NCBI GenBank assembly: GCA_017937125.1
Contig: JAGBEH010000012.1
Location: 1-64,000 of the forward strand
Direction: 5' to 3'
DNA from: Alistipes sp.
GTDB lineage: Bacteria > Bacteroidota > Bacteroidia > Bacteroidales > Rikenellaceae
DNA length: 64,000 bases
Every line of letters starts with the position of its first letter. The first letter of the stretch is position 1. Positions 1-64,000 of this stretch are shown here, one piece after another. A model generated the notes under the pieces. The model was not told where the DNA came from, did not search any database, and saw only the letters and a list, made by a program, of their open reading frames with translations. A program made the translations under genes and the position numbers.

Positions 1-11
1 AATCGACAAAA

Positions 12-38
12 GAACCCCCGCGCGGATAGCGCGGGTTC
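12..38. terminator. GC-rich hairpin at left edge
   Basis: GAACCC and GCGC pair with GCGC and GGGTTC around the loop GGATA, with two bulged C residues. The minus-strand side is followed by TTTT; the plus side is not. It may end a gene lying left of the window or form part of the hairpin-rich DNA that follows. Direction is unclear. Confidence 0.4.
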
Positions 39-184
39 CGATAAACCGCACCGCGAACTTTAAGGATCAGTTCGGAGTGCAGTCGAACGAAATGCGAAGG
101 AGACAATTTGTTTACAAATTTGCAAAGCATCCTGAGCCGTTCGACAAACGAACGAACCCGCGAAAGTTCGCATTGCGGGAGTTT

Positions 185-430
185 TGCGCCACTTTTGCGG
201 ACAAAAGTGGCAAAGAAAAAACTTTTGCAGGCAAAGATGCCAAAGAAAAGAATTTCGAGTTTGCCCGCAAACTCGCTTCGCCGCCCTAAAGGGGGCGGAG
301 GGCGGCGAAGAGCTTATTGAGAAAAAGAGTTTTTGCCGACAACCTGCGGTTCCAAGAGCCACGTAGTCCGCAGCCTTCGGCGGGCGAAGGCCTGCTTCTG
401 AAGAAGCACGCACTTCGCAGGCTGCGACCG
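185..430. repeat. cluster of consecutive perfect hairpins in gene-free DNA
   Basis: No believable gene lies between the window start and purD at 580. Instead there is a run of perfect inverted repeats: CCACTTTTG (189-197) with CAAAAGTGG (202-210); CGAGTTTGC (256-264) with GCAAACTCG (267-275); a 12-base stem CTTCGCCGCCCT (276-287) with its complement (299-310); CGCAGCC (369-375) with GGCTGCG (420-426), enclosing CCTTCG/CGAAGG (374-390) and GCTTCT/AGAAGC (394-407). The layout resembles a REP/BIME-like intergenic mosaic. The family is not identified. Confidence 0.6.
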
Positions 431-579
431 CGAAAATAAATCGCAGCAGACTGCGTCTGCAAAAGACAAGAGCGGCAAGACAAAGACAGCGAAGAGTTTA
501 CGACAAAAGAAATTTCAAGTAAAACGAATTTTACCGATCTCGATTTTGTATAAAATTATGATTATTAAACTATAGAACT

Positions 580-1821
580 ATGAAAGTACTCGTAATCGGC
601 GGCGGCGGACGCTGCCACGCCATAGTCGATGCCCTCGGCCGCTCGCCGAAGGTAGACGACATAATCTGCACCCCCGCGAATGCGGGCATCGCACGGCAGG
701 CACGCACGGCATCCGTAAAGGATACCGATGTCGAGGGGTTGCTCGCACTGGCGCTCGCGGAGCGTCCCGACCTTACGGTCGTAGGTCCCGAATCGGCACT
801 CGCGGCGGGCGTCGTCGATGCGTTCAAGGCTCACGGACTGCGCATATTCGGCCCGACGAAAGCGGCCGCGCAAATCGAATCGAGCAAGGAGTTCGCCAAA
901 AACCTGATGACGAAATACGGCATTCCGACGGCTCGTTTCGAGACATTCACCGACTACGAAGCCGCCGCCGCGTACGTACGCGCACACTCTTTGCCGACGG
1001 TACTCAAATACGACGGATTGGCCGCAGGCAAGGGCGTGGTGATAGCCCGCACTGAAGAGGAGGCCGACGCGGCTCTGCGCGATATGCTGCTCGACGACAA
1101 GTTCGGCGAGGGCAAGGTCGTTATCGAGGAGTTCCTCGAGGGCCCCGAATTCTCGTTCCTGTGCTTCGTGTCGGGACGCGAGGTGACGCCTATGGAGCTG
1201 TCGCAGGACCACAAACGCGCCTACGACAACGACGAGGGTCCCAATACGGGCGGTATGGGTGCTTATTCGCCGCTGCCGTTCATCACGGAGGAGGATCGGC
1301 AATACGCGCTCGACAAGATTATGCGCCCGACGGCAGCCGCGATGGTCGAGGAGGGATACCCGTTCTGCGGCGTGCTGTACGGCGGTTTGATGAAGACGGC
1401 CGACGGCATAAAAGTGATAGAGTTCAACGCCCGTTTCGGCGATCCGGAGACCGAAGTGGTGCTGCCGCGTCTCGAAAGCGATATTTTCGACCTGTTTTGT
1501 GCCATAGCCGACGGAAAATCGGTATCTTTGAAGTGGAAAGAGTGCGCGACGCTCGGCATAGTGCTCGCATCGAAAGGCTATCCCGATGCCTACGAAAAAG
1601 GGTTCGTAATCGAAGGGCTGGAAGATATCGACGGCAAGGTATACCATATGGGTACGGCCGAACGCGACGGCAAGTTCGTTACGGCGGGCGGACGCGTGGC
1701 GATAGTGGTATGCGAGGGTGCGACGGTCGCCGAAGCGCGCGCAAAGGCACTGGCCGAGATAGCCAAGATAAAGTGCGACAATCTGTTCCACCGGACGGAT
1801 ATAGGCAAACAGGGAATTTAA
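580..1821 (+). CDS. purD: phosphoribosylamine-glycine ligase (GARS)
   Basis: This enzyme joins glycine to 5-phosphoribosylamine using ATP, the second step of de novo purine synthesis in the cytoplasm. The 413-residue length fits the family (about 420-430). The N-terminal Rossmann-like part starts MKVLVIGGGGRCHAIV and the ATP-grasp domain follows from about residue 100. The signature GPNTGGMGAYSP lies near residues 220-231 and the metal-binding segment VIEFNARFGDPE near 277-288. The ATG at 580 is the first start after the AT-rich leader. folD follows 27 bases later, so purine synthesis and one-carbon supply are probably co-transcribed. Confidence 0.96.
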   Translation: MKVLVIGGGGRCHAIVDALGRSPKVDDIICTPANAGIARQARTASVKDTDVEGLLALALAERPDLTVVGPESALAAGVVDAFKAHGLRIFGPTKAAAQIESSKEFAKNLMTKYGIPTARFETFTDYEAAAAYVRAHSLPTVLKYDGLAAGKGVVIARTEEEADAALRDMLLDDKFGEGKVVIEEFLEGPEFSFLCFVSGREVTPMELSQDHKRAYDNDEGPNTGGMGAYSPLPFITEEDRQYALDKIMRPTAAAMVEEGYPFCGVLYGGLMKTADGIKVIEFNARFGDPETEVVLPRLESDIFDLFCAIADGKSVSLKWKECATLGIVLASKGYPDAYEKGFVIEGLEDIDGKVYHMGTAERDGKFVTAGGRVAIVVCEGATVAEARAKALAEIAKIKCDNLFHRTDIGKQGI

Positions 1822-1848
1822 GCACCTAACAAGAAAAACCATAATACT

Positions 1849-2709
1849 ATGATAATAAGCGGAAAAGAGTTGGCCTTGTCGCTGAAGCGGCGACTGGCCG
1901 AAGAGGTGGGGACGTTCGAAGAACGCTACGGCCGCGTGCCGCATCTGGCGGTAATTCTCGTGGGCGACGACGCGGGCAGCGTCTCGTACGTCACGGGCAA
2001 GGCCAAAGCGTCGGCCGAAGTGGGGATACGCAACACCACGCTGCGCCGTCCGGCGACCATATCCGAAGAGGAGTTGCTGGCACTCATCGCCGAGCTGAAT
2101 GCCGACGACGAAGTGGACGGCATATTGGTGCAGCTGCCGCTGCCGAAACATATCGATACCGACAAGGTTATCGCAGCGGTAGATGTATCCAAAGACGTCG
2201 ATGGGTTCCACCCGCTGAACGTGGCGGCGTTGTGGCAGAAACAGCCCTGCACCCTCCCCTGCACGCCCAAGGGCATCATCAAGATGCTGAAGGCCGCAGG
2301 CGTAGAGATAGCGGGCAAACGCGCCGTCGTCATAGGCCGCAGCAATATCGTAGGTCTGCCCGTCGCCAAACTGCTGCTCGACGAGAATGCGACGGTAACC
2401 GTGGCTCACAGCCGTACGCGGAATCTTGCCGAGGTGACCTCGCAGGCCGAAATTTTAGTCGTGGCGATAGGCCGCCCGCGCTTCGTTACGGCCGATATGG
2501 TCGCCGAAGGGGCGGTGGTAATAGATGTCGGCGTCAATCGCGACCCCGAAAGCGGGAAACTGTGCGGCGACGTCGATTTCGCGGCCATAGAGCCCAAAGC
2601 GTCGGTCATAACCCCCGTTCCGGGGGGCGTGGGACCTATGACGATATGCTGCCTTATGGAGAACACCGTGGAGTGTTTCCTTCGCCGTATGCACGGACGG
2701 GAACGGTAA
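1849..2709 (+). CDS. folD: bifunctional methylenetetrahydrofolate dehydrogenase / cyclohydrolase
   Basis: FolD interconverts 5,10-methylene-, 5,10-methenyl- and 10-formyl-tetrahydrofolate with NADP, supplying the formyl donor used in purine synthesis. The 286 residues match the usual length. Visible hallmarks are the substrate-site YVTGKAKASAEVGI with its conserved Lys (about residues 44-57), QLPLPKHI (about 97-104), the nucleotide-binding loop GRSNIVGLPVAKLL (about 163-176) and PVPGGVGPMT near the C-terminus. It sits 27 bases behind purD in the same orientation. A terminator lies at 2845, so the two genes likely form one transcript. Confidence 0.96.
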   Translation: MIISGKELALSLKRRLAEEVGTFEERYGRVPHLAVILVGDDAGSVSYVTGKAKASAEVGIRNTTLRRPATISEEELLALIAELNADDEVDGILVQLPLPKHIDTDKVIAAVDVSKDVDGFHPLNVAALWQKQPCTLPCTPKGIIKMLKAAGVEIAGKRAVVIGRSNIVGLPVAKLLLDENATVTVAHSRTRNLAEVTSQAEILVVAIGRPRFVTADMVAEGAVVIDVGVNRDPESGKLCGDVDFAAIEPKASVITPVPGGVGPMTICCLMENTVECFLRRMHGRER

Positions 2710-2793
2710 ATATGCATACCGCACATCGGGGTTCGCCCGAAAAAGACGGAGGCGGGAACGCGTGCGCCGTTCCGCCGACACGCAAACGAAAAT

Positions 2794-2831
2794 GTGGCGA
2801 AAACAGCCGAAAGAGTGGCGAAAACAGCCGA
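2794..2831 (+). repeat. two copies of a 21-base direct repeat
   Basis: GTGGCGAAAACAGCCGA occurs at 2794-2810 and again at 2815-2831, a period of 21 bases, in the gap between folD and the next promoter. No function is suggested. Confidence 0.6.
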
Positions 2832-2844
2832 TGCCGAGTAAAAG

Positions 2845-2869
2845 GGAGTTGTAGAGCAACTCCTTTTTT
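2845..2869 (+). terminator. rho-independent terminator after folD
   Basis: GGAGTTG (2845-2851) pairs with CAACTCC (2857-2863) around a five-base loop and is followed directly by six T (2864-2869). Confidence 0.85.
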
Positions 2870-2879
2870 CGTACTTTTG
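2849..2879 (+). promoter_or_regulatory. Bacteroidota-type promoter for the SDR-ALDH pair
   Basis: TTG at 2849-2851 and TACTTTTG at 2872-2879 are separated by 20 bases, matching the Bacteroidota primary-sigma consensus (TTTG, 19-20 bases, TAnnTTTG). Its -33 element lies inside the preceding terminator stem. It should start transcription near 2885, ahead of the gene at 2960. Confidence 0.7.
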
Positions 2880-2959
2880 CAGCGGAAAAACCAGTCGGCG
2901 GAGATTCCGAACCGCCGTATTTCCGATCTGAAAACAATCGACAAAAAACGATACAGACT

Positions 2960-3775
2960 ATGACTAAAATCAAGGACAAATGCATACTCGTCACGGGCGG
3001 AGCTTCGGGCATAGGACGCATTATGGGACGCATGGCGTTGGAAAAAGGGGCGCGCTGCCTCGTGATTTGGGACATAAACGAAACGGCCATAGCCGAGACG
3101 GCGGCCGAATACGAATCCATAGGCACGGTAAAGGGCTATCGTGTGGATGTGTCGGACAATGAGGCGGTCGCGGCGGCCTATCGGCGCGTTTGCGACGAGT
3201 GCGGCAACGTAGACATACTTATAAACTGCGCCGGCATAGTCACGGGAAACAAGACCTTCGACAAGCAGACGACAGACGACATCGAGCGTACGATGAGAAT
3301 CAACTCCATAGCCCCTATGGTGCTCGCACTGCACGCGCTGCCCGATATGATCGCCCGCGACTCGGGGCACATATGCAACATCGCCTCGGCGGCGGGTATG
3401 ATCTCGAACCCCAAAATGTCGGTCTACGTAGCCAGCAAATGGGCCGTAATCGGCTGGTCGGATTCGGTGCGCATAGAGCTTGCGCAGGCGCACAGCAAAG
3501 TGCGCTTCACCACCATCGCCCCCTACTACATCAATACGGGGATGTTCGACGGCGTGCACTCGCGCATATTCCCCATTCTCGACCCCGAGCGCACCTCGCG
3601 CAAGATACTGCGCGCAATCGAACGCAACAAAAATTTCAGCGGCATACCGTTGGGATTCCACCTGATACGCATTTGTCAGGGATTGCTGCCCGTGTCGTGG
3701 TTCGACTTCATCTTCGGCCGCTGCTTCGGCATCTTCTCGGCGATGGACAACTTCACCGGACGCAAAAACAAATAG
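2960..3775 (+). CDS. short-chain dehydrogenase/reductase (retinol-dehydrogenase-like)
   Basis: This is a classical NAD(P)-dependent SDR of 271 residues. The cofactor loop TGGASGIG lies at about residues 13-20, an NCAG motif near 90, and the catalytic Ser, then YVASK with catalytic Tyr and Lys, near residues 140-160. The C-terminal 60 residues are hydrophobic (FHLIRICQGLLPVSWFDFIFG), which suggests membrane contact or a lipophilic substrate, as in SDR16C-type enzymes. The next gene, an aldehyde dehydrogenase, starts 3 bases after this stop. I infer that the pair oxidises a lipid-like alcohol to the aldehyde and then the acid. The substrate cannot be read from sequence. Confidence 0.88.
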   Translation: MTKIKDKCILVTGGASGIGRIMGRMALEKGARCLVIWDINETAIAETAAEYESIGTVKGYRVDVSDNEAVAAAYRRVCDECGNVDILINCAGIVTGNKTFDKQTTDDIERTMRINSIAPMVLALHALPDMIARDSGHICNIASAAGMISNPKMSVYVASKWAVIGWSDSVRIELAQAHSKVRFTTIAPYYINTGMFDGVHSRIFPILDPERTSRKILRAIERNKNFSGIPLGFHLIRICQGLLPVSWFDFIFGRCFGIFSAMDNFTGRKNK

Positions 3776-3778
3776 GCT

Positions 3779-5161
3779 ATGAAACTCGAAAACACGCCAC
3801 GTGAACGCATCTCGGCAATAGTAAGCGGGCAAAAGGAGTTCTTCCGTTCGGGAGCCACCCTCGACAAGGCTTTCCGCCGCGAGATGCTGCGCCGCCTGCG
3901 CGATGCGCTGAAGCGGTGGGAAAAACCTCTGTGCGAGGCCTTGTGGGAGGACCTGCACAAATCCTATGAAGAGGCGTTCCTCACCGAGTTGAGCATAGTG
4001 CTCGGCGAAATCGACAACCACCTGCGCCACCTCGGCCGCTGGATGCGCCCGCAATGCCGCCCGACACCGCTCAAGATGTTTCCGTCGCGCAGCCGCACGG
4101 TCAGCGAACCCCTCGGCAACGCACTGATAATAGCTCCGTGGAATTACCCCGTGCAACTGCTCCTCAACCCTCTCGTAGGGGCCATTTCGGCAGGATGCAC
4201 GGCCGTGCTGAAGCCCTCGCCGTACGTGCCAAATGTATCGCTCGCGCTGGAACGTATGATAGCCGAGACATTCGACGAACGATACATATGCACGGTACAG
4301 GGCAACCGACAGGTCAATACCGACCTGCTCTCCGAGCGGTACGATATCATTTTCTTCACGGGCAGCCCCTCGCTGGGACGCACGGTTATGCGTGCGGCGG
4401 CCGAGAACCTTACGCCCGTAGTGCTGGAATTGGGAGGCAAAAGCCCCTGCATAGTGGACAGGGACGCCGACATCGAGGTCGCCGCACGCCGCATAGCCTG
4501 GGGCAAGACTCTCAATGCCGGGCAGACCTGCATCGCCCCCGACTACCTGTTGCTCCACAGCTCGATAGCAAAACGGTTCGCAGAGGCCTTCGACCGCGCC
4601 GTAGAACGCCTGCACGGCAATGACCCGCAGCTCAGCCGCCACTACGTACGTATGGTGAACGACCGTGCGTTCGAACGGGTAAAGGGCTATCTGAACGAGG
4701 GCGTCGTACTCAGCGGCGGCCGCACCGACGCTGCGGAACGCTATATAGAGCCTACGTTGCTGGGCAGCGTTAAGACCGATGCCGCCGTGATGCAGGAGGA
4801 GATTTTCGGCCCCGTATTTCCCGTCATAACATTCGAAACGACGGACGAAGCCGTCGGCTTCATCAACAACCGCGAAAAACCGCTGGCTCTCTACTACTTC
4901 GGGTCGCGCAAAAACGGTATGCAGGTAATACGCCGCACATCGTCGGGCGGAGCCTGCATAAACGATACGATAATGCACATCGCCAACGAAAACGTACCTT
5001 TCGGCGGTGTCGGCAACTCGGGTATGGGGCACTATCACGGCCGCGACAGTTTCGACGCCTTTTCGCACCGCCGCCCGGTAATAGTTACGCCGACCTGTAT
5101 AGACCTGCCGTTCAGATATATGCCCTACAAGCTGTTCGGGCTGGTCAAGAAGATTCTGTAA
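3779..5161 (+). CDS. class-3 (fatty-aldehyde type) aldehyde dehydrogenase
   Basis: This NAD(P)-dependent enzyme oxidises aldehydes to carboxylic acids. Its 460 residues fit the short class-3 family. APWNYPVQL is at about residues 120-128, the general-base Glu217 lies in LELGGKSP, and the catalytic Cys251 in GQTCIAP. The C-terminal motif PFGGVGNSGMG is near 408-418. The C-terminus ends in hydrophobic and basic residues (MPYKLFGLVKKIL), as in membrane-associated fatty aldehyde dehydrogenases. It starts 3 bases behind the SDR gene, so the products are probably made together and act in sequence. A two-way terminator follows. Confidence 0.92.
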   Translation: MKLENTPRERISAIVSGQKEFFRSGATLDKAFRREMLRRLRDALKRWEKPLCEALWEDLHKSYEEAFLTELSIVLGEIDNHLRHLGRWMRPQCRPTPLKMFPSRSRTVSEPLGNALIIAPWNYPVQLLLNPLVGAISAGCTAVLKPSPYVPNVSLALERMIAETFDERYICTVQGNRQVNTDLLSERYDIIFFTGSPSLGRTVMRAAAENLTPVVLELGGKSPCIVDRDADIEVAARRIAWGKTLNAGQTCIAPDYLLLHSSIAKRFAEAFDRAVERLHGNDPQLSRHYVRMVNDRAFERVKGYLNEGVVLSGGRTDAAERYIEPTLLGSVKTDAAVMQEEIFGPVFPVITFETTDEAVGFINNREKPLALYYFGSRKNGMQVIRRTSSGGACINDTIMHIANENVPFGGVGNSGMGHYHGRDSFDAFSHRRPVIVTPTCIDLPFRYMPYKLFGLVKKIL

Positions 5162-5203
5162 ACGGCCGTATGTCGCCGAAAAACTAATCGTCTAAGCAAA
5201 GGA

Positions 5204-5237
5204 AAGGGGCTGTCCGCTGAATTGCAGACAGCCCCTT
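5204..5237. terminator. two-way terminator between convergent genes
   Basis: AAGGGGCTGTC (5204-5214) pairs perfectly with GACAGCCCCTT (5227-5237). It sits between the ends of the plus-strand aldehyde dehydrogenase and the minus-strand PepSY-like gene, and can serve both. Confidence 0.75.
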
Positions 5238-5257
5238 ATCGTACGGTGTCGGGAGAA

Positions 5258-5689
5258 TCAGTCGTCGATATCGACAAGCCTGAACTCGCGGTCGAACGAC
5301 AACTCCAGACCGTTGGAAAGCTTCGCCTCCCAGCCGCGACGGTCGCGGTCGATCTGCACGATTTTGGCATCGGGATAGTTATTGCCGACATAAGCAACGA
5401 TCTGTCGCGGAACGATTGCCGACGGAACGGCCGAATAACGGCAATCGACATCCTTCCACTCGCCGTTCTTAAGAAACTCGATTTTCGTCCCGCTGTTGAA
5501 AACGACCTCGTACTCGGGCCCCGTCACGCCGCCGTCCACCTTGGCAAAAGCCACCTTCTCGGCGGAGAAATGGTCGGCAATGAACTGCCGTGCCGCCTGA
5601 GGCAATTTCTCGACCGCTATCGGGCGGTCATCCGCGCACGCTGCCGCCACTCCCAGAAGGGCAACGATCATAACCATCAATTTTTTCAT
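5258..5689 (-). CDS. PepSY-like periplasmic protein (DUF2874 type)
   Basis: This small secreted protein has 143 residues. The signal peptide MKKLMVMIVALLGVAAACA ends near residue 19. The mature part contains two similar beta-alpha units: one runs KLPQAARQFIADHFS to VVFNSGTKIEFLKNGEWKDVD, the other VPRQIVAYVGNNYPDAKIVQIDRD to LSNGLELSFDREFRLVDIDD. This is the usual double arrangement of Bacteroidota PepSY-like DUF2874 proteins. Their role is unproven; regulation or inhibition of envelope proteases has been suggested for PepSY domains. I chose the ATG at 5689 because it begins the signal peptide; the reading frame stays open upstream but looks non-coding. Confidence 0.85.
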   Translation of the reverse strand: MKKLMVMIVALLGVAAACADDRPIAVEKLPQAARQFIADHFSAEKVAFAKVDGGVTGPEYEVVFNSGTKIEFLKNGEWKDVDCRYSAVPSAIVPRQIVAYVGNNYPDAKIVQIDRDRRGWEAKLSNGLELSFDREFRLVDIDD

Positions 5690-5731
5690 AACATATCCGT
5701 TTTTCGGTTGAACATAATTTCCGTTGCATTG

Positions 5732-5739
5732 CAAATATA
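5732..5739 (-). promoter_or_regulatory. -7 element for the PepSY-like gene
   Basis: On the minus strand this reads TATATTTG, a match to TAnnTTTG about 43 bases upstream of the start codon. I see no clear -33 element at the expected spacing. Confidence 0.45.
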
Positions 5740-5807
5740 ATGCACCTGTTCGAAAATCGGATGCCGAAACCCGAAAAAACCGTTGCAGACGGCACGCGGT
5801 AGGATGT

Positions 5808-5875
5808 GCAATCGCTCGCGAATTGCCGAGCCGCCGCACAGAAACGCCGCCCTCCCCTCGTGGAGCGGCTTTCGG
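5808..5875 (+). repeat. dispersed intergenic repeat, copy A
   Basis: This segment begins GCAATCGCTCGCGAATTGC and continues CGAGCCGCC, CAGAAACG and GGCTTTCGG. A matching element in the same orientation occurs at 39366-39446. Both contain a GCAATCGC/GCGNATTGC hairpin and both lie about 70-90 bases upstream of a TAnnTTTG promoter. Confidence 0.6.
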
Positions 5876-5921
5876 CACAACCGCGAAAGTTGCAGGGATT
5901 CGGAATAAAATCGGTGTAAAA

Positions 5922-5952
5922 TTGTATATAACCGTCTATTTTTATACATTTG
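5922..5952 (+). promoter_or_regulatory. Bacteroidota-type promoter for the Gly-linker lipoprotein
   Basis: TTG (5922-5924), a 20-base spacer and TACATTTG (5945-5952) match the Bacteroidota consensus. Transcription should start near 5958, about 45 bases before the ATG at 6003. Confidence 0.7.
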
Positions 5953-6002
5953 CAGTTGAGTATCAAGCATATTCGGAAAAATCAAACAAACAAGCGATCA
6001 TT

Positions 6003-8078
6003 ATGAGAATTATCAAAACACTGACACTCAATCTTTTTGCCGCCCTTGCACTGACATTGGCAGGTTGCGGGTCCGACAACGGCGTACACATCGACGACGG
6101 CGGTAACGGCGGCGGAAACGAGGGGGGGGGAGAAGTCGTCGGAGGCGACGGATCCTTCAAATTCACCGTATCCGAAATATCGGGTGCGAGCGCAACGGTA
6201 CAGGTGGCGCCGACGGACAAAACGGCGACATACTGCTACGATGTCATCGAAAAGTCGGTATTGGACGGCTATAACGACAAGACCTCGTTTATAAACGAAT
6301 ATGTCGCCCAGCTCAAGGAGTTAGCCGATATGTACGGAGCCATTCTGGGCGTTACATTGGAAGACCTGCTGTCGAAAGGCGACGAGAGCTACGATTATAT
6401 GGCATATTTCGAACCTTCGACCGATTATTACGTATTCGCAGCCGGCGTTTCGGCAGACGGAGCGGTCACGACCGACGTTTCGGTATTCCCGTTCTCGACC
6501 ACGGCACCGAAGAAGTCGAACAACACGTTCAGGGTGACCGAAAGCAACGGCTACGTCACGGTAACGCCGTCCGACAACAACGACGTATATATCTGGGATA
6601 TTCTCGAATCGGCGGAGATAGCAGGCGCGACCGACAGCGAAATCATCGCCGATGAGATAGCATACCTCAAAGAGGAAGACGAAATTTCGTCCTACGCCGT
6701 AAAAGGCGCCGACGAATACGACTATTCGGAAGGGCTGACTTCGGGGACCGAATACACCGTCATCGTATTCGGCTACGACGGCGCGGCATCCACGGCTCTC
6801 ACCAAATACGCATTCACATACAACGGCAGCGGTTCGGGCGGCGAAGGCGGCGGCGAAATCGGTGCGGGACAAGGCGTCTACAGCGAAACTTTCGCAGGCT
6901 ACACGGGAGGTCCGCAGTCTCCCTACAAGGCGTCGGACAGCTTCACGAGCACCGCGACGGGCGTAACGTGGTCGATAGAGTACGGCGTAATATCGCAGGA
7001 CAACGACAATGCCTCGTTCGCATACGAAAACTGCCTCACGATGGGCGGCAAGAGCGGCAAAGCCGATGACGGACAGTCCACAATCACATCGAGCGTACTC
7101 AATGACGGAATCACGAAACTCTCGTTCGCGTACATCGCCAATGCGGGCAAAATACTCGAAGTGCAGGTTCTCTCGGGAGGCTCGGTAGTATGGACGAGCG
7201 GCGAACTCGAACTCGACAACAATTCCGGAGCGACGCCCAAAACCCTCTCGTTCGACATTACGGGCGCTTCGGCGAATGCCGTAATCAAGTTCGTAAACGT
7301 ATCCTCCGCACGCCGCATATCGATAGGCAATATCTCGTGGACCAACGCCACGGGCGAAGGCGGCAACGGCTCGGGCTCCGGTTCGGGTTCGGGCGGCGGC
7401 GAAGGCGGCGATGAAGGCTCGGATTTCACCACGCTGACGCAGGATGTCGCATATACGGCGACGAAAGCCGAAGCGGGATACTACGGCGACTATTACGAGA
7501 CGGGGACCAACAACTGGATGCTCATCCTGAGCAACAGTTCGGATTACGAGATAATGTGCGAGTTCTTCACCGAACTGGGCAACAACAATCCCGCAGGCCG
7601 ATACGACATCGACTGGGAGGTAGTCACCGGTGCGGCAGGAACGGGTCTGGCAGGCGACGTCGATTCCGAAGGGTATATTTACGGATCGTGGTATTGCAAC
7701 GGCGACGTATCGGATTATGCGGCAGCGGCTTACGGGTCGATTGCGATAGAGCAGAACGGCAGCGGATACAACGTATCGGTAGAATTGATCGACGACCTCG
7801 GGCACACGGTTTCGTGCAACTATACGGGTGCCCTCTCGATATACGACGGCAATGAAGAGACGGACGCCGTCTCGTCGAAAAGCGTCGGCAACCGTCGCGG
7901 GGCGATCAAAACCCTCCACCGTTTCAGTTCGACGCACGCGGCGGCCAATGCTGCCCGCAGGGCGGCCGTAACCAAGACGGCGGCTAATACCGACAAAGGT
8001 TTCGGCATCTGCAACCGCATCGCACGCGGCGGCAAAACGGTCACGACAAAACTGTCGGCCAAACATTTCGGCAAATAA
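6003..8078 (+). CDS. large multidomain surface lipoprotein with Gly-rich linkers
   Basis: This 691-residue lipoprotein has the lipobox LTLAGC (Cys22) after a hydrophobic signal. A Gly-rich linker follows (about residues 31-47), encoded partly by a run of nine G at 6122-6130. Next come two similar beta-sandwich-like repeats: one starts FKFTVSEISGASATVQVAP (about 50-165), the other NTFRVTESNGYVTVTPSD (about 175-280), each with a V-D-I-L/I-E-S core and a late Y-x-V/F-x-G strand. A second Gly/Ser/Glu linker leads to a possible carbohydrate-binding-like domain (ETFAGYTGG onward). A third linker (about 460-475) precedes a last domain. The final 60 residues are strongly basic. I cannot name the family. 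The ATG at 6003 begins the signal peptide; the frame is open upstream but non-coding in character. Confidence 0.8.
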   Translation: MRIIKTLTLNLFAALALTLAGCGSDNGVHIDDGGNGGGNEGGGEVVGGDGSFKFTVSEISGASATVQVAPTDKTATYCYDVIEKSVLDGYNDKTSFINEYVAQLKELADMYGAILGVTLEDLLSKGDESYDYMAYFEPSTDYYVFAAGVSADGAVTTDVSVFPFSTTAPKKSNNTFRVTESNGYVTVTPSDNNDVYIWDILESAEIAGATDSEIIADEIAYLKEEDEISSYAVKGADEYDYSEGLTSGTEYTVIVFGYDGAASTALTKYAFTYNGSGSGGEGGGEIGAGQGVYSETFAGYTGGPQSPYKASDSFTSTATGVTWSIEYGVISQDNDNASFAYENCLTMGGKSGKADDGQSTITSSVLNDGITKLSFAYIANAGKILEVQVLSGGSVVWTSGELELDNNSGATPKTLSFDITGASANAVIKFVNVSSARRISIGNISWTNATGEGGNGSGSGSGSGGGEGGDEGSDFTTLTQDVAYTATKAEAGYYGDYYETGTNNWMLILSNSSDYEIMCEFFTELGNNNPAGRYDIDWEVVTGAAGTGLAGDVDSEGYIYGSWYCNGDVSDYAAAAYGSIAIEQNGSGYNVSVELIDDLGHTVSCNYTGALSIYDGNEETDAVSSKSVGNRRGAIKTLHRFSSTHAAANAARRAAVTKTAANTDKGFGICNRIARGGKTVTTKLSAKHFGK
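6122..6130 (+). repeat. G9 homopolymer inside lipoprotein gene
   Basis: Nine consecutive G lie about 40 codons into the reading frame, just after the lipidated Cys. Gain or loss of one base would shift the frame. In the sequence given the frame is open. Confidence 0.9.
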
Positions 8079-8100
8079 CCGCCCTCGAAGGGGAGATAGT

Positions 8101-8136
8101 ACGGAGCCTGTTCCCGAAGGGAAGGCTCCGTTTTTT
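8101..8136 (+). terminator. terminator after the Gly-linker lipoprotein
   Basis: ACGGAGCC (8101-8108) pairs with GGCTCCGT (8124-8131) and is followed by a run of T to 8136. Confidence 0.85.
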
Positions 8137-8250
8137 ATCGCCGTAAAATAAAGGCAGGCATATACGTATATTTACCGAATAAAAACGACATACGGTTGGG
8201 CAAACGACGCAGCCGATGTGTTCTTAACATAAACACCGAACGGCAAACCT

Positions 8251-9156
8251 ATGAAAAAACTGCTCCTTATTTTGGCAACGGCCGCAATATCCTACGGATC
8301 GTTCGCCGCCGGTACGCGAACGGAACGTCTGCTCGCCGAGATGAAAAACCCGAAATCGAAATACGTGTTCGTGGCTGCGCACCGCGGCGATTGGCGCAAC
8401 TGGCCCGAAAACTCGCTCGAAGCCGTACAGAGCGCCATAGATATGGGTGTGGACATCGTGGAGATAGATGTAGCGATGACACGCGACAGCGTCCTTATCG
8501 TAATGCACGACCGCCGCGTCAATCGCACGACGAAAGCCAAAGGCCTCGTTTCGGACTTCGACTATGCCGAACTGAGCAAATACCGTCTCAAATCGGGACA
8601 CGGGGTGACGACGGCCTACAAAATCCCTACGCTCGAAGAGATGCTGCTGCTGTGCAAAGACAAGGCGATAGTCAATATCGACAGCAACGGCTGGCCCTAT
8701 TTCGACCGCATATACGAGTTGCTCGAACGTACGGGGACGCTCGAGCAGGTGATAATAAAATGCGGTGCCGATGTCGATAGGGCGCGCAAGGTAATAAAGG
8801 GTCGCAAGGTGATGTTTATGCCTATCATATGCCCGAACAGCGAACGTTCGGTAGCGACGCTCAAACGCTATCTGGCCGAATACCCCTGCATAGCTTACGA
8901 GGTGTGTATGTACAAGACCGTCGGGCAGTCGGAAACCGACTGCATACGCGACATAATAGCGCACGGTTCGCACGTCTGGACCGACACCCTGTGGGACAGC
9001 GTCAGCGGCGGCTATTCGGACGATGCGGCGGTCAAAGACCCCGACAAAATCTACGGCAAACACCTCGAACTCGGGGCGACGATGATACAGACCGACCGTC
9101 CCGCGACATTGATCTCCTATCTCAAGTCGAAAGGCCGTCGCAAACTGAAGAAATAG
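8251..9156 (+). CDS. secreted glycerophosphodiester phosphodiesterase family protein
   Basis: GDPD enzymes hydrolyse glycerophosphodiesters to glycerol 3-phosphate and an alcohol. The 301-residue protein starts with the signal peptide MKKLLLILATAAISYGSFAA, so it acts in the periplasm or at the cell surface. The catalytic and metal-binding set is visible: AHRGD and PENS (about residues 43-55), VEIDV (about 70-74) and VMHDRRVNRTT (about 84-94), and Lys in VIIKC is placed as in the family. The gene stands alone between two terminators. Scavenging of phospholipid head groups is the likely role; the exact substrate is unknown. Confidence 0.9.
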   Translation: MKKLLLILATAAISYGSFAAGTRTERLLAEMKNPKSKYVFVAAHRGDWRNWPENSLEAVQSAIDMGVDIVEIDVAMTRDSVLIVMHDRRVNRTTKAKGLVSDFDYAELSKYRLKSGHGVTTAYKIPTLEEMLLLCKDKAIVNIDSNGWPYFDRIYELLERTGTLEQVIIKCGADVDRARKVIKGRKVMFMPIICPNSERSVATLKRYLAEYPCIAYEVCMYKTVGQSETDCIRDIIAHGSHVWTDTLWDSVSGGYSDDAAVKDPDKIYGKHLELGATMIQTDRPATLISYLKSKGRRKLKK

Positions 9157-9219
9157 CAGGCACGGCCGACAGATAGCATCGGGAAACATACGGCCGCAGA
9201 ATATGCACGCCTCAACGCC

Positions 9220-9250
9220 TTTCCGCCGTTCTTTTTTCGGTCGGCGGAAA
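9220..9250. terminator. two-way terminator between convergent genes
   Basis: TTTCCGCC (9220-9227) pairs with GGCGGAAA (9243-9250), between the convergent GDPD and patatin genes. Confidence 0.6.
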
Positions 9251-9312
9251 AATCTTGCAGGCGAAACGGACGGTCGAGAGGGCGCTCCGCAAAAGCCGCG
9301 CCCGAACCGAAG

Positions 9313-11724
9313 TCAATAAAACAGCCCTTTAGGAGAGAAGATAAGCAACCCGAAGTTGAATGTCAGGTAAGTATTGTTCCAGTTCGACAGGTCGTACTTC
9401 GTAAGGGCCAGACTCACGGGACCTATCGGCGTATGGTAAACGACCGACAGATCGGCTATGTAGCGCCATCGCGAGTCGGTATGACGATCGTCGCGGAACA
9501 TCGTGTAGAAGCCCGCACGGACCATCAGATTCTCGATGATGTTGAACGTCGGCATAATACCCGCAGCCACATATTTCGCTGCGCGGAAATCGGGCATATA
9601 GATCATTTTCGAATGAGGTATCGGCGCATAAACGGGCGACGACATTACGGTAGTCTCGGCGCTGTCGAATTCGGGATGGTTGGTCAGCACGCCGTCCACA
9701 CGGTAGCCCACGGAGAGCCACTTGACGGACGGCAGGTCGAAATACTGTTCCCAGCTGACCTTGGTGCCGAGCCACTGCTTACGTTTGAATTCATCGCCCG
9801 CCACCGCATCGGTCATCGAGCCGCGATGCTTGTACTTATCCTGCCCGTAAACGTAGATGCCCGACAGCGACAGCTGGGTGCCGTGAGTAGGGAACAAGTA
9901 GGTGTCGAGCGTACTGCGCCGCAGCTCCAGCTGCGTGCCGACGAAGACGAAGCGCGACGGATTCCGCCACCCCTTCATCAGATAGATGTTCTCGCCGCCG
10001 TTCACCACGGCCTGCAACACGGTTTTCTTCGTAAGGGCCACACCGACGGCCACGGAACCGAAGTTTTCCTTGTTCTTCACGCTCTCCGTATTATCGACAG
10101 CCGTCAGGTTGCCGAAATTGCCGTGGAGGGTGTTCATAATACCGAAATTATAGGAGTAGTCGATAAATACGGGATACCTCGTAAAGAACGTGGTACGGCC
10201 GCCCACACGCACGGTGTTGCATATGGCACCGAGATAAAGATCGACGAACCCCGACTGCGCGAAGCGGCCGACGGTCTCGTAACGCGCACTTATCAGCGCC
10301 TGGTTGAAGGCCGTAGACGATATATTGCCGCCGAACGACAGTTTGAACTGCGGGCGCGTCCTGAGCGTAATGCCTGCCGTATAGCACTTGTTCGACGGGT
10401 CGTAGGTCATCTTAGGATAGTCCGTCGTGAAATCGTCCTCGACCAAAAGGTCGTACAGCCCGTTGCGGTACTCGTCGAAAGAGAAATTGCCCACCGCACG
10501 GCCGTTGTCCTCCCCCTTACGTCTTTTGCCCTTAGCGTGCTCCCCGAGCCGCATAAGGTCGGTAACATAGGCCTGCTGCGCAGGAGTAATGCCCTCGATT
10601 TCGCATTTGTCGAAGACGAGTTCAGGCACACGGCCGAGGAACTCGCTGCGGCGGCGCTCCACCTCGGCGACGCTTCGGCGTGCCGTTATCGCCGCCTTGA
10701 TCTGCGGCATCGCGGCCTTCGTGTCCTCGTAACCCGAACGGATAATGGCCTCGCCCTTGTCGAAATCGAGCATACCGACATCTACCGCACGGTTTATCAG
10801 TATGCCGCGCCCCTCGGGCAGGGTATAATCCGTCGCCGACATCAGCAACATCATCGTCTGATCGACGAGCCCGCTGTTCTCGGTCACGGCCTTGTTCCCC
10901 GCCGTACATTTCGACCCTATGTAAAAATCGGGGCGGAAATCCTCTTCGAGGCTGCGCCACGGGAAATTATCGAACATACCGCCGTCGTAGAGCAGCATCG
11001 AATCGATGCGCACAGGCTTGAAAGCCAAAGGTATGGACATAGACGAACGGATGGCGAGCCCCAAATCTCCGCGCTTGAAGACCACGGGTCCGCGGGCGTT
11101 CATATCGCTCGCAAGGCAGCGGAACGGTATCATCAGACGGTCGAAATCGTCGCCCGCAGCCGTAGATGCTGGTTGGAACAGCCCCGCAAGCGCCATATCC
11201 ACCGTCGTGGACGATATCAACCCGTTCGAGGGGATGAACATCTTCTCGCCCTGCCCGCGTTTCTTGAAGTCGAATCGCAGGGTGACGGCCGAAGGCATCT
11301 TCTCCATCTGGCGGAAATAATGGCGGTGGCTGTCGTCTATACGCCCCGAAACCCACTGTTTCACCTCGCCCGACGCGACGATTTCGCACATCTTTTCGGG
11401 AGAGTATCCCGCAGCGTAAAGACCCGCGATAATGGCGCCCATAGACGTCCCCGCAATATAATCTACGGGGATGCACTCCTCTTCCAAAGCCTGCAAGACG
11501 CCTATATGATAGAGGCCTTTGGCCCCGCCGCCGCTCAACACGACGCCTATGCGCTGCGGTTTTTCGGAGGGCACGGCTTCGGAATGACCTGCTGCGGCAC
11601 CCGCAGCAAGACCTATTGCCCGACCGTCCGCGTCGGACGCAGCCTCGGGGTTCGGGGTTGCGGCAACGGACAACAACGGCAGGGCGATTGCGATGAACAT
11701 CGATGAGAGTTTCTTAGCTGACAT
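9313..11724 (-). CDS. patatin-like phospholipase fused to an outer-membrane beta-barrel
   Basis: This 803-residue protein has a signal peptide followed by a patatin domain. The oxyanion loop SGGGAKG is at about residues 64-70, the nucleophile Ser94 is in GTSMG, and the catalytic Asp is in the DGG of [13 protein letters not shown]. The C-terminal half (about 430-803) is rich in alternating beta strands and aromatic residues and ends in phenylalanine and tyrosine (SPKGLFY), like the BamA/Omp85-type barrels of PlpD-class proteins. The likely arrangement is a type V-like secreted lipase held by its own barrel. The start at 11724 (MSAKKLSS) fits the signal peptide; an in-frame start at 11751 is possible. 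It is transcribed towards the GDPD gene. Confidence 0.9.
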
Positions 11725-11857
11725 ATCCCGAAAATATTTAAGCGCCCGCAACTGTCTCCGCGGCGGCGGCCTTGCCGTATCCGCACCCGGCAGTCATACG
11801 GAGCGACGGTCGGGAAATGCGGTGCAAAAGGGCCCGCAAAATATATGAGGCGCAAAA

Positions 11858-11890
11858 TTGCATACAGTTTCCCGATTTTTTATAACTTTG
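11858..11890 (+). promoter_or_regulatory. probable promoter of the pheS operon
   Basis: TTG at 11858-11860 and TAACTTTG at 11883-11890 are 22 bases apart, slightly longer than ideal. The -7 box matches TAnnTTTG exactly and lies 48 bases before the pheS ATG. Confidence 0.55.
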
Positions 11891-11938
11891 TACGTTATAT
11901 CGCCATAAAAATAGGTAAAAAGCAAAAAATGTCAAAAT

Positions 11939-12961
11939 ATGAACGAGAAAATTAACGATCTGCTCAAGCGTGTCGAAGAGTTCTCGCCCAAAGCGGCCGC
12001 CGACATCGAAGAGTTCCGAATCAAGGTTTTGGGCAAGAAAGGCGAACTGAACGCCCTGCTCGAAGAGTTCAGGAACATAGCTCCCGAGAAGAAGCGCGAG
12101 TTCGGGCAAAAGATCAACACCCTGAAGAGCAGGGCATTGGAACGCATAAACTCGCTGAAGGAGGAGTATCTCAACCAATGTGCGCCGAGCGAAAGCGCAG
12201 GCGATATGACCCGCCCCGCATCGGCCGAAGAGTTGGGTTCGCGCCACCCCATTTCGCTTGTCAAAAATCAGATAACGGACATTTTCGGACGATTGGGCTA
12301 CACGGTGGCCGAAGGTCCCGAAATCGAGGACGACTGGCACGTGTTCTCGGCCCTGAACTTCCCGCCCGAGCATCCCGCACGCGATATGCAGGATACTTTC
12401 TTCATCGAGAAGAATCCCGACATCCTGCTGCGTACGCACACCTCGTCGATTCAGGTGCGCACGATGGAACGCCAAAAACCGCCCATCCGCGTGATATGTC
12501 CGGGCCGCGTCTTCCGCAACGAAGCGATATCCTATCGCGCACACTGCATATTCCATCAGGTCGAGGGGCTCTATATCGACGAGAACGTTTCGTTCGCCGA
12601 TATGAAGCAATCGATACTCTATTTCGCAAAGGAGATGTTCGGCGAGAATGCGACGATACGTATGCGCCCCTCATACTTCCCGTTCACCGAGCCGTCGGCC
12701 GAAGTGGACGTTTCGTGCAACCTCTGCGGCGGCAAAGGATGCAACGTATGCAAGGGCACGGGCTGGCTGGAGATTATGGGCTGCGGGATGGTCGATCCCA
12801 ACGTTCTGGAAGCGAGCGGCATAGACTCGAAAAAATATTCGGGATTCGCTTTCGGTATGGGAGTTGAACGTATAGCGATGCTCAAGTACGGAGTGAAAGA
12901 CCTGCGTCTCTATTTCGAAAACGACATCAGGTTCCTTCACCAGTTCGACAGCGCATTGTAA
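11939..12961 (+). CDS. pheS: phenylalanine-tRNA ligase alpha subunit
   Basis: PheS is the catalytic subunit of the (alpha-beta)2 enzyme that charges tRNA-Phe. The 340 residues fit the family. An N-terminal coiled coil (about 1-85) precedes the class II aminoacyl-tRNA synthetase core. Motif 2 is visible in RVFRNEAISYRAHCIFHQVEG (split as RVFRNEAI and HCIFHQVEG), followed by RPSYFPFTEPSAEVDV. Motif 3 is FGMGVERIAMLKYG near 303-316. The Cys-rich stretch CNLCGGKGCNVC (about 260-271) is an extra seen in many bacterial PheS. pheT is not in the window, so the two subunits are encoded apart. It leads a five-gene operon. Confidence 0.96.
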   Translation: MNEKINDLLKRVEEFSPKAAADIEEFRIKVLGKKGELNALLEEFRNIAPEKKREFGQKINTLKSRALERINSLKEEYLNQCAPSESAGDMTRPASAEELGSRHPISLVKNQITDIFGRLGYTVAEGPEIEDDWHVFSALNFPPEHPARDMQDTFFIEKNPDILLRTHTSSIQVRTMERQKPPIRVICPGRVFRNEAISYRAHCIFHQVEGLYIDENVSFADMKQSILYFAKEMFGENATIRMRPSYFPFTEPSAEVDVSCNLCGGKGCNVCKGTGWLEIMGCGMVDPNVLEASGIDSKKYSGFAFGMGVERIAMLKYGVKDLRLYFENDIRFLHQFDSAL

Positions 12962-12979
12962 ACCTTATAAAAACAGTCC

Positions 12980-14779
12980 TTGCGTAGATTTGCCGCCATA
13001 TCGGCCCTGTGCCTCGTCTTTTCGTGCGGGTTCATAAAGGCCCCGCACCTCTCCGCCCTGCCAGACATGACGCGGGCCGACTCGCTGCGCACCCCGTTTC
13101 ATCTCTACACCGAAGGGCTCAAGCGCCACATAATAGACGGAGACACGCTCTCGGCACGCAAACTGCTGCTCGAAGCCGTCGAGCTGGACAGCACATACGC
13201 ACCCGCCTGCTACGAACTGGCGGGCATAATGATGTACACGTCCACGGAACAGGCGATAGAGTATGCGCGACGTGCGGCAGAAGCCGACACGACGAACAAA
13301 TGGTATCTGCGGATGTACGGCCAGATGCTGATCGCAGGGCAGCGTTACGGCGAAGCCATACCCGTCTACGAAAAGCTGATACGCACGGACGGGAATCCCG
13401 ACAACTACCGTATTTTGGCCATACTTTACGAGCAGAACGAACGCCCGTTCTCGGCCATATCCGTACTCGACTCGGCCGACAACCGCTTCGGTCCGATACG
13501 GATGCTTACCGACATCAAACGCCGCCTGCTGCTCTCGACGCGCCAGTTCGACAAGGCGCTCGACGAGGCGCGCAAGACGGCAGAGGCCATACCCTACGAG
13601 CCCGAGAACCACATAGCGCTGGGCGAAGTCTACGAAATCAGGGGCGAGGACTCGCTGGCCCGCGCATCGTTTCTGCGCGCCGTGGAGACCGACTCGACGA
13701 GTATAGCGGCGTGGGCATCGCTCGGAGAATACTACAGCCGACGCAACGACCACCGTTCATATCTCGAGGTCGCACAGAGGCTTTTCAGCCTCGAAAACCT
13801 GCCGCTCGAGGAGAAGATCAATATGTTTCGGCAGCTGACCGCGAACCGCAAGTTTTACCGTGAGTATTATCCCCAGCTGAATTTGCTGGCTGCCACGCTG
13901 TTCATAAAATACCCCGACCGAAAGCCGGTGATAGAGATGTACGCCCGACACCTCATAAGTTCGGGCGAGTTGGAAGAGGCTCTGAAGATATACAAGCGCC
14001 ATACCGACGACACTCCGCCCGACGCCGACTACTTCACGGCCGTTATGGAGATAGAGGCCTATCTCCAGCACCCCGACTCGGTATCGCACTACCTCGACAA
14101 GGCGCTGGCGCTGTTCCCTGATGACATAAATATGCATCTGCGCCGCGGCCATATACTGGCAATGGACGGCAAGTCGGAGCAGGCGCTCAAAAGCTACCGT
14201 TTGTCGATGAAAATGGCGCAAACGGACACGCTGAAAGGCGAGATATGGGGCTATATAGGCGACGTCTATCACCGTATGGCCGAACTGAAACGCCCCTCGG
14301 CCGATTCCGCGGCGCACCTGTTCGGTCTGCGGTCGAAAAGCGGGGCGGTGCGCAGCAATATGAAGCGGTGCTACGAAGCCTATGACAAGGCTCTTGCAGC
14401 GTTCGCCGACAATGCAAGCGTACTGAACAATTACGCCTATTTCCTGAGCCTCGAAGAGCGCGATCTGGAACGCGCTTCGGAGATGTCCTCGCGGGCGATA
14501 AAGCTCTCGGAAAACAACCCCACGTTCCTCGACACCCGCGCTTGGGTGTTGTATAAACTGGGGCGTTACGACGAGGCCAAGCGCATTATGCGTCAGGCGA
14601 TTTCGCTCGACCGCTCCAACAGTCCCGAATTGCAGGTGCACTACGGCGACATCCTCGCGGCATTGGGCGAAAAGTATATGGCCGAGGTATATTGGCGCCG
14701 CGCGCTCGACAACGGGTACGATCGCGGAGAGGTGGAACGCAGAATACAGAAACTCACCGAGCAGAAACCCCGACAATGA
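12980..14779 (+). CDS. TPR-repeat lipoprotein
   Basis: This 599-residue protein uses a TTG start 18 bases after pheS. The N-terminus reads as a lipoprotein signal with Cys near residue 16 (LVFSCGF). The rest is a chain of tetratricopeptide repeats, for example YAPACYELAGIMMYTSTEQAIEYARRA split around residues 74-100, and DEAKRIMRQAISLDRSN near 535-550. Such repeats bind protein partners. The last four bases overlap the next gene (ATGA), which indicates translational coupling to the EnvC-like protein. TPR lipoproteins next to EnvC-type genes are common in Bacteroidales, suggesting a role in envelope or septum assembly. The exact function is unknown. Confidence 0.85.
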   Translation: MRRFAAISALCLVFSCGFIKAPHLSALPDMTRADSLRTPFHLYTEGLKRHIIDGDTLSARKLLLEAVELDSTYAPACYELAGIMMYTSTEQAIEYARRAAEADTTNKWYLRMYGQMLIAGQRYGEAIPVYEKLIRTDGNPDNYRILAILYEQNERPFSAISVLDSADNRFGPIRMLTDIKRRLLLSTRQFDKALDEARKTAEAIPYEPENHIALGEVYEIRGEDSLARASFLRAVETDSTSIAAWASLGEYYSRRNDHRSYLEVAQRLFSLENLPLEEKINMFRQLTANRKFYREYYPQLNLLAATLFIKYPDRKPVIEMYARHLISSGELEEALKIYKRHTDDTPPDADYFTAVMEIEAYLQHPDSVSHYLDKALALFPDDINMHLRRGHILAMDGKSEQALKSYRLSMKMAQTDTLKGEIWGYIGDVYHRMAELKRPSADSAAHLFGLRSKSGAVRSNMKRCYEAYDKALAAFADNASVLNNYAYFLSLEERDLERASEMSSRAIKLSENNPTFLDTRAWVLYKLGRYDEAKRIMRQAISLDRSNSPELQVHYGDILAALGEKYMAEVYWRRALDNGYDRGEVERRIQKLTEQKPRQ

Positions 14780-15918
14780 AGAAAAGCGCAACATATATCC
14801 TCCTGATACTCGCGGCGATATTCTCCGTTGCCGCGGCGCTGCCCGTGTCGGCACAACAGAACAATACTAAAATAGCGGCACAGCGCCGCATAATAGCCGA
14901 CCTGGAGAAAAAAATCGCGGACGAAGAGCGCAAAATATCCAACCTCAAAAACAACAAGGCCTCCACGCAGGAGAGGGTGCGCATACTGACCCGCCAGATA
15001 CAGAACCGCGACGACCTGCTGAGTGCCAACGAGCGGCAGCTGCGGCTGCTTCAACGCGAGATAAACAGCACCGACAGCACGGCCACCCTGCTTGCGGCGA
15101 AACTCGAGCGCGACAAGGCCCGATATGCCGAAATGGTGCGCGAATCGTACCGCAACTACCGCCACAACAACTATCTCTCGTACATCTTTTCGTCGGGCGA
15201 CTTTCTGGACGTGGCGCGCCGCATAACCGTTCTGCGCGAAGTCGCCGTAAAGCGCGGCGAGAAGATAGAGGAGATACGCTCGTTAAGTTCGCAGGTCGCC
15301 GAGCAACGCGACATACTTACGCGCCGTCAGGCGTCGCTCGACTCGGTGAAACGCAGTCTCAGCGCACAGAAAAAACGGTTGCAGCGCGACGCACTCTCGG
15401 CCAAGAGCACCGTAAACAAGCTCTCGAAGCAGGAGCAGCAGGCACTGCGCACGAAGCTCGAGAGAGAGAGGCAGCTGAACGTGGCCATAAGCGAGCTGCG
15501 CAAGCTGACGAAAGGCAACAGGGAGGGAGCCTCCTTCTCGAAGCAGACCTCGCGTCTGAACCTCCCGTTAGTCGGCGGCACGGTACGCAAATACAGGGGC
15601 AATATGGCCGAAATCATCGGACGCAAGAATGCCGACGTGATTTCGATATACGAAGGCAAGGTACTGGAGATAAAACGCAACAAGATAAACAACAAATACG
15701 ATGTCTACATAGCGCACGGCGAATACATATCGTCCTACGCCAATCTGTCGGACGTCTGTGTGGCCAAAGGCGACAAGGTGGCCAAAAACCGCAAGATAGG
15801 CACCGTGGGTTCGTCGGTGAACTTAGCGACAATGGAAATGGAATACAAACTCGTATTCGGCATCTACGCCCCGACTCCCGACATAACGCTCAAGGCTTCG
15901 GATTGTTTCAAAAAATAA
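14776..15918 (+). CDS. EnvC-like murein hydrolase activator (degenerate LytM domain)
   Basis: This 380-residue secreted protein has signal peptide MKKSATYILLILAAIFSVAAALPVSA split at about residue 26. A long coiled coil follows (about 27-245), then a C-terminal LytM/M23 fold (about 270-380). The domain keeps the HGEYISSYANLS segment, but where active M23 peptidases have the zinc-binding HxH motif it reads MEMEYKLVFG. It is therefore probably not a hydrolase but an activator of cell-separation amidases, as shown for E. coli EnvC. This form is usual in Bacteroidota. It overlaps the TPR gene by ATGA and is followed 7 bases later by ybeY. Confidence 0.88.
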   Translation: MKKSATYILLILAAIFSVAAALPVSAQQNNTKIAAQRRIIADLEKKIADEERKISNLKNNKASTQERVRILTRQIQNRDDLLSANERQLRLLQREINSTDSTATLLAAKLERDKARYAEMVRESYRNYRHNNYLSYIFSSGDFLDVARRITVLREVAVKRGEKIEEIRSLSSQVAEQRDILTRRQASLDSVKRSLSAQKKRLQRDALSAKSTVNKLSKQEQQALRTKLERERQLNVAISELRKLTKGNREGASFSKQTSRLNLPLVGGTVRKYRGNMAEIIGRKNADVISIYEGKVLEIKRNKINNKYDVYIAHGEYISSYANLSDVCVAKGDKVAKNRKIGTVGSSVNLATMEMEYKLVFGIYAPTPDITLKASDCFKK

Positions 15919-15925
15919 CTGCAAT

Positions 15926-16414
15926 ATGCCTGCGATAAGATTCTATAACGACGATTGCGGATACCGTCTCGCCGAGCGGCGCAAGGTACGCGAATGGCTC
16001 GCCGCCGCCGCTGAAGAAGAGGGGTACGGGATAACCGAGATAAGCTATATATTCTGCTCGGCGCAGCGGCTGTTGGATATGAACCGCCGGTTTCTCGGCC
16101 ACGACTACTACACCGACGTGATAACGTTCGACTACGGCGACCGCAAGGCCGGATACGTCTCGGGCGACATATTCATCGACGTCGAGACCGTTGCCGACAA
16201 TGCCGCACAATACGGCGCCACGCGGCGCGAGGAGATGTTGAGGGTCATAGTCCACGGACTGCTGCACCTCTGCGGGCAGGGCGACAAGACCCCCCGCACC
16301 AATGCGCAGATGCACCGCAAGGAGGACAAATACCTGCAAAAATACCGATCGCAAGCGGCTTTTCAGAATATTTCGGGAAAGTCCTCCGCAGCGAAAAAAA
16401 ACGTCGGGCAATGA
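15926..16414 (+). CDS. ybeY: endoribonuclease YbeY (rRNA maturation)
   Basis: YbeY is a metal-dependent RNase needed for 16S rRNA 3' end maturation and ribosome quality control. The 162-residue length is normal. The metal site is in VIVHGLLHLCGQGDKT (about residues 108-123): the two His of HGxLH are present, but the third ligand of the usual HxxxHxxxxxH motif is Asp in GQGD. This variant is common in Bacteroidota homologues (from memory of family sequences). The gene sits 7 bases behind envC and overlaps mnmG by four bases (ATGA), so it is translated as part of the operon. Confidence 0.92.
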   Translation: MPAIRFYNDDCGYRLAERRKVREWLAAAAEEEGYGITEISYIFCSAQRLLDMNRRFLGHDYYTDVITFDYGDRKAGYVSGDIFIDVETVADNAAQYGATRREEMLRVIVHGLLHLCGQGDKTPRTNAQMHRKEDKYLQKYRSQAAFQNISGKSSAAKKNVGQ

Positions 16415-18654
16415 TCACGGAATACGACATAATAGTCATAGGCGGCGGACACGCGGGATGCGAAGCTGCGGCTGCGGCTGCGCGGCTGGGGTCGCGCACG
16501 CTGTTGCTGACGATGGATATGACCAAGTTCGCGGCGATGTCGTGCAATCCCGCCGTCGGAGGTGTTGCCAAGGGGCAGATAGTCCGCGAAATAGACGCTT
16601 TAGGCGGCCAGATGGGACGTATTACCGACCTGACGACCATACAGTTCCGTATGCTCAACCGCTCGAAAGGGGCGGCGATGTGGAGCCCGCGTGCGCAGTG
16701 CGACAAGAGCCGTTTTTCGGAGGAGTGGCGCCGCGCGCTGGAAAATACGACGAATCTCTACATATGGCAGGATACGGCCGACGAGATACTCTTCGAAGAG
16801 GTCGCTTCAGACTGTTCGGAAAATACATATGCGAACTGCCCGACAGCCGCACCCGCAGAAGTCGGGAACCGTTCGGCAGACACCCTTTTGAATTATTCCC
16901 AAACCCATCCCGCAGGGACGGAGGAGTGTTCGAAGGACACACCTGCAAATCGTTCCCGAACCCTCTCCGCCGACGCAAGTTCCGACCGTCCGACAGACCC
17001 TTATGTCGAACGCTCGATAACTACTCCCGCCGACGCGGCATTCCACACCCCAGCGACACACTCCGCCGATGTTGCCGCCACCATAGGCAAAGGCTCCCCT
17101 GCCGATAAAAATTCGGCCGATTTCACGGCGGCTTCCACGGCAGGCGACAACACCCCCGCGACAAGGCCGAAACTGCGCGTAAAGGGCGTAAAAACGCGAA
17201 TGGGTGTGGTTTTCGGTGCGAAGGCCGTAATACTCACGAGCGGCACTTTTCTCGACGGGCTGATGCATTGCGGACGCTCGCACGCCGAAGGCGGCCGTGC
17301 GGGAGACGCGGCATCGCACGGAATAACGGAGTCGCTGCTCCGTATCGGATTCGAAGCGGGACGGATGAAGACGGGGACACCCGCACGACTGGATGCCCGC
17401 ACGATAGATTTCGAGCGTCTGGAGCCGCAGTACGGCGACGAACATCCCTCGAAATTCTCCTTTTCGCCCGACACGCAACCCGTCAAATACCAACTACCCT
17501 GCTTCACGGTTTACACCTCGCCGCAGGTTCACGCCACGCTGCGCGAAGGGTTCGCCGACTCGCCGCTGTTCAACGGCACGATAAAAGGCATAGGGCCACG
17601 CTACTGCCCCAGCATCGAGGACAAGCTGCGTACATTCGCCGGCAAAGAGCAGCATCAGCTTTTTCTGGAACCCGAAGGCCGCTCGACCAATGAATATTAT
17701 CTCAACGGATTCTCGTCATCGCTGCCTTATGACGTGCAAATCAATGCATTGCATCAAATCGAAGGTCTCGAAGACGTACACGTATACAGACCTGGTTACG
17801 CCATAGAATACGACTACTTTCCGCCTACGCAGCTGAAGCACACGCTCGAAACGAAACTCGTTGATAATCTTTACTTTGCAGGGCAGGTAAACGGCACTAC
17901 GGGATACGAGGAGGCCGCGGCGCAAGGCCTTATGGCAGGTATAAATGCAAGTCGCCGACTGTCGGGTGCGTCGCCGTTCATCCTGCACCGCGACGAAGCG
18001 TATATCGGAGTGCTGATAGACGACCTCGTAACGAAAGGTGTCGATGAACCGTACCGAATGTTCACATCGCGCGCCGAGTATCGGATTTTACTCAGACAGG
18101 ACAATGCCGATGCACGACTGACGCCGAAAGGGTACGAAATAGGGCTCGTTTCGAAAAAACAATACGAAATTTTCGTCGAAAAAAATCGATCCGTAGAATC
18201 GCTTATTTCGTTCGCACGCGAGCAGAGTATCAAAGCACGCGAAATCGAGAGCTATTTGAAATCGATAAATTCCGAACCTTTGACGCAAGGCCGCAAGCTA
18301 TACGACATACTTTTACGCAACGAAGTGACATTCGCGGGTCTTCGCGGCTCGCTGCCAAAACTCGACAAATTCATCGTTGAGAACGGAATCGGCGAAGAAG
18401 CGATAGAGGAAGCGGAGATACAGATAAAGTATCGCGGATATATCGAGCGTGAAAAAATGATTGCCGACAAGCTGCACAGATTGGAAAATATCGTTATTCC
18501 GAGTGATTTCGATTTTCATTCGATGAACTCGCTGACGATAGAAGCTCGTCAAAAACTCTCGCGCATACGTCCCGCGACCATCGGGCAAGCATCGCGAATC
18601 CCGGGCGTATCGCCCGCCGATGTCAATGTGTTGCTCGTAAAATTCGGGAGATAG
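16411..18654 (+). CDS. mnmG: tRNA uridine-5-carboxymethylaminomethyl enzyme MnmG with a repeat-bearing insertion
   Basis: MnmG with MnmE makes the (c)mnm5 modification at U34 of certain tRNAs, using FAD, NADH, methylene-THF and ammonium or glycine. The FAD loop GGGHAGCEAAAAAARLG is at residues 10-26. GTFLDG and GGRAGDAA lie past the insertion, and the C-terminal IPGVSPADVNVLL matches the family. Homologues have about 620-630 residues; this has 747. The excess is a hydrophilic Thr/Ala/Asp/Ser-rich block at about residues 131-253, between EILFEE and RVKGVKTRMG, containing a 19-residue tandem repeat. The frame is intact, so a functional enzyme with an extra surface loop is most likely. The last 700 bases look richer in A/T than the rest. 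Confidence 0.94.
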   Translation: MITEYDIIVIGGGHAGCEAAAAAARLGSRTLLLTMDMTKFAAMSCNPAVGGVAKGQIVREIDALGGQMGRITDLTTIQFRMLNRSKGAAMWSPRAQCDKSRFSEEWRRALENTTNLYIWQDTADEILFEEVASDCSENTYANCPTAAPAEVGNRSADTLLNYSQTHPAGTEECSKDTPANRSRTLSADASSDRPTDPYVERSITTPADAAFHTPATHSADVAATIGKGSPADKNSADFTAASTAGDNTPATRPKLRVKGVKTRMGVVFGAKAVILTSGTFLDGLMHCGRSHAEGGRAGDAASHGITESLLRIGFEAGRMKTGTPARLDARTIDFERLEPQYGDEHPSKFSFSPDTQPVKYQLPCFTVYTSPQVHATLREGFADSPLFNGTIKGIGPRYCPSIEDKLRTFAGKEQHQLFLEPEGRSTNEYYLNGFSSSLPYDVQINALHQIEGLEDVHVYRPGYAIEYDYFPPTQLKHTLETKLVDNLYFAGQVNGTTGYEEAAAQGLMAGINASRRLSGASPFILHRDEAYIGVLIDDLVTKGVDEPYRMFTSRAEYRILLRQDNADARLTPKGYEIGLVSKKQYEIFVEKNRSVESLISFAREQSIKAREIESYLKSINSEPLTQGRKLYDILLRNEVTFAGLRGSLPKLDKFIVENGIGEEAIEEAEIQIKYRGYIEREKMIADKLHRLENIVIPSDFDFHSMNSLTIEARQKLSRIRPATIGQASRIPGVSPADVNVLLVKFGR
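16810..17040 (+). repeat. degenerate 57-base tandem repeat within mnmG
   Basis: Four units align in frame at residues 134-152, 153-171, 172-190 and 191-210 (units of 19, 19, 19 and 20 residues). Each carries an N/D/E-C/R-S/P start, a central T/N region and an A-D/G-x end, for example NRSADTLLNYSQTHPAGTE and ECSKDTPANRSRTLSADAS. At DNA level the units share TGTTCG or CGTTCG near their start. Copies are diverged, so the expansion is not very recent. Confidence 0.7.
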
Positions 18655-18708
18655 CCGCATCGAACGAATACTTCGGAGCAAAATCATTCCTCCCTGCATT
18701 GCCATTTT

Positions 18709-18724
18709 CGTTCCACGTGGAACA
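18709..18724. promoter_or_regulatory. parS-like site 1
   Basis: CGTTCCACGTGGAACA differs by one base from the perfect palindrome TGTTCCACGTGGAACA, which fits the ParB-binding consensus TGTTNCACGTGNAACA. Confidence 0.75.
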
Positions 18725-18948
18725 GCGCGACGGGGAACAGAGGGGTGCCTACATGGCAGAACAAACAACAAAGAAAACAGTACCCTGCGCAAAAGAGCAA
18801 CCACACCAACAAGGCAGGCAGGCAACAAAAAAGCACCGCCCCGCACAAAAAGCAGACCACTAATCAAGCAGGCGAACAGCAAAAAGCACACTCTGCAAAA
18901 GAGCGGGCAAACAACAAAAGTGAGTGGCCGGCAAGGAGTGGAATTTAA
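18725..18948 (+). other. gene-free A/C-rich spacer between two parS-like sites
   Basis: The 364 bases between mnmG and ilvE hold no convincing gene. This inner 224-base stretch is strongly biased to A and C on the plus strand, with reiterated pieces such as AAAAAGCA, AAAGAGC and CAACAA. Open frames exist on both strands but are low-complexity by-products of the base bias. It is bounded exactly by the two intergenic parS-like palindromes. Confidence 0.5.
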
Positions 18949-18964
18949 TGTTCCACGTGGAACA
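18949..18964. promoter_or_regulatory. parS-like site 2 (perfect palindrome)
   Basis: TGTTCCACGTGGAACA is a perfect 16-base palindrome matching the ParB-binding consensus. It lies between mnmG and the terminator preceding the ilvE 3' end. Confidence 0.85.
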
Positions 18965-18970
18965 AATAAA

Positions 18971-19007
18971 GCAGACGGACGATATCTCTGTCGTCCGCCT
19001 GCTTTTT
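18971..19007. terminator. two-way terminator between mnmG and ilvE
   Basis: GCAGACGGACGA (18971-18982) pairs, with one mismatch, with TCGTCCGCCTGC (18991-19002) and is followed by TTTTT. It separates the convergent mnmG operon and ilvE. Confidence 0.85.
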
Positions 19008-19018
19008 ATACTGCGTCG

Positions 19019-20032
19019 CTACTCGACGACAGTGCACCAGCCATACTTGTCTTCGGCACGGCCGTACTGTATATCCTGCAATGTGTTGAACATTTTCTGC
19101 GAATATTCACCGACTTCAGTGCCGTAATCATACACATCATCGGTCTGCATATCGACGATTTTACCTATAGGAGAGATAACCGCCGCCGTTCCGCAGGCCC
19201 CGCACTCGCTGAAAGTGGAAAGTTCTTCAATAGAAACGGGACGCTCCTCGACCTCCAGACCCAAATCGGCAGCCAACACCCGAAGGCTCTTATTGGTAAT
19301 GGAAGGCAGGATAGAGCCCGACTTAGGAGTGATATATTTGCCGTCGCGAATGCCGAAAAAGTTTGCGGCACCGCACTCTTCGATGAATTTACGCTCGACA
19401 GTATCGAGATAAAGTACATTGGAATAGCCCCTTTCGTGGGCGTGAGAACCCGAAAGGATACTCGAGGCGTAATTGCCGCCGACCTTCACATCGCCTGTTC
19501 CACGTGGAGCAGCGCGGTCCTGTTCGCGGTCGATAATAACCGAAATGGGCTTTAAACCCTCCTTGAAGTAGGCTCCGACAGGCGAAGCGAATATAACGAG
19601 CATAGCTTCGGTTGCCGCCTTGACACCCAAAACAGCATTGGTGCCGATAAGCAACGGACGCAAATAGAGCGAAGCTCCTGTACCGTAAGGCGGTATGAAA
19701 CGTTCGTTACGGCGGACGACCTCGCAGCACGCATCGACGAACATATCTACGGTAGGCACCGGCAGGCAAAGGCGTCGCGCCGAGCTCTGCATACGCAAGG
19801 CATTATCCTTTACCCGAAACAGACGCACCTTGCCGTCCTTGCCGCGAAAAGCTTTCAAGCCCTCGAACAGTTCGAGTCCGTAGTGCAGGCAGGCGGCAGA
19901 CATATGCATATTTATATACTCGCTGTCGCATATCTCCATATCGCTCCACTTCCCGTCGCGATAATAAAACCGTGCATTAAAATCCGTTTTGCGGTAATCG
20001 AAACCCAAAGCCCCCCAATCCAAATTCTCCAT
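19019..20032 (-). CDS. ilvE: branched-chain amino acid aminotransferase
   Basis: This PLP enzyme transfers amino groups between glutamate and the keto acids of valine, leucine and isoleucine. The 337 residues fit the larger IlvE subgroup. LHYGLELFEGLKAFRG (about residues 45-60), the PLP-lysine segment GDVKVGGNYA (about 178-187), EECGAANFFG and ECGACGTAAVISPIG are all family hallmarks. I chose the ATG at 20032 (MENLDWG); a start 39 bases upstream is in frame but gives an atypical extension. A parS-like palindrome lies inside the gene at 19496. Confidence 0.95.
   Translation of the reverse strand: MENLDWGALGFDYRKTDFNARFYYRDGKWSDMEICDSEYINMHMSAACLHYGLELFEGLKAFRGKDGKVRLFRVKDNALRMQSSARRLCLPVPTVDMFVDACCEVVRRNERFIPPYGTGASLYLRPLLIGTNAVLGVKAATEAMLVIFASPVGAYFKEGLKPISVIIDREQDRAAPRGTGDVKVGGNYASSILSGSHAHERGYSNVLYLDTVERKFIEECGAANFFGIRDGKYITPKSGSILPSITNKSLRVLAADLGLEVEERPVSIEELSTFSECGACGTAAVISPIGKIVDMQTDDVYDYGTEVGEYSQKMFNTLQDIQYGRAEDKYGWCTVVE
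19496..19511. promoter_or_regulatory. parS-like site 3, inside ilvE
   Basis: TGTTCCACGTGGAGCA has one mismatch to the perfect palindrome at 18949. Its position within a coding region, in phase with ilvE, is compatible with ParB sites elsewhere, which often lie in genes near the origin. Confidence 0.7.
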
Positions 20033-20129
20033 AATCAATATAAATGCGACAAATTCGGTGTCGTAGTTCAAATATTATACAATTATGCGACCGTCGCAAC
20101 GCCGAATTCGCCCGTGCGATCGTAATCAT

Positions 20130-22172
20130 CTACCCCACTACCGCGCCGCTGACAATCTGTTGTTCGGGTTGCAGAAGTACGAGTTTTCCCGATGCGTCGG
20201 CTGCCATAAGTATCATTCCGCGCGACTCGATGCCCTTTATTTCGCGCGGTTCGAGATTCACGAGCACCAGAACCTGGCGGCCCACAAGATCCTCGGGCGA
20301 ATAGTATTCGGCGATACCCGAAACAATTTCGCGCTTGTCGATACCCGTGTCGATCGAAAGTTTAAGCAGCTTTTTGGTCTTCGGCACACGCTCGGCAGCC
20401 AGAATGGTCGAAACACGTATATCGGCCTTGCCGAACTCATCGAACGAGAGGCTCGCTTTCTGCGGCTCGATGTTCTGCGCGGCTTCGGCAGCGGCATTCG
20501 CCCGCTTTACGGCCTCCAACTTATCGAGCTGACGCTGTATCACGTCGTCTTCTATCTTCTCGAACAACAACGACGGCTCGCCTATCTTATGTCCCGCAGG
20601 AATAAGGTCTACGGAACCTATACGCTCCCAGTCGAATTTCGGCATATCGAGCATATTCAATATCTTCCCGGCCGTGAAAGGCATAAACGGCTCGATAACC
20701 ACGGACAAGTTGGCCGTAATCTGCAAAGCGATATAGAGAATGGTCTTCACGCGCTCGGGATCGGTCTTTATAAGTTTCCAAGCCTCCGTATCGGCCAGAT
20801 ACTTATTGCCTATGCGCGCGAAATTCATCGCATCTTTCAATGCCTCGCGAAAACGGTAATTCTCGATATTGTTCTCGATCGACGCCTTTATGGTCGAAAG
20901 CTCGGCCAGCGTCTCGCGGTCGTAATCGGTAAGTTCTCCGCACTCGGGCACTACCCCGTCGTAATATTTCTTGGTAAGCACCAGCGCACGATTGACGAAG
21001 TTGCCGAGAATGGCAACCAGCTCGTTGTTGTTGCGCGCCTGATAATCTTTCCACGTAAAGTCGTTATCCTTCGTTTCGGGAGCATTCGCACACAAGACGT
21101 AGCGCAGAACATCCTCTTTGCCCGGCATCTCTTCGAGATACTCGTGCAGCCATATCGCCCAATTGCGCGAAGTCGAAATCTTATCGCCTTCGAGATTGAG
21201 GAACTCGTTCGCAGGCACGTTGTCGGGAAGTATATAACCGCCGTGAGCCATAAGCATCGACGGGAATACTATGCAGTGGAAAACTATATTGTCCTTGCCG
21301 ATAAAATGCACCAATTTGGTCTCCCCGTCTTTCCAATATTTCTCCCAATCGGGCGTAAGATCTTTAGTAGCAGATATATACCCTATCGGAGCATCGAACC
21401 AGACATATAACACCTTGCCTTCGGCTCCCTCAACGGGTACGGGAATACCCCAATCCAAATCGCGGCTGACGGCACGCGGTTGCAGACCTCCGTCGAGCCA
21501 GCTTTTACACTGTCCGTAGACATTGCTGCGCCACTCCTTATGGTCGTCGAGTATCCATTTGCGCAAAGTGCTTTCATACTTGTCGAGCGGCAGATACCAG
21601 TGTTTGGTCTCGCGCTTCACGGGCACGGAACCCGAAACGGCGCTGTGCGGTTCGATGAGTTCGTCGGGAGAGAGGGTCGAACCGCACTTCTCGCACTGGT
21701 CGCCGTAAGCGCGGTCGTAACCGCAGCGCGGACACGTACCGACGATGTAACGGTCTGCAAGAAAGGTCTTTGCCTCCTCGTCGTAATACTGCATCGAGCT
21801 TTTCTCGATGAACTTGCCCTCGTCATAGAGCTTGCGGAAGAAATCCGAAGCGGTCTTGGCGTGGGTCGGCGACGTGGTACGCGAATAGATGTCGAAAGAT
21901 ATGCCCAACCCCTCGAACGAGTTCTTTATAATATTATGGTAACGATCGACTATCTGCTGGGGCGTTACACCCTCCTTGCGAGCCTTGATGGTGATGGGCA
22001 CGCCGTGTTCATCGCTGCCGCAAATCGAGATTACGTCCCTGCCTTTCAGACGCATATAACGTACGTAGATGTCCGAAGGAATATAAACGCCCGCCAAATG
22101 GCCTATATGTACGGGACCGTTGGCATAGGGCAGAGCCGAGGTAACGAGATAGCGTTTGAATTCTTTTGCCAT
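20130..22172 (-). CDS. metG: methionine-tRNA ligase
   Basis: MetG charges initiator and elongator tRNA-Met. The 680 residues comprise a class I catalytic core with the HIGH-type motif in [14 protein letters not shown] (about residues 15-28). A zinc-knuckle insert with CPRCGY and CEKCGS follows (about 145-165). The KMSKS-type loop is GDKISTSRN (about 330-338). The helical anticodon domain comes next, and a C-terminal EMAP/Trbp111-like tRNA-binding domain from about residue 575 ([16 protein letters not shown] split). The start codon is the ATG at 22172. The gap to sppA is divergent and AT-rich. Confidence 0.97.
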
Positions 22173-22194
22173 AAAAAACTACTTAAAAATCACC

Positions 22195-22202
22195 CAAAAG
22201 TA
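22195..22202 (-). promoter_or_regulatory. -7 element for metG
   Basis: On the minus strand this is TACTTTTG, an exact TAnnTTTG match 23 bases before the metG start codon. No well-spaced -33 element is visible. Confidence 0.45.
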
Positions 22203-22331
22203 ACAATTTTTTATAACAATTCGAAATATAAAATCTCCCGCTTCGATAAAAAAGTAATTTACGGCAAATATTTCGCAACGGCGGAATTGCAAAGATTTAT
22301 CGAAAAACGATAAATATATCGTAACTTTACT

Positions 22332-22339
22332 TATCTTTG
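22332..22339 (+). promoter_or_regulatory. -7 element for sppA
   Basis: TATCTTTG matches TAnnTTTG, 123 bases upstream of sppA in the divergent metG-sppA gap. No clear -33 element is seen. Confidence 0.4.
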
Positions 22340-22461
22340 CAATCGGGACGGGTACGGTTCGGCCGTACGGAACGCAAAAGCCGCAAACGGATACGGCAGT
22401 AAAAAGACGGCATACGGTCCCGAAACGGAAAACGTATGTTGAACAATTAAAAATAAAGACT

Positions 22462-24237
22462 ATGAAATTTCTGAAAACATTTTTGGCGGCGCTGCTGGCA
22501 GTCATCGCCGGCAGTTTGCTCACGGGTATAATGTGGATACTCGTTCTGATAGGCATTGCAGGGTCTATGGAGAGCACGAAACTCATCAACCCCAACTCCG
22601 TGCTGGTTATCGATTTCAACGAGGACATAACCGACACTCCCAACAGCAACCCTTTCCAACAGATAGATTTCCGCACGATGGAGGTGCGCACGTCGCTGTC
22701 GCTCTACTCGGCATTGCGCGCCATAGACACAGCCAAGGAGGACGACCGCATAAAAGGCATATACCTCAGAATGAACGGCAGCGGGTCCGTAAGCGTCACG
22801 ACGCTGGAAGAGCTGCGGTCGTCGCTCGCAGAGTTCAGGGAGAGCGGCAAATTCATAGTCTCCTACAACGAAACATACGGCCAGTTAGGATACTATTTCG
22901 CATCCGTCGCAGACAAAATATATATGCAGCCCGAAGGCGGTATGATGTGGCAGGGACTCTCCTTCAACATCGCATTCTACAAGGGTCTGCTCGACAAGTT
23001 AGACATTCAGCCCGAAATATTCCGCCCCACGGCCTGCAAATACAAAAGCGCCGTAGAGCCGTATTTCCTAACGCGGATGTCCGATGCCAACCGCAGGCAG
23101 ATATCGGAACTCACCGCCTCGATGTGGTCCACCGTAACGGAGGCCGTCGCCGAAGCACGGGGCAAAGATGTCGCACAGCTGAACAAACTTGCAGACAATT
23201 TGTCGATAGCCCTTCCCGAAGATGCAGTAAAATACGGATTGGTAGACAGCCTGATATATGAAGACGGAATGAACGACGTCTTCGCATCGTACGGAGTGGA
23301 GAAGAACCGCAAGGGCGAATACGAATTCGTCACATTGGGCGAATACGCGGCGCAAACGATAGATACGTCAAACCTTTCGGCCGACAAGATAGCCGTAATC
23401 TATGCCGAAGGACAGATCGTGGACGGCGAAGGCGCGGGCGAAGAGATTTACGGCAATACATTGGCCGAGAGCATCAAGTCGGTACGTAAGGACGACAAGG
23501 TGAAGGCCGTAGTAATGCGTGTAAACTCCCCCGGCGGCAGCGCTCTGGCGAGCGACGTAATATGGCGTGAGATGGAGTTGTTGAAAGCCGAAAAGCCCGT
23601 CGTAGTATCTATGGGTTCATATGCGGCCAGCGGCGGTTACTACATATCCGCTCCTGCGGATGTCATCGTCGCCGACCGTATGACGCTTACCGGTTCAATA
23701 GGCGTATTCGGAATGTTCCTCAACTACGGCAAACTGCTCAACAACAAATTAGGCATCAGCTTCGACGGCGTGAACACCAACACCTATTCCGATTTCGGCA
23801 GCGCCGTACGCCCCATAACCTCCGTAGAACGAAACGTGATTATGCGCAGCGTGGACAAGGTTTACGACCGCTTTACGTCCCTCGTCGCCGAGGGTCGCAA
23901 CCTGCCGCTCGAAAAGGTTCTCGACATTGCGGGCGGACGCGTATGGTCGGGAGCCGACGCACAGAACTTAGGACTTGCCGATACGTGCGGCGGCCTTAAA
24001 ACGGCCATAGCCATTGCTGCCGACAAAGCCGAATTGGGAGATAATTTCCGAGTAAGCGAAGTTGTGGAAGCACCCGAAGGGTTTATGGCCATATTCTCGG
24101 CGATGAACGCACAAATACGCGAACGCTCGCTGCGCAATGAATTAGGCGAAATGTACACCCAATACAAAAAGGCCAAAGAGATACTCTCCAAGAACGGAGT
24201 GCAGGCATATTGCCCCTATCAACTTATCATCGAATAA
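22462..24237 (+). CDS. sppA: signal peptide peptidase SppA, 67-kDa type
   Basis: SppA cleaves remnant signal peptides in the inner membrane. The 591 residues match the duplicated 67-kDa form. An N-terminal membrane anchor (about residues 5-32) is followed by two S49 peptidase halves. The first half contains GYYFASVADKIYMQPEG and supplies the general-base Lys region; the second has RVNSPGGSALASD (about 353-365) and the nucleophile Ser390 in GSYAASGGYY. mrp follows 12 bases after the stop with a GTG start, so the two are probably co-transcribed. Confidence 0.95.
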   Translation: MKFLKTFLAALLAVIAGSLLTGIMWILVLIGIAGSMESTKLINPNSVLVIDFNEDITDTPNSNPFQQIDFRTMEVRTSLSLYSALRAIDTAKEDDRIKGIYLRMNGSGSVSVTTLEELRSSLAEFRESGKFIVSYNETYGQLGYYFASVADKIYMQPEGGMMWQGLSFNIAFYKGLLDKLDIQPEIFRPTACKYKSAVEPYFLTRMSDANRRQISELTASMWSTVTEAVAEARGKDVAQLNKLADNLSIALPEDAVKYGLVDSLIYEDGMNDVFASYGVEKNRKGEYEFVTLGEYAAQTIDTSNLSADKIAVIYAEGQIVDGEGAGEEIYGNTLAESIKSVRKDDKVKAVVMRVNSPGGSALASDVIWREMELLKAEKPVVVSMGSYAASGGYYISAPADVIVADRMTLTGSIGVFGMFLNYGKLLNNKLGISFDGVNTNTYSDFGSAVRPITSVERNVIMRSVDKVYDRFTSLVAEGRNLPLEKVLDIAGGRVWSGADAQNLGLADTCGGLKTAIAIAADKAELGDNFRVSEVVEAPEGFMAIFSAMNAQIRERSLRNELGEMYTQYKKAKEILSKNGVQAYCPYQLIIE

Positions 24238-24249
24238 AACGCAGACAAC

Positions 24250-25308
24250 GTGCAAACCGAAATAACAGAACTGTTAAAGAACGTCATACACCCCGAAACG
24301 GGTGAAAATATCGTCGATGGAGGTTTCGTGGACAACATCTCGGCCGACGATACGAAAATAACCGTCTCCCTGCGTTTCAAGAAGGCACGCGATCCGTTCG
24401 CAGCCAAAATCAAAACCCAGGTACAGACGCTCTTGGCAGAGCACTACCCTGCCGTGGCCGAACATATCACGGTATTCGTCAAGGAGGCGGCACCCGCCGC
24501 GGCCCCGCGGCCCGAACGCCGTACGACCACCGAACGGATAGACAAGATAGTGGCCGTGGCTTCGGGCAAGGGCGGTGTCGGGAAATCGACCGTAACGGCC
24601 AATCTGGCCGTCACGCTCCGCAATATGGGTTACCGCGTAGGACTTCTCGACGCCGATATTTACGGACCGTCGCAACCCAAGATGTTCGGCTGCGAAGGCT
24701 ATATACCCGACGCCGAACGCATCGACGGACAGGATTACATAGTTCCCGCAGAGGTAAAAGGCATAAAACTGATGTCCATAGGTTTCTTCATAAGACCTAC
24801 GGACGCCCTGTTGTGGCGCGGAGCTATGGCTACCAACGCATTGAAGCAACTCGTACACCAGACGCTGTGGGGCGAGCTCGATTTTCTGCTCATCGACCTG
24901 CCCCCGGGTACGGGCGACATACATCTGTCCATAATTTCGGAACTTAAAATCGACGGGGCCGTCATCGTCTCGACACCCCAGCAGGTAGCCGTCGCAGACG
25001 TAGTGCGCGGCGTGGAGATGTTCCGTCACGAAAATGTGAACATCCCCGTGCTGGGCATCATCGAGAATATGTCGTGGTTCACGCCCGCCGAACTTCCCGA
25101 CAACCGATACTATATCTTCGGACACGGCGGCGCCAAACGCTATGCGGCCGAATGCGATGTCGATTTTCTCGGCGATATACCTATAATACAATCGGTTATG
25201 GAGGGTTCCGACGAAGGTATCCCGGCTGTCGAAACCGACGGTGCAGTGAGCGGGTTTTATCGACAGGCAGCCGAAAAAGTTGTTTATAAACTATCGAAAA
25301 ACGGTTGA
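24250..25308 (+). CDS. mrp: Mrp/NBP35-type iron-sulfur carrier ATPase
   Basis: Mrp (ApbC) proteins bind and transfer Fe-S clusters in an ATP-dependent way. The 352 residues begin at a GTG 12 bases after sppA. An N-terminal MIP18/DUF59 domain (about 1-80) leads to a deviant Walker A motif GKGGVGKST (about 112-120) and the family signature DLPPGTGD near 216-223. The CxxC pair found in E. coli Mrp after ENMS is absent here: the segment reads NMSWFTPAELPDNRYYIFG. This appears usual for Bacteroidota homologues. The gene ends at the left border of the candidate replication origin. Confidence 0.93.
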   Translation: MQTEITELLKNVIHPETGENIVDGGFVDNISADDTKITVSLRFKKARDPFAAKIKTQVQTLLAEHYPAVAEHITVFVKEAAPAAAPRPERRTTTERIDKIVAVASGKGGVGKSTVTANLAVTLRNMGYRVGLLDADIYGPSQPKMFGCEGYIPDAERIDGQDYIVPAEVKGIKLMSIGFFIRPTDALLWRGAMATNALKQLVHQTLWGELDFLLIDLPPGTGDIHLSIISELKIDGAVIVSTPQQVAVADVVRGVEMFRHENVNIPVLGIIENMSWFTPAELPDNRYYIFGHGGAKRYAAECDVDFLGDIPIIQSVMEGSDEGIPAVETDGAVSGFYRQAAEKVVYKLSKNG

Positions 25309-25675
25309 TAAGGTATGCATAAAAAGTCGGTAAAAAGAGGTTCCGAAATTTGGAATCCGACATTTATCGATTATACGAATTACCGATCGCAAAATGCAAA
25401 TTTATTTTTGATTTTTTATCGTCACCGTAATTGCGGACCGCAACCGAGGAAATGTTTACAAAAAAGAGATGTCAATATGTACGGAACTTTATCGACATAT
25501 GATGATAAAAAACGAAAATACGTATTACGACCCGCTTTAGGGCCGATATGTTGTAAACAATTTCGGACGTCAGGTGTCGGTAAATATATTTGAAAAAAGT
25601 TATCGACACAATCGACAGCCATTATAATTATTATTGTTTTTTATAAATATATATAAATAAAATAGTAAAAAGAAG
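25309..25675. other. candidate chromosomal replication origin (oriC)
   Basis: This 367-base gap has no convincing gene. It contains five TTATC-type motifs close to the DnaA box TTATCCACA: TTATCGACA at 25489-25497 and 25600-25608, TTATCGATT at 25364, TTATCGTCA at 25416, and TTATCAACC on the minus strand at 25304-25312. TGTTTACAA (25453) and TTGTAAACA (25551) form an inverted pair. The end, 25621-25672, is almost pure A/T (two G in about 50 bases), like a DNA unwinding element. Genes to its left are richer in C and A on the plus strand, those to its right in G and T. No dnaA gene is nearby. Confidence 0.55.
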
Positions 25676-26611
25676 ATGGTTGATAATAACTCGTCGCTGG
25701 CTGCCGAAATCGAGCAGCTAAAGCGCAGCAGAAATGCCGTCATACTCGCCCATTACTACACTACGCCCGAAGTTCAGGCCGTGGCCGATTTTCTCGGCGA
25801 TTCGCTCGCATTGTCCGTCGAGGCTCGAAAGTCGGACGCAGACATAATACTGTTTGCAGGCGTGCATTTTATGGCCGAAACGGCCAAGGTGCTCTCGCCC
25901 GACAAAAAGGTGCTGATACCCTGCTCCGAAGCGGGCTGCTCGCTCGCCGAATCGTGCGATGCGGCCGATTTCGCAGCCTTCAAGGCACGATATCCCGACC
26001 ATACGGTCGTCTCGTATGTGAATACGTCGGTGGAGGTCAAGGCTTTGACCGATATCTGCTGTACGTCGTCGAACGCGCTGAAGGTCGTGGAGTCGATTCC
26101 TGCCGACAAGCCTGTGATTTTCGCGCCCGACCGTAATTTGGGTTCTTATATACAACGTATTACGGGGCGTGAAAATATGGTGTTGTGGAACGGGGCCTGC
26201 CACGTGCACGAGGAGTTCTCGCTCGAAAAAATTCTCGAACTCAAACGCGAAAATCCCGAAGCCGCCGTCATCGCGCACCCCGAGTGCCGCGAGTATATAG
26301 TCCGTATCGCCGATTTTACAGGCTCCACGGCCGCCATTTTGGATTTTTGCGGGCGGAGCGGTGCCGATACTTTCATAGTGGTCACCGAGGCCGGTATACT
26401 GGCCGAGATGCGTAAACGCTATCCCGATAAAAAATTCATTCCCGCACCTCCGACGGGTTCCTGCGGATGCAACGAGTGCCGTTATATGAAGATGGTGACG
26501 CTCGAAAACATACGCGACTGCCTGCGAGACGAGGCGCCCGAGATAGTCATCGACGAAGTTACGCGCAAAGCGGCCGAGAGATCTATCCTCAATATGATTG
26601 CGGTGAAGTAG
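25676..26611 (+). CDS. nadA: quinolinate synthase
   Basis: NadA is an oxygen-sensitive [4Fe-4S] enzyme that condenses iminoaspartate and dihydroxyacetone phosphate to quinolinate in NAD synthesis. The 311 residues are typical. Visible segments are the substrate site AHYYTTPEVQAVADFLGDS (about residues 25-43), cluster-ligand Cys candidates in PCSEAGCSLAESC (about 82-94) and GSCGCNECRYMK (about 263-274), and the HPEC segment. nadB and nadC are not in the window. It is the first gene to the right of the candidate origin and has no obvious promoter other than the AT-rich DNA before it. Confidence 0.95.
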   Translation: MVDNNSSLAAEIEQLKRSRNAVILAHYYTTPEVQAVADFLGDSLALSVEARKSDADIILFAGVHFMAETAKVLSPDKKVLIPCSEAGCSLAESCDAADFAAFKARYPDHTVVSYVNTSVEVKALTDICCTSSNALKVVESIPADKPVIFAPDRNLGSYIQRITGRENMVLWNGACHVHEEFSLEKILELKRENPEAAVIAHPECREYIVRIADFTGSTAAILDFCGRSGADTFIVVTEAGILAEMRKRYPDKKFIPAPPTGSCGCNECRYMKMVTLENIRDCLRDEAPEIVIDEVTRKAAERSILNMIAVK

Positions 26612-26631
26612 GGCAAGTCGTATTATGCTCC

Positions 26632-26650
26632 TTTTGTTCCGTTTCAAAAG
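26632..26650 (+). repeat. 19-base direct repeat, copy 1
   Basis: TTTTGTTCCGTTTCAAAAG in the gap after nadA is repeated exactly at 27023-27041 inside the next gene. Besides this repeat, the 26612-26892 gap holds the operon promoter and nothing else I recognise. Confidence 0.8.
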
Positions 26651-26829
26651 TAAACGTATAAAAGAAGTCGTTTTTTGAAAAGACCGTTATATTATGCGGT
26701 TTCGATCGAATGCGGCTTCGACGCGAGCGATACGACCGTCGGATGTGCGAACGGGTATTGAAACCGATTTGTCGTAAAGTCTTTTCAGTTATCCGAAATT
26801 TTATCAACTATAAAAAATAACGGCTAAAA

Positions 26830-26861
26830 TTTGTTTTATTAAATTGAAATATATACATTTG
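26830..26861 (+). promoter_or_regulatory. strong Bacteroidota-type promoter of the fimbria-like operon
   Basis: TTTG (26830-26833), exactly 20 bases, then TACATTTG (26854-26861). This is a complete match to the Bacteroidota consensus. Transcription should start near 26868, just before the DUF3575-type gene. Confidence 0.85.
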
Positions 26862-26892
26862 CGAACATTTATGAATTATGCTGACGCCCCAT

Positions 26893-28275
26893 ATGCGTAA
26901 TTTACGAATATTGTTGATAACCGCAATAGTCATTGCGGCTGTTTTCGCTTCGGAGGCCCGAGAAGTCTGCGACGCCTCTCATCATACCGATTCTACTGCC
27001 GTAGTTCGGGACGACACCGTTTTTTTGTTCCGTTTCAAAAGCCGTACAAGTATGTTCTTTATGCATTTCGATGATAATGAACCTACGATTCGTGCTGCCG
27101 CGGAAATGATAGAGCGCAACCGTGAAGCCATCAGGAAAGGCGATATGTATGTGGTCGTGCACGGCTACTGTTCGTCGTTCCTTACCGAATATTCGAATAT
27201 GGCTATGGCTCGCAACCGAAGCAACCAGGTGAAATCGTATTATATTACGAATCACGGGTTGAAGGAGGATAATTACCGCACCAAGAACCATACAGTACCT
27301 TACAACGGCGATAAGGATGTCGTCGCTATGATGCGTCTCGAAGTGGCGTACGGTTCGACCCCCCCCCGAAAAATATCTGAAAATCAATGTTTTGCCGCTG
27401 ACACGACGGTTTCGGTTGCAGAAACTGCAAATACCGTTGGGTCTATGAATCTCGCAAAAGAACAAGCACCTACCGACCTTACCCGTGAAACGGAATCTGC
27501 CGTCGAATCGACGATCGAAATGTCGCCGAAACGAACGGAACCCGTAGAACCTGAAGCGAATATAGTATCGGGCGGCAAAACAGATACGGCGATTGCGGCG
27601 GATTCCGTCGCAATCGTACCCGTCTCTTCCGAGACCGTCGCAAATGCGGAACCGTTGTCCGCCGATAACGGTGCGGCTACGAACCCCTCTTCGGAAACGG
27701 TTGCGCATACTTCGGTTACTTCCGACGATGCGCATGGCGAGAGCGTTTCCCGAGTTTCCCGACAGGAAAACGCTGGCGTATGGCGCGACGGCCGCTGGAA
27801 CCTGAAGACTAATATCCCGTTCTGGGCGCTGGTCGTTCCGAATATAGCCGTAGAGTACAGATTCGCAGACCATTGGTCGGTGGACGTACCTATATATTAT
27901 ATGGCCGGAACCGTTGCGCGCAATTATCGTTTCCGTACGCTTGCGGTGCAGCCGTCGGTGCGCTACTGGCTCAAGCCCGAGATGAACGGCCATTTCTTCG
28001 GCGTACATCTGTCGGCGGGACAGTTCAACATCTCGGTAGACAAGAAAAACCGCTATCAGGATGTGAACGGTATGTACGGTGCGGGTATCGATTACGGCTA
28101 TGCGTTGAAATTCAATGATCGGTGGGGTATGGAGTTCAACATAGGTGCCGGATATATCTATACGAAATACAATACCTACTACAACATCGATAACGGTGCG
28201 CGGTTCGATACCGACCGCAAGAACTATTTCGGTGTCACACGGTTGGGTATTTCGGTAATTTACAGAATCAAATAA
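26893..28275 (+). CDS. DUF3575-type outer-membrane protein with OmpA-like N-terminal part
   Basis: This 460-residue protein starts with signal peptide MRNLRILLITAIVIAAVFASEA. Residues about 40-150 resemble an OmpA-like peptidoglycan-binding unit (FRFKSRTSMF to MARNRSNQVKSYYITNHGL). A hydrophilic Thr/Glu/Ser/Ala-rich linker spans about 155-290. The C-terminal 165 residues form a DUF3575-like beta-barrel (WNLKTNIPFWALVVPNIAVEY to GVTRLGISVIYRIK, each a strand). DUF3575 genes commonly head fimbrial loci in Bacteroides and Porphyromonas. A C9 run falls at the linker start (near residue 156). An in-frame ATG at 26878 is an alternative start, but the signal peptide fits 26893. The next gene begins 10 bases after the stop. 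Confidence 0.85.
   Translation: MRNLRILLITAIVIAAVFASEAREVCDASHHTDSTAVVRDDTVFLFRFKSRTSMFFMHFDDNEPTIRAAAEMIERNREAIRKGDMYVVVHGYCSSFLTEYSNMAMARNRSNQVKSYYITNHGLKEDNYRTKNHTVPYNGDKDVVAMMRLEVAYGSTPPRKISENQCFAADTTVSVAETANTVGSMNLAKEQAPTDLTRETESAVESTIEMSPKRTEPVEPEANIVSGGKTDTAIAADSVAIVPVSSETVANAEPLSADNGAATNPSSETVAHTSVTSDDAHGESVSRVSRQENAGVWRDGRWNLKTNIPFWALVVPNIAVEYRFADHWSVDVPIYYMAGTVARNYRFRTLAVQPSVRYWLKPEMNGHFFGVHLSAGQFNISVDKKNRYQDVNGMYGAGIDYGYALKFNDRWGMEFNIGAGYIYTKYNTYYNIDNGARFDTDRKNYFGVTRLGISVIYRIK
27023..27041 (+). repeat. 19-base direct repeat, copy 2
   Basis: Exact second copy of the sequence at 26632-26650, coding LFRFK in the DUF3575-type gene. The operon promoter and start codon lie between the copies. 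Confidence 0.8.
27359..27367 (+). repeat. C9 homopolymer inside DUF3575-type gene
   Basis: Nine consecutive C encode the ends of Thr-Pro-Pro-Arg near residue 156, at the border of the N-terminal domain and the linker. A one-base slip would remove the whole beta-barrel. The frame is open in this sequence. Confidence 0.9.
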
Positions 28276-28285
28276 CGCACGTGCT

Positions 28286-29266
28286 ATGGGAAGGTTTTTG
28301 AAAGAAATACTGCTTACGGCACTTACCGCTCTCTGCACTGCGGCGTGCGTACACGAATATCCCGAAAACGGAGGCGAGGATCCTACGCGTATCGAGACCA
28401 CAATACGTCTGACTACATGTCCCGAATTTACACACAGCTCGTTCATCGGTTCGCGTAATGAGGCTGAGTACATTTATTTCATCGTCGAAATCTACAAGGA
28501 TGACTACACGGGCAAACCCGTAATCCGCAAGGAGGTAGGTGCCGACCGTAATTTCGATGCTTCGGCAACGCTGGAATTCACCGAGTTCCTCAATGCCGGC
28601 AATTACAAGGTCGTCGCGTGGGCCGTATGTGCCGACGAGGCCGACGGCAGCGGCAAACTGTTCTCTACGGACGATCTGTCGAACATAGGCTATCTCGATG
28701 CCTATCGCGGCAGCGACGACCGCAAGGAGTGCTATGAGGTGCGCTTCGATATGCCTATCTCGTCGAACGACTGGTATTCCAGACAGACATACGACCGCAA
28801 TATGTACTGCCCGATGGGTAGCGTGGAGGTGATAAGTACCGATGTCAATGAGTTTTTCCGCCGTGTGGCGGCGTTGCGCTCGGATGCCACGTGGGAAGAC
28901 TACATAATCAAATGGATGTACGGAATGTATTTCCCCGTGGGTTACAACGTATATACGGGACGTCCAAACAAGGCCGAGACGCAGGTGGGATTCGTCAGCG
29001 ACATAACCCAGCAGAACGAGAACGAAGCATCGCTCGGATTCGACTACATTTTCGTTAATGGCGAGGAGTCGCAGGTGACGCTCACGCTGTTGCTCTACGA
29101 CCGCAAGACGGAGAAACTACTGAACGTATATGCCGATATTCCGGTACATCTGCGACGCGGCAAGACGACGATTATCCGCGGCGAATACCTTACGAACCGC
29201 AAGGATTCCGGAGCGGTTATCGATCCCGATTTCGAGGGCGATATAGATATCGTATTGCCCGATTGA
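28286..29266 (+). CDS. fimbrillin-like (Mfa2/DUF6562-like) lipoprotein, possible anchor subunit
   Basis: This 326-residue lipoprotein has lipobox Cys21 (LCTAAC). A beta-rich N-terminal domain includes NAGNYKVVAWAVCADEADG (about residues 110-128). A second domain has QNENEASLGFDYIFVNGEESQVTL in parts near 245-270, and the closing strand IPVHLRRGKTTIIRGEYLT resembles the IPVQRNYRTNVSGNLLT segment of the three downstream proteins. It is short, and its C-terminus ends with the shared fold rather than with a beta-helix. It could therefore be the base or anchor subunit of the same surface structure. It lies 10 bases after the DUF3575-type gene and 35 bases before the first large paralogue. Confidence 0.7.
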   Translation: MGRFLKEILLTALTALCTAACVHEYPENGGEDPTRIETTIRLTTCPEFTHSSFIGSRNEAEYIYFIVEIYKDDYTGKPVIRKEVGADRNFDASATLEFTEFLNAGNYKVVAWAVCADEADGSGKLFSTDDLSNIGYLDAYRGSDDRKECYEVRFDMPISSNDWYSRQTYDRNMYCPMGSVEVISTDVNEFFRRVAALRSDATWEDYIIKWMYGMYFPVGYNVYTGRPNKAETQVGFVSDITQQNENEASLGFDYIFVNGEESQVTLTLLLYDRKTEKLLNVYADIPVHLRRGKTTIIRGEYLTNRKDSGAVIDPDFEGDIDIVLPD

Positions 29267-29301
29267 CGATTATCCGAATTAATCAAATCAATATCTGACC
29301 A

Positions 29302-32271
29302 ATGAAAAAATTATTCTTATCGATTGTTATTCTTGTTGCAGGAATAACATCTTGCAGCCGAAACGATGTTTTGGATTCTGCTGCCGTTTCAGGCGAAACC
29401 GCTGTGACGATTTCAGCGGCTCTTCCCGCCGAGATGGACGGGACCCGCGCCGCAGGCGACGGCACTCAGGTAAACCGTTGCCAAATGGAGGTTTACCTCG
29501 ACGGACAGCTCTACGGCGAGCGTAAAGTGGCCGTCGTATCGGGCGGCGTAGCACGGTTCGAGATGCGCGTAGTCGCAGGCAAGACCTACGATTTCGTATT
29601 CTGGGCCGACGCTGCCAACGGTTCTGCGGTCGAAGACTTTTCCGACAACCATTACGACACGGGCGACTTCTCGAATGTCGTAATCAAGGATGCGGCCACA
29701 TACAAGGGCAACGACGATACGCGCGACGCGTTCTTCGGCAAGGAGACCGTGGAGATTACCGCTTCGCAGTCCGTGACCGCGAAGCTCTATCGTCCTTTCG
29801 GCCAGCTCAACATCAAGACGCTGGACATTCAGGAGGTCAAGGATGCCAATATCGTATCCCTCGTTCCGTCGCACGTGTCGATAGCTTTCGAGGACGTTCC
29901 TATGGGAATCAACCTCTTGACTGGCGAACTGCTTGAGACTACAGACGCCGTTGCATATACGGACAAGTGCGCCGTTATCGACGAGAACGGTACGTTGTCT
30001 ATGGACTACGTTTTCGCACCTAAGGGAACTGAACAGTATCTGGCCAATTTCACTATGTCGTTCTTCAATGCCGAAGGCGGCGAAGCGGCTGCGGACTATG
30101 AGTTTACGAATATCCCCGTTCAGCGCAACTATCGCACGAACGTGTCGGGTAATCTGCTGACGAAGAAAGCCGATATTACCGTAAATGTCATCCCCGGTTT
30201 CGAAAATGAGATAAGCGTAGGTCCTTGGGACGGGACGGTATCCGCACCCGATATCGACGAAGAGGCAAAGACCGTAGCGGTAAATTCTGCGGCTCAGGCG
30301 GCAGGCTTGGCCGAACTGGTAAACGGCGGCAACAGTCTCGAAGGTTACACCGTTTCGCTCGGCGTGGATTTGGATCTGAACAATATGGAATGGACTCCCG
30401 TAGGTAGCGGAGAACGTTCGGGTGACGTAGTTTCGGGCAATGGTTTCAAGGGAGTGTTCGACGGCCGGGGACATACGGTTTCCAATCTGAAAATATCTTC
30501 CACGCAGGGTGCGGACCATGCAGTCGCCCTCTTCGGAGCGGTGGACGGCGGTACTGTCAAGAACCTCAATATAGATGCCGATATAAATGTTCCGACGAGC
30601 GAGTTGGGCGGTGCGGCCGTGGGTGTTCTTCTGAACGGAGGTACGGTCAGCAACGTCGAGGTGCGCGGTAAGGTATCCGTGAAGAACGGCGGCGGCATCG
30701 TAGGTCGTGTTATAAAGGACGGTACAGTCGTCGATTGCAAGAACTACGCCGCAGTGTCGGGTACGAAAGCCAATATCGGCGGCATAGTCGGTGCTGCCTA
30801 CTATACTGCCGAAGGCAAGACGATGACTATCGAGAATTGCGAGAATCACGGTGCCGTAACGGGTACGAACTATGTCGTGGGCGGTATCGTCGGTCTGTCG
30901 GCTGCCGATGTCAGGAACTGTACCAACGAAGGAGCCGTTACGGGTAACGGCAACAGCATCGGAGGTGTCGTTGCCGAGCAGCAGAACGCCGGAAGCGTGA
31001 TAGGTTGCGTAAACAAGGCCGATGTCGAAAACAAGAATAATACGAATTCGTACGGAACGGGCGGCATCATCGGCTGGATGCGTTACAGCGGTGCCACGAG
31101 CGCCTATCCGTCGAAGAACATCATAGACGTTACGAACAACAAGAACTACGGTTCGATAAAAGGCGGTTCGGGCGTAGGCGGTATCGTCGGTACGGCTTAC
31201 AACTACGGCAACGTGAACGACAACAAGAACTATGCTCCCGCGCTGTCCGGAAGCAACTTCGTCGCCGGCATCGTGGGCAATGCGCAGTTCGCCGAGACGC
31301 CCGCAGGTATGACCGATCCTTATATGCTCAATGTCAAGAACAACTATTCATCGACCCCGATGAACGATATGACAGGCGGTTTGAAAGATCGTTTCGTATA
31401 TATCAACAATGCGGAATATGTTACTTTGGAGGGCAATACCCCTTCCGATGAAGAGTTCGTTCTCGACCAGCTCGCACAGGGCGGCGATGTCAAACTCGAT
31501 GCGGACGTGGATTTTGCCGCTATGGGCGGAACGTTCAATGTCGAGAGAGATACCAATATCGACCTGAACGGCAAGAAGGTCACGCTGTCTTCCGATCAGT
31601 TAGTGGTAAAATCGGGTGTGACGCTGACGATAGACGGCGAGGGTACGATGACGGCTCCCAACATTGTTATCGACAATGATGGCGGTAACGTAATCGTCAA
31701 TGGCGGAACTTTCAAGGCTACCAATGTCAATAGCGGCGCTGTCATATATAGTACCGGCGATGTGACGATTAACGGCGGTACGTTCGACACGAACAGCAGT
31801 CTCGCCATTCAGAGCGTTTACGGCAGGAACGTAACCATCAACGGCGGTACCATTACGTCGCGAGGTGCGGGGGATTACGGCATTCTTATGCACGGCTCCG
31901 GCGTATTGACGATTACGGGCGGCAAGATTACCGGCAACTTCGGCTGCATCCGCACTCACTCCGGTACTACCGTAAACATCTCGGGCGGCGAATTTATCTG
32001 TACGGGCAGATACTATGCGCTTTTCGTCGGAGGTGATTACGGCGGCAATGCGATAGCCAATGTTTCGGGAGGCAAGTTCCGCAGTACGAGTACGAGCAAC
32101 CCCAATGTCTGTATGTATGTGAACAGCGGCAGTACGTTGAATATTACGGGCGGCGAGTTCCAAAACAAGGGATACGACGCCAATACGAGTTCGGAGGTAG
32201 TTCCTGCGGCAGGTTATGTTTTCGCCGACAACGATGACGCGACCTATAAATTCAAGGTGGTAGCCGAGTAA
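29302..32271 (+). CDS. fimbrillin-like surface lipoprotein 1 (GLUG repeats plus beta-helix)
   Basis: This protein has 989 residues and lipobox Cys18 (GITSC). The shared N-terminal module (about 35-300) starts with EMDGTRAAGDGTQVNRC, with a possible trypsin-like processing site after Arg49, and ends at IPVQRNYRTNVSGNLLT. The C-terminal part is unique. About residues 325-690 hold GLUG-type repeats (GGIVG, with CENHGAVTG, CTNEGAVTG and similar units). Residues 720-970 form a right-handed beta-helix-like ladder (VTINGGTF, VTINGGTI, LTITGGKI, VNISGGEF). Such ladders serve as adhesins or glycan-binding stalks. It is the first of three mosaic paralogues in one operon. The alternative view, a plain surface lipoprotein, cannot be excluded. 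Confidence 0.78.
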   Translation: MKKLFLSIVILVAGITSCSRNDVLDSAAVSGETAVTISAALPAEMDGTRAAGDGTQVNRCQMEVYLDGQLYGERKVAVVSGGVARFEMRVVAGKTYDFVFWADAANGSAVEDFSDNHYDTGDFSNVVIKDAATYKGNDDTRDAFFGKETVEITASQSVTAKLYRPFGQLNIKTLDIQEVKDANIVSLVPSHVSIAFEDVPMGINLLTGELLETTDAVAYTDKCAVIDENGTLSMDYVFAPKGTEQYLANFTMSFFNAEGGEAAADYEFTNIPVQRNYRTNVSGNLLTKKADITVNVIPGFENEISVGPWDGTVSAPDIDEEAKTVAVNSAAQAAGLAELVNGGNSLEGYTVSLGVDLDLNNMEWTPVGSGERSGDVVSGNGFKGVFDGRGHTVSNLKISSTQGADHAVALFGAVDGGTVKNLNIDADINVPTSELGGAAVGVLLNGGTVSNVEVRGKVSVKNGGGIVGRVIKDGTVVDCKNYAAVSGTKANIGGIVGAAYYTAEGKTMTIENCENHGAVTGTNYVVGGIVGLSAADVRNCTNEGAVTGNGNSIGGVVAEQQNAGSVIGCVNKADVENKNNTNSYGTGGIIGWMRYSGATSAYPSKNIIDVTNNKNYGSIKGGSGVGGIVGTAYNYGNVNDNKNYAPALSGSNFVAGIVGNAQFAETPAGMTDPYMLNVKNNYSSTPMNDMTGGLKDRFVYINNAEYVTLEGNTPSDEEFVLDQLAQGGDVKLDADVDFAAMGGTFNVERDTNIDLNGKKVTLSSDQLVVKSGVTLTIDGEGTMTAPNIVIDNDGGNVIVNGGTFKATNVNSGAVIYSTGDVTINGGTFDTNSSLAIQSVYGRNVTINGGTITSRGAGDYGILMHGSGVLTITGGKITGNFGCIRTHSGTTVNISGGEFICTGRYYALFVGGDYGGNAIANVSGGKFRSTSTSNPNVCMYVNSGSTLNITGGEFQNKGYDANTSSEVVPAAGYVFADNDDATYKFKVVAE

Positions 32272-32302
32272 TTCAGGAATTTCGAACATTTCGGAAAAAA
32301 TA

Positions 32303-32334
32303 CTTCGGCGGGGACTTCGCCGTTCCTGCCGAAG
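32303..32334 (+). terminator. hairpin between paralogues 1 and 2
   Basis: CTTCGGC (32303-32309) pairs with GCCGAAG (32328-32334). No T run follows, so it may be an attenuator or an RNA-processing element that tunes expression of downstream genes. Confidence 0.4.
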
Positions 32335-32380
32335 CAATATGAATATAATCAAGTGAATTACAAGACCTTCCGTTTTTTGC

Positions 32381-32390
32381 GGGGGGGGGG
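32381..32390 (+). repeat. G10 homopolymer upstream of paralogue 2
   Basis: Ten consecutive G lie 30 bases before the start codon at 32421, right after TTTTTTG (32373-32379). Length change here would alter spacing in the 5' region of the second paralogue without touching its frame. Confidence 0.9.
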
Positions 32391-32420
32391 TAGTGATTCC
32401 GTTAAACACCCCAACCAACT

Positions 32421-34946
32421 ATGAAAAAATTGATTTTAGCGGCGGTTATGATGCTCGGCATCGTTTCGTGCCAGAAAAATGAAAACTTGGATTCGCCGTT
32501 CGGAGGCGAAGCCGCCGTTACCGTCTCCGCGGCTCTTCCCGCCGAGATGGACGGGACCCGTGCCGCAGGCGACGGCACTCAGGTAAACCGTTGCCAAATG
32601 GAGGTTTACCTCGACGGACAGCTCTACGGCGAGCGTAAAGTAGCCGTCGTATCGGGCGGCATAGCACGGTTCGAGATGCGCGTAGTCGCAGGCAAGACCT
32701 ACGACTTCGTGTTCTGGGCCGACGCTGCCAACGGTTCTGCGGTCGAAGACTTTGCCGACAACCATTACGACACGGGCGACTTCTCGAATGTCGTAATCAA
32801 GGATGCGGCCGCATACAAGGGCAACGACGACACGCGCGACGCGTTCTTCGGCAAGGAGACCGTGGAGATTACCGCTTCGCAGCCCGTGACCGCGAAACTG
32901 TACCGTCCTTTCGGCCAGCTCAACATCAAGACGCTGGACATTCAGGAGGTCAAGGATGCCAATATCGCATCTCTCATCCCGTCGCACGTGTCGATAGCTT
33001 TCGAGAACGTTCCTACGGGTATCGATTTGCTGACGGGAAAACTCACGGAAGCGACATCCCCTGTGGCATATTTCGAAAAATCGGCCGTCATCGACGAGAA
33101 CGGTACTCTGTCTATGGACTACGTTTTCGCACCCGACGGCACAGAACAGTATCTGGCGAATTTCACTATGTCGTTCTTCAATGCCGAGGGCGGTGAAGCG
33201 GCTGCCGACTACGGGTTTACGACTATTCCCGTACAGCGCAACTACCGCACCAACGTGTCGGGTAATTTTTTGACCAAGAAGACCGATATCACCGTAGACG
33301 TGATTCCCGATTTCGAGAATGAAGAGATAGATGTTCTTTTGTGGGACGGCTCGGCGACGGTAGAGATTACTCCCGTAGAAAAAGAGGTAGACGGTGCAAT
33401 GCGGTCGGTGTACGTTGTCGATACTCCTGCGCAACTGGCTTGGGTGGGTGAGCAGCTCAACAATAACAACGCCGCCGTGAAATTCATCGAACTGGCTGCC
33501 GATATAGATATGGGCGGCAATGCGTTCGTCATCAAACGTGCTGTCGGCGTGACATTAGACGGCAATAATCATAAAATCAGCAATTACAAGGCGTCTAATG
33601 TTCAGGCGGCAGGTCTTTTTGCAGAGGCGATTTCGAGTAAGTTCCGCAACCTGACCGTGTCCGGAGCCGATGTCAAGGCCGTAAATGACGGCGGCGGCAA
33701 TGCTTATGCCGGTGCGATCATCGGCCGTTCTTACGGCACGATAGTATTCGACAACTGTACGGTTATGAATTCGAAAGTCGAGGGAGTGAACAAGGTCGGC
33801 GGTATGATAGGGTTCGTTGCCGAGAATCATATAGAAGCAGCTGACTGCAAGGTCGTCGGAAGTGTCATCTCTACCGAATACGTAGACGGAGAGTCGGGAC
33901 AGATAGGCGGTTTTGCGGGCTATCTCGGTTCCCAGTACAATTCGACGTGCTCGTTTGCGAACTGCTCGGTAGAGGATTGTGTTATCAATGCCCATATGGG
34001 CGAGCTCGGCACGAAGCGCGCCATAGGTAAGTTTATCGGCTGTATGCAGGCTTCGGCGGCTACGGATATTCTGACGGTAGATAATTGCAGCGTAAATAAT
34101 GTCACGCTCAACCGTTTGAACGATAATGCCAAGGCTTATCTGTCGGTTCACGGCGATATGCTCGGCGGAAAGCGCAACGCGGCAGGCGAGGTTACCATTA
34201 CAGGCTGCGATACGAATATCTACGTCTCCACACCCGAGCAGTTGAGGTATTTCGCTACTCTCGTGAACGGCGGGGACACGAATTTTGCGAACAAGGTTAT
34301 CGCACTCGAAAACGACATCGATCTGTCGGCTGCCGAGTGGACGCCCGTTAATTCGTGGAACGGTATTCTGAACGGTCTGGTACTGGACGGCGCAGGCTAC
34401 ACCGTTTCAGGTATGCACATTAACAATACTGCCACCGCAAGTATTTCCCTGGGCTTCTTCAATAACAATGCAAGCAAGATGACGGTGAAGAACATAACGT
34501 TCGACGATGCACGCATTATCGACAAGACTAATGCTAATCAGCATTACGCAGGCGTGATTATGGGTAAGAACTATTCCGTCGTTACGTTCGAGCAGGTGCA
34601 TGTAACCAATTCCATCGTTATCAACAACTGGCAGTGCGGCGGTTTGTGCGGATACGCCGAGGGCAATGCCCCCGTCTTCAACGGCTGCTCTATCTCCGAC
34701 AGCTTCGTGGGCGGCTATAATGCCACGAGCGGTACGATGTTCGGACTGGGACAGGTGGATGTAGTAGGCAGCGGCTGCTCGGCAACCAATGTCGAACTCT
34801 ATACCGACGGCCTGACGTGGAATTCTACGCAGCAACAGCTCGGGAATTTCTTCGTCGGAAGCCTTTACGGCAAATCTCTCAATGCGGGGGACTATGTCGA
34901 GACTAATGTAACGGTCGTAGCGGAGTATCCCGAAGGGTACAGATAA
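32421..34946 (+). CDS. fimbrillin-like surface lipoprotein 2 (GLUG/beta-helix C-terminus)
   Basis: This protein has 841 residues and lipobox Cys17 (GIVSC). Its N-terminal module (about 33-298) is nearly identical to paralogue 1, including EMDGTRAAGDGTQVNRC (Arg47). The C-terminal part is unrelated at sequence level. It has VDTPAQLAWVGEQLNN (about 332-347), an opening typical of GLUG/beta-helix domains, then repeats such as AGAIIGRSYGTIVFDNCTV and GGMIGFVAENH. A second similar unit starts VSTPEQLRYFATLVNGG (about 602-618). It ends NVTVVAEYPEGYR. The gene follows the G10 tract and a 149-base gap, so its expression may vary independently of the genes ahead. Confidence 0.78.
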   Translation: MKKLILAAVMMLGIVSCQKNENLDSPFGGEAAVTVSAALPAEMDGTRAAGDGTQVNRCQMEVYLDGQLYGERKVAVVSGGIARFEMRVVAGKTYDFVFWADAANGSAVEDFADNHYDTGDFSNVVIKDAAAYKGNDDTRDAFFGKETVEITASQPVTAKLYRPFGQLNIKTLDIQEVKDANIASLIPSHVSIAFENVPTGIDLLTGKLTEATSPVAYFEKSAVIDENGTLSMDYVFAPDGTEQYLANFTMSFFNAEGGEAAADYGFTTIPVQRNYRTNVSGNFLTKKTDITVDVIPDFENEEIDVLLWDGSATVEITPVEKEVDGAMRSVYVVDTPAQLAWVGEQLNNNNAAVKFIELAADIDMGGNAFVIKRAVGVTLDGNNHKISNYKASNVQAAGLFAEAISSKFRNLTVSGADVKAVNDGGGNAYAGAIIGRSYGTIVFDNCTVMNSKVEGVNKVGGMIGFVAENHIEAADCKVVGSVISTEYVDGESGQIGGFAGYLGSQYNSTCSFANCSVEDCVINAHMGELGTKRAIGKFIGCMQASAATDILTVDNCSVNNVTLNRLNDNAKAYLSVHGDMLGGKRNAAGEVTITGCDTNIYVSTPEQLRYFATLVNGGDTNFANKVIALENDIDLSAAEWTPVNSWNGILNGLVLDGAGYTVSGMHINNTATASISLGFFNNNASKMTVKNITFDDARIIDKTNANQHYAGVIMGKNYSVVTFEQVHVTNSIVINNWQCGGLCGYAEGNAPVFNGCSISDSFVGGYNATSGTMFGLGQVDVVGSGCSATNVELYTDGLTWNSTQQQLGNFFVGSLYGKSLNAGDYVETNVTVVAEYPEGYR

Positions 34947-34958
34947 CGGACTGTGACG

Positions 34959-34982
34959 GCGCGGAGCTGCAAAGTTCCGCGC
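34959..34982 (+). terminator. hairpin between paralogues 2 and 3
   Basis: GCGCGGA (34959-34965) pairs with TCCGCGC (34976-34982), 12 bases after the stop of paralogue 2. It lacks a T run, so read-through into paralogue 3 is expected. Confidence 0.45.
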
Positions 34983-35061
34983 TTCATATCGAAAAACATA
35001 ACAGTCTGATTACACTGATTCCCGTTTTCGAAATAGAGTAATTCTTAAAAAACATACATTT

Positions 35062-37518
35062 ATGAAAAAACTGATTTTTGCGGCTACGATGATGTTGTTC
35101 GGGTTTACTGCTTGCCAGAACGCCGATATCGACGGAATCGCTGCCGGCGGTGAGAGCATAGTTACTTTCTCCGCGACTCTTCCTGCCGAGATGGACGGGA
35201 CCCGCGCCGCAGGCGACGGCACTCAGGTAAACCGTTGCATTATGGAGATATATCTCAACGGCGTTTTGTACGGTCAGCCTTCTGTCGCTGTCATTTCTAA
35301 CAAACAGGCTACGTTCTCCGCACGCCTTATCTCGGGCAAGACCTACGACCTCGTGTTCTGGGCCGATGCCGCAAAGGGTACTACGGCAGAGGATTTCGAG
35401 GACAATCACTATGTTACCTCGTCGCTTACCAATGTCACCGTCAAAGATGCCGATGCGTATAACGGCAACGACGATACGCGCGACGCTTTCTTCGCTACGC
35501 AGCAGCTGTACGTCGAGCAGTCTTCTTCCGTTAATGTCAAGATGTACCGTCCTTTCGGCCAGCTCAACATCAAGACGCTGGACATTCAGGAGGTCAAGGA
35601 TGCCAATATCGCATCCCTCGTCCCGTCGCATGTGTCGATAGCTTTCAAGGACGTTCCTATGGGAATCAACCTCTTGACTGGCGAACTGCTTGAGACGACC
35701 GACGCGATAGTTTACGCGGAGAAATCGGCCGTCATCGACGAGAACGGTACGTTGTCTATGGACTACGTTTTCGCACCCAAGGGTACGGAGCAGTACCTTG
35801 CCGACTTCACTATGTCGTTCTTCAACGCCGAGGGCGGCGAAGCTGCTGCCGACTACGAGTTCACCAACATTCCCTTGCAGCGCAACTACCGCACTAACGT
35901 ATCGGGTAATCTTTTGACCAAGAAGACCGATATCACCGTGGACGTGGTTCCCGATTTCGAGGATGAAGATATAGACTATCCGATTACGGATGTCGTAACC
36001 GTTGCCGAGGCCAACGAGGCGTTGGCGGCAGGCAAGACGATAGTATCGGTAGCCGAGGCTCCGACCGCGGATGCCGAACTCATCCTTCCTCAATCGACTT
36101 CGCCCGTAACGGTATTGCTGCCTGCATTGACCCATAAGCTGACTGTAAAATACTCCGAAGGCGAGGTGAATCCCGAAAAGCTCGATTTGACCATTCCTTC
36201 GGTGGAGGATCTGGAAATCGTAACGCCCAATACCACCGTAACTCTCAACGGTGCTGCATACAATACGGTAAGCGCTTCGACGGCCGATAATACTCTTGTC
36301 GTAAGCGAGGATGTGGTTATCGGGGAATTGACGCTTGTGAAAGGCAATGCCAAACTCTACGGAGAGGTGAAGGCCGTAGTCAGGGCCGCCGGATATAAAG
36401 GTGTGGTCTATCGCTGCTTCGACTCGCAGACGAGCTTCGACAGACTGGTTGCCGACAACGTATCGGGATATGACGAAATCCTCGTCGAGAAACCCGTTGC
36501 TGCCGTCGATGCCAAAAATGCGGCGCTGACCCGTCAGCTGACGGTTGCGGCTCCCGCCACCATCAGCAACCTCAATATCGCCGTCGATTACAAGGGTGCA
36601 TACGGCCTTAAGATCGTCAGCGGCGCCGACAAGGTCGCAATCGACAATTTCGTCGTAAGTTCTACGAAAAACGCCGACCGTACGGCGTGGGTGGAGTGCG
36701 AAAATGCCGACTGTCTTTTCACGAACGGCAAGTTCATCGCTCCGACGCATGTTTCGGACAAATCGGGTCTCAATCTTGTTGCAGCCAGCGGAAAGGCCGA
36801 TATGAAGATAACGTTGGACAATGTCCTCATCAGCTCGTCGTCCGAACTTTTCAATGTAGACAAGACCGAAGATTACGAATATTCCGAAGCGCAGAAATCG
36901 CTTGTACCCGCATATTCGCGCGGTATTACTTTCGGTTTCCTCGGAGGCATCGATGAAACGAAGACTTCCAAGATCAAATTGACGATGAAAAATTCGGCTA
37001 TCGAGGGAGTTTATTACTGCATCAATGTCGTGCCTACCAACTCGACTATCGATGTCGATGTCGATAATTGCGTATTCGACGGCCGTGCTGCCTTGAATCT
37101 TTGGGGCAAGGGAGTCGGTACGTTCAATATCAAGGATTCGAAACTCATAGGCCGCAACTGGTTCGGCGGTCCGACCGAAGAGTTCGCGACGTTGGTTTAT
37201 AACTGGAACAGCCAAAATTTGTCGCAAGAAGCGGCAAATAAATCGGTGGTTTTGGACGGTTGCGACGTAGTGAGCGACAATAATCCCCAGACCGATACCA
37301 ACCGGCAGTATATGGCGTCTATCCGTTCGAGAGAGCATAACAGCCTCGAAATCAAGAACGGTACGATATTCCGCGAGACTGTCAATCCGCGTCTGGACTA
37401 TGCCGTGCAGGTACATTTCCCCGATGCGAATGACGTGGTGTGGGACGATACGTTCGAAATCCGCGGCAAGGAGGGTGCTGCCGTATGCGGCGGTGCTTTG
37501 GTGACCGTTGTCGAATAA
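35062..37518 (+). CDS. fimbrillin-like surface lipoprotein 3 (beta-helix C-terminus)
   Basis: This protein has 818 residues and lipobox Cys18 (GFTAC). The block EMDGTRAAGDGTQVNRC (Arg48) and residues from YRPFGQLNIKTLDIQEV to LTKKTDITVDV match paralogues 1 and 2 almost exactly. The stretch between (about 57-165, IMEIYLNGVLYG to SSSVNVKM) is clearly diverged, so the module itself is a mosaic. The C-terminal 500 residues are again unique. They have VAEANEALAAGKTIVSVAEA (about 313-332) followed by beta-helix-like rungs, for example LKIVSGADKVAIDNFVVSS and VDVDNCVFDGRAALNL. It ends the operon; a terminator follows. Confidence 0.78.
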   Translation: MKKLIFAATMMLFGFTACQNADIDGIAAGGESIVTFSATLPAEMDGTRAAGDGTQVNRCIMEIYLNGVLYGQPSVAVISNKQATFSARLISGKTYDLVFWADAAKGTTAEDFEDNHYVTSSLTNVTVKDADAYNGNDDTRDAFFATQQLYVEQSSSVNVKMYRPFGQLNIKTLDIQEVKDANIASLVPSHVSIAFKDVPMGINLLTGELLETTDAIVYAEKSAVIDENGTLSMDYVFAPKGTEQYLADFTMSFFNAEGGEAAADYEFTNIPLQRNYRTNVSGNLLTKKTDITVDVVPDFEDEDIDYPITDVVTVAEANEALAAGKTIVSVAEAPTADAELILPQSTSPVTVLLPALTHKLTVKYSEGEVNPEKLDLTIPSVEDLEIVTPNTTVTLNGAAYNTVSASTADNTLVVSEDVVIGELTLVKGNAKLYGEVKAVVRAAGYKGVVYRCFDSQTSFDRLVADNVSGYDEILVEKPVAAVDAKNAALTRQLTVAAPATISNLNIAVDYKGAYGLKIVSGADKVAIDNFVVSSTKNADRTAWVECENADCLFTNGKFIAPTHVSDKSGLNLVAASGKADMKITLDNVLISSSSELFNVDKTEDYEYSEAQKSLVPAYSRGITFGFLGGIDETKTSKIKLTMKNSAIEGVYYCINVVPTNSTIDVDVDNCVFDGRAALNLWGKGVGTFNIKDSKLIGRNWFGGPTEEFATLVYNWNSQNLSQEAANKSVVLDGCDVVSDNNPQTDTNRQYMASIRSREHNSLEIKNGTIFRETVNPRLDYAVQVHFPDANDVVWDDTFEIRGKEGAAVCGGALVTVVE

Positions 37519-37541
37519 CCTTGTCATTGCTTTGCAGAATC

Positions 37542-37578
37542 GGTCTCCCGTCTCTCAAGAGGCGGGAGGCCGTGTTTT
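37542..37578 (+). terminator. terminator of the fimbria-like operon
   Basis: GGTCTCCCGTCT pairs with AGGCGGGAGGCC, allowing G-U pairs, and TTTT follows. Confidence 0.75.
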
Positions 37579-37672
37579 AAGTGGATGACCGCGGCCGCAG
37601 CGGGGACTGCTCGTGCAGGCTTCGGTGGCTGTTATGGGCGGGTTCGGAATGTGTAAGGACAGGTTCGGGGTG

Positions 37673-37703
37673 TTTGCTTTTTGAATATAACTTGTTAATT
37701 TTG
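37673..37703 (+). promoter_or_regulatory. Bacteroidota-type promoter of the esterase gene
   Basis: TTTG (37673-37676), a 19-base spacer and TAATTTTG (37696-37703) match the consensus fully. The predicted leader to the ATG at 37875 is about 165 bases; I see no known riboswitch in it. It accounts for most of the 356-base gap after the operon. Confidence 0.75.
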
Positions 37704-37874
37704 TAATCGATGAGATTGCGTTCGGGGCTTATTGACCGTTTGCGGCATAATCGGCGGGCAGCCGAAAGGATGCGAAAACGATGAACCTTTTCGATAAGCC
37801 GAGGGCAGAGCCGAACTTGTTCGGGCCGTGCCGGGCTCCGAGATGTGTAAAAAATGGGAAATATTTGCAAGACT

Positions 37875-38807
37875 ATGAAAATTAAAATGTTGCTGTTTTT
37901 AGCGTTTATGTTTGCGGCCGTATCGGCATCCGCAGGCCCTGCCGCAGGCGCCGCGTTGAAAAAAGAGATGCGCACTACGCCGTCGGGGCGGGAATACGTA
38001 TGCGGATTGAGCGAAGAGACTATGCGGCATCAGGGTCTGCTCCGCAAGTTCTTTCTTTATATGCCCGAGAACCTCGGGGACGGCGCTCCGCTGATTGTCG
38101 TCCTGCACGGTTACGGCGGCAAGGCCGATCCCGAGCGTTACGATTTCTCCCGCATAGCCGACAGGTACGGGGTAGCGGTCTGTTATCCGCAAGGCGAAAA
38201 GAACGGCATCGGCAAAACGGGCTGGAACGTAGGCTACGATTCGCAGAAGGATATGAAGACCGATGACGTGGATTTTGTTTGCAGTCTTGCGCGGCATCTT
38301 CAGAAAAAGTACGGATTGAGCCGTCGCAACACTTTCTGCACGGGATTTTCCAACGGCGGCGACATATGTTACCAGATAGCTTTCGAGCGCCCCGAGGTAT
38401 TCGCGGCGCTGGCGCCTGTCGGAGGCTTGACTTTCGAGTGGGTCTATCGGACGAAGAGCGCGAAAAGGCCTGTGGCCATATGCGAGATCCACGGCACGGC
38501 CGACAAGGTGTCGATGTGGAACGGCGATTCGGAGAATACGGGCGGCTGGGGCAGGTACATAGCCGTAGAGCAGGCCGTAGGTTATTGGGCGGCCGCAAAC
38601 AGATGCACGCACGTGATTACCGAAGAGGTTGCGCCGCGCGACCCGCAGAAAAGCCGCCGCACGCTGCTGCACCGCTATGTCGGCGGTACGGACGGCAAGG
38701 AGGTGTGGCTCTACGAGATCATCGGCGGCAAACATTCGTGGGGCGACAAAGACATCGACACGACGGCCGAAATATGGAGGTTCTTCAGCAACTATTTGAG
38801 CGAGTGA
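37875..38807 (+). CDS. secreted alpha/beta-hydrolase esterase (PHB-depolymerase / LpqC type)
   Basis: This 310-residue esterase has signal peptide MKIKMLLFLAFMFAAVSASA. The oxyanion segment VVLHGYGG is at about residues 74-81 and the nucleophile Ser in GFSNGG near 155-160. An Asp (about residue 211, EIHGTADKVSMWNG) and the late His in GGKHSWG complete the likely triad. The family contains polyhydroxybutyrate depolymerases and feruloyl or acetyl-xylan esterases. In a gut Bacteroidales a plant-polymer or acyl-ester substrate is more likely than PHB, but no polysaccharide-utilisation genes are adjacent. The ATG at 37875 begins the signal peptide; an upstream in-frame ATG at 37854 is less likely. 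Confidence 0.85.
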   Translation: MKIKMLLFLAFMFAAVSASAGPAAGAALKKEMRTTPSGREYVCGLSEETMRHQGLLRKFFLYMPENLGDGAPLIVVLHGYGGKADPERYDFSRIADRYGVAVCYPQGEKNGIGKTGWNVGYDSQKDMKTDDVDFVCSLARHLQKKYGLSRRNTFCTGFSNGGDICYQIAFERPEVFAALAPVGGLTFEWVYRTKSAKRPVAICEIHGTADKVSMWNGDSENTGGWGRYIAVEQAVGYWAAANRCTHVITEEVAPRDPQKSRRTLLHRYVGGTDGKEVWLYEIIGGKHSWGDKDIDTTAEIWRFFSNYLSE

Positions 38808-38988
38808 TTTTCGGTTGAGTGAGGGTTTGCGGATATTCGAGGCCTGCCCGAAACGTGTCGGGAGCCGTTCGAGATGTGTCCGAAACGGAAAAAGGGGAGG
38901 TTTCGCTGCGAAAGTGTTATGGGATTCAGGGCTTTCGTATACGTATCGCGATTCCTCCCCCTTTTCGTATTCGCTCGCTCGCGGACAC

Positions 38989-39218
38989 AAAAACGGGCGC
39001 GGTGTCAGCTCCTTTGGATAGGTCTTGGGAACCATTGCACGGAACTGTCCTGCGCCCTTGTCTGTCCCGTTCACAATAGAGCGGGACATGTACAAGGACT
39101 GACAACATTTATACCGTGCATAACAACCCCCGAAGGGGCTCCCAAGTAATCCAAAGGTATAAAGAGTTGTTTACCCTTTATAAATCTGATATGTTTGCGG
39201 CTTTACGCCGTATCATTC
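38989..39218 (-). ncRNA. structured non-coding RNA, 6S-like rod
   Basis: The 38808-39585 gap has no gene but holds a nested rod of perfect stems: CCTTTGGAT (39011-39019) with 39149-39157; CTTGGGA (39024-39030) with 39140-39146; TGCACGG (39036-39042) with 39114-39120; CCTTGT (39056-39061) with 39092-39097; TGTCCCG (39063-39069) with 39082-39088. A small CCCC-GGGG hairpin (39127-39138) sits in the large internal loop. A full Bacteroidota promoter on the minus strand (39224-39253) points into it, and TTTTT on the minus strand at 38993-38989 could end it. Length about 230 bases. The shape resembles 6S RNA, but the bubble hairpin lies on the 5' arm rather than the 3' arm known in E. coli, so identity is uncertain. 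Confidence 0.6.
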
Positions 39219-39223
39219 CGTTG

Positions 39224-39253
39224 CAAATATAATAAAAAAGTAACTATATACAA
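39224..39253 (-). promoter_or_regulatory. promoter of the structured RNA
   Basis: On the minus strand TTG (39253-39251), a 19-base spacer and TATATTTG (39231-39224) match the consensus. It drives transcription away from the DPP7 gene and into the hairpin-rich segment. Confidence 0.75.
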
Positions 39254-39365
39254 CTTTCCGCCGAATCGATTTCAATAATCGGGTTTCGCTACCGACGGTC
39301 GGGTCGCTCGCGGCGGAGCCGCGTTTGCAGATTCGACCTCCCCCCGACTGCGGCAGCAGGTGTGG

Positions 39366-39446
39366 GCAATCGCTTGCGGATTGCCGAGCCGCCACGGCAG
39401 AAACGGCGCTTGCGCCGTAGACCCCGCCTCAGGCAGGGGCTTTCGG
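39366..39446 (+). repeat. dispersed intergenic repeat, copy B
   Basis: It begins GCAATCGCTTGCGGATTGC, then CGAGCCGCC, CAGAAACG and finally GGCTTTCGG, paralleling copy A at 5808-5875. The central part differs and carries a CGGCGCTTGCGCCG hairpin. Confidence 0.6.
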
Positions 39447-39509
39447 TTTCAACGCTTCTGCATTGTGATGCATTGTTATGCGAGTTCGTATAACCCTCCC
39501 CGCGGAAAT

Positions 39510-39541
39510 TTTGCATTTCCGAATATAACTTCTTAATTTTG
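39510..39541 (+). promoter_or_regulatory. Bacteroidota-type promoter of the S46 peptidase
   Basis: TTTG (39510-39513), 20 bases, TAATTTTG (39534-39541). The expected start is near 39548, about 38 bases ahead of the chosen ATG. Confidence 0.75.
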
Positions 39542-39585
39542 TCGTTCACGGCGACGGACACGTGTCCGTCCTAATGAAATCGGAT

Positions 39586-41697
39586 ATGAAAAAAGTTCTC
39601 TCAACCCTGCTTGCCGCCTGCGTTGTCTTCACGGCTGCGGCCGACGAAGGTATGTGGCTGTTGCCCTATCTTCAGAAAATGAATATCAAGGATATGCGCT
39701 CGAAAGGGTGCAAACTCTCGGCCGACGATATATATTCGGTCGATAAATCGTCGCTCAAGGACGCGATCGTGATTTTCGGCGGCGGCTGTACGGGCGAAAT
39801 CGTCTCGCCCAACGGCCTGCTTTTCACGAATCACCACTGCGGCTACGGCTCCATTCAGGAGTTGTCGTCGGTGGAGCACGACTACCTCAAATACGGATTC
39901 TGGGCGCAGTCCGATGCCGAGGAGATTCCCGCTCCGGGGCTTAAGGTGCGTTTTATCCGCAAGATCGCCGACGTTACGGCCGAAATTCTCGGCAACGTTC
40001 CCTCGACGGCGGGCGAAGCCGAACGCCAAGGCATAGTGAACGAAAATATCAAGGCGCTGCAAAAGCGTATGTTCGAGGAGAACCCCGACAAGGAGTGCAT
40101 CGTGCGTCCGTTTTTCGGTAACAACCAGTATTTCTCGTTCGTTATGGAGGTGTACGAAGACGTCCGTCTGGTGGGTACGCCGCCCAGCTCGATAGGCAAG
40201 TTCGGCGGCGAGACCGACAACTGGATGTGGCCGCGCCACACGGGTGACTTCTCGGTGTTCAGGGTATATGCGGACAAGGACAACAAGCCTGCCGCCTACT
40301 CGCCCGAGAACGTGCCTTTGCGTACCGACAAGTATCTGAAAGTGTCGCTCAAGGGTTACGACGAGGGTGATTTCGCTATGGTTATGGGCTTCCCCGGTTC
40401 GACCAAGCGCTATATGACCTCGTACGAAATCGACGATATGCTGAACGTCTCGAACCCCAACCGCATATTCATCCGCGGCGAGCGTCAGAAGATACTCAAG
40501 GAGGATATGGCTGCGAGCGACAAGGTGCGCATTCAGTATGCCTCGAAATACGCCCGCTCGTCGAACTATTGGAAAAACTCTATCGGTATGTCGCGCGGCG
40601 TGAAGAAGCTCGGCGTAAAGGCGAAAAAAGAGGCGCAGGAGGCCGAGTTCCAAGCGTGGGCCGACCGTCAGCCCGAAACCCGCTATGCCGAGGCGCTGCC
40701 GCTTATCCGCGAGTCCGTAACGGCGTCGTCGGCAGTGAACCACGACCGCCAGTATCTGGCCGAAGCGTTCCTGACCTCCGTGGAGCTGTTGATGCCTGCG
40801 CGTTCGCTGATGTCGAAAGACGAGATAGGCGATGTCGGGGCGGCCAAAAAGGCTTTCGCCGACTGGTACAAGGATTTCAACGAGCCGACGGACCGTAAGG
40901 TGGCGAAACGTATGCTTGCAATCGCGCGCGAGAATATGAAGACCCTGCCGTCGTTCTATGCCGAGATAGTGGACAAGGATTTCGGCGGCGATACTGATGC
41001 TTTCGTCGATTACCTGTACGACAACTCGATTTTCGCATCCGAAGAGAAGGTTATGGCGCTGTTGGATGACTTCTCGGCCGAGAAGGTCGCCGCCGACCCC
41101 GCCGTGCCCGTTGCCAAGTCGGTGACGGATATGTACCGCTCGCTTTCGGAGCAGGCGGCCGCGTATACGGAGAAGTACGGCGAGGGGCACAGGTTCTATA
41201 TCGACGGCCTTATGCGTATGAAACCCGAAAAGGCGTGGGCGTCGGATGCCAACTTCACGATTCGTCTGACATACGGGCAGGTGCTGCCCTATAACCCGCA
41301 GGACGGCGTGAAATACAACTATTACACCACCCTCAAGGGGGTTATGGAGAAGGAGGATCCCTCGAATCCGACGGAGTTCACCGTGCCCGAGAAGCTGAAG
41401 GAGCTTTATGCCGCGCGCGACTACGGACAGTATGCCGACCGTCGGGGCGAGCTGCCCGTTGCGTTTCTTTCGAACCTCGACATTACGGGCGGAAACTCGG
41501 GCTCGCCGATACTCAATTCGCGCGGCGAGCTGATAGGTCTTGCTTTCGACGGCAACTGGGAAGCTATGTCGGGCGACATAGCGTTCGAACCCGAATTGCA
41601 GCGCTGCATAGGCGTGGATGTGCGTTATGTGCTGTTCGTTATCGACAAGTTCGCGGGCGCGGGCCGTCTGCTCGACGAGATGACGATAGTGAAGTAG
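39586..41697 (+). CDS. S46 family dipeptidyl-peptidase, DPP7-type
   Basis: This secreted serine exopeptidase of 703 residues releases dipeptides from the N-termini of oligopeptides in the periplasm, feeding amino acid fermentation. Signal peptide MKKVLSTLLAACVVFTAAA. The chymotrypsin-like core holds the catalytic His in FTNHHCGYGS (about residues 80-89) and the nucleophile Ser in TGGNSGSP (about 627-634). The residue 18 positions after that Ser is Gly (AFDGNWEAMSGD). In characterised Porphyromonas enzymes Gly here marks DPP7 (hydrophobic P1), while Arg marks DPP11 (acidic P1). I therefore predict DPP7 specificity. The ATG at 39586 starts the signal peptide; in-frame upstream starts exist. Confidence 0.92.
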   Translation: MKKVLSTLLAACVVFTAAADEGMWLLPYLQKMNIKDMRSKGCKLSADDIYSVDKSSLKDAIVIFGGGCTGEIVSPNGLLFTNHHCGYGSIQELSSVEHDYLKYGFWAQSDAEEIPAPGLKVRFIRKIADVTAEILGNVPSTAGEAERQGIVNENIKALQKRMFEENPDKECIVRPFFGNNQYFSFVMEVYEDVRLVGTPPSSIGKFGGETDNWMWPRHTGDFSVFRVYADKDNKPAAYSPENVPLRTDKYLKVSLKGYDEGDFAMVMGFPGSTKRYMTSYEIDDMLNVSNPNRIFIRGERQKILKEDMAASDKVRIQYASKYARSSNYWKNSIGMSRGVKKLGVKAKKEAQEAEFQAWADRQPETRYAEALPLIRESVTASSAVNHDRQYLAEAFLTSVELLMPARSLMSKDEIGDVGAAKKAFADWYKDFNEPTDRKVAKRMLAIARENMKTLPSFYAEIVDKDFGGDTDAFVDYLYDNSIFASEEKVMALLDDFSAEKVAADPAVPVAKSVTDMYRSLSEQAAAYTEKYGEGHRFYIDGLMRMKPEKAWASDANFTIRLTYGQVLPYNPQDGVKYNYYTTLKGVMEKEDPSNPTEFTVPEKLKELYAARDYGQYADRRGELPVAFLSNLDITGGNSGSPILNSRGELIGLAFDGNWEAMSGDIAFEPELQRCIGVDVRYVLFVIDKFAGAGRLLDEMTIVK

Positions 41698-41874
41698 GGG
41701 AGTGACGCAATCGTGCACTCGGCTATGTCGCGACCGCTGCGTTCGTCGTGTATGTTTCGGTCGGTGCAGCCGCCGACATAGGCAAGGCGGGGGTTCGCCG
41801 CGGGCGGCACGACCGTCGGTAGCGAGAGCCGAGTATTATAACCGATTAGTGTAAAGTCGTATACGGTTACCTTG

Positions 41875-41914
41875 AAAAATATCGCCGCGGATTTGCGTCC
41901 GCGGCGATATTTTT
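41875..41914. terminator. strong two-way terminator between S46 peptidase and folC
   Basis: A perfect 17-base stem starting AAAAATATCGCCGCGGA (41875-41891) pairs with 41898-41914 around a six-base loop, giving A-run and T-run flanks for both directions. Confidence 0.9.
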
Positions 41915-41932
41915 CGCATTGCGTCGGGCCCG

Positions 41933-43222
41933 TTACAGGGCCTCGGCCACGACGAACGTGCTGCCGCCGACGAATATGGTGTCGTCGGCCGTCGCGAGTT
42001 CGCGCGCACGTGCTAAAGCCTCGCCGACGCTCCCTGCGGTTTCGCCCTGCAAGCCGTATTGCGTGGCTTTCGTCGCCAGCGCGTCGGCATCCACCGCCCT
42101 CTCGACATCCGCACGGGTGAAGATATAGTAGGCATCGGCGGGGAACATCGGCAGTATCTCGTCGATATTCTTGTCTTTGGCGAACCCTATCACGCAGTAG
42201 AGACGGTTGCATTTCAGCCCTTTGAGCTGCTCGGTTACATATTTGAGACCGTGCGCGTTGTGCCCCGTGTCGCAGATCACGCGCGGAGATTCGCCTATGG
42301 TCTGCCAACGTCCGCGCAAACCCGTTGTCGCCGCTGCTTCGCATATTCCGTTCATAAAGGCGCGGCGGCTGATTGTAAGCGGCGTCTCTTCGTGGAGGAA
42401 GTCGGCCACGGCGCAGGCCGTTATCACGTTGCGGCGCTGGTATTCGCCCGCCAGATCGAGCAGTATGGGGAATGTGTGGCCGTCGCGATGGCGAATGACC
42501 TCGAAAAACTGTTTGTCGCCCTCGGGGTGTTGTTGCGTCACTCCGCAGACGCTTTCGGCATATATGACTTTCGATTTCAGGGCGGCGGCCGTCTGCTCGA
42601 AGACATCGTTGTAGGCTTCGTTGCGTTCGCCGATTATCACGGGGATGCTCTTTTTGATGATGCCCGCCTTTTCGGCCGCGATTTCGGGCAATGTGCCGCC
42701 CAATAGAGCGGTATGTTCCAGTCCTACGTTGGTCACCACGCTGACTATGGGCGTTATAAGGTTCGTCGCGTCGAGACGCCCGCCGAGCCCCGTCTCTATG
42801 ACCGCCACCTCGACATCGCTCTGTGCGAAGTAGTCGAACGCCAGTGCGGCCGTCATCTCGAAGAACGACAACCCTGATTCGAGCATCGCGTCGTGGTGCT
42901 TGTCCACGAAGTTCACCACCTTGAGCTTGGATACCATCTCGCCGTCTACGCGGATGCGTTCGCGGAAATCCTGCAAGTGGGGCGAAGTGAACAGTCCCGT
43001 GCGGTAGCCTGCCGACTGCAATACCGACGCTATCATATGCGATACGGAGCCTTTGCCGTTCGTGCCCGCGACGTGTACGGTGAAGTAGTTGCGCTGGGGG
43101 TTGCCCAACAGACGGCAGAACTCGGTGATGCGTTCGAGCCCCGGCTTGTAGGCGCATACGCCCTTCTCCTGAAACGAGGGCATCGCCGAAAAGAGGAATT
43201 CGAGAGTTTGGTTGTAATTCAT
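41933..43222 (-). CDS. folC: dihydrofolate synthase / folylpolyglutamate synthase
   Basis: FolC adds glutamate to dihydropteroate and to folates, retaining them in the cell. The 429-residue protein is a Mur-ligase-fold enzyme: the P-loop AGTNGKGSVSHM is at about residues 49-60, TSPHLQDFRERI at about 76-87, VIETGLGGRLDATN near 144-157, and the C-terminal ligase domain includes DTGHNAHGLKYV. The start ATG at 43222 follows the lnt stop region by 11 bases, so lnt and folC are co-transcribed leftward. Confidence 0.95.
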   Translation of the reverse strand: MNYNQTLEFLFSAMPSFQEKGVCAYKPGLERITEFCRLLGNPQRNYFTVHVAGTNGKGSVSHMIASVLQSAGYRTGLFTSPHLQDFRERIRVDGEMVSKLKVVNFVDKHHDAMLESGLSFFEMTAALAFDYFAQSDVEVAVIETGLGGRLDATNLITPIVSVVTNVGLEHTALLGGTLPEIAAEKAGIIKKSIPVIIGERNEAYNDVFEQTAAALKSKVIYAESVCGVTQQHPEGDKQFFEVIRHRDGHTFPILLDLAGEYQRRNVITACAVADFLHEETPLTISRRAFMNGICEAAATTGLRGRWQTIGESPRVICDTGHNAHGLKYVTEQLKGLKCNRLYCVIGFAKDKNIDEILPMFPADAYYIFTRADVERAVDADALATKATQYGLQGETAGSVGEALARARELATADDTIFVGGSTFVVAEAL

Positions 43223-43233
43223 ATGCGAGAGAT

Positions 43234-44790
43234 TTACTTTACCAGATAGTTCTTCCTTTTCACGCGGTAGGCGATGAAATAGAGCACGCACAGCAGCGTC
43301 AGATATTGCGATATGCGCGCTATGTAATCGCCGTAGCGGGTGTAGAATGTCAGGCGGGCGTTGAGGGTCACCTCGTCGGTAAGAATTCCGCGCCTGTCCC
43401 AGCCCAAGCGCTGGCCGTCGTCGCCGCGTTCGGATATGAAGCCCGAGATGCCAGTGTTGGCGCTGCGGGCTATGGCTCGGCGGTGCTCGATGGCGCGCAG
43501 ACGGCAGAATGCGAACAGCCGCTTGTACCCGGGGGTATCGCCCCACCAGCCGTCGTTCGATATGACGAGCATCGCTTCGGCTCCGCGGCGGACGAACCCG
43601 CCGTAAAAGTCGCCGTATATGGCCTCGTAACATATCGACGGCCCTGCCTTTACGTTGCCGCTCGAGAATACTTCGGGATGCGTCCCGACACCCAACTGGC
43701 CGACCGTACCGCCCAGATCTATCACGAGAAATTCGAGCCACTCGAAGAGTTTCGGCAGCGGTGTCTTCTCGACGCCGATGACCAGACGCGACTTGTGGTA
43801 TATATCGACTTCGCCGTCGGACGACACGGCTATGGCTGAGTTGAACAGATCGTAGTAGCCGTATTCGTTGCGGCGTGCGGTTTCGGTCTGCGTGCCGTCG
43901 TCGTACCTCCGCCACGTGTTCGCCCCCGAAACGACTATGGCGTCGGAGCCTTTCGCGCGCAGCAGCGAGGCTATCGAATCGACTATCGGCGCGGCCGTTA
44001 CGGAGGGTTCGTAGAGATAGTTAGTGAGGGCCGTTTCGGGCATAGCTATGAACCGTACGTCGGCAGGGGCTTCGGCGATAAGTTCCAGCAGGTTGCGCTC
44101 CTGCCGCGCAATGTCGCCGTGAAACTTGTCGTAGCAATCGACATTGGGCTGTATGACCGTGACGCGCATTGAGCGTTCGGAGGGTTTGTATGTAAAGTAT
44201 ATCGCCGCGGAGACCATTGTCGGCACCGTCGCGACGAGAGCCGCCTTTACGGCCGCCGACCGTTTGCGGCTGCGCCAAGCCTCGAAGACGAGGATATTCG
44301 TAACCAACACCCACAGCGACCCGCCGAATACGCCCGTATATTCGTACCACTGCACCGCCCACGCGCTTTCGGAAAATCCGTTGCCGAGGATGAGCCAGGG
44401 AAACGAAAATTCGCCCGTCGTGTACCAGTATTCGGTGGTTATCCATGCTGCGACCAGTATGGTGTATGCCAATGCTTTCGGCGCCTTTTTCGACACCGTG
44501 TGGAACAGCATGAAAGCAATCATATTGAGTGTCGTCGAGACGAGCGTGGCGGCGAACGGTCCTACCCACGTGGCATTCCATATCCACCATATCGTGGCGG
44601 CGTTCCACAGCACGAACGTGAGCAGCGCCCAGCCGAAGACCTTCCACCACGAGCGCCGCGAATCGTCGTAAGACGAACTTATCCACAGCAGCGGAACGAA
44701 TGCGACCGAAAGAGTTAAGCCGCTGAAGCCCAACCACCCCAACGATAGCAGGAGGGCGGAGAGAAAGACGGCTGTCAGTTTGCGCGACAT
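43234..44790 (-). CDS. lnt: apolipoprotein N-acyltransferase
   Basis: Lnt adds the third acyl chain to the N-terminal Cys of lipoproteins in the inner membrane, which suits a genome region so rich in lipoproteins. The 518 residues have about seven membrane segments (roughly residues 5-200) followed by a nitrilase domain. The catalytic Glu is in FIAMPETAL, the Lys in the YHKSRLVIG region, and the nucleophile Cys in GPSICYEAIYG. VISNDGWWGDTPG and the last membrane segment match the family. The ATG at 44790 starts the first membrane helix. It is divergent from rsmH. Confidence 0.93.
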   Translation of the reverse strand: MSRKLTAVFLSALLLSLGWLGFSGLTLSVAFVPLLWISSSYDDSRRSWWKVFGWALLTFVLWNAATIWWIWNATWVGPFAATLVSTTLNMIAFMLFHTVSKKAPKALAYTILVAAWITTEYWYTTGEFSFPWLILGNGFSESAWAVQWYEYTGVFGGSLWVLVTNILVFEAWRSRKRSAAVKAALVATVPTMVSAAIYFTYKPSERSMRVTVIQPNVDCYDKFHGDIARQERNLLELIAEAPADVRFIAMPETALTNYLYEPSVTAAPIVDSIASLLRAKGSDAIVVSGANTWRRYDDGTQTETARRNEYGYYDLFNSAIAVSSDGEVDIYHKSRLVIGVEKTPLPKLFEWLEFLVIDLGGTVGQLGVGTHPEVFSSGNVKAGPSICYEAIYGDFYGGFVRRGAEAMLVISNDGWWGDTPGYKRLFAFCRLRAIEHRRAIARSANTGISGFISERGDDGQRLGWDRRGILTDEVTLNARLTFYTRYGDYIARISQYLTLLCVLYFIAYRVKRKNYLVK

Positions 44791-45015
44791 CGAAGAGGGT
44801 TTTACGGTTTGCGCTGCGGGTACCGCGCGGTCCGTGAGCCGCAGGACTTGCGGAGAGACGGTGCGTCCGAGCGTTTTTGTATGCCGCAAAAATAGCTATT
44901 TTTTCGGATATAATTGCGGGCGTGGGCAATAAATGGCAATTTATGTACCTCGGGAGTGCGCGCACGTTCGTTTTCGGGAGTATTTCGCGGCTGTCGAAAA
45001 ATTTCGAAGAGTTAT

Positions 45016-45048
45016 TTTGGCACATTAGAGCTAAAATCCCTAACTTTA
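45016..45048 (+). promoter_or_regulatory. probable promoter of the cell-wall/division cluster
   Basis: TTTG (45016-45019), a 21-base spacer and TAACTTTA (45041-45048), one mismatch from TAnnTTTG. It lies 67 bases ahead of rsmH in the lnt-rsmH divergent gap. Confidence 0.5.
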
Positions 45049-45115
45049 CGACCGAATGTGCGCCTGCGGCCAAGAGGGCCGCAACGCGATGTTGAAGATA
45101 GGATACGAAAGTCGT

Positions 45116-46039
45116 ATGGACCCTGAAAAAACACACTCGGAGGAGTACCACATACCTGTTCTGCTCGAGGAGTCGGTAAGCCTGCTTGACATACGTCCCG
45201 ACGGCTGCTACGCCGACCTTACGTTCGGCGGCGGCGGTCATTCGCGCCGCATACTCTCGTCGCTCGGCGAGGGGGGGCGGCTCTACGGCTTCGACCAGGA
45301 TGCCGATACGCGTGCGAATTGTCCCGACGACCCGCGGTTCGTCTATGTCGAGAGCAATTTCCGCTTTATGCGCGGGGCGCTGCGATTGCGCGGCGTGCGC
45401 GAGCTGGATGGCGTGCTGGCCGATCTGGGGGTTTCGTCGCACCACTTCGACGCTGCCGAGCGCGGGTTTTCATTCCGCGGAGATGCGCCGTTGGATATGC
45501 GTATGAACCGTCGCGGGGGCGTTACGGCCGCCGATATAGTAAACGGATACGATGCCGACGCGCTGGCGAAGATATTCAAGGACTGGGGCGAGCTGGACAC
45601 TACGTGGAAGATAGCGAACTGCATAGACCGCGCCCGACGCGAACGTCCCGTAACGACCACTGCCGAGCTGGTGGCTGCCGTGGCGCCGTGCACGCCTAAG
45701 AAGGACGAGGCGAAATTTCTCACCAAGCTGTTCCAGGCTTTGCGCATAGAGGTGAACGGCGAAATGGAGGCGTTGAAAATGGCTTTGGAGCAGAGCCTCA
45801 AGGTGCTGAAGCCCGGCGGCCGTCTGGTCGTCATATCCTATCACTCGCTCGAAGACCGTCTGGTGAAGAACTTTATGCGCAGCGGCAATTTCGACGGTGA
45901 GGTCGAGAAGGATTTCTTCGGACATTCCGCGTCGCCGTTCGGACCCGTGACGCGCAAGGCCGTCGTACCGTCGGCCGAAGAGGTCGCGCGCAACCCGCGG
46001 TCGCGTTCCGCGAAACTGCGCGCCGCCGTAAAACTTTGA
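45116..46039 (+). CDS. rsmH: 16S rRNA (cytosine-1402-N4)-methyltransferase
   Basis: RsmH (MraW) methylates C1402 of 16S rRNA using S-adenosylmethionine. The 307 residues carry HIPVLLEESV (about 12-21), the SAM loop DLTFGGGGHSRRIL (about 33-46), GVLADLGVSSHHFD near 103-116 and ERGFSFRGDAPLDMRM near 120-135. The ATG at 45116 is preferred to the in-frame ATG at 45056 because homologues start close to the HIPVLL motif. It opens the dcw cluster; mraZ, normally just upstream, is missing. Confidence 0.95.
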   Translation: MDPEKTHSEEYHIPVLLEESVSLLDIRPDGCYADLTFGGGGHSRRILSSLGEGGRLYGFDQDADTRANCPDDPRFVYVESNFRFMRGALRLRGVRELDGVLADLGVSSHHFDAAERGFSFRGDAPLDMRMNRRGGVTAADIVNGYDADALAKIFKDWGELDTTWKIANCIDRARRERPVTTTAELVAAVAPCTPKKDEAKFLTKLFQALRIEVNGEMEALKMALEQSLKVLKPGGRLVVISYHSLEDRLVKNFMRSGNFDGEVEKDFFGHSASPFGPVTRKAVVPSAEEVARNPRSRSAKLRAAVKL

Positions 46040-46044
46040 CATTT

Positions 46045-46557
46045 ATGTATCAGGATACCGATTTCAATCCCGACAGGGAGCAGGAAGAGCGGCAGGCGGC
46101 CGAACGGGAGGAGCTGGCCCGGAATATACGTCGCGAGGTGTTGCGCATACGGCGCGGCGAGGCCGACGACGATATTCGTGCCGACGAGGAGCGCGATGCC
46201 GCAGAGCGAGAGGAGCGCGAAGCGGCCGAGGCTAAGCGCCGTCGCCGTCACGCGAGCGCCTGGTGGCAGCTGCTGTCGGGGACCATACTCGTACGCGACG
46301 GGGCGACGGAATATTACCGCTATCTGGCATTGATCGCGGGTATGTTTTTCGTGAGCATAGTTATGCTGTTCACCGCTTTGCGGCTCGATATACGGTATGC
46401 GCGGCTGGACAGCGAGGTGCAACTGCTGCACGAACGGTCGATACGTATGCAGGAGGAGTGTTACAAACACTCTTCGCACTCGGCCGTGGTCGAGCGGCTG
46501 CGCGAACGCGGAATAAAACTTTACGACCCGCTCAAACCGAGCGACGTCATAGAATAG
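46045..46557 (+). CDS. ftsL: FtsL-like division protein
   Basis: This 170-residue bitopic membrane protein has a long charged cytoplasmic N-terminus (about residues 1-85, Arg/Glu-rich), one membrane helix (YLALIAGMFFVSIVMLFTAL split, about 91-112) and a short extracytoplasmic coiled coil ending in IKLYDPLKPSDVIE. Sequence similarity is weak, but position between rsmH and ftsI and the topology fit FtsL/DUF-type Bacteroidota homologues, which bridge FtsB/Q and the FtsWI synthase. A TTG start overlapping the rsmH stop is possible; the ATG at 46045 is preferred. Confidence 0.8.
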   Translation: MYQDTDFNPDREQEERQAAEREELARNIRREVLRIRRGEADDDIRADEERDAAEREEREAAEAKRRRRHASAWWQLLSGTILVRDGATEYYRYLALIAGMFFVSIVMLFTALRLDIRYARLDSEVQLLHERSIRMQEECYKHSSHSAVVERLRERGIKLYDPLKPSDVIE

Positions 46558-46575
46558 GAGGGGCGACGGAGGACG

Positions 46576-48840
46576 ATGGCAAAGGGACCTAAAAGGATAA
46601 AGGACGATATTTTGTTGCGGGTGCGGGTGCTGTATCTGCTTTTCGTGCTTATAGGCGTCCTTGTCTTCGTTCGGTTGCTGTGCGTGCAGTTTTTCAGTAC
46701 GGAGATTCGCGTGAACGCCGAAAAGCTCGACAGGAAAATCTTCACCGAGCAGGTGATACACGCCCATCGCGGAACGATATTTTCGCGGACGGGAGATCCG
46801 CTGGCTACGTCTATTTTCCGCTATACGGTGCTTTTCGACTTCGGATGCGAGGGGTTCGACAACGACGAGAGTTTCCGCGAGCAGGCCGACTCTTTATCGA
46901 AGCTGCTGGCCGCCTTTTTCAAGGACAAATCGGCCAAAGAATATCGCGAGCGTATGTTGTCCGAACGAGCCGAACATTTCAAGGTCAGGTATATAAAGGA
47001 TACCGTGGTTCCCCGTTCGGAGGGTTGGTTCGACAGAGTGGTCGATCGTCTGCGCGGCGAGGAGTTCAAGACGGTGAAGCTGTACGATACGATGCGCAAC
47101 CATACCCCCGTGCGGATATTCCGCGACGTGGATTACAACGAATGGCAGACGCTGAAGACATACCCTGTTCTCAACTGGAATCTGGGAGTGGTTTACGATA
47201 TAGACAAGCACGACGACAGGGCGTTCCCCCATCACGACCTGGCGCGATATACGGTGGGACGCCGCAACGAATCGGGTAAGGCTTACGGCATCGAGAGCCT
47301 TTTCGACGAGCAGCTGCGCGGCAGGGACGGTGTTGAACTGCGCCAGCGCATAGCTCCGGGTTTTTGGGGGCGTGTGGACAGCAAGATAAACACGGACCCC
47401 GAGGACGGAATGGATGTGGTCACCACGCTCGACATCGATATTCAGGAGGTAGCGGACCGTGCCCTGCGCGAGCAGCTCGCAAAGCAGAATGCGTTGTGGG
47501 GCACCACGCTCGTTATGGAAGCGGCGACGGGGGATATTCTGGCGATGGTCAATCTGAGCCGCAATGCCAAAGGCGAGTATGTCGAGAATTTCAACCACGC
47601 GCTGATGTCGCGTGCCGAGCCGGGTTCCACGTTCAAGCTGGCGGCGATGCTCGCACTGGTGGATGAGGCGGGTATGGATATGTCGCGTACCTACGATTCG
47701 GGCAGCGGTAAGTCGGTGAACGTGGGGGCCGCCAAGGTCCCCGTCAGGGATTCGCACGACGCGGGAGGCGTCATCGACCTGAAAACCGCCGTGGCCGAGT
47801 CGGCGAACGTCTATTTCGCGAAGGCCGTTTACGAGACATACGCTTCGAATCCCGACCGTTATGTCGAATACCTGCGGCATCTGCATCTCGACCGCAAGGT
47901 GTGCGTCGGATTCTCCGATATGGGCGAGGCCGTACCGCGTTTCCCTTATCGCGGATCGAGCATATGGTATCCGCACGTCACTCTCGTGAAATTGGGCTAC
48001 GGCTACGGTATCGAAGTGACCCCCATACATATGCTGACGCTCTACAATGCCGTCGCCAATAACGGACGTATGGTTGCGCCGCGTCTGGTCAGCGAACTGC
48101 GCAAGGACGACCGTACGGTCGAGACATTCGACACGGAGGTGCTCGTGGATAAGATATGTTCCGACAAGTCGCTCAAGATAGTGCGCGAGTGTCTGGAGGA
48201 GACGGCCAGAAGCGGGACGGCCAAGGAATATTTCGGCGACAAGGTGCCTTTCGGCGTCGGCGCCAAGACGGGCACGGCCCAGTTCGCGCAGGGCGGCATC
48301 AAGTACGGCGACGGGTATTATCTCGGCTCTATGGCGACATATTTCCCGTCGGACGAACCGCGATATACCATATATACCTCCGTATATACCCGTTACGGCC
48401 GAGGTACGACATTTTACGGGGCGGGGCTCGCGGGGCCCGTGAACAGAAAGGTGGCTACGTTCGTCTACAACCGCGAACACGATTGGTGCGGGCACGTTAC
48501 CCGCACTTCTGCCGAACGCTATCCCGTTGCGGTCAAGGGCGGCAACATCGTTCAGACGCGAAAGATCGCCGACAAGTTCTCTCCCCGCACCTCGTTCGAC
48601 CGTCGCAGGGGGTGGGGTACGGCACGTGTGGACTCGGTATCGACGGTTATCATAAGTTCGATATCCGACGGTATGCAGATGCCCGATGTGAAGGGTATGG
48701 GGTTGAAGGACGCGCTCTTCATACTCGAAAACAGAGGGCTTTCCGTCACGTTCTCGGGCAAAGGCGCCGTTTGCAGTCAGAGCATCCGTGCGGGCGAGCC
48801 GGTGAGACGGGGAACGGCGGTCCATATAACATTGAAATAG
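46576..48840 (+). CDS. ftsI: penicillin-binding protein FtsI with PASTA domain
   Basis: FtsI is the septal peptidoglycan transpeptidase that works with FtsW. The 754 residues have an N-terminal membrane anchor (about 13-33), a dimerisation domain, and a transpeptidase domain with the three active-site motifs: S351-T-F-K, S-A-N in AESANVYFAK, and K564-T-G-T. A C-terminal PASTA domain (about 700-754, MPDVKGMGLKDALFILENRGL split) is typical of Bacteroidota FtsI. It lies 18 bases after ftsL, and murE begins one base after its stop. Confidence 0.95.
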   Translation: MAKGPKRIKDDILLRVRVLYLLFVLIGVLVFVRLLCVQFFSTEIRVNAEKLDRKIFTEQVIHAHRGTIFSRTGDPLATSIFRYTVLFDFGCEGFDNDESFREQADSLSKLLAAFFKDKSAKEYRERMLSERAEHFKVRYIKDTVVPRSEGWFDRVVDRLRGEEFKTVKLYDTMRNHTPVRIFRDVDYNEWQTLKTYPVLNWNLGVVYDIDKHDDRAFPHHDLARYTVGRRNESGKAYGIESLFDEQLRGRDGVELRQRIAPGFWGRVDSKINTDPEDGMDVVTTLDIDIQEVADRALREQLAKQNALWGTTLVMEAATGDILAMVNLSRNAKGEYVENFNHALMSRAEPGSTFKLAAMLALVDEAGMDMSRTYDSGSGKSVNVGAAKVPVRDSHDAGGVIDLKTAVAESANVYFAKAVYETYASNPDRYVEYLRHLHLDRKVCVGFSDMGEAVPRFPYRGSSIWYPHVTLVKLGYGYGIEVTPIHMLTLYNAVANNGRMVAPRLVSELRKDDRTVETFDTEVLVDKICSDKSLKIVRECLEETARSGTAKEYFGDKVPFGVGAKTGTAQFAQGGIKYGDGYYLGSMATYFPSDEPRYTIYTSVYTRYGRGTTFYGAGLAGPVNRKVATFVYNREHDWCGHVTRTSAERYPVAVKGGNIVQTRKIADKFSPRTSFDRRRGWGTARVDSVSTVIISSISDGMQMPDVKGMGLKDALFILENRGLSVTFSGKGAVCSQSIRAGEPVRRGTAVHITLK

Positions 48841-48841
48841 T

Positions 48842-50302
48842 ATGAAAAAGATAGGTGAATTGCTTAAGGCGACCGAGGTGTTGCGTACGGCCGGGGATAC
48901 GGAGGCCGAAATAAATGCACTGGTTTACGACTCGCGCAATGTCGGCGCGGGCGACTGTTTTTTTGCGATAGTAGGCGCAAAAAGCGACGGCCACGAGTAT
49001 ATATCGTCGGCTGTCGGGCGCGGTGCGCGTGCAGTGGTCTGCCAGCGTATGCCCGAAGAGCGGGCGGAGGGCGTTTGCTATGTGGAGGTGGCCGACACCA
49101 ACGGTGCGCTGGCCGATATGGCGGCCGCGTTTTACGACCATCCGAGCCGCGAGCTGAAGCTCATCGGCGTTACGGGCACCAACGGCAAGACGACGACAGC
49201 GACACTGCTCTACGACCTGTTCCGTGCTCTGGGTTACGAGGCGGGATTGATTTCGACCGTCGTTTACCGCATCGGCAGTCGCGAGGTCGAGTCCACGCAC
49301 ACGACGCCCGATGCCGTACGGCTCAATGCGATGATGCGCGAAATGGTCGGAAGCGGCTGCGAATACTGTTTTATGGAGTGCTCGTCGCACGCCATAGTTC
49401 AGGAGCGCATACGCGGTCTGCACTTCGCGGGCGGGCTTTTTACCAACCTGACGCACGACCATCTGGACTATCACAAGACTTTCGCCGAGTATCTGCGCGC
49501 GAAAAAGCTCTTCTTCGACAACCTGCCTGAGGGAACCTTTGCCGTTGTCAATATCGACGACCGCAACGGGCGCGTTATGGTGCAGAACACGCGGGCGACG
49601 GTGAAGACCCTCTCGCTGCGCTCCCCTGCCGATTTCCGCTGCAAGGTCATCGAAATGCTGCCCGACGGTATGCTGCTGCGCATCGACGGCAGCGAGGTGT
49701 GGGTGAAGTTCCTCGGGCGCTTCAACGCCTACAACCTGCTGACCATCTATGCCGCGGCGATGATGCTCGGACAACGCAAAGAGGAGGTGCTCACGGCGAT
49801 GAGCGCCCTGCACTCGGTAAGCGGACGTCTGGAGTACATTCGCGCCGAAGACGGCACTACGGCCATAGTGGATTATGCCCATACGCCCGATGCGCTCGAA
49901 AACGTGCTCGAGACCATAGGTGAAATACGCGGCGCGGGGCAGCAGCTGACAGTCGTCTGCGGATGCGGCGGCGACCGCGACCGCACGAAGCGTCCCGAAA
50001 TGGCGCGGATAGCCCTTAAATATGCGGATACGGCCATATTCACGTCGGACAATCCGCGTACCGAAGACCCCGAAGCCATCCTGCGCGATATGGTTGAGGG
50101 GCTGCCGTCGGATGCGCGTTATCTGAAGATCGCCGACCGCGCCGAAGCCGTAAGAACGGCCGTGATGCTCTCCCGCGCGGGCGACATAATACTGCTTGCA
50201 GGCAAGGGGCACGAGACCTATCAGGTGATAGGTACCGAGAAGATACATTTCGACGACCGCGAGCAGGTGCGCATAAATTTCGAAAACAGAAAAAAAACTT
50301 GA
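48842..50302 (+). CDS. murE: UDP-MurNAc-tripeptide ligase (meso-DAP adding)
   Basis: MurE adds the third residue of the peptidoglycan stem. The 486 residues show the P-loop [12 protein letters not shown] (about residues 108-119), the TTPDAVRL segment and the C-terminal DNPRTEDP motif (about 403-410). The DNPR sequence is the known marker of meso-diaminopimelate specificity, which agrees with DAP-type peptidoglycan in Bacteroidales. It starts one base after ftsI. Confidence 0.96.
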
Positions 50303-50309
50303 TAAAACA

Positions 50310-51554
50310 ATGCTTTATTCACTCTTCAACCGTCTCGATGAGCTGTACGACCTGCCGGGGTCGGGTATGTTCCGCTACCTGTCGTTCCGTGCGGCTCTGG
50401 CCATAATTCTGGCGCTCGTCATCGTAATATTTTTCGGTCTGCCCATAATCCGGCTGCTGCAACGCCGCCAGATAGGCGAGGAGATCCGCGACCTCGGACT
50501 GAGCGGTCAGCTCGAAAAGCGCGGGACGCCGACTATGGGCGGGCTAATCATTCTGCTGGCCATATTGGTGCCGATGCTGCTTGTCGGACGGCTCGACAAC
50601 GTCTATGTACAACTGATGCTCGTATCGACGATATGGCTCGGCGGCATCGGTTTCCTCGACGACTACATAAAGGTTTTCCGCCACCGCAAAGACGGTCTCA
50701 AGGGGCGTTTCAAAATAGTCGGACAGGTGGGCCTGGGCATAATCGTCGGCACTACGATGTGGCTCTCGCCCGAGATCGTCATACGCGAAAAGGTCACCTC
50801 GCCCGTCGAGACGGTCTATATCGACGAGCAGGGGGAGGAGGTCGCGTCCGTCGTGCAGCACGTGGTCGTAAGCTCGGAAAGCACCAAAACGACCAAGACG
50901 ACGATACCGTTCGTCAAAAACAACGAACTCGACTACGGCTGGCTCGTCGGCGGCAACGAAACGGCGGCGTGGCTGCTATACGTCATAGTGGCGATATTCA
51001 TCGTTACGGCCGTATCGAACGGTGCCAACCTAACGGACGGGCTCGACGGGCTGCTGACGGGCGTTTCGATACCGATAGTCGCGGTTTTAGGAGTTTTGGC
51101 CTATCTTTCGGGACATATCGTCTATGCCGACTACCTCAACATAATGTACATCCCCGACAGCGGCGAATTAGTCGTCTTCGCGGCGGCTATGGCGGGGGCG
51201 CTGATAGGATTTATGTGGTATAATTCGTTCCCCGCGCAGATATTTATGGGCGATACGGGGTCGCTGGCCATAGGCGGCATAATCGCCGTCTTCTCGCTTT
51301 GCATTCGCAAGGAGTTGCTGCTGCCCGTGATGTGCGGCGTATTTTTGGCCGAAAGCGTGTCGGTGATGGTGCAGGTGAGCTATTTCAAATATACGAAACG
51401 CAAGTACGGCGAGGGGCGGCGTCTGCTGCTGATGTCGCCGCTGCATCACCATTTCCAGAAGCAGGGGCAGTTCGAGACGAAGATCGTCGTGCGCTTCGTC
51501 ATCATATCGCTGCTGTTGGCGGCGATAAGTCTGGTAACACTGAAAATAAGATAG
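50310..51554 (+). CDS. mraY: phospho-MurNAc-pentapeptide transferase
   Basis: MraY transfers phospho-MurNAc-pentapeptide to undecaprenyl phosphate, making lipid I in the inner membrane. The 414 residues exceed the E. coli form (360). The extra is a soluble loop (about 165-205, [20 protein letters not shown] onward) between membrane helices, as in other Bacteroidota. Motifs [11 protein letters not shown] (about 71-81), [22 protein letters not shown] and [12 protein letters not shown] are intact. It begins 7 bases after murE. Confidence 0.96.
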
Positions 51555-51557
51555 GAT

Positions 51558-52913
51558 ATGGAACGTATAGTCGTATTGGGCGGAGGCATAAGCGGTTACG
51601 GTTCGGCCGTATTGGCCCGAAAAGAGGGTTTCGACGTCTTTCTGTCGGATGCGGGACGTATTGCCGACCGCTATAAGGCGGTGCTCGACAAATGGGGCGT
51701 ACCCTACGAGGAGGGCGGCCACAGCGAGGAGCGTATCTTCGCGGCCGACGAGGTGATCAAATCCCCCGGCATTCCCGAAAAGGCGCCGATAGTGAAAGCG
51801 TTGCGCGAGCGGGGCATTCCGATAATTTCGGAGATGGAGTTCGCGGGACGCTATCTCGGCCGCGCGAAGACGATCTGTATAACGGGTTCGAACGGCAAAA
51901 CCACCACCACGTCGCTCATCTACAAGATTATGCGCGACGCGGGGATGAACGTGGCTCTGGGAGGCAATATCGGCGAGAGTTTCGCCTATTCGGTCGCTAC
52001 GGGCGAATACGACTGGTACGTCCTCGAATTGAGCTCGTTCCAGCTCGACGGGATGTACCGTTTCCGCGCCGACATAAGTGTGCTGACGAACATCACGCCC
52101 GACCACCTCGACCGCTACGACTATTGTTTCCAGAACTACGTCGATTCGAAGATGCGCATCACGCAGAACCAGAATTCGCGCAACTGGTTCGTCTATTCGG
52201 CCGATGACGAGACCGTCTGGGCGGAGGTGGCCAAACGCCCCGAGATGCGGGTGCGGCAGCTGCCGTTTATGGCGCATAACGGCGTGGCGAGCGGCGCGGG
52301 CGATGCGTGGCTGTCGCCCGACGGGACGTTTACGGCGTCGGTCGGCCGCAAGTCGGTGGAGATCGACACCGCAAAGATGAAAATCAAGGGGTTGCACAAC
52401 GCCTACAACGCTATGGCGGCAGCCTTGGCGACGCTCGCGGCGGGCGTGGAACCCGAGTCGATACGGCAGTCGATATATGACTTTTCGCCCGTCGAGCACC
52501 GTCTCGAACCCGTGCGCGAAGTCGGCGGCGTGCTGTATATCAACGACTCGAAGGCTACGAACGTCGATTCGGTGTGGTATGCGCTCGAAAGTATGACCCG
52601 CCCCGTAGTGTGGATTGCGGGCGGCACGGACAAGGGCAACGACTACGGGCCGCTGAAAGCCTTTGCACGCGAAAAGGTCAAGGCCCTGATATGTATGGGA
52701 TTGGACAACGACAAACTCGTCCGCGAGTTCACGGGCGTAGTGCCGAAGGTTGTCTCGACCTCGTCGCTCGACGAGGCTATGCGTGCGGCCGTGGCGGCGG
52801 CCGAAAAGGGCGATGCCGTGCTGCTGTCGCCCGCCTGCGCGAGCTTCGACTTATTCAAGAATTACGAGAACCGCGGCGAACTGTTCAAACAGTGGGTAAA
52901 CGATAACCTGTAA
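51558..52913 (+). CDS. murD: UDP-MurNAc-L-alanine:D-glutamate ligase
   Basis: MurD adds D-glutamate to UDP-MurNAc-L-Ala. The 451 residues include an N-terminal UDP-binding Rossmann domain (GGGISGYGSAVLARKEGF, about 8-25), the ATP loop TGSNGKTTTTSLI (about 113-125), the NITPDHLDRY segment and a C-terminal ligase domain with YINDSKATNVDSV and ACASFDLFKNYENRG. It starts 3 bases after mraY. Confidence 0.96.
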   Translation: MERIVVLGGGISGYGSAVLARKEGFDVFLSDAGRIADRYKAVLDKWGVPYEEGGHSEERIFAADEVIKSPGIPEKAPIVKALRERGIPIISEMEFAGRYLGRAKTICITGSNGKTTTTSLIYKIMRDAGMNVALGGNIGESFAYSVATGEYDWYVLELSSFQLDGMYRFRADISVLTNITPDHLDRYDYCFQNYVDSKMRITQNQNSRNWFVYSADDETVWAEVAKRPEMRVRQLPFMAHNGVASGAGDAWLSPDGTFTASVGRKSVEIDTAKMKIKGLHNAYNAMAAALATLAAGVEPESIRQSIYDFSPVEHRLEPVREVGGVLYINDSKATNVDSVWYALESMTRPVVWIAGGTDKGNDYGPLKAFAREKVKALICMGLDNDKLVREFTGVVPKVVSTSSLDEAMRAAVAAAEKGDAVLLSPACASFDLFKNYENRGELFKQWVNDNL

Positions 52914-52918
52914 ACCGA

Positions 52919-54178
52919 ATGGAGAATATGCAGGCGGCGAACGACAACCGATCGGGATTCAAGATTTTTTCGGGCGACAAGGTGCTGTGGGTGATAGTCA
53001 CCGCATTGGCGGTAATATCTGTGCTCGTGGTTTACTCGTCCACCGCGAAGATGGGCTATAATCCCCGTTTGGCGCGTACGACGGCCGATTTCCTGCGTCA
53101 GCACCTTATATTGCTGGCTATGTGCGTACCGGTGCTTCTGGTCGTCCATAAAATCAACTGCCGCATTTATAACCGTTTCGCCGTGCTGTTCTATGTCGTC
53201 GGGGTGATTATGACGGTCGCGGTCTATTTTACGAACAACATAACCAACGGTGCCGCGCGTTGGATTTCGATTTTCGGATTTCAGTTCCAGCCTTCGGAGG
53301 CGCTGAAAATAGCTACCGTCATTCTGCTGGCACGCCAGTTGGCCGCCCGTCAGAGCATTATCGACCGTCTGCGCATAGTGCCGTCTCTCAATCCCGTGCG
53401 GTGGTTCAGAGACCCGAAGCAGAAAAAGATATGGCGCGAGGGCACGCTGCCCGTGCTCGCTCCCGTGGTGGTATCGTGCCTCGTGATATTCAAGGCCCAT
53501 ACCTCGTCGGCGATACTCGTCTTCGGCGTATCGCTGGTTATGATGTTCATAGGGCGTGTCCGTATGTCCGAACTGCTGAAGGTCGTGGGGCTGGCCGTCG
53601 CGGGGCTGCTGCTCGCCACACTGCTCAACCTCGGACGTACCGAGACGGCGAGCGGGCGCGTAAGCACGTGGTTCGATCTGTGGACGACCTCGCAGGTGGA
53701 TAAGGACGTGCGCAACCTGACGGATACCGAGCGGTCGATGATAGCCATTCACGAGGGAGGGCTGTTCGGCCGCGGGGCGGGGCGCAGTGCCGTGCGTGTG
53801 GAGATGACGCATCCCGAAAGCGACTATATCTATGCCTTTTTCGTCGAGGAGTACGGTATGATTCTGGCGCTTGCGGTGCTGATGCTCTACCTGTGGATAT
53901 TCTTTCGCGGGATGGAGATATTCACCCGCTGCGAAACGGCATTCCCCGGGCTTCTGGTATTGGGGTTGGTGCTGCTGATAACGTGTCAGGCACTGTTGCA
54001 TATTATGGTGACAGTCAATATCATCCCCGAGACGGGGCAGAACCTGCCGCTCATCTCGCGCGGCGGCTCGTCGATGCTGTTTACGGCCATAGCCATAGGT
54101 ATGGTGCTTAGCGTCAGCCGTCAGAACGACGAGAAGTCGCACGATAAGCCGCGCGGCGAATCAATGATGGAGAGGTGA
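52919..54178 (+). CDS. ftsW: peptidoglycan glycosyltransferase FtsW
   Basis: FtsW, a SEDS-family polymerase, makes septal glycan strands with FtsI. The 419 residues have about ten membrane helices. Visible family segments are NGAARWISIFGFQFQPSE (about residues 109-126), ESDYIYAFFVEEYG (about 299-312) and the late ISRGGSSMLFTAIAIGM. It is the last dcw gene here: murG, murC, ftsQ, ftsA and ftsZ, which normally follow, are replaced by an unrelated S4-domain gene whose start overlaps or abuts the ftsW stop. Confidence 0.95.
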   Translation: MENMQAANDNRSGFKIFSGDKVLWVIVTALAVISVLVVYSSTAKMGYNPRLARTTADFLRQHLILLAMCVPVLLVVHKINCRIYNRFAVLFYVVGVIMTVAVYFTNNITNGAARWISIFGFQFQPSEALKIATVILLARQLAARQSIIDRLRIVPSLNPVRWFRDPKQKKIWREGTLPVLAPVVVSCLVIFKAHTSSAILVFGVSLVMMFIGRVRMSELLKVVGLAVAGLLLATLLNLGRTETASGRVSTWFDLWTTSQVDKDVRNLTDTERSMIAIHEGGLFGRGAGRSAVRVEMTHPESDYIYAFFVEEYGMILALAVLMLYLWIFFRGMEIFTRCETAFPGLLVLGLVLLITCQALLHIMVTVNIIPETGQNLPLISRGGSSMLFTAIAIGMVLSVSRQNDEKSHDKPRGESMMER

Positions 54179-54180
54179 TT

Positions 54181-54576
54181 ATGGATGAGGTGAGACTCGA
54201 TAAGTATTTGTGGGCGGTGCGCATCTTCAAGACGCGCAGCGATGCCGCCGATGCCATTCGCAACAACAAGGTGTCGGTGAACGGCAATACATGCAAGCCC
54301 TCGCGCGAGGTGAAAATAGGCGACGAAATAACGGTAAGGCGGATGCCCGTGGTGTATAGCTACAAGGTGCTCGATTATGTCTCGAGCCGACAGCCCGCCA
54401 AGAATGTGCCGCAGTTCTGTCTGAATACGACCCCTCAGGAGGAGTTGGACAAGCTCGTCGCACCGCGTGAAACGGTTTTCGTCTTTCGGGACCGCGGTAC
54501 GGGGCGCCCGACGAAAAAGGAGCGTCGCGAGATAGACGCCCTTATGGACGGGTTTTATGACGCGGAGGACGAATGA
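54181..54576 (+). CDS. S4-domain RNA-binding protein, Hsp15-like
   Basis: This 131-residue protein consists of an S4 RNA-binding domain, VRLDKYLWAVRIFKTRSDAA (about residues 4-23) to GDEITVR (about 50), followed by a basic tail. Hsp15 in E. coli recycles 50S subunits carrying nascent chains; a ribosome-associated role is likely here. It starts at the ATG 2 bases after ftsW (a GTG overlapping the ftsW stop is also possible). No gene is evident in the 300 bases that follow before the convergent pth. Confidence 0.88.
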   Translation: MDEVRLDKYLWAVRIFKTRSDAADAIRNNKVSVNGNTCKPSREVKIGDEITVRRMPVVYSYKVLDYVSSRQPAKNVPQFCLNTTPQEELDKLVAPRETVFVFRDRGTGRPTKKERREIDALMDGFYDAEDE

Positions 54577-54876
54577 CCCGATTCGGACGGGGCGGTGTAT
54601 CGGATGCGGTGCGGCTTTTAGGCTTGCGGGCGTCCGATATATTGTCTTCGATTGTTGTTACGGATGCGGATCGTTTGCTGATGCGACCCTTGCAGATTTT
54701 ATTTCGCGGATGTTCGGCATTATTCCGACGGATATTCCGAATGTGCAACGATATTCGCACGTCGTTTCCCGATGCACGGGGTATCTGCATCTGAAAACAT
54801 ACCGTTACGCATTTCGAAATATCGGTCGCAATCGGTGTGCGGGGCAGAACGGCTCCGCGCCCGATGATGTTCGTTT

Positions 54877-55440
54877 CTATTTGTTGTTGAACAGGTTTTG
54901 GGTTCTTTCCGCCCCTATCGTCGCGAACGACAGCACCGCATCGCCGAATACCTTCAGCCTTTCGGGCAGCGCCTTGCGTTCCTCGTCTGTCCATTCGCCC
55001 AGAACGTAGTCTACCTGCTGCCCGCGGGCGAAATTCCCGCCTATGCCGAAGCGGATGCGCGAGTAGTCGTTGCGGCCGAGCAGTTCGTTGATGTTCTTCA
55101 ATCCGTTGTGGCCGCCGTCGCTGCCTTTCGGCCGCATACGGAGCGTGCCGAACGGAAGAGCTATGTCGTCTACCACTACCAACAGATTGGCGATGTCGAT
55201 CTTCTCGGCATCGAGCCAGTAGCGTACGGCCTTGCCCGACAGATTCATATATGTCGAGGGCTTGAGCAGAATGAGCGTGCGACCCTTGTATTTTATCGTC
55301 GCCGTCGAACCGTAACGCCCTGCCGTAAAAACGGTGTCGGACGCCTCGGCCAAGGCGTCCAACACTCGAAATCCTATGTTGTGACGGGTATCGGCATATT
55401 CGGCGCCGATATTACCCAATCCAACGATCAGATATTTCAT
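54877..55440 (-). CDS. pth: peptidyl-tRNA hydrolase
   Basis: Pth releases tRNA from peptidyl-tRNA dropped by stalled ribosomes. The 187 residues are standard. GLGNIGAEYADTRHNIGF (about residues 6-23) contains the catalytic His, LLKPSTYMNLSGKAV lies at about 60-74, and DDIALPFGTLRMRPKGSDGGHNGLK (in parts) near 90-115. It lies 10 bases downstream of rplY on the same strand, a common pairing in Bacteroidota. The ATG at 55440 is chosen over an upstream in-frame ATG inside the rplY end. Confidence 0.95.
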   Translation of the reverse strand: MKYLIVGLGNIGAEYADTRHNIGFRVLDALAEASDTVFTAGRYGSTATIKYKGRTLILLKPSTYMNLSGKAVRYWLDAEKIDIANLLVVVDDIALPFGTLRMRPKGSDGGHNGLKNINELLGRNDYSRIRFGIGGNFARGQQVDYVLGEWTDEERKALPERLKVFGDAVLSFATIGAERTQNLFNNK

Positions 55441-55450
55441 ATACGGACCG

Positions 55451-56020
55451 TTACTGTGCTGCTGCGGCACCGCGCGAAGCACGGGTTACGCGAACCGCGC
55501 AAACGGCAGTCGTTGCGGGAGTGATGAACTTCAGGTTGTCGAACTTGAGGTCGCCCACGAAGATGGTCTGGCCTACGTTCAGCGGCGTTACGTCCACTAC
55601 CAGCTCGTCGGGCAGGTTCTCTACCATACCGCTGACAACGAGTTTGCGGGCGGACAGAGCCAGTTTACCGCCGACCTTCACACCCTCGGCATTACCCGAG
55701 AGACGTACGGGAATCGAGATGGAAACGGGCTTGCCCTCCTGTACGCGGTAGAAATCGATGTGGAGAATCTGCTCGCGGACGGGGTGGAACTGTACGTCGC
55801 GCATAACGGCCTTCTCGACTTTGCCGTCGATATTGATCTCGACGATGTACGAGTTGGGCGTGTAGATAAGGGGCTTGACAGCTTTCGTGTCGATAGCGAA
55901 AGTCACGTTCTCGCCGCCGCCGTAAAGTACGCAGGGGATGAGACCCTCGCGGCGAACGGCCTTGGCTGCCTTCTTTCCGAAATCGCCGCGGTTTACGGCG
56001 TTGATCTGGATTGTTTTCAT
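55451..56020 (-). CDS. rplY: 50S ribosomal protein L25, CTC-type
   Basis: L25 binds 5S rRNA. The 189 residues comprise the N-terminal 5S-binding domain (about 1-90, with GLIPCVLYGGGENVTF) and the C-terminal TL5/CTC beta domain (about 95-185, including RLSGNAEGVKVGGKLALSAR in parts). The Ala/Arg-rich tail is short. It precedes pth in a two-gene minus-strand operon. Confidence 0.95.
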   Translation of the reverse strand: MKTIQINAVNRGDFGKKAAKAVRREGLIPCVLYGGGENVTFAIDTKAVKPLIYTPNSYIVEINIDGKVEKAVMRDVQFHPVREQILHIDFYRVQEGKPVSISIPVRLSGNAEGVKVGGKLALSARKLVVSGMVENLPDELVVDVTPLNVGQTIFVGDLKFDNLKFITPATTAVCAVRVTRASRGAAAAQ

Positions 56021-56105
56021 AAAATGTTTTGTTTTAATGTGTTACCTGCGGCATCGCTCAGTCCGTACCCGAAGTACGATCCCCATAAATGCCTGATTTT
56101 CGCCG

Positions 56106-56135
56106 CAAATATAATAAATATGTGCGAAACGGCAA
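56106..56135 (-). promoter_or_regulatory. promoter of the rplY-pth operon
   Basis: On the minus strand TTG (56135-56133), 19 bases, TATATTTG (56113-56106), a full match to the Bacteroidota consensus, about 86 bases upstream of rplY. Confidence 0.7.
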
Positions 56136-56229
56136 CGCAAAACGGTGATTTTTTGTGCCGTTGTATTTCGGCGTGTCTCGCGGAGCGTTCTTTTAGGTAT
56201 GATGAGGGCGTAATTACGTATTTATTTCA

Positions 56230-56237
56230 TATCTTTG
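56230..56237 (+). promoter_or_regulatory. -7 element before the LysE-type gene
   Basis: TATCTTTG matches TAnnTTTG; no TTG at the expected upstream distance. Confidence 0.4.
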
Positions 56238-56348
56238 CCGAAATGAATACTATGCCGTTCCGAGTTCGGAACGGGTATGCGCCGAAACCGGAAACGGCTC
56301 GCATTCGTGCGGGTCGGAACGTGCGGCGCGGTTGAAAATGCGAAGACA

Positions 56349-57023
56349 ATGGGAGTCGGGATAATAGAATTGCTGTTTCGCGGGTTCGCGGTGGGTCTGG
56401 CAGCATCGATTACGGTCGGGCCTGTGGCGGTGCTGTGCATTCAGCGTACGCTGAGCAAGAACCGCCGTTCGGGGCTTATATCCGGATTGGGGGTGGCGTG
56501 CGCCGATACGATGATGGCCGTCATCGCCTTCTTTTTTTATGCTATGCTCGAAGCACAGATAGAGCAATATTCGTCGCTGCTGCGGGTCGGCGGAGGAATA
56601 TTCGTCGTCATCGTGGGCGTTTACATCTTTTTCCAGAACCCCGTGCCGCAGATTCGCCGCAACCGTGCGGGCAAAAGTTCGCCGTGGCAGGATTTCGTGT
56701 CGATTTTCGGGTTTACGCTCGCCAATTTCGTGATAGTCATCCCTTATTTGCTGGCCTTCTTCGCCGTGTTCAACGTCGGGGCCGGCCACGGCGGGGTGAC
56801 GGATGTCGCGTCCGTTGCGGGGAGCGTACTGATAATAATGGGCTTTTTCGGCGGGGCGGTGACGTGGTGGGGTGCTCTTACGTCGCTGATAAGCCTTTTT
56901 CGCCGCAAGTTCCGCCCGCGCCATATGCTTACGATAAACCACATAGCCGGTGTCGTCATCTCGATACTCGGCGTATATACTATCTTATCGACATTCATTA
57001 ACACGATGCCCGATGTACACTGA
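56349..57023 (+). CDS. LysE-family amino acid exporter
   Basis: This 224-residue inner-membrane protein has about six membrane helices. The N-terminal FRGFAVGLAASITVGPVAVLCIQRTL (in parts, about residues 10-35) carries the GxxxxxxxGP motif of LysE/RhtB transporters, which export amino acids. The substrate is unknown. The start ATG at 56349 gives the normal N-terminus; the open frame extends further upstream without similarity. Its last 11 bases overlap cmk. Confidence 0.88.
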   Translation: MGVGIIELLFRGFAVGLAASITVGPVAVLCIQRTLSKNRRSGLISGLGVACADTMMAVIAFFFYAMLEAQIEQYSSLLRVGGGIFVVIVGVYIFFQNPVPQIRRNRAGKSSPWQDFVSIFGFTLANFVIVIPYLLAFFAVFNVGAGHGGVTDVASVAGSVLIIMGFFGGAVTWWGALTSLISLFRRKFRPRHMLTINHIAGVVISILGVYTILSTFINTMPDVH

Positions 57024-57714
57024 CAAACGGAAGATAATCATCGCCGTGGACGGATTCTCGTCGTGCGGCAAAAGTACCTTTGCGAAGGCCATAGCGGCCG
57101 AACTCGGATATATATTCATCGACACGGGAGCGATGTATCGCGCCGTTACGCTCTATGCTCTCGAGCACGGTGCCATACGTTCGGGCATCGTAGACGAGGA
57201 GGCCGTGGTTGCGCTGTTGGGGGATATGGACATCGATTTCCGCTTCAATCCCGAACGCGGCGCCAGCGACATATATGTGAACGGCGATCTGGTCGAGGGA
57301 AAGATACGCACCATAGAGGTTAGCAACTGCGTAAGCCCCGTGAGCTCGATACGCCAGGTGCGCGGGAAACTGGTGGCTATGCAGCAGGCTATGGGGCGCA
57401 AACGCGGGGTGGTTATGGACGGCCGCGATATCGGGACGGTGGTGTTCCCCGATGCCGAACTCAAGATATTTATGACGGCCGACCCGAAGGTGCGCGCGCA
57501 GCGGCGTTACGACGAACTGCGTGCCAAGGGCGACGACGTGTCGCTCGAAGAGATCGAAGCGAACGTACTGTCGCGCGACAGGGCCGATATGACGCGTGCC
57601 ATATCGCCGCTGCGGCAGGCCGAGGATGCCATAGTGTTGGACAACAGCCATATGACCGTTGCCGAACAGATGCAGTGGTTCCGCGAGCGTTTCGACGAAG
57701 TGATGAGGGGATGA
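57013..57714 (+). CDS. cmk: cytidylate kinase
   Basis: Cmk phosphorylates CMP and dCMP. The 233 residues show the P-loop GFSSCGKSTFA (about 14-24), DTGAMYRAVTLYA (about 36-48), the NMP-binding insert, and DGRDIGTVVFPDAELKIFMTA (in parts, about 136-156). The ATG at 57013 overlaps the transporter gene by 11 bases. ispH follows after 19 bases, an order also seen in other Bacteroidota. Confidence 0.95.
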   Translation: MYTDKRKIIIAVDGFSSCGKSTFAKAIAAELGYIFIDTGAMYRAVTLYALEHGAIRSGIVDEEAVVALLGDMDIDFRFNPERGASDIYVNGDLVEGKIRTIEVSNCVSPVSSIRQVRGKLVAMQQAMGRKRGVVMDGRDIGTVVFPDAELKIFMTADPKVRAQRRYDELRAKGDDVSLEEIEANVLSRDRADMTRAISPLRQAEDAIVLDNSHMTVAEQMQWFRERFDEVMRG

Positions 57715-57733
57715 TTCGGTAACGGCGGAGGAT

Positions 57734-58603
57734 ATGAGGGTCGAAATAGATGACGATTCGGGGTTCTGCTTCGGAGTGGTGCGTGCGATAGACGAGGCCG
57801 AGAAGGCTTTGTCGCAGGGCGGTACGGAGGTGTGTTCGCTCGGCGATATCGTCCATAACCGCATCGAAGTGCAGCGGCTCGAGACTCTCGGCCTGCGCAC
57901 CGTTTCGCATAGCGATATTCCTTCGCTCGGCGGCGGGCGGCTGTTGATACGTGCCCACGGAGAACCTCCCTCGACCTATGCGGCCGCGAAGGCTGCGGGG
58001 GTCGGTATAATAGACGCTACGTGTCCCGTGGTGGCTAAACTGCAACGCAAGGTGGTTGCGGCGCACGAGCGTATGCGCAGGGAGGGCGGACAGGTCGTTA
58101 TCTTCGGCAAGCGCGGCCACGCCGAGGTCGTAGGGCTTACGGGCCAGGTTGCGGAGCCGACGATAGTGGTCGAGGGCGAGGACGATCTCGAACTCATAGA
58201 TTTTTCGCGGCCGATATATTTTCTTTCCCAGACGACTTGCAGCGTCGGGAGTTTCGAACGGTTGCGCGACATTATGGCTGCGAGGCTGCCGTCGCCCGGG
58301 ATGCTTACGGCCGACGATACGATATGTCGTCAGGTATCGTCGCGCGAACGTCATCTGGACGGGTTCGCACGGCGTTTCGATGTCGTGATATTCGTTTGCG
58401 GCCGCAAGTCGAGCAACGGCAGGGTACTGGCCGAGGTGTGCCGTGCCGCGAATCCGCGGACCCATAACATCGAGGAGCCGTCGGAACTGCTCGCCGAGTG
58501 GTTCGAGGGGGCGGAATCGGTGGGGATTTGCGGAGCGACCTCTACGCCGCATTGGCTTATGAGGGAGGTTGCGGATGCCGTCGCTGCGGCAGGCGGGAGG
58601 TGA
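57734..58603 (+). CDS. ispH: 4-hydroxy-3-methylbut-2-enyl diphosphate reductase
   Basis: IspH (LytB) makes IPP and DMAPP in the last step of the MEP isoprenoid pathway, using a [4Fe-4S] cluster. The 289 residues contain the three cluster Cys: GFCFGVVRAI (Cys13), DATCPVVAKLQ (about 96) and the TTCSVGSF or FVCGRKSSNGR region near 190-220. HxGEPPS and the GHAEVVGLTGQ segment fit substrate binding. It probably shares the cmk transcript. Confidence 0.95.
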   Translation: MRVEIDDDSGFCFGVVRAIDEAEKALSQGGTEVCSLGDIVHNRIEVQRLETLGLRTVSHSDIPSLGGGRLLIRAHGEPPSTYAAAKAAGVGIIDATCPVVAKLQRKVVAAHERMRREGGQVVIFGKRGHAEVVGLTGQVAEPTIVVEGEDDLELIDFSRPIYFLSQTTCSVGSFERLRDIMAARLPSPGMLTADDTICRQVSSRERHLDGFARRFDVVIFVCGRKSSNGRVLAEVCRAANPRTHNIEEPSELLAEWFEGAESVGICGATSTPHWLMREVADAVAAAGGR

Positions 58604-58675
58604 TGCCGCCGAAACCTGCGAGGCTGCGCGGTTTCGGAATAATGTCAGTGTAAAACCCGTAATATAATTGTCAAG

Positions 58676-59158
58676 ATGAGATATTTCATTCGTTCCGTAA
58701 AATTTCTGCTCGCACTGGCCGTTCTATATGCGGCTGTTATGTGGATTATGGTAAAAACGGGGTCCACGATGCTTTCGGCACGCGATATGGTTGCCGTAAT
58801 GTTTTTGACCGTGCGCGGTCGGATTTTGATAGCGGCCGTCGTTGTGTGGGCGGCGATATATCCCAAAGTGGGGTTCGTATCGCGACGCGTCGAGGCCGAT
58901 ATTACGGATGACCGCGAACGGATAGTGAACGCATTCCTGTCGGCGGGTTACACTCTTGTCGGCGATGACGGCGAGTGCCTGCGGTTCCGCGCCGCGGGGC
59001 TGTTGCGCAAACTGCGCCTGCTTTTCGAGGACGAGGTGACGGTGTCGCAGTACGGGCAGTGGGTGGTGATCGAGGGGATACGCCGCAGCGTGGCCGACGC
59101 GGAGATGCGATTGAAAACTTATATGAATAACAAAAGACGCGATGAACGGGATTCGTAA
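58676..59158 (+). CDS. small two-helix membrane protein of unknown function
   Basis: This 160-residue protein has two predicted membrane helices (FLLALAVLYAAVMWIMV, about residues 10-26, and ILIAAVVVWAAIYPKVGF, about 51-68). A soluble domain of about 90 residues follows (ERIVNAFLSAGYTLVGDDGECLRFRAAGLLRKLRLLFEDEV in parts) and a basic tail. I do not recognise the family. It overlaps the S41 protease gene by 17 bases, so the two are translated together and may act together at the membrane. Confidence 0.8.
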   Translation: MRYFIRSVKFLLALAVLYAAVMWIMVKTGSTMLSARDMVAVMFLTVRGRILIAAVVVWAAIYPKVGFVSRRVEADITDDRERIVNAFLSAGYTLVGDDGECLRFRAAGLLRKLRLLFEDEVTVSQYGQWVVIEGIRRSVADAEMRLKTYMNNKRRDERDS

Positions 59159-60815
59159 GACTTTGAAATATGCGGCGACGGCCGTTGCGGCGGTTGCGGC
59201 CGCAGGGTTGCTGATATTCGCCGGAAAGGACGATTTCGGCCTCGGCAGGAATATGGAGTTGCTGGTAAATATGATGCGCGAGCTCTCGCGTAACTATGTG
59301 GATGCCGTGGATGCCGACGAACTTATGGAGGGCGCCGCCGAGGGAATGGTGCGGCGGCTCGACCCCTATACGACATATCTGTCGGAGGAGGAGACGAAGA
59401 AATTCGAGTTGCAGACCACGGGCAAGTACGGGGGCATAGGCTCGCTTATCCGCAAGCGCGGCGATTACGTCGTTATAGCCGAACCGTACAAGGGTTCGCC
59501 CGCCGACCGCGCGGGTCTCAGGGTCGGGGATAAGATCGTGGCCATAGGCAGGGAGGATGCGAAGGGCTTCTCGACCGAAGAGGTCAGCTCCCGACTTAAA
59601 GGAGATCCGAATACGACGGTGAAAATCACCGTCGAGCGTCTCGCCGACGGTTCGCGCGAGACTATGAACATACGCCGTGAGCGCATATCCATCCCCGCCG
59701 TAACATATGCCGGATGGGTAGCCGACGGCATAGGGTATATTCAGCATGCCGATTTTTCCGACGGCAGTTACGACGAACTGCGTGCGGCCATAGAGCGGTT
59801 GCAGGGCGAAGGCGAGCTGAAGGGGCTGATCCTCGACTATCGGAACAACGGGGGCGGCGTGATGCAGGAGGCCGTGAAGATCGTTTCGCTGTTCGTACCC
59901 AAGGGTACGGAGGTGGTTACTACCAAGGGACGTGCCGTGGATGCCGTGCGCACATACTCCACGACTCACGAACCGTTGTTGCCCTCAACGCCGCTGGCGG
60001 TGCTGGTGAACGGCAATACGGCATCTTCGTCGGAGATCGTGGCGGGTGCCTTGCAGGATATGGACCGTGCGGTGCTCATAGGTCAGAAGAGCTTCGGCAA
60101 GGGGTTGGTGCAAAGCACCTTGCCGATAGGTTACGACGCCTGCCTGAAGATTACGACCGCGAAATACTATATCCCTTCGGGGCGCTGTATCCAGAACATC
60201 GACTACTCGTCGCACGACGATAATGTTCACGCAGTGCCCGATTCGCTCGTGAGGGAGTTCGCCACCCGCAACGGCCGCAAGGTCTATGACGGCGGCGGCA
60301 TTATGCCCGACGTGAAGACAGAGACGGAATATATAAGCCGTTTTGCACTGACGCTCTATGCTATGGGTTTCATCGACGATTTCTGCGACGACTATGTCCG
60401 CCGCCATCCGTCGGCCGTCGCAGACAACCGTACGTTCGCCGTCACCGATGCCGATTACGACGATTTCAAGGCCTTTATGAAAGATAAGGATGTGCCCTAT
60501 ACCTCCGAATCGCGGCGGGCGCTGGAGCGGTTGCGCGCGGCGCTGGAATCCGAGAAGTACGCCGACCGTTTCGCCGACCGTCTGGCGGCTATGGAGAGGG
60601 AGTTGGGCGACGATACGCAGAGCAATCTCGAAACCTACCGCAAGGAGATAACGGAGAGCATCGAATCGGCGCTGGTTATGCGCTACAATTATGCCGAGGG
60701 CGCTATCGAACACAGCCTCGTCGATGACGGAGATGTCGCGCGCGCCGTGGAGATATTGCGCGACGGGGACATATACCGCAGCATACTTACCGAGCGGGAT
60801 ACGGTCGTAAAATAG
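59142..60815 (+). CDS. S41 C-terminal-processing protease (CtpA type)
   Basis: CtpA/Prc-type proteases cut envelope proteins near hydrophobic C-termini. The 557 residues have an N-terminal membrane anchor (about 8-28), a leader helix region, and a PDZ domain (about 85-180, GIGSLIRKRGDYVVIAEPYKGSPADRAGL in parts). The protease core contains NGNTASSSEIVAGALQD (nucleophile Ser) and GQKSFGKGLVQ (general-base Lys). A helical C-terminal extension of about 190 residues follows. The start overlaps the preceding membrane-protein gene by 17 bases, and the histidine kinase follows 7 bases after the stop. Confidence 0.93.
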   Translation: MNGIRKTLKYAATAVAAVAAAGLLIFAGKDDFGLGRNMELLVNMMRELSRNYVDAVDADELMEGAAEGMVRRLDPYTTYLSEEETKKFELQTTGKYGGIGSLIRKRGDYVVIAEPYKGSPADRAGLRVGDKIVAIGREDAKGFSTEEVSSRLKGDPNTTVKITVERLADGSRETMNIRRERISIPAVTYAGWVADGIGYIQHADFSDGSYDELRAAIERLQGEGELKGLILDYRNNGGGVMQEAVKIVSLFVPKGTEVVTTKGRAVDAVRTYSTTHEPLLPSTPLAVLVNGNTASSSEIVAGALQDMDRAVLIGQKSFGKGLVQSTLPIGYDACLKITTAKYYIPSGRCIQNIDYSSHDDNVHAVPDSLVREFATRNGRKVYDGGGIMPDVKTETEYISRFALTLYAMGFIDDFCDDYVRRHPSAVADNRTFAVTDADYDDFKAFMKDKDVPYTSESRRALERLRAALESEKYADRFADRLAAMERELGDDTQSNLETYRKEITESIESALVMRYNYAEGAIEHSLVDDGDVARAVEILRDGDIYRSILTERDTVVK

Positions 60816-60822
60816 GCGGATT

Positions 60823-62010
60823 ATGGGACGGGTTCGTAAGATATTGTCGTTTCGCAACCGCGTGGTGGTGCTGACTATCGGCGTTCTGCTCGTGGCCGTG
60901 TCGCTGTTTTATACCAACAGTATGGCGCACCGCCTGCGCGAAAAGGAACAGCACGATGTCGAGCTGTGGGCGAAGGCTATGGAGCACGTGAACCGCGATG
61001 CTATGGGCGATTATATGGGCGATCCGTTGATAGCCAACATAGTCAATAACCGCAACAATATCCCGTTCATCATCACCGACGAGAATCTGCGCGTGGTCTC
61101 TTCGCACCTCATCCCCGAGGAGATTATCTCCGACCCCGACCGCCTGCGCCGCGAGATAGACCGTTTCTCGTCGGAAAATACGCCCATAATCGTGCGCTTC
61201 TGGTGGACCAATGACCATAACCACATAATCTTCTACGGCCAGTCGGGACTGCTCAAATCGCTTTATTATTTCCCGTATATACAGATAATCATCCTGCTGA
61301 CGTTCGGCATTATGACTTTCGTGGCGTTCCGCTCGACCAAACGCGATGAGCAGAATCGCGTGTGGATAGGTCTGGCCAAGGAGACGGCGCATCAGTTGGG
61401 GACGCCTACGTCGTCGCTGCTCGGCTGGGTCGAGTATCTTCGCGCGCAGGGCGTCGATCCCGCTGCCGTGGACGAGATGCAGAAGGATCTTGCGCATCTG
61501 ATGCGAATAGTCGATCGCTTCTCGAAAATCGGCTCCGAAACGCCGCTCGCACCGGCGAACGTGAATGAAGTCGTGGGCGAGTCGGTGATGTATTTCCGCA
61601 AACGCATACCCCGCAACGTGACGCTCGGGTACAATGGTCTGGCCATAGCTCCCGTGCAGGCGGAGTTGAATACCGCCCTTTTCGAATGGGTGATAGAGAA
61701 CCTTCTTAAGAACGCGCTCGATGCCTTGCAGGGGCACGGATGTATCGACGTGCACATAGCGTCCGACGAGAAATATGTCCGAATCGATGTCAGGGATACG
61801 GGCAAGGGCATAGCCAAGAATAACTGGAAGCGGATTTTCGAACCTGGCTTTACTACCAAGACGCGCGGCTGGGGGCTGGGGCTCTCCCTTTCCCGCCGCA
61901 TAGTCGAGGAGTATCACCGCGGGAAAATCGCCGTCGTCGAATCCGAACCGGGCCACGGAACCACCATACGCATAACTCTCAAACGGTCATATGATTCAGT
62001 CGGAGCATAG
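60823..62010 (+). CDS. membrane sensor histidine kinase, no adjacent response regulator
   Basis: This 395-residue kinase has two membrane helices (about residues 13-30 and 150-168) enclosing a periplasmic sensor of about 120 residues. The dimerisation helix has His190 in AKETAHQLGTPTSSL. The ATPase domain has N-box NLLKNALDAL, G1 DTGKGI and G2 GWGLGLSLSRRI. It overlaps the next gene by 20 bases. No response-regulator gene occurs in the window, so its partner is elsewhere. Co-transcription with an S41 protease suggests envelope-stress sensing, but this is inference. Confidence 0.93.
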   Translation: MGRVRKILSFRNRVVVLTIGVLLVAVSLFYTNSMAHRLREKEQHDVELWAKAMEHVNRDAMGDYMGDPLIANIVNNRNNIPFIITDENLRVVSSHLIPEEIISDPDRLRREIDRFSSENTPIIVRFWWTNDHNHIIFYGQSGLLKSLYYFPYIQIIILLTFGIMTFVAFRSTKRDEQNRVWIGLAKETAHQLGTPTSSLLGWVEYLRAQGVDPAAVDEMQKDLAHLMRIVDRFSKIGSETPLAPANVNEVVGESVMYFRKRIPRNVTLGYNGLAIAPVQAELNTALFEWVIENLLKNALDALQGHGCIDVHIASDEKYVRIDVRDTGKGIAKNNWKRIFEPGFTTKTRGWGLGLSLSRRIVEEYHRGKIAVVESEPGHGTTIRITLKRSYDSVGA

Positions 62011-62851
62011 TATCGGGGCGGATACCTGTCTTTTGGAGGCGGACTCGCTGCCTCTGCCGCAGGCGGCCGTGCCGTCGGCCGACAGCATTTGCGAGTTCGG
62101 GTGCAGGCATATCGATGCGGCGGAGATGTTCGGGGCGGGAAGCGTCGCCGTAGAACAAACCGCTGCGGAGCTGCCGGTGTGCGGCATCGCCGCCGACCCC
62201 GTGTTCCAGCTGCTTGCAGTAGCGGCTTTTTCGGCGTACATAATATTGGTTACCAATTATAAGCGTCTGACCCTGTCGCTTGCGGAGCAGATGTTCGGAG
62301 GCCGTCTGTCGGATGTATTCATTGCGGGACGCCGCCACGGGATAGTCCCTAAGCCGTTCATAAATTCGGCCATAGCATTAGGGTTGTTCGTTTCGACGCT
62401 TATCGTAGTGCGTTATGCCTCGGAGTGGCAGCCCGAGCGGTGGCGTCCGAGTGCCGAATGGCTCGTCCCCGTCACTATGCTGCGCGTGGCGGCGCTGTTG
62501 GCGTTCGTGGCGGCTTATCGGTATTGCGCCTTGAAAATCATAGGCCGCGTGTCGCGCGAAACGGAGTTCATAGATACGTTGGCATATGTCAAAAAGATAT
62601 GTTTCGCCGTCGCCGCGATGGTCGTAACGCCCGTATTTTTGCTCGCTGCATTGCCGTCGGGAGGCGGCACCGACGTATGGGGATACCTGCTTGCCGCGGA
62701 GTGTGCCGTTTTGGCGCTTCTGTTTCTGAAAGAGACGTTTGCTCTGTTTATGGGCAAAAAAATTCCGTTTTTGCATTGGATTTTGTACCTTTGCACCGTC
62801 GAAGCGTTTCCGCTGACGCTGGTGTGTGCTTCGATTGCGAGATGTAAGTAA
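61991..62851 (+). CDS. DUF4271 membrane protein
   Basis: This 286-residue protein has an acidic, Ala-rich N-terminus (about 1-65) and six to eight membrane helices after that. The C-terminal WILYLCTVEAFPLTLV segment is characteristic of Bacteroidota DUF4271 proteins, which commonly sit directly before hemD-like and rnpA genes. Function is unknown. Its start overlaps the kinase gene by 20 bases; a later start is possible because the first 60 residues are unusual. Confidence 0.8.
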   Translation: MIQSEHSIGADTCLLEADSLPLPQAAVPSADSICEFGCRHIDAAEMFGAGSVAVEQTAAELPVCGIAADPVFQLLAVAAFSAYIILVTNYKRLTLSLAEQMFGGRLSDVFIAGRRHGIVPKPFINSAIALGLFVSTLIVVRYASEWQPERWRPSAEWLVPVTMLRVAALLAFVAAYRYCALKIIGRVSRETEFIDTLAYVKKICFAVAAMVVTPVFLLAALPSGGGTDVWGYLLAAECAVLALLFLKETFALFMGKKIPFLHWILYLCTVEAFPLTLVCASIARCK

Positions 62852-62868
62852 TAAAAACGGTATATACA

Positions 62869-63729
62869 TTGAAGGTTAGCAAGATTTTAGTTTCACAGCC
62901 GCGCCCCGCCGTCGTCGAAAAGTCGCCGTTCTATGAACTGGCAAGCAAATACGGGCTCGAAATCGATTATTCGCCTTTGATAAAGGTCGTCGGCGTATCG
63001 TCGAAAGAGTTCCGCAGCCAGCGGGTGGATATTCTGTCGCATACTGCCGTGATTTTTACGTCGCGAACCACTATAGACAGTTTTTTCCGTATCTGCGAGG
63101 AGTCGAGGGTGACCGTGCCCGAAACGATGAAGTACATCTGTACTACCGAATCGATCGCCCTTTATCTGCAAAAGTACATCGTTTACCGTAAGCGTAAGAT
63201 ATCGTTTGCCGACGGCTCTTTCAACGGCCTTATCGAGCTTATAGTCAAGCACAAGGACGAGAAATACCTGCTCGCTTTGAGCGAACCGCACAAACCCGAG
63301 CTGCCCGAGACGCTTTCGCGGTTGAAAATATCGTTCTCGCCGGCGATTCTCGCGCGTACCGTGGCGGCCGACACCGAGGGTATCGATATGTCCTCCTACG
63401 ATATGCTGTTGCTTTACTCGCCGTGGGACGTTATGGCCATCGTCGAGAAGTTCGACAAGAAGTCGCTGCCTGCTATCGCCACCTTCGGACAGGGAACGTT
63501 GCGTGCTGCGCTGGAGGCGGGACTGGAGGTCAAGGTCGGCGCTCCGACGCCCGAGGTGCCTTCGCTCGTGAAGGGCGTGGACATTTATTGTTCGAAGATA
63601 GCCAAGGGCGAGACCGTGGAGCCGGTGACGCTTACCGAGGATGCGGGTAAGGAGGAGTTCATACGCAGCCAGCAGAATAAACTCGCCAAGAAGTCGCGGG
63701 CGCGTGCCGTGTCGGGCGACAGAAAATGA
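62869..63729 (+). CDS. hemD: uroporphyrinogen-III synthase family protein
   Basis: This 286-residue protein has the HemD bilobal fold pattern: ILVSQPRP at about 6-13, VIFTSRTTIDSFFRI near 60-74, ALSEPHKPELPETL near 140-153, and SSYDMLLLYSPWDVMAIVEKF near 182-202. It uses a TTG start 17 bases after DUF4271. A basic tail (about 262-286, NKLAKKSRARAVSGDRK) extends beyond most HemD proteins. No other tetrapyrrole gene is near, so the enzyme may serve cobamide synthesis or another role. It overlaps rnpA by four bases. Confidence 0.8.
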   Translation: MKVSKILVSQPRPAVVEKSPFYELASKYGLEIDYSPLIKVVGVSSKEFRSQRVDILSHTAVIFTSRTTIDSFFRICEESRVTVPETMKYICTTESIALYLQKYIVYRKRKISFADGSFNGLIELIVKHKDEKYLLALSEPHKPELPETLSRLKISFSPAILARTVAADTEGIDMSSYDMLLLYSPWDVMAIVEKFDKKSLPAIATFGQGTLRAALEAGLEVKVGAPTPEVPSLVKGVDIYCSKIAKGETVEPVTLTEDAGKEEFIRSQQNKLAKKSRARAVSGDRK

Positions 63730-64000
63730 AGATGTCGGATTTCGGACTTCCATATGCCGAGCGGCTGCGTTCGTTCGGGGCTGTGCGCCGCCTGTTTTCG
63801 AGCGGCAGCGGCGGGTTCGTATATCCGTTCCGATATGTGGTCTTCGCCGAACCCGACGACCGTTTTTCCGTCGAGGTGCTTTTCTCGGTGCCGAAGCGCA
63901 ACCACAAGCGCGCCAATGTCCGCAACCTGCTGCGCCGCCGTACGAAGGAGGCATACAGGCTCAACAAGAGCATAATTTATGATGCCGGCAAGTCGGCGGC
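63726..64000 (+). CDS. rnpA: ribonuclease P protein component (partial, runs off right end)
   Basis: RnpA is the protein cofactor of RNase P, which trims tRNA 5' ends. The first 91 codons are present. The signature RNR motif is visible as KRNHKRANVRNLLRRRTKEAYR (in parts, about residues 57-78), with the preceding FSVEVLFSVPKR strand. The ATG overlaps the hemD-like stop by ATGA. The 3' end lies outside the window. Confidence 0.93.
   Translation, partial: MKMSDFGLPYAERLRSFGAVRRLFSSGSGGFVYPFRYVVFAEPDDRFSVEVLFSVPKRNHKRANVRNLLRRRTKEAYRLNKSIIYDAGKSA

What the first reader, a model, noticed from the sequence alone, without database searches (positions are those of the whole stretch)
26893..37518. 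Five-gene surface operon with three mosaic fimbrillin-like lipoproteins sharing one N-terminal module
Seen: one strong promoter, a DUF3575-type barrel protein, a short lipoprotein, then three lipoproteins of 989, 841 and 818 residues. Their first 300 residues are nearly identical, but their C-termini (GLUG repeats, beta-helix ladders) are unrelated. Known: DUF3575 genes head fimbrial loci in Bacteroidales, and type V pilins are lipoproteins assembled by strand exchange. Inferred: a common assembly or anchoring module presents interchangeable adhesive tips, either together or alternatively. No small stalk pilin is visible, so the architecture may differ from known pili.
Basis: partly seen in the sequence, partly recalled or inferred. 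Interest (0 to 1): 0.8.

Follow-up and report, generated by a model that had tools for sequence, protein, structure and literature searches.

The report
Stalkless pilus-like operon, swappable tips
A gut bacterium carries a five-gene set that probably displays interchangeable binding tips on a shared pilus-type attachment module, and DNA features suggest that the tips can be switched on and off and are reshuffled during evolution.

The parts
26830..26861 (+). Bacteroidales-type promoter TTTG-N20-TACATTTG upstream of gene 1
   Evidence: 3 matches in the window, 0.33 expected
26878..28275 (+). Gene 1: OmpA-like domain (27067-27282) and DUF3575 barrel (27793-28269)
27359..27367 (+). C9 tract inside gene 1 (codon ~160), between the two domains; C8 at the frame break of the sister-species gene
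28286..29266 (+). Gene 2: DUF6562 lipoprotein in the anchor position; ends in a short strand-like segment right at the stop
29302..30216 (+). Gene A, DUF6562 head (pilin fold); Arg49 codon at 29446-29448
30247..31437 (+). Gene A, GLUG-type tip segment (shared with L116, L136, L142)
31459..32268 (+). Gene A, second tip segment (relatives in L142 and, at 34%, L125)
32381..32390 (+). G10 tract, 30 bp before the ATG of gene B
32421..33329 (+). Gene B, DUF6562 head; conserved Arg codon at 32559-32561
33330..34943 (+). Gene B, tip (homologous to the tip of L112a, 69% over 490 aa)
35062..35970 (+). Gene C, DUF6562 head; conserved Arg codon at 35203-35205
36007..36453 (+). Gene C, connector segment found behind heads with other tips (L112a, L119, L122, L136, L125 and others)
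36454..37515 (+). Gene C, distal tip (no Pfam domain)
37541..37572 (+). Terminator-like hairpin after gene C

Best explanation
The operon encodes a short, probably stalkless relative of the type V pilus. Gene 2 is a lipid-held DUF6562 anchor. Genes A, B and C are tip proteins that share a pilin-fold DUF6562 head and end in different binding domains. Proposed working: each tip reaches the surface as a lipoprotein; an Arg-specific surface protease (one clostripain-family gene is in the genome) cuts after Arg49 and removes the first strand with the lipid; the open groove takes up the C-terminal strand of the single shared anchor. One anchor and several tips means that tips compete. Poly-C and poly-G tracts let gene 1 and tip gene B, and many tip genes of the genus, switch by slippage; gene conversion keeps heads alike while tips are traded. 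Shown: family, predicted fold, conserved basic residue, gene order, swapping, identity blocks, tract enrichment, one frame break at a tract. Inferred: cleavage, strand donation, competition, lack of a stalk in the finished structure, switching.
For: Fold: pLDDT 85.8, pTM 0.80; the 26 top rows of the structure comparison are Bacteroidales fimbrial/adhesion entries. Maturation residue: 40 R and 8 K of 48; the assembled FimA entry 6kmf aligns from model residue 31, next to it, while prepilin entries align from residue 14. Pfam Mfa2 (anchor) family matches 10 of 48 heads, best 8e-7. Gene order equals that of two DUF3575-DUF5119-Mfa_like_1 operons in the same genome. Clostripain-family gene at C4:625596-626327. 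Swaps. Gene conversion: 356 identical nt between the two L112 heads; A/C and B/C runs exceed 2000 of 2000 permutations. No small subunit between anchor and long gene in 9 of 24 loci, and no match with an open frame under 333 aa in the 7 such genomes searched. Tracts: 19 of 47 against 1 of 117, C9/C8 at the frame break.
Against: No experiment. A 268-aa DUF6562 gene elsewhere in the genome and Mfa_like_1 pilins of two other operons could supply a stalk. A and C have no tract upstream; the tract of B is not kept in the sister species, and 0 of 32 long genes in the named loci have one. B's and C4's tracts do not sit in a recognisable promoter spacer. The C8/C9 difference is between two species and could be an assembly error. 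Permutation P for cross-species pairs reaches 0.0025, so conserved stretches explain part of the identity blocks.
Confidence: 0.5

Rival explanations
1. An ordinary type V pilus whose stalk is made elsewhere: the 268-aa DUF6562 protein of contig C4, or a Mfa_like_1 pilin of another operon, polymerises between the gene 2 anchor and the tips.
For: The C4 gene is intact and lies beside a fourth long gene and an anchor remnant; in 15 of 24 anchor-containing loci such a gene sits between anchor and long gene; two Mfa_like_1 operons are in the genome.
Against: 12 of the 16 aligned small proteins stop directly after the NY..NVT strand and so lack the last strand of heads and anchors (the four closest, L113, L114, L115 and L117, have longer tails). 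Seven genomes whose operon lacks the small gene gave no stand-alone small protein.
Confidence: 0.25
2. Not a pilus at all: each long protein is an independent lipid-held adhesin that keeps its whole pilin-fold head as a pedestal; gene 2 is just a paralogue.
For: In this genus many long genes stand alone without anchor gene next to them (for example L116, L118, L128, L130, L142).
Against: The basic residue after the first strand is kept in 48 of 48 heads; anchor and long genes stay together in 24 loci over several genera.
Confidence: 0.2
3. The poly-G tracts are not slippage switches but fixed regulatory elements, for example small-RNA targets in the 5' leader.
For: Tracts before B and the C4 gene lie 30 and 26 bp from the ATG; lengths cluster at 8-10. 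A G-repeat targeted by a small RNA is reported in Helicobacter pylori (title seen in a reference list).
Against: Three tracts of the genome lie exactly in a TTTG-N19-TAnnTTTG spacer; others lie in early codons of lipoprotein genes; the gene 1 tract coincides with a frame break in the sister species.
Confidence: 0.25

Closest known systems
Type V pili (FimA and Mfa1 fimbriae of Porphyromonas gingivalis; Bacteroides relatives)
   Same: Lipoprotein subunits, predicted FimA/Mfa fold, basic residue at the maturation position, tips with an extra C-terminal domain, DUF3575-headed operon with anchor before tips (PMC12632263 passages; PMC5954841 passages)
   Different: No stalk pilin in the operon; anchor and tips are one family (DUF6562); three tip genes in a row; no detectable sequence match of the head to any solved structure at E below 0.3
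Mfa2/FimB-type anchor proteins (Pfam PF08842)
   Different: DUF6562 is scored as a separate family and fits all 48 heads far better
Homopolymer-tract phase variation (as in Neisseria, Campylobacter)
   Same: G or C tracts of 8-11 upstream of, or early in, surface-protein genes, three of them in promoter spacers
   Different: A Bacteroidales genus; the passages read of review PMC11868660 name invertases, not tracts, for Bacteroides; variation within a population was not observed here

Membership tests
Type V pilus | Subunits have the FimA/Mfa beta-sandwich fold | tested here: met
Type V pilus | Subunits are exported as lipoproteins | tested here: met
   Lipobox-type Cys near residue 18-21 in gene 2, A, B and C, Cys invariant in 48 of 48 aligned heads; by sequence inspection, no predictor run
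Type V pilus | Arg cleavage site after the first strand | tested here: met
   40 R and 8 K of 48 heads; cleavage itself not testable
Type V pilus | Stalk pilin gene in the operon | tested here: not met
   No ORF of that kind between gene 2 and A (35 bp) or elsewhere in 26878-37518
Type V pilus | A stalk available from another locus | tested here: inconclusive
   268-aa DUF6562 gene on C4 and Mfa_like_1 genes exist; use by this operon unknown
Type V pilus | Donor-strand assembly into a filament | not testable with these tools
   No complex prediction or microscopy available
Type V pilus | Tip with C-terminal ligand-binding domain | tested here: inconclusive
   Extra C-terminal domains of 514-685 aa are present; ligand binding not testable, tips not folded
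Homopolymer-tract phase variation | Tract enriched where it can alter expression | tested here: met
   19 of 47 long genes against 1 of 117 control ORFs in the genus sample; 56 runs of 9 or more in the genome against 3, 9 and 8 in three simulations
Homopolymer-tract phase variation | Tract length varies and decides on/off | not testable with these tools
   One genome per species; between species C9 in frame (window) and C8 at a frame break (L112)

The most novel reading that the evidence does not exclude
DUF6562 operons are a two-part, stalkless branch of the type V pilin world: one anchor receives any of a shuffled, slippage-switched library of tips, so that Alistipes-type gut bacteria vary surface binding through homopolymer contingency tracts plus gene conversion, a mode not found described for this phylum in the papers searched.
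Probability: 0.35. Interest if true: 0.78.

Novelty: new variant of a known kind. Interest (0 to 1): 0.62.

Why it matters
It gives a structural and likely functional reading to DUF6562, a Pfam family of unknown function that no paper in the searched library names and whose head has up to 17 matches per genome in this genus. It points to a possible route, besides the invertible promoters and diversity-generating retroelements named in PMC12632263 (passages), by which gut Bacteroidales vary surface adhesins. The tracts make this directly testable by counting repeat lengths in reads that already exist.

Tried and rejected
Sequence search of the head against solved structures found no relative, nor did searches with the three tips or with a Mfa_like_1 pilin of the genome; only the predicted fold gave a match. 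A motif (ATCAA-N5-TTACA) seen by eye near tracts occurred, at up to 2 mismatches, in 26 of 79 long genes and 53 of 537 other ORFs, without fixed spacing, and was dropped as an effect of A+T-rich DNA. No inverted repeat of 11 nt or more was found around the promoter of gene 1. The sigma-70 scan was at chance (11 found, 11.2 expected). The small DUF6562 protein as the stalk was weakened, not excluded. hhalign of the head profile with one Mfa_like_1 pilin matched only its first 108 positions at probability 57. A structure job for full-length gene C (alignment A3) never ran, so no tip was folded.

Rows dropped or left out: skip ORFs with under 250 bp upstream and repeated upstream ends; the 47/32 split of the 79 long genes and the 24/15/9 locus counts were made by hand; L115, L116, L118, L128, L130, L140 and L142 (7 of 31 loci) have no called anchor and are not in the 24; one search left out one near-duplicate of 69 proteins; of the 56 tracts, 55 were looked at in context (the one on C12 was not fetched). 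Loci L013-L061 were picked for having the head; the genes are paralogues, so the Fisher P values (3e-14; 3e-11) overstate independence.

Full report
What is there. One search gives five same-strand ORFs: gene 1 (465 aa), gene 2 (326 aa), A (989 aa), B (841 aa) and C (818 aa). A Bacteroidales-type promoter lies at 26830-26861 and a hairpin at 37541-37572. Pfam finds OmpA-like and DUF3575 in gene 1, full-length DUF6562 in gene 2 (7e-67), DUF6562 in the heads of A, B and C (1.5e-30, 3.3e-31, 7.3e-30), and GLUG in A. NCBIfam gave nothing above its cut-offs. Gene 2 and the heads are thus one family (hhalign probability 98.9).

Context. The genome has two other DUF3575-headed operons: DUF3575, DUF5119, Mfa_like_1 twice, then 898 aa; and DUF3575, DUF5119, Mfa_like_1 twice, then 685 and 1048 aa (the 685-aa protein was not scanned). 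The window operon has the same order with DUF6562 proteins in anchor and tip positions and nothing in the stalk position. Of the 31 loci, 24 have a called anchor; in 15 of them a 226-320 aa DUF6562 ORF lies between anchor and long gene, in 9 it does not, one of these having it downstream (counted by hand). In the genomes of seven of these nine loci every match of the small-protein profile lies in an open frame of 333 aa or more, while two control genomes gave a small protein (frames 267 and 272 aa, E 3e-100 and 1e-93) (completeness of these genomes is not told). The window's own genome keeps a 268-aa gene beside a fourth long gene on contig C4, next to a resolvase gene and an anchor remnant with stops.

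Shuffling. A's GLUG part is 60% identical to L116 and 55% to L136, whose head is only 35% identical; A's whole tip is 54% identical to L142. B's tip is 69% identical to part of L112a, 48% to L115 and 50% to L119 (Butyricimonas). C's tip is 63% identical to L112b and 52% to L114. L112a has a B-type tip behind a ~150-aa connector that the window has in C. Of 265 pairs with a tip alignment of 200 aa or more, 34 have tips at least 10 points more alike than the heads, 33 of them between different loci; L116 and L142 share 402 aa at 89% with heads at 60%. Conversely, C and L112b match over their whole length at 67%, as orthologues would. The two heads of L112 share 356 identical nucleotides. In permutations of the 357 variable sites of five heads, L112a/L112b, A/C and B/C exceed all 2000 (P 0.0005); A/B gives 0.0065, and cross-species pairs reach 0.0025, so conserved stretches contribute.

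Tracts. The genome has 56 distinct G or C runs of 9 or more (66 overlapping matches, merged by hand), against 3, 9 and 8 in three simulated genomes with the window's dinucleotide make-up. Of 55 looked at, 31 lie between ORFs and 24 inside an ORF of a crude caller (counted by hand). Three lie in an exact spacer TTTG-N19-TAnnTTTG. B has G10 30 bp before its ATG and the C4 long gene G9 at 26 bp. Over the loci sampled, 19 of 79 long DUF6562 genes, 0 of 54 short or partial ones and 1 of 345 other ORFs have a sense-strand G run of 8 or more within 250 bp upstream; for sense-strand C runs the numbers are 0 of 79, 0 of 54 and 3 of 345. All 19 are among the 47 long genes of the window and the genus sample, none among the 32 of the named loci; within the genus sample the control is 1 of 117, and that one sits just before the anchor gene of a DUF6562 locus (L061). 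Gene 1 has C9 in frame; in L112 its homologue is split between two frames at C8. Ten other DUF3575 genes have no G or C run of 6 or more, so among the genes checked this tract is confined to the window species and its sister.

Reading. The evidence supports a pilin-fold attachment head shared by an anchor and by exchangeable tips. Cleavage, strand donation, a stalkless finished structure and switching are inference. Because a stalk pilin in the operon was looked for and not found, I do not file it as a type V pilus; it works like the anchor-and-tip part of one.

Prior art. DUF6562: 0 papers. DUF3575: 2 papers, listing only. Homopolymeric tract, phase variation and Alistipes: 0. Three of five phase-variation terms: 144 papers, 20 listed. 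Poly-G tract and Bacteroidetes: 1 paper, listing only, on AB5 toxins and Campylobacter jejuni. Homopolymeric, phase variation and Bacteroidetes: 10 papers, passages read in four; PMC3090145 suggests slippage at a run of four Cs in a Bacteroides fragilis polysaccharide locus. Passages of the phase-variation review PMC11868660 name invertases for Bacteroides. Subscription papers and preprints could not be searched.

Noticed in passing
L155 (own genome C6:354500-368000); arms at L103 1394-1410 and 1541-1557: A resolvase gene beside a canonical type V operon, with a 17-nt inverted repeat (94%) enclosing 130 nt that holds a G9 tract and, by eye, a TTTG-N21-TATATTTG promoter pointing away from the operon: a candidate invertible promoter.
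   Followed up: partly
L080, L087, L106:3636 (own genome): Three surface-type genes whose promoter spacer of exactly 19 nt contains a G9 tract: candidate spacer-length switches.
   Followed up: partly
window 6122-6130: G9 tract near codon 39 of another predicted lipoprotein gene.
   Followed up: no
L042 (own genome C4:838000-850000): A decayed second DUF6562 locus: resolvase gene, anchor remnant with stops, intact 268-aa and 743-aa genes, G9 tract before the long gene.
   Followed up: partly
L050 12699-13283; L059 780-1364: A similar 194-aa ORF (looks like an ECF sigma factor, judged by eye only) flanks DUF6562 loci in two genomes.
   Followed up: no
L059 4911-8468 and 13919-17536: Two long genes on one contig with 99.7% identical tips over 861 aa but heads only 83% alike, the reverse of the head homogenisation in L112.
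   Followed up: no
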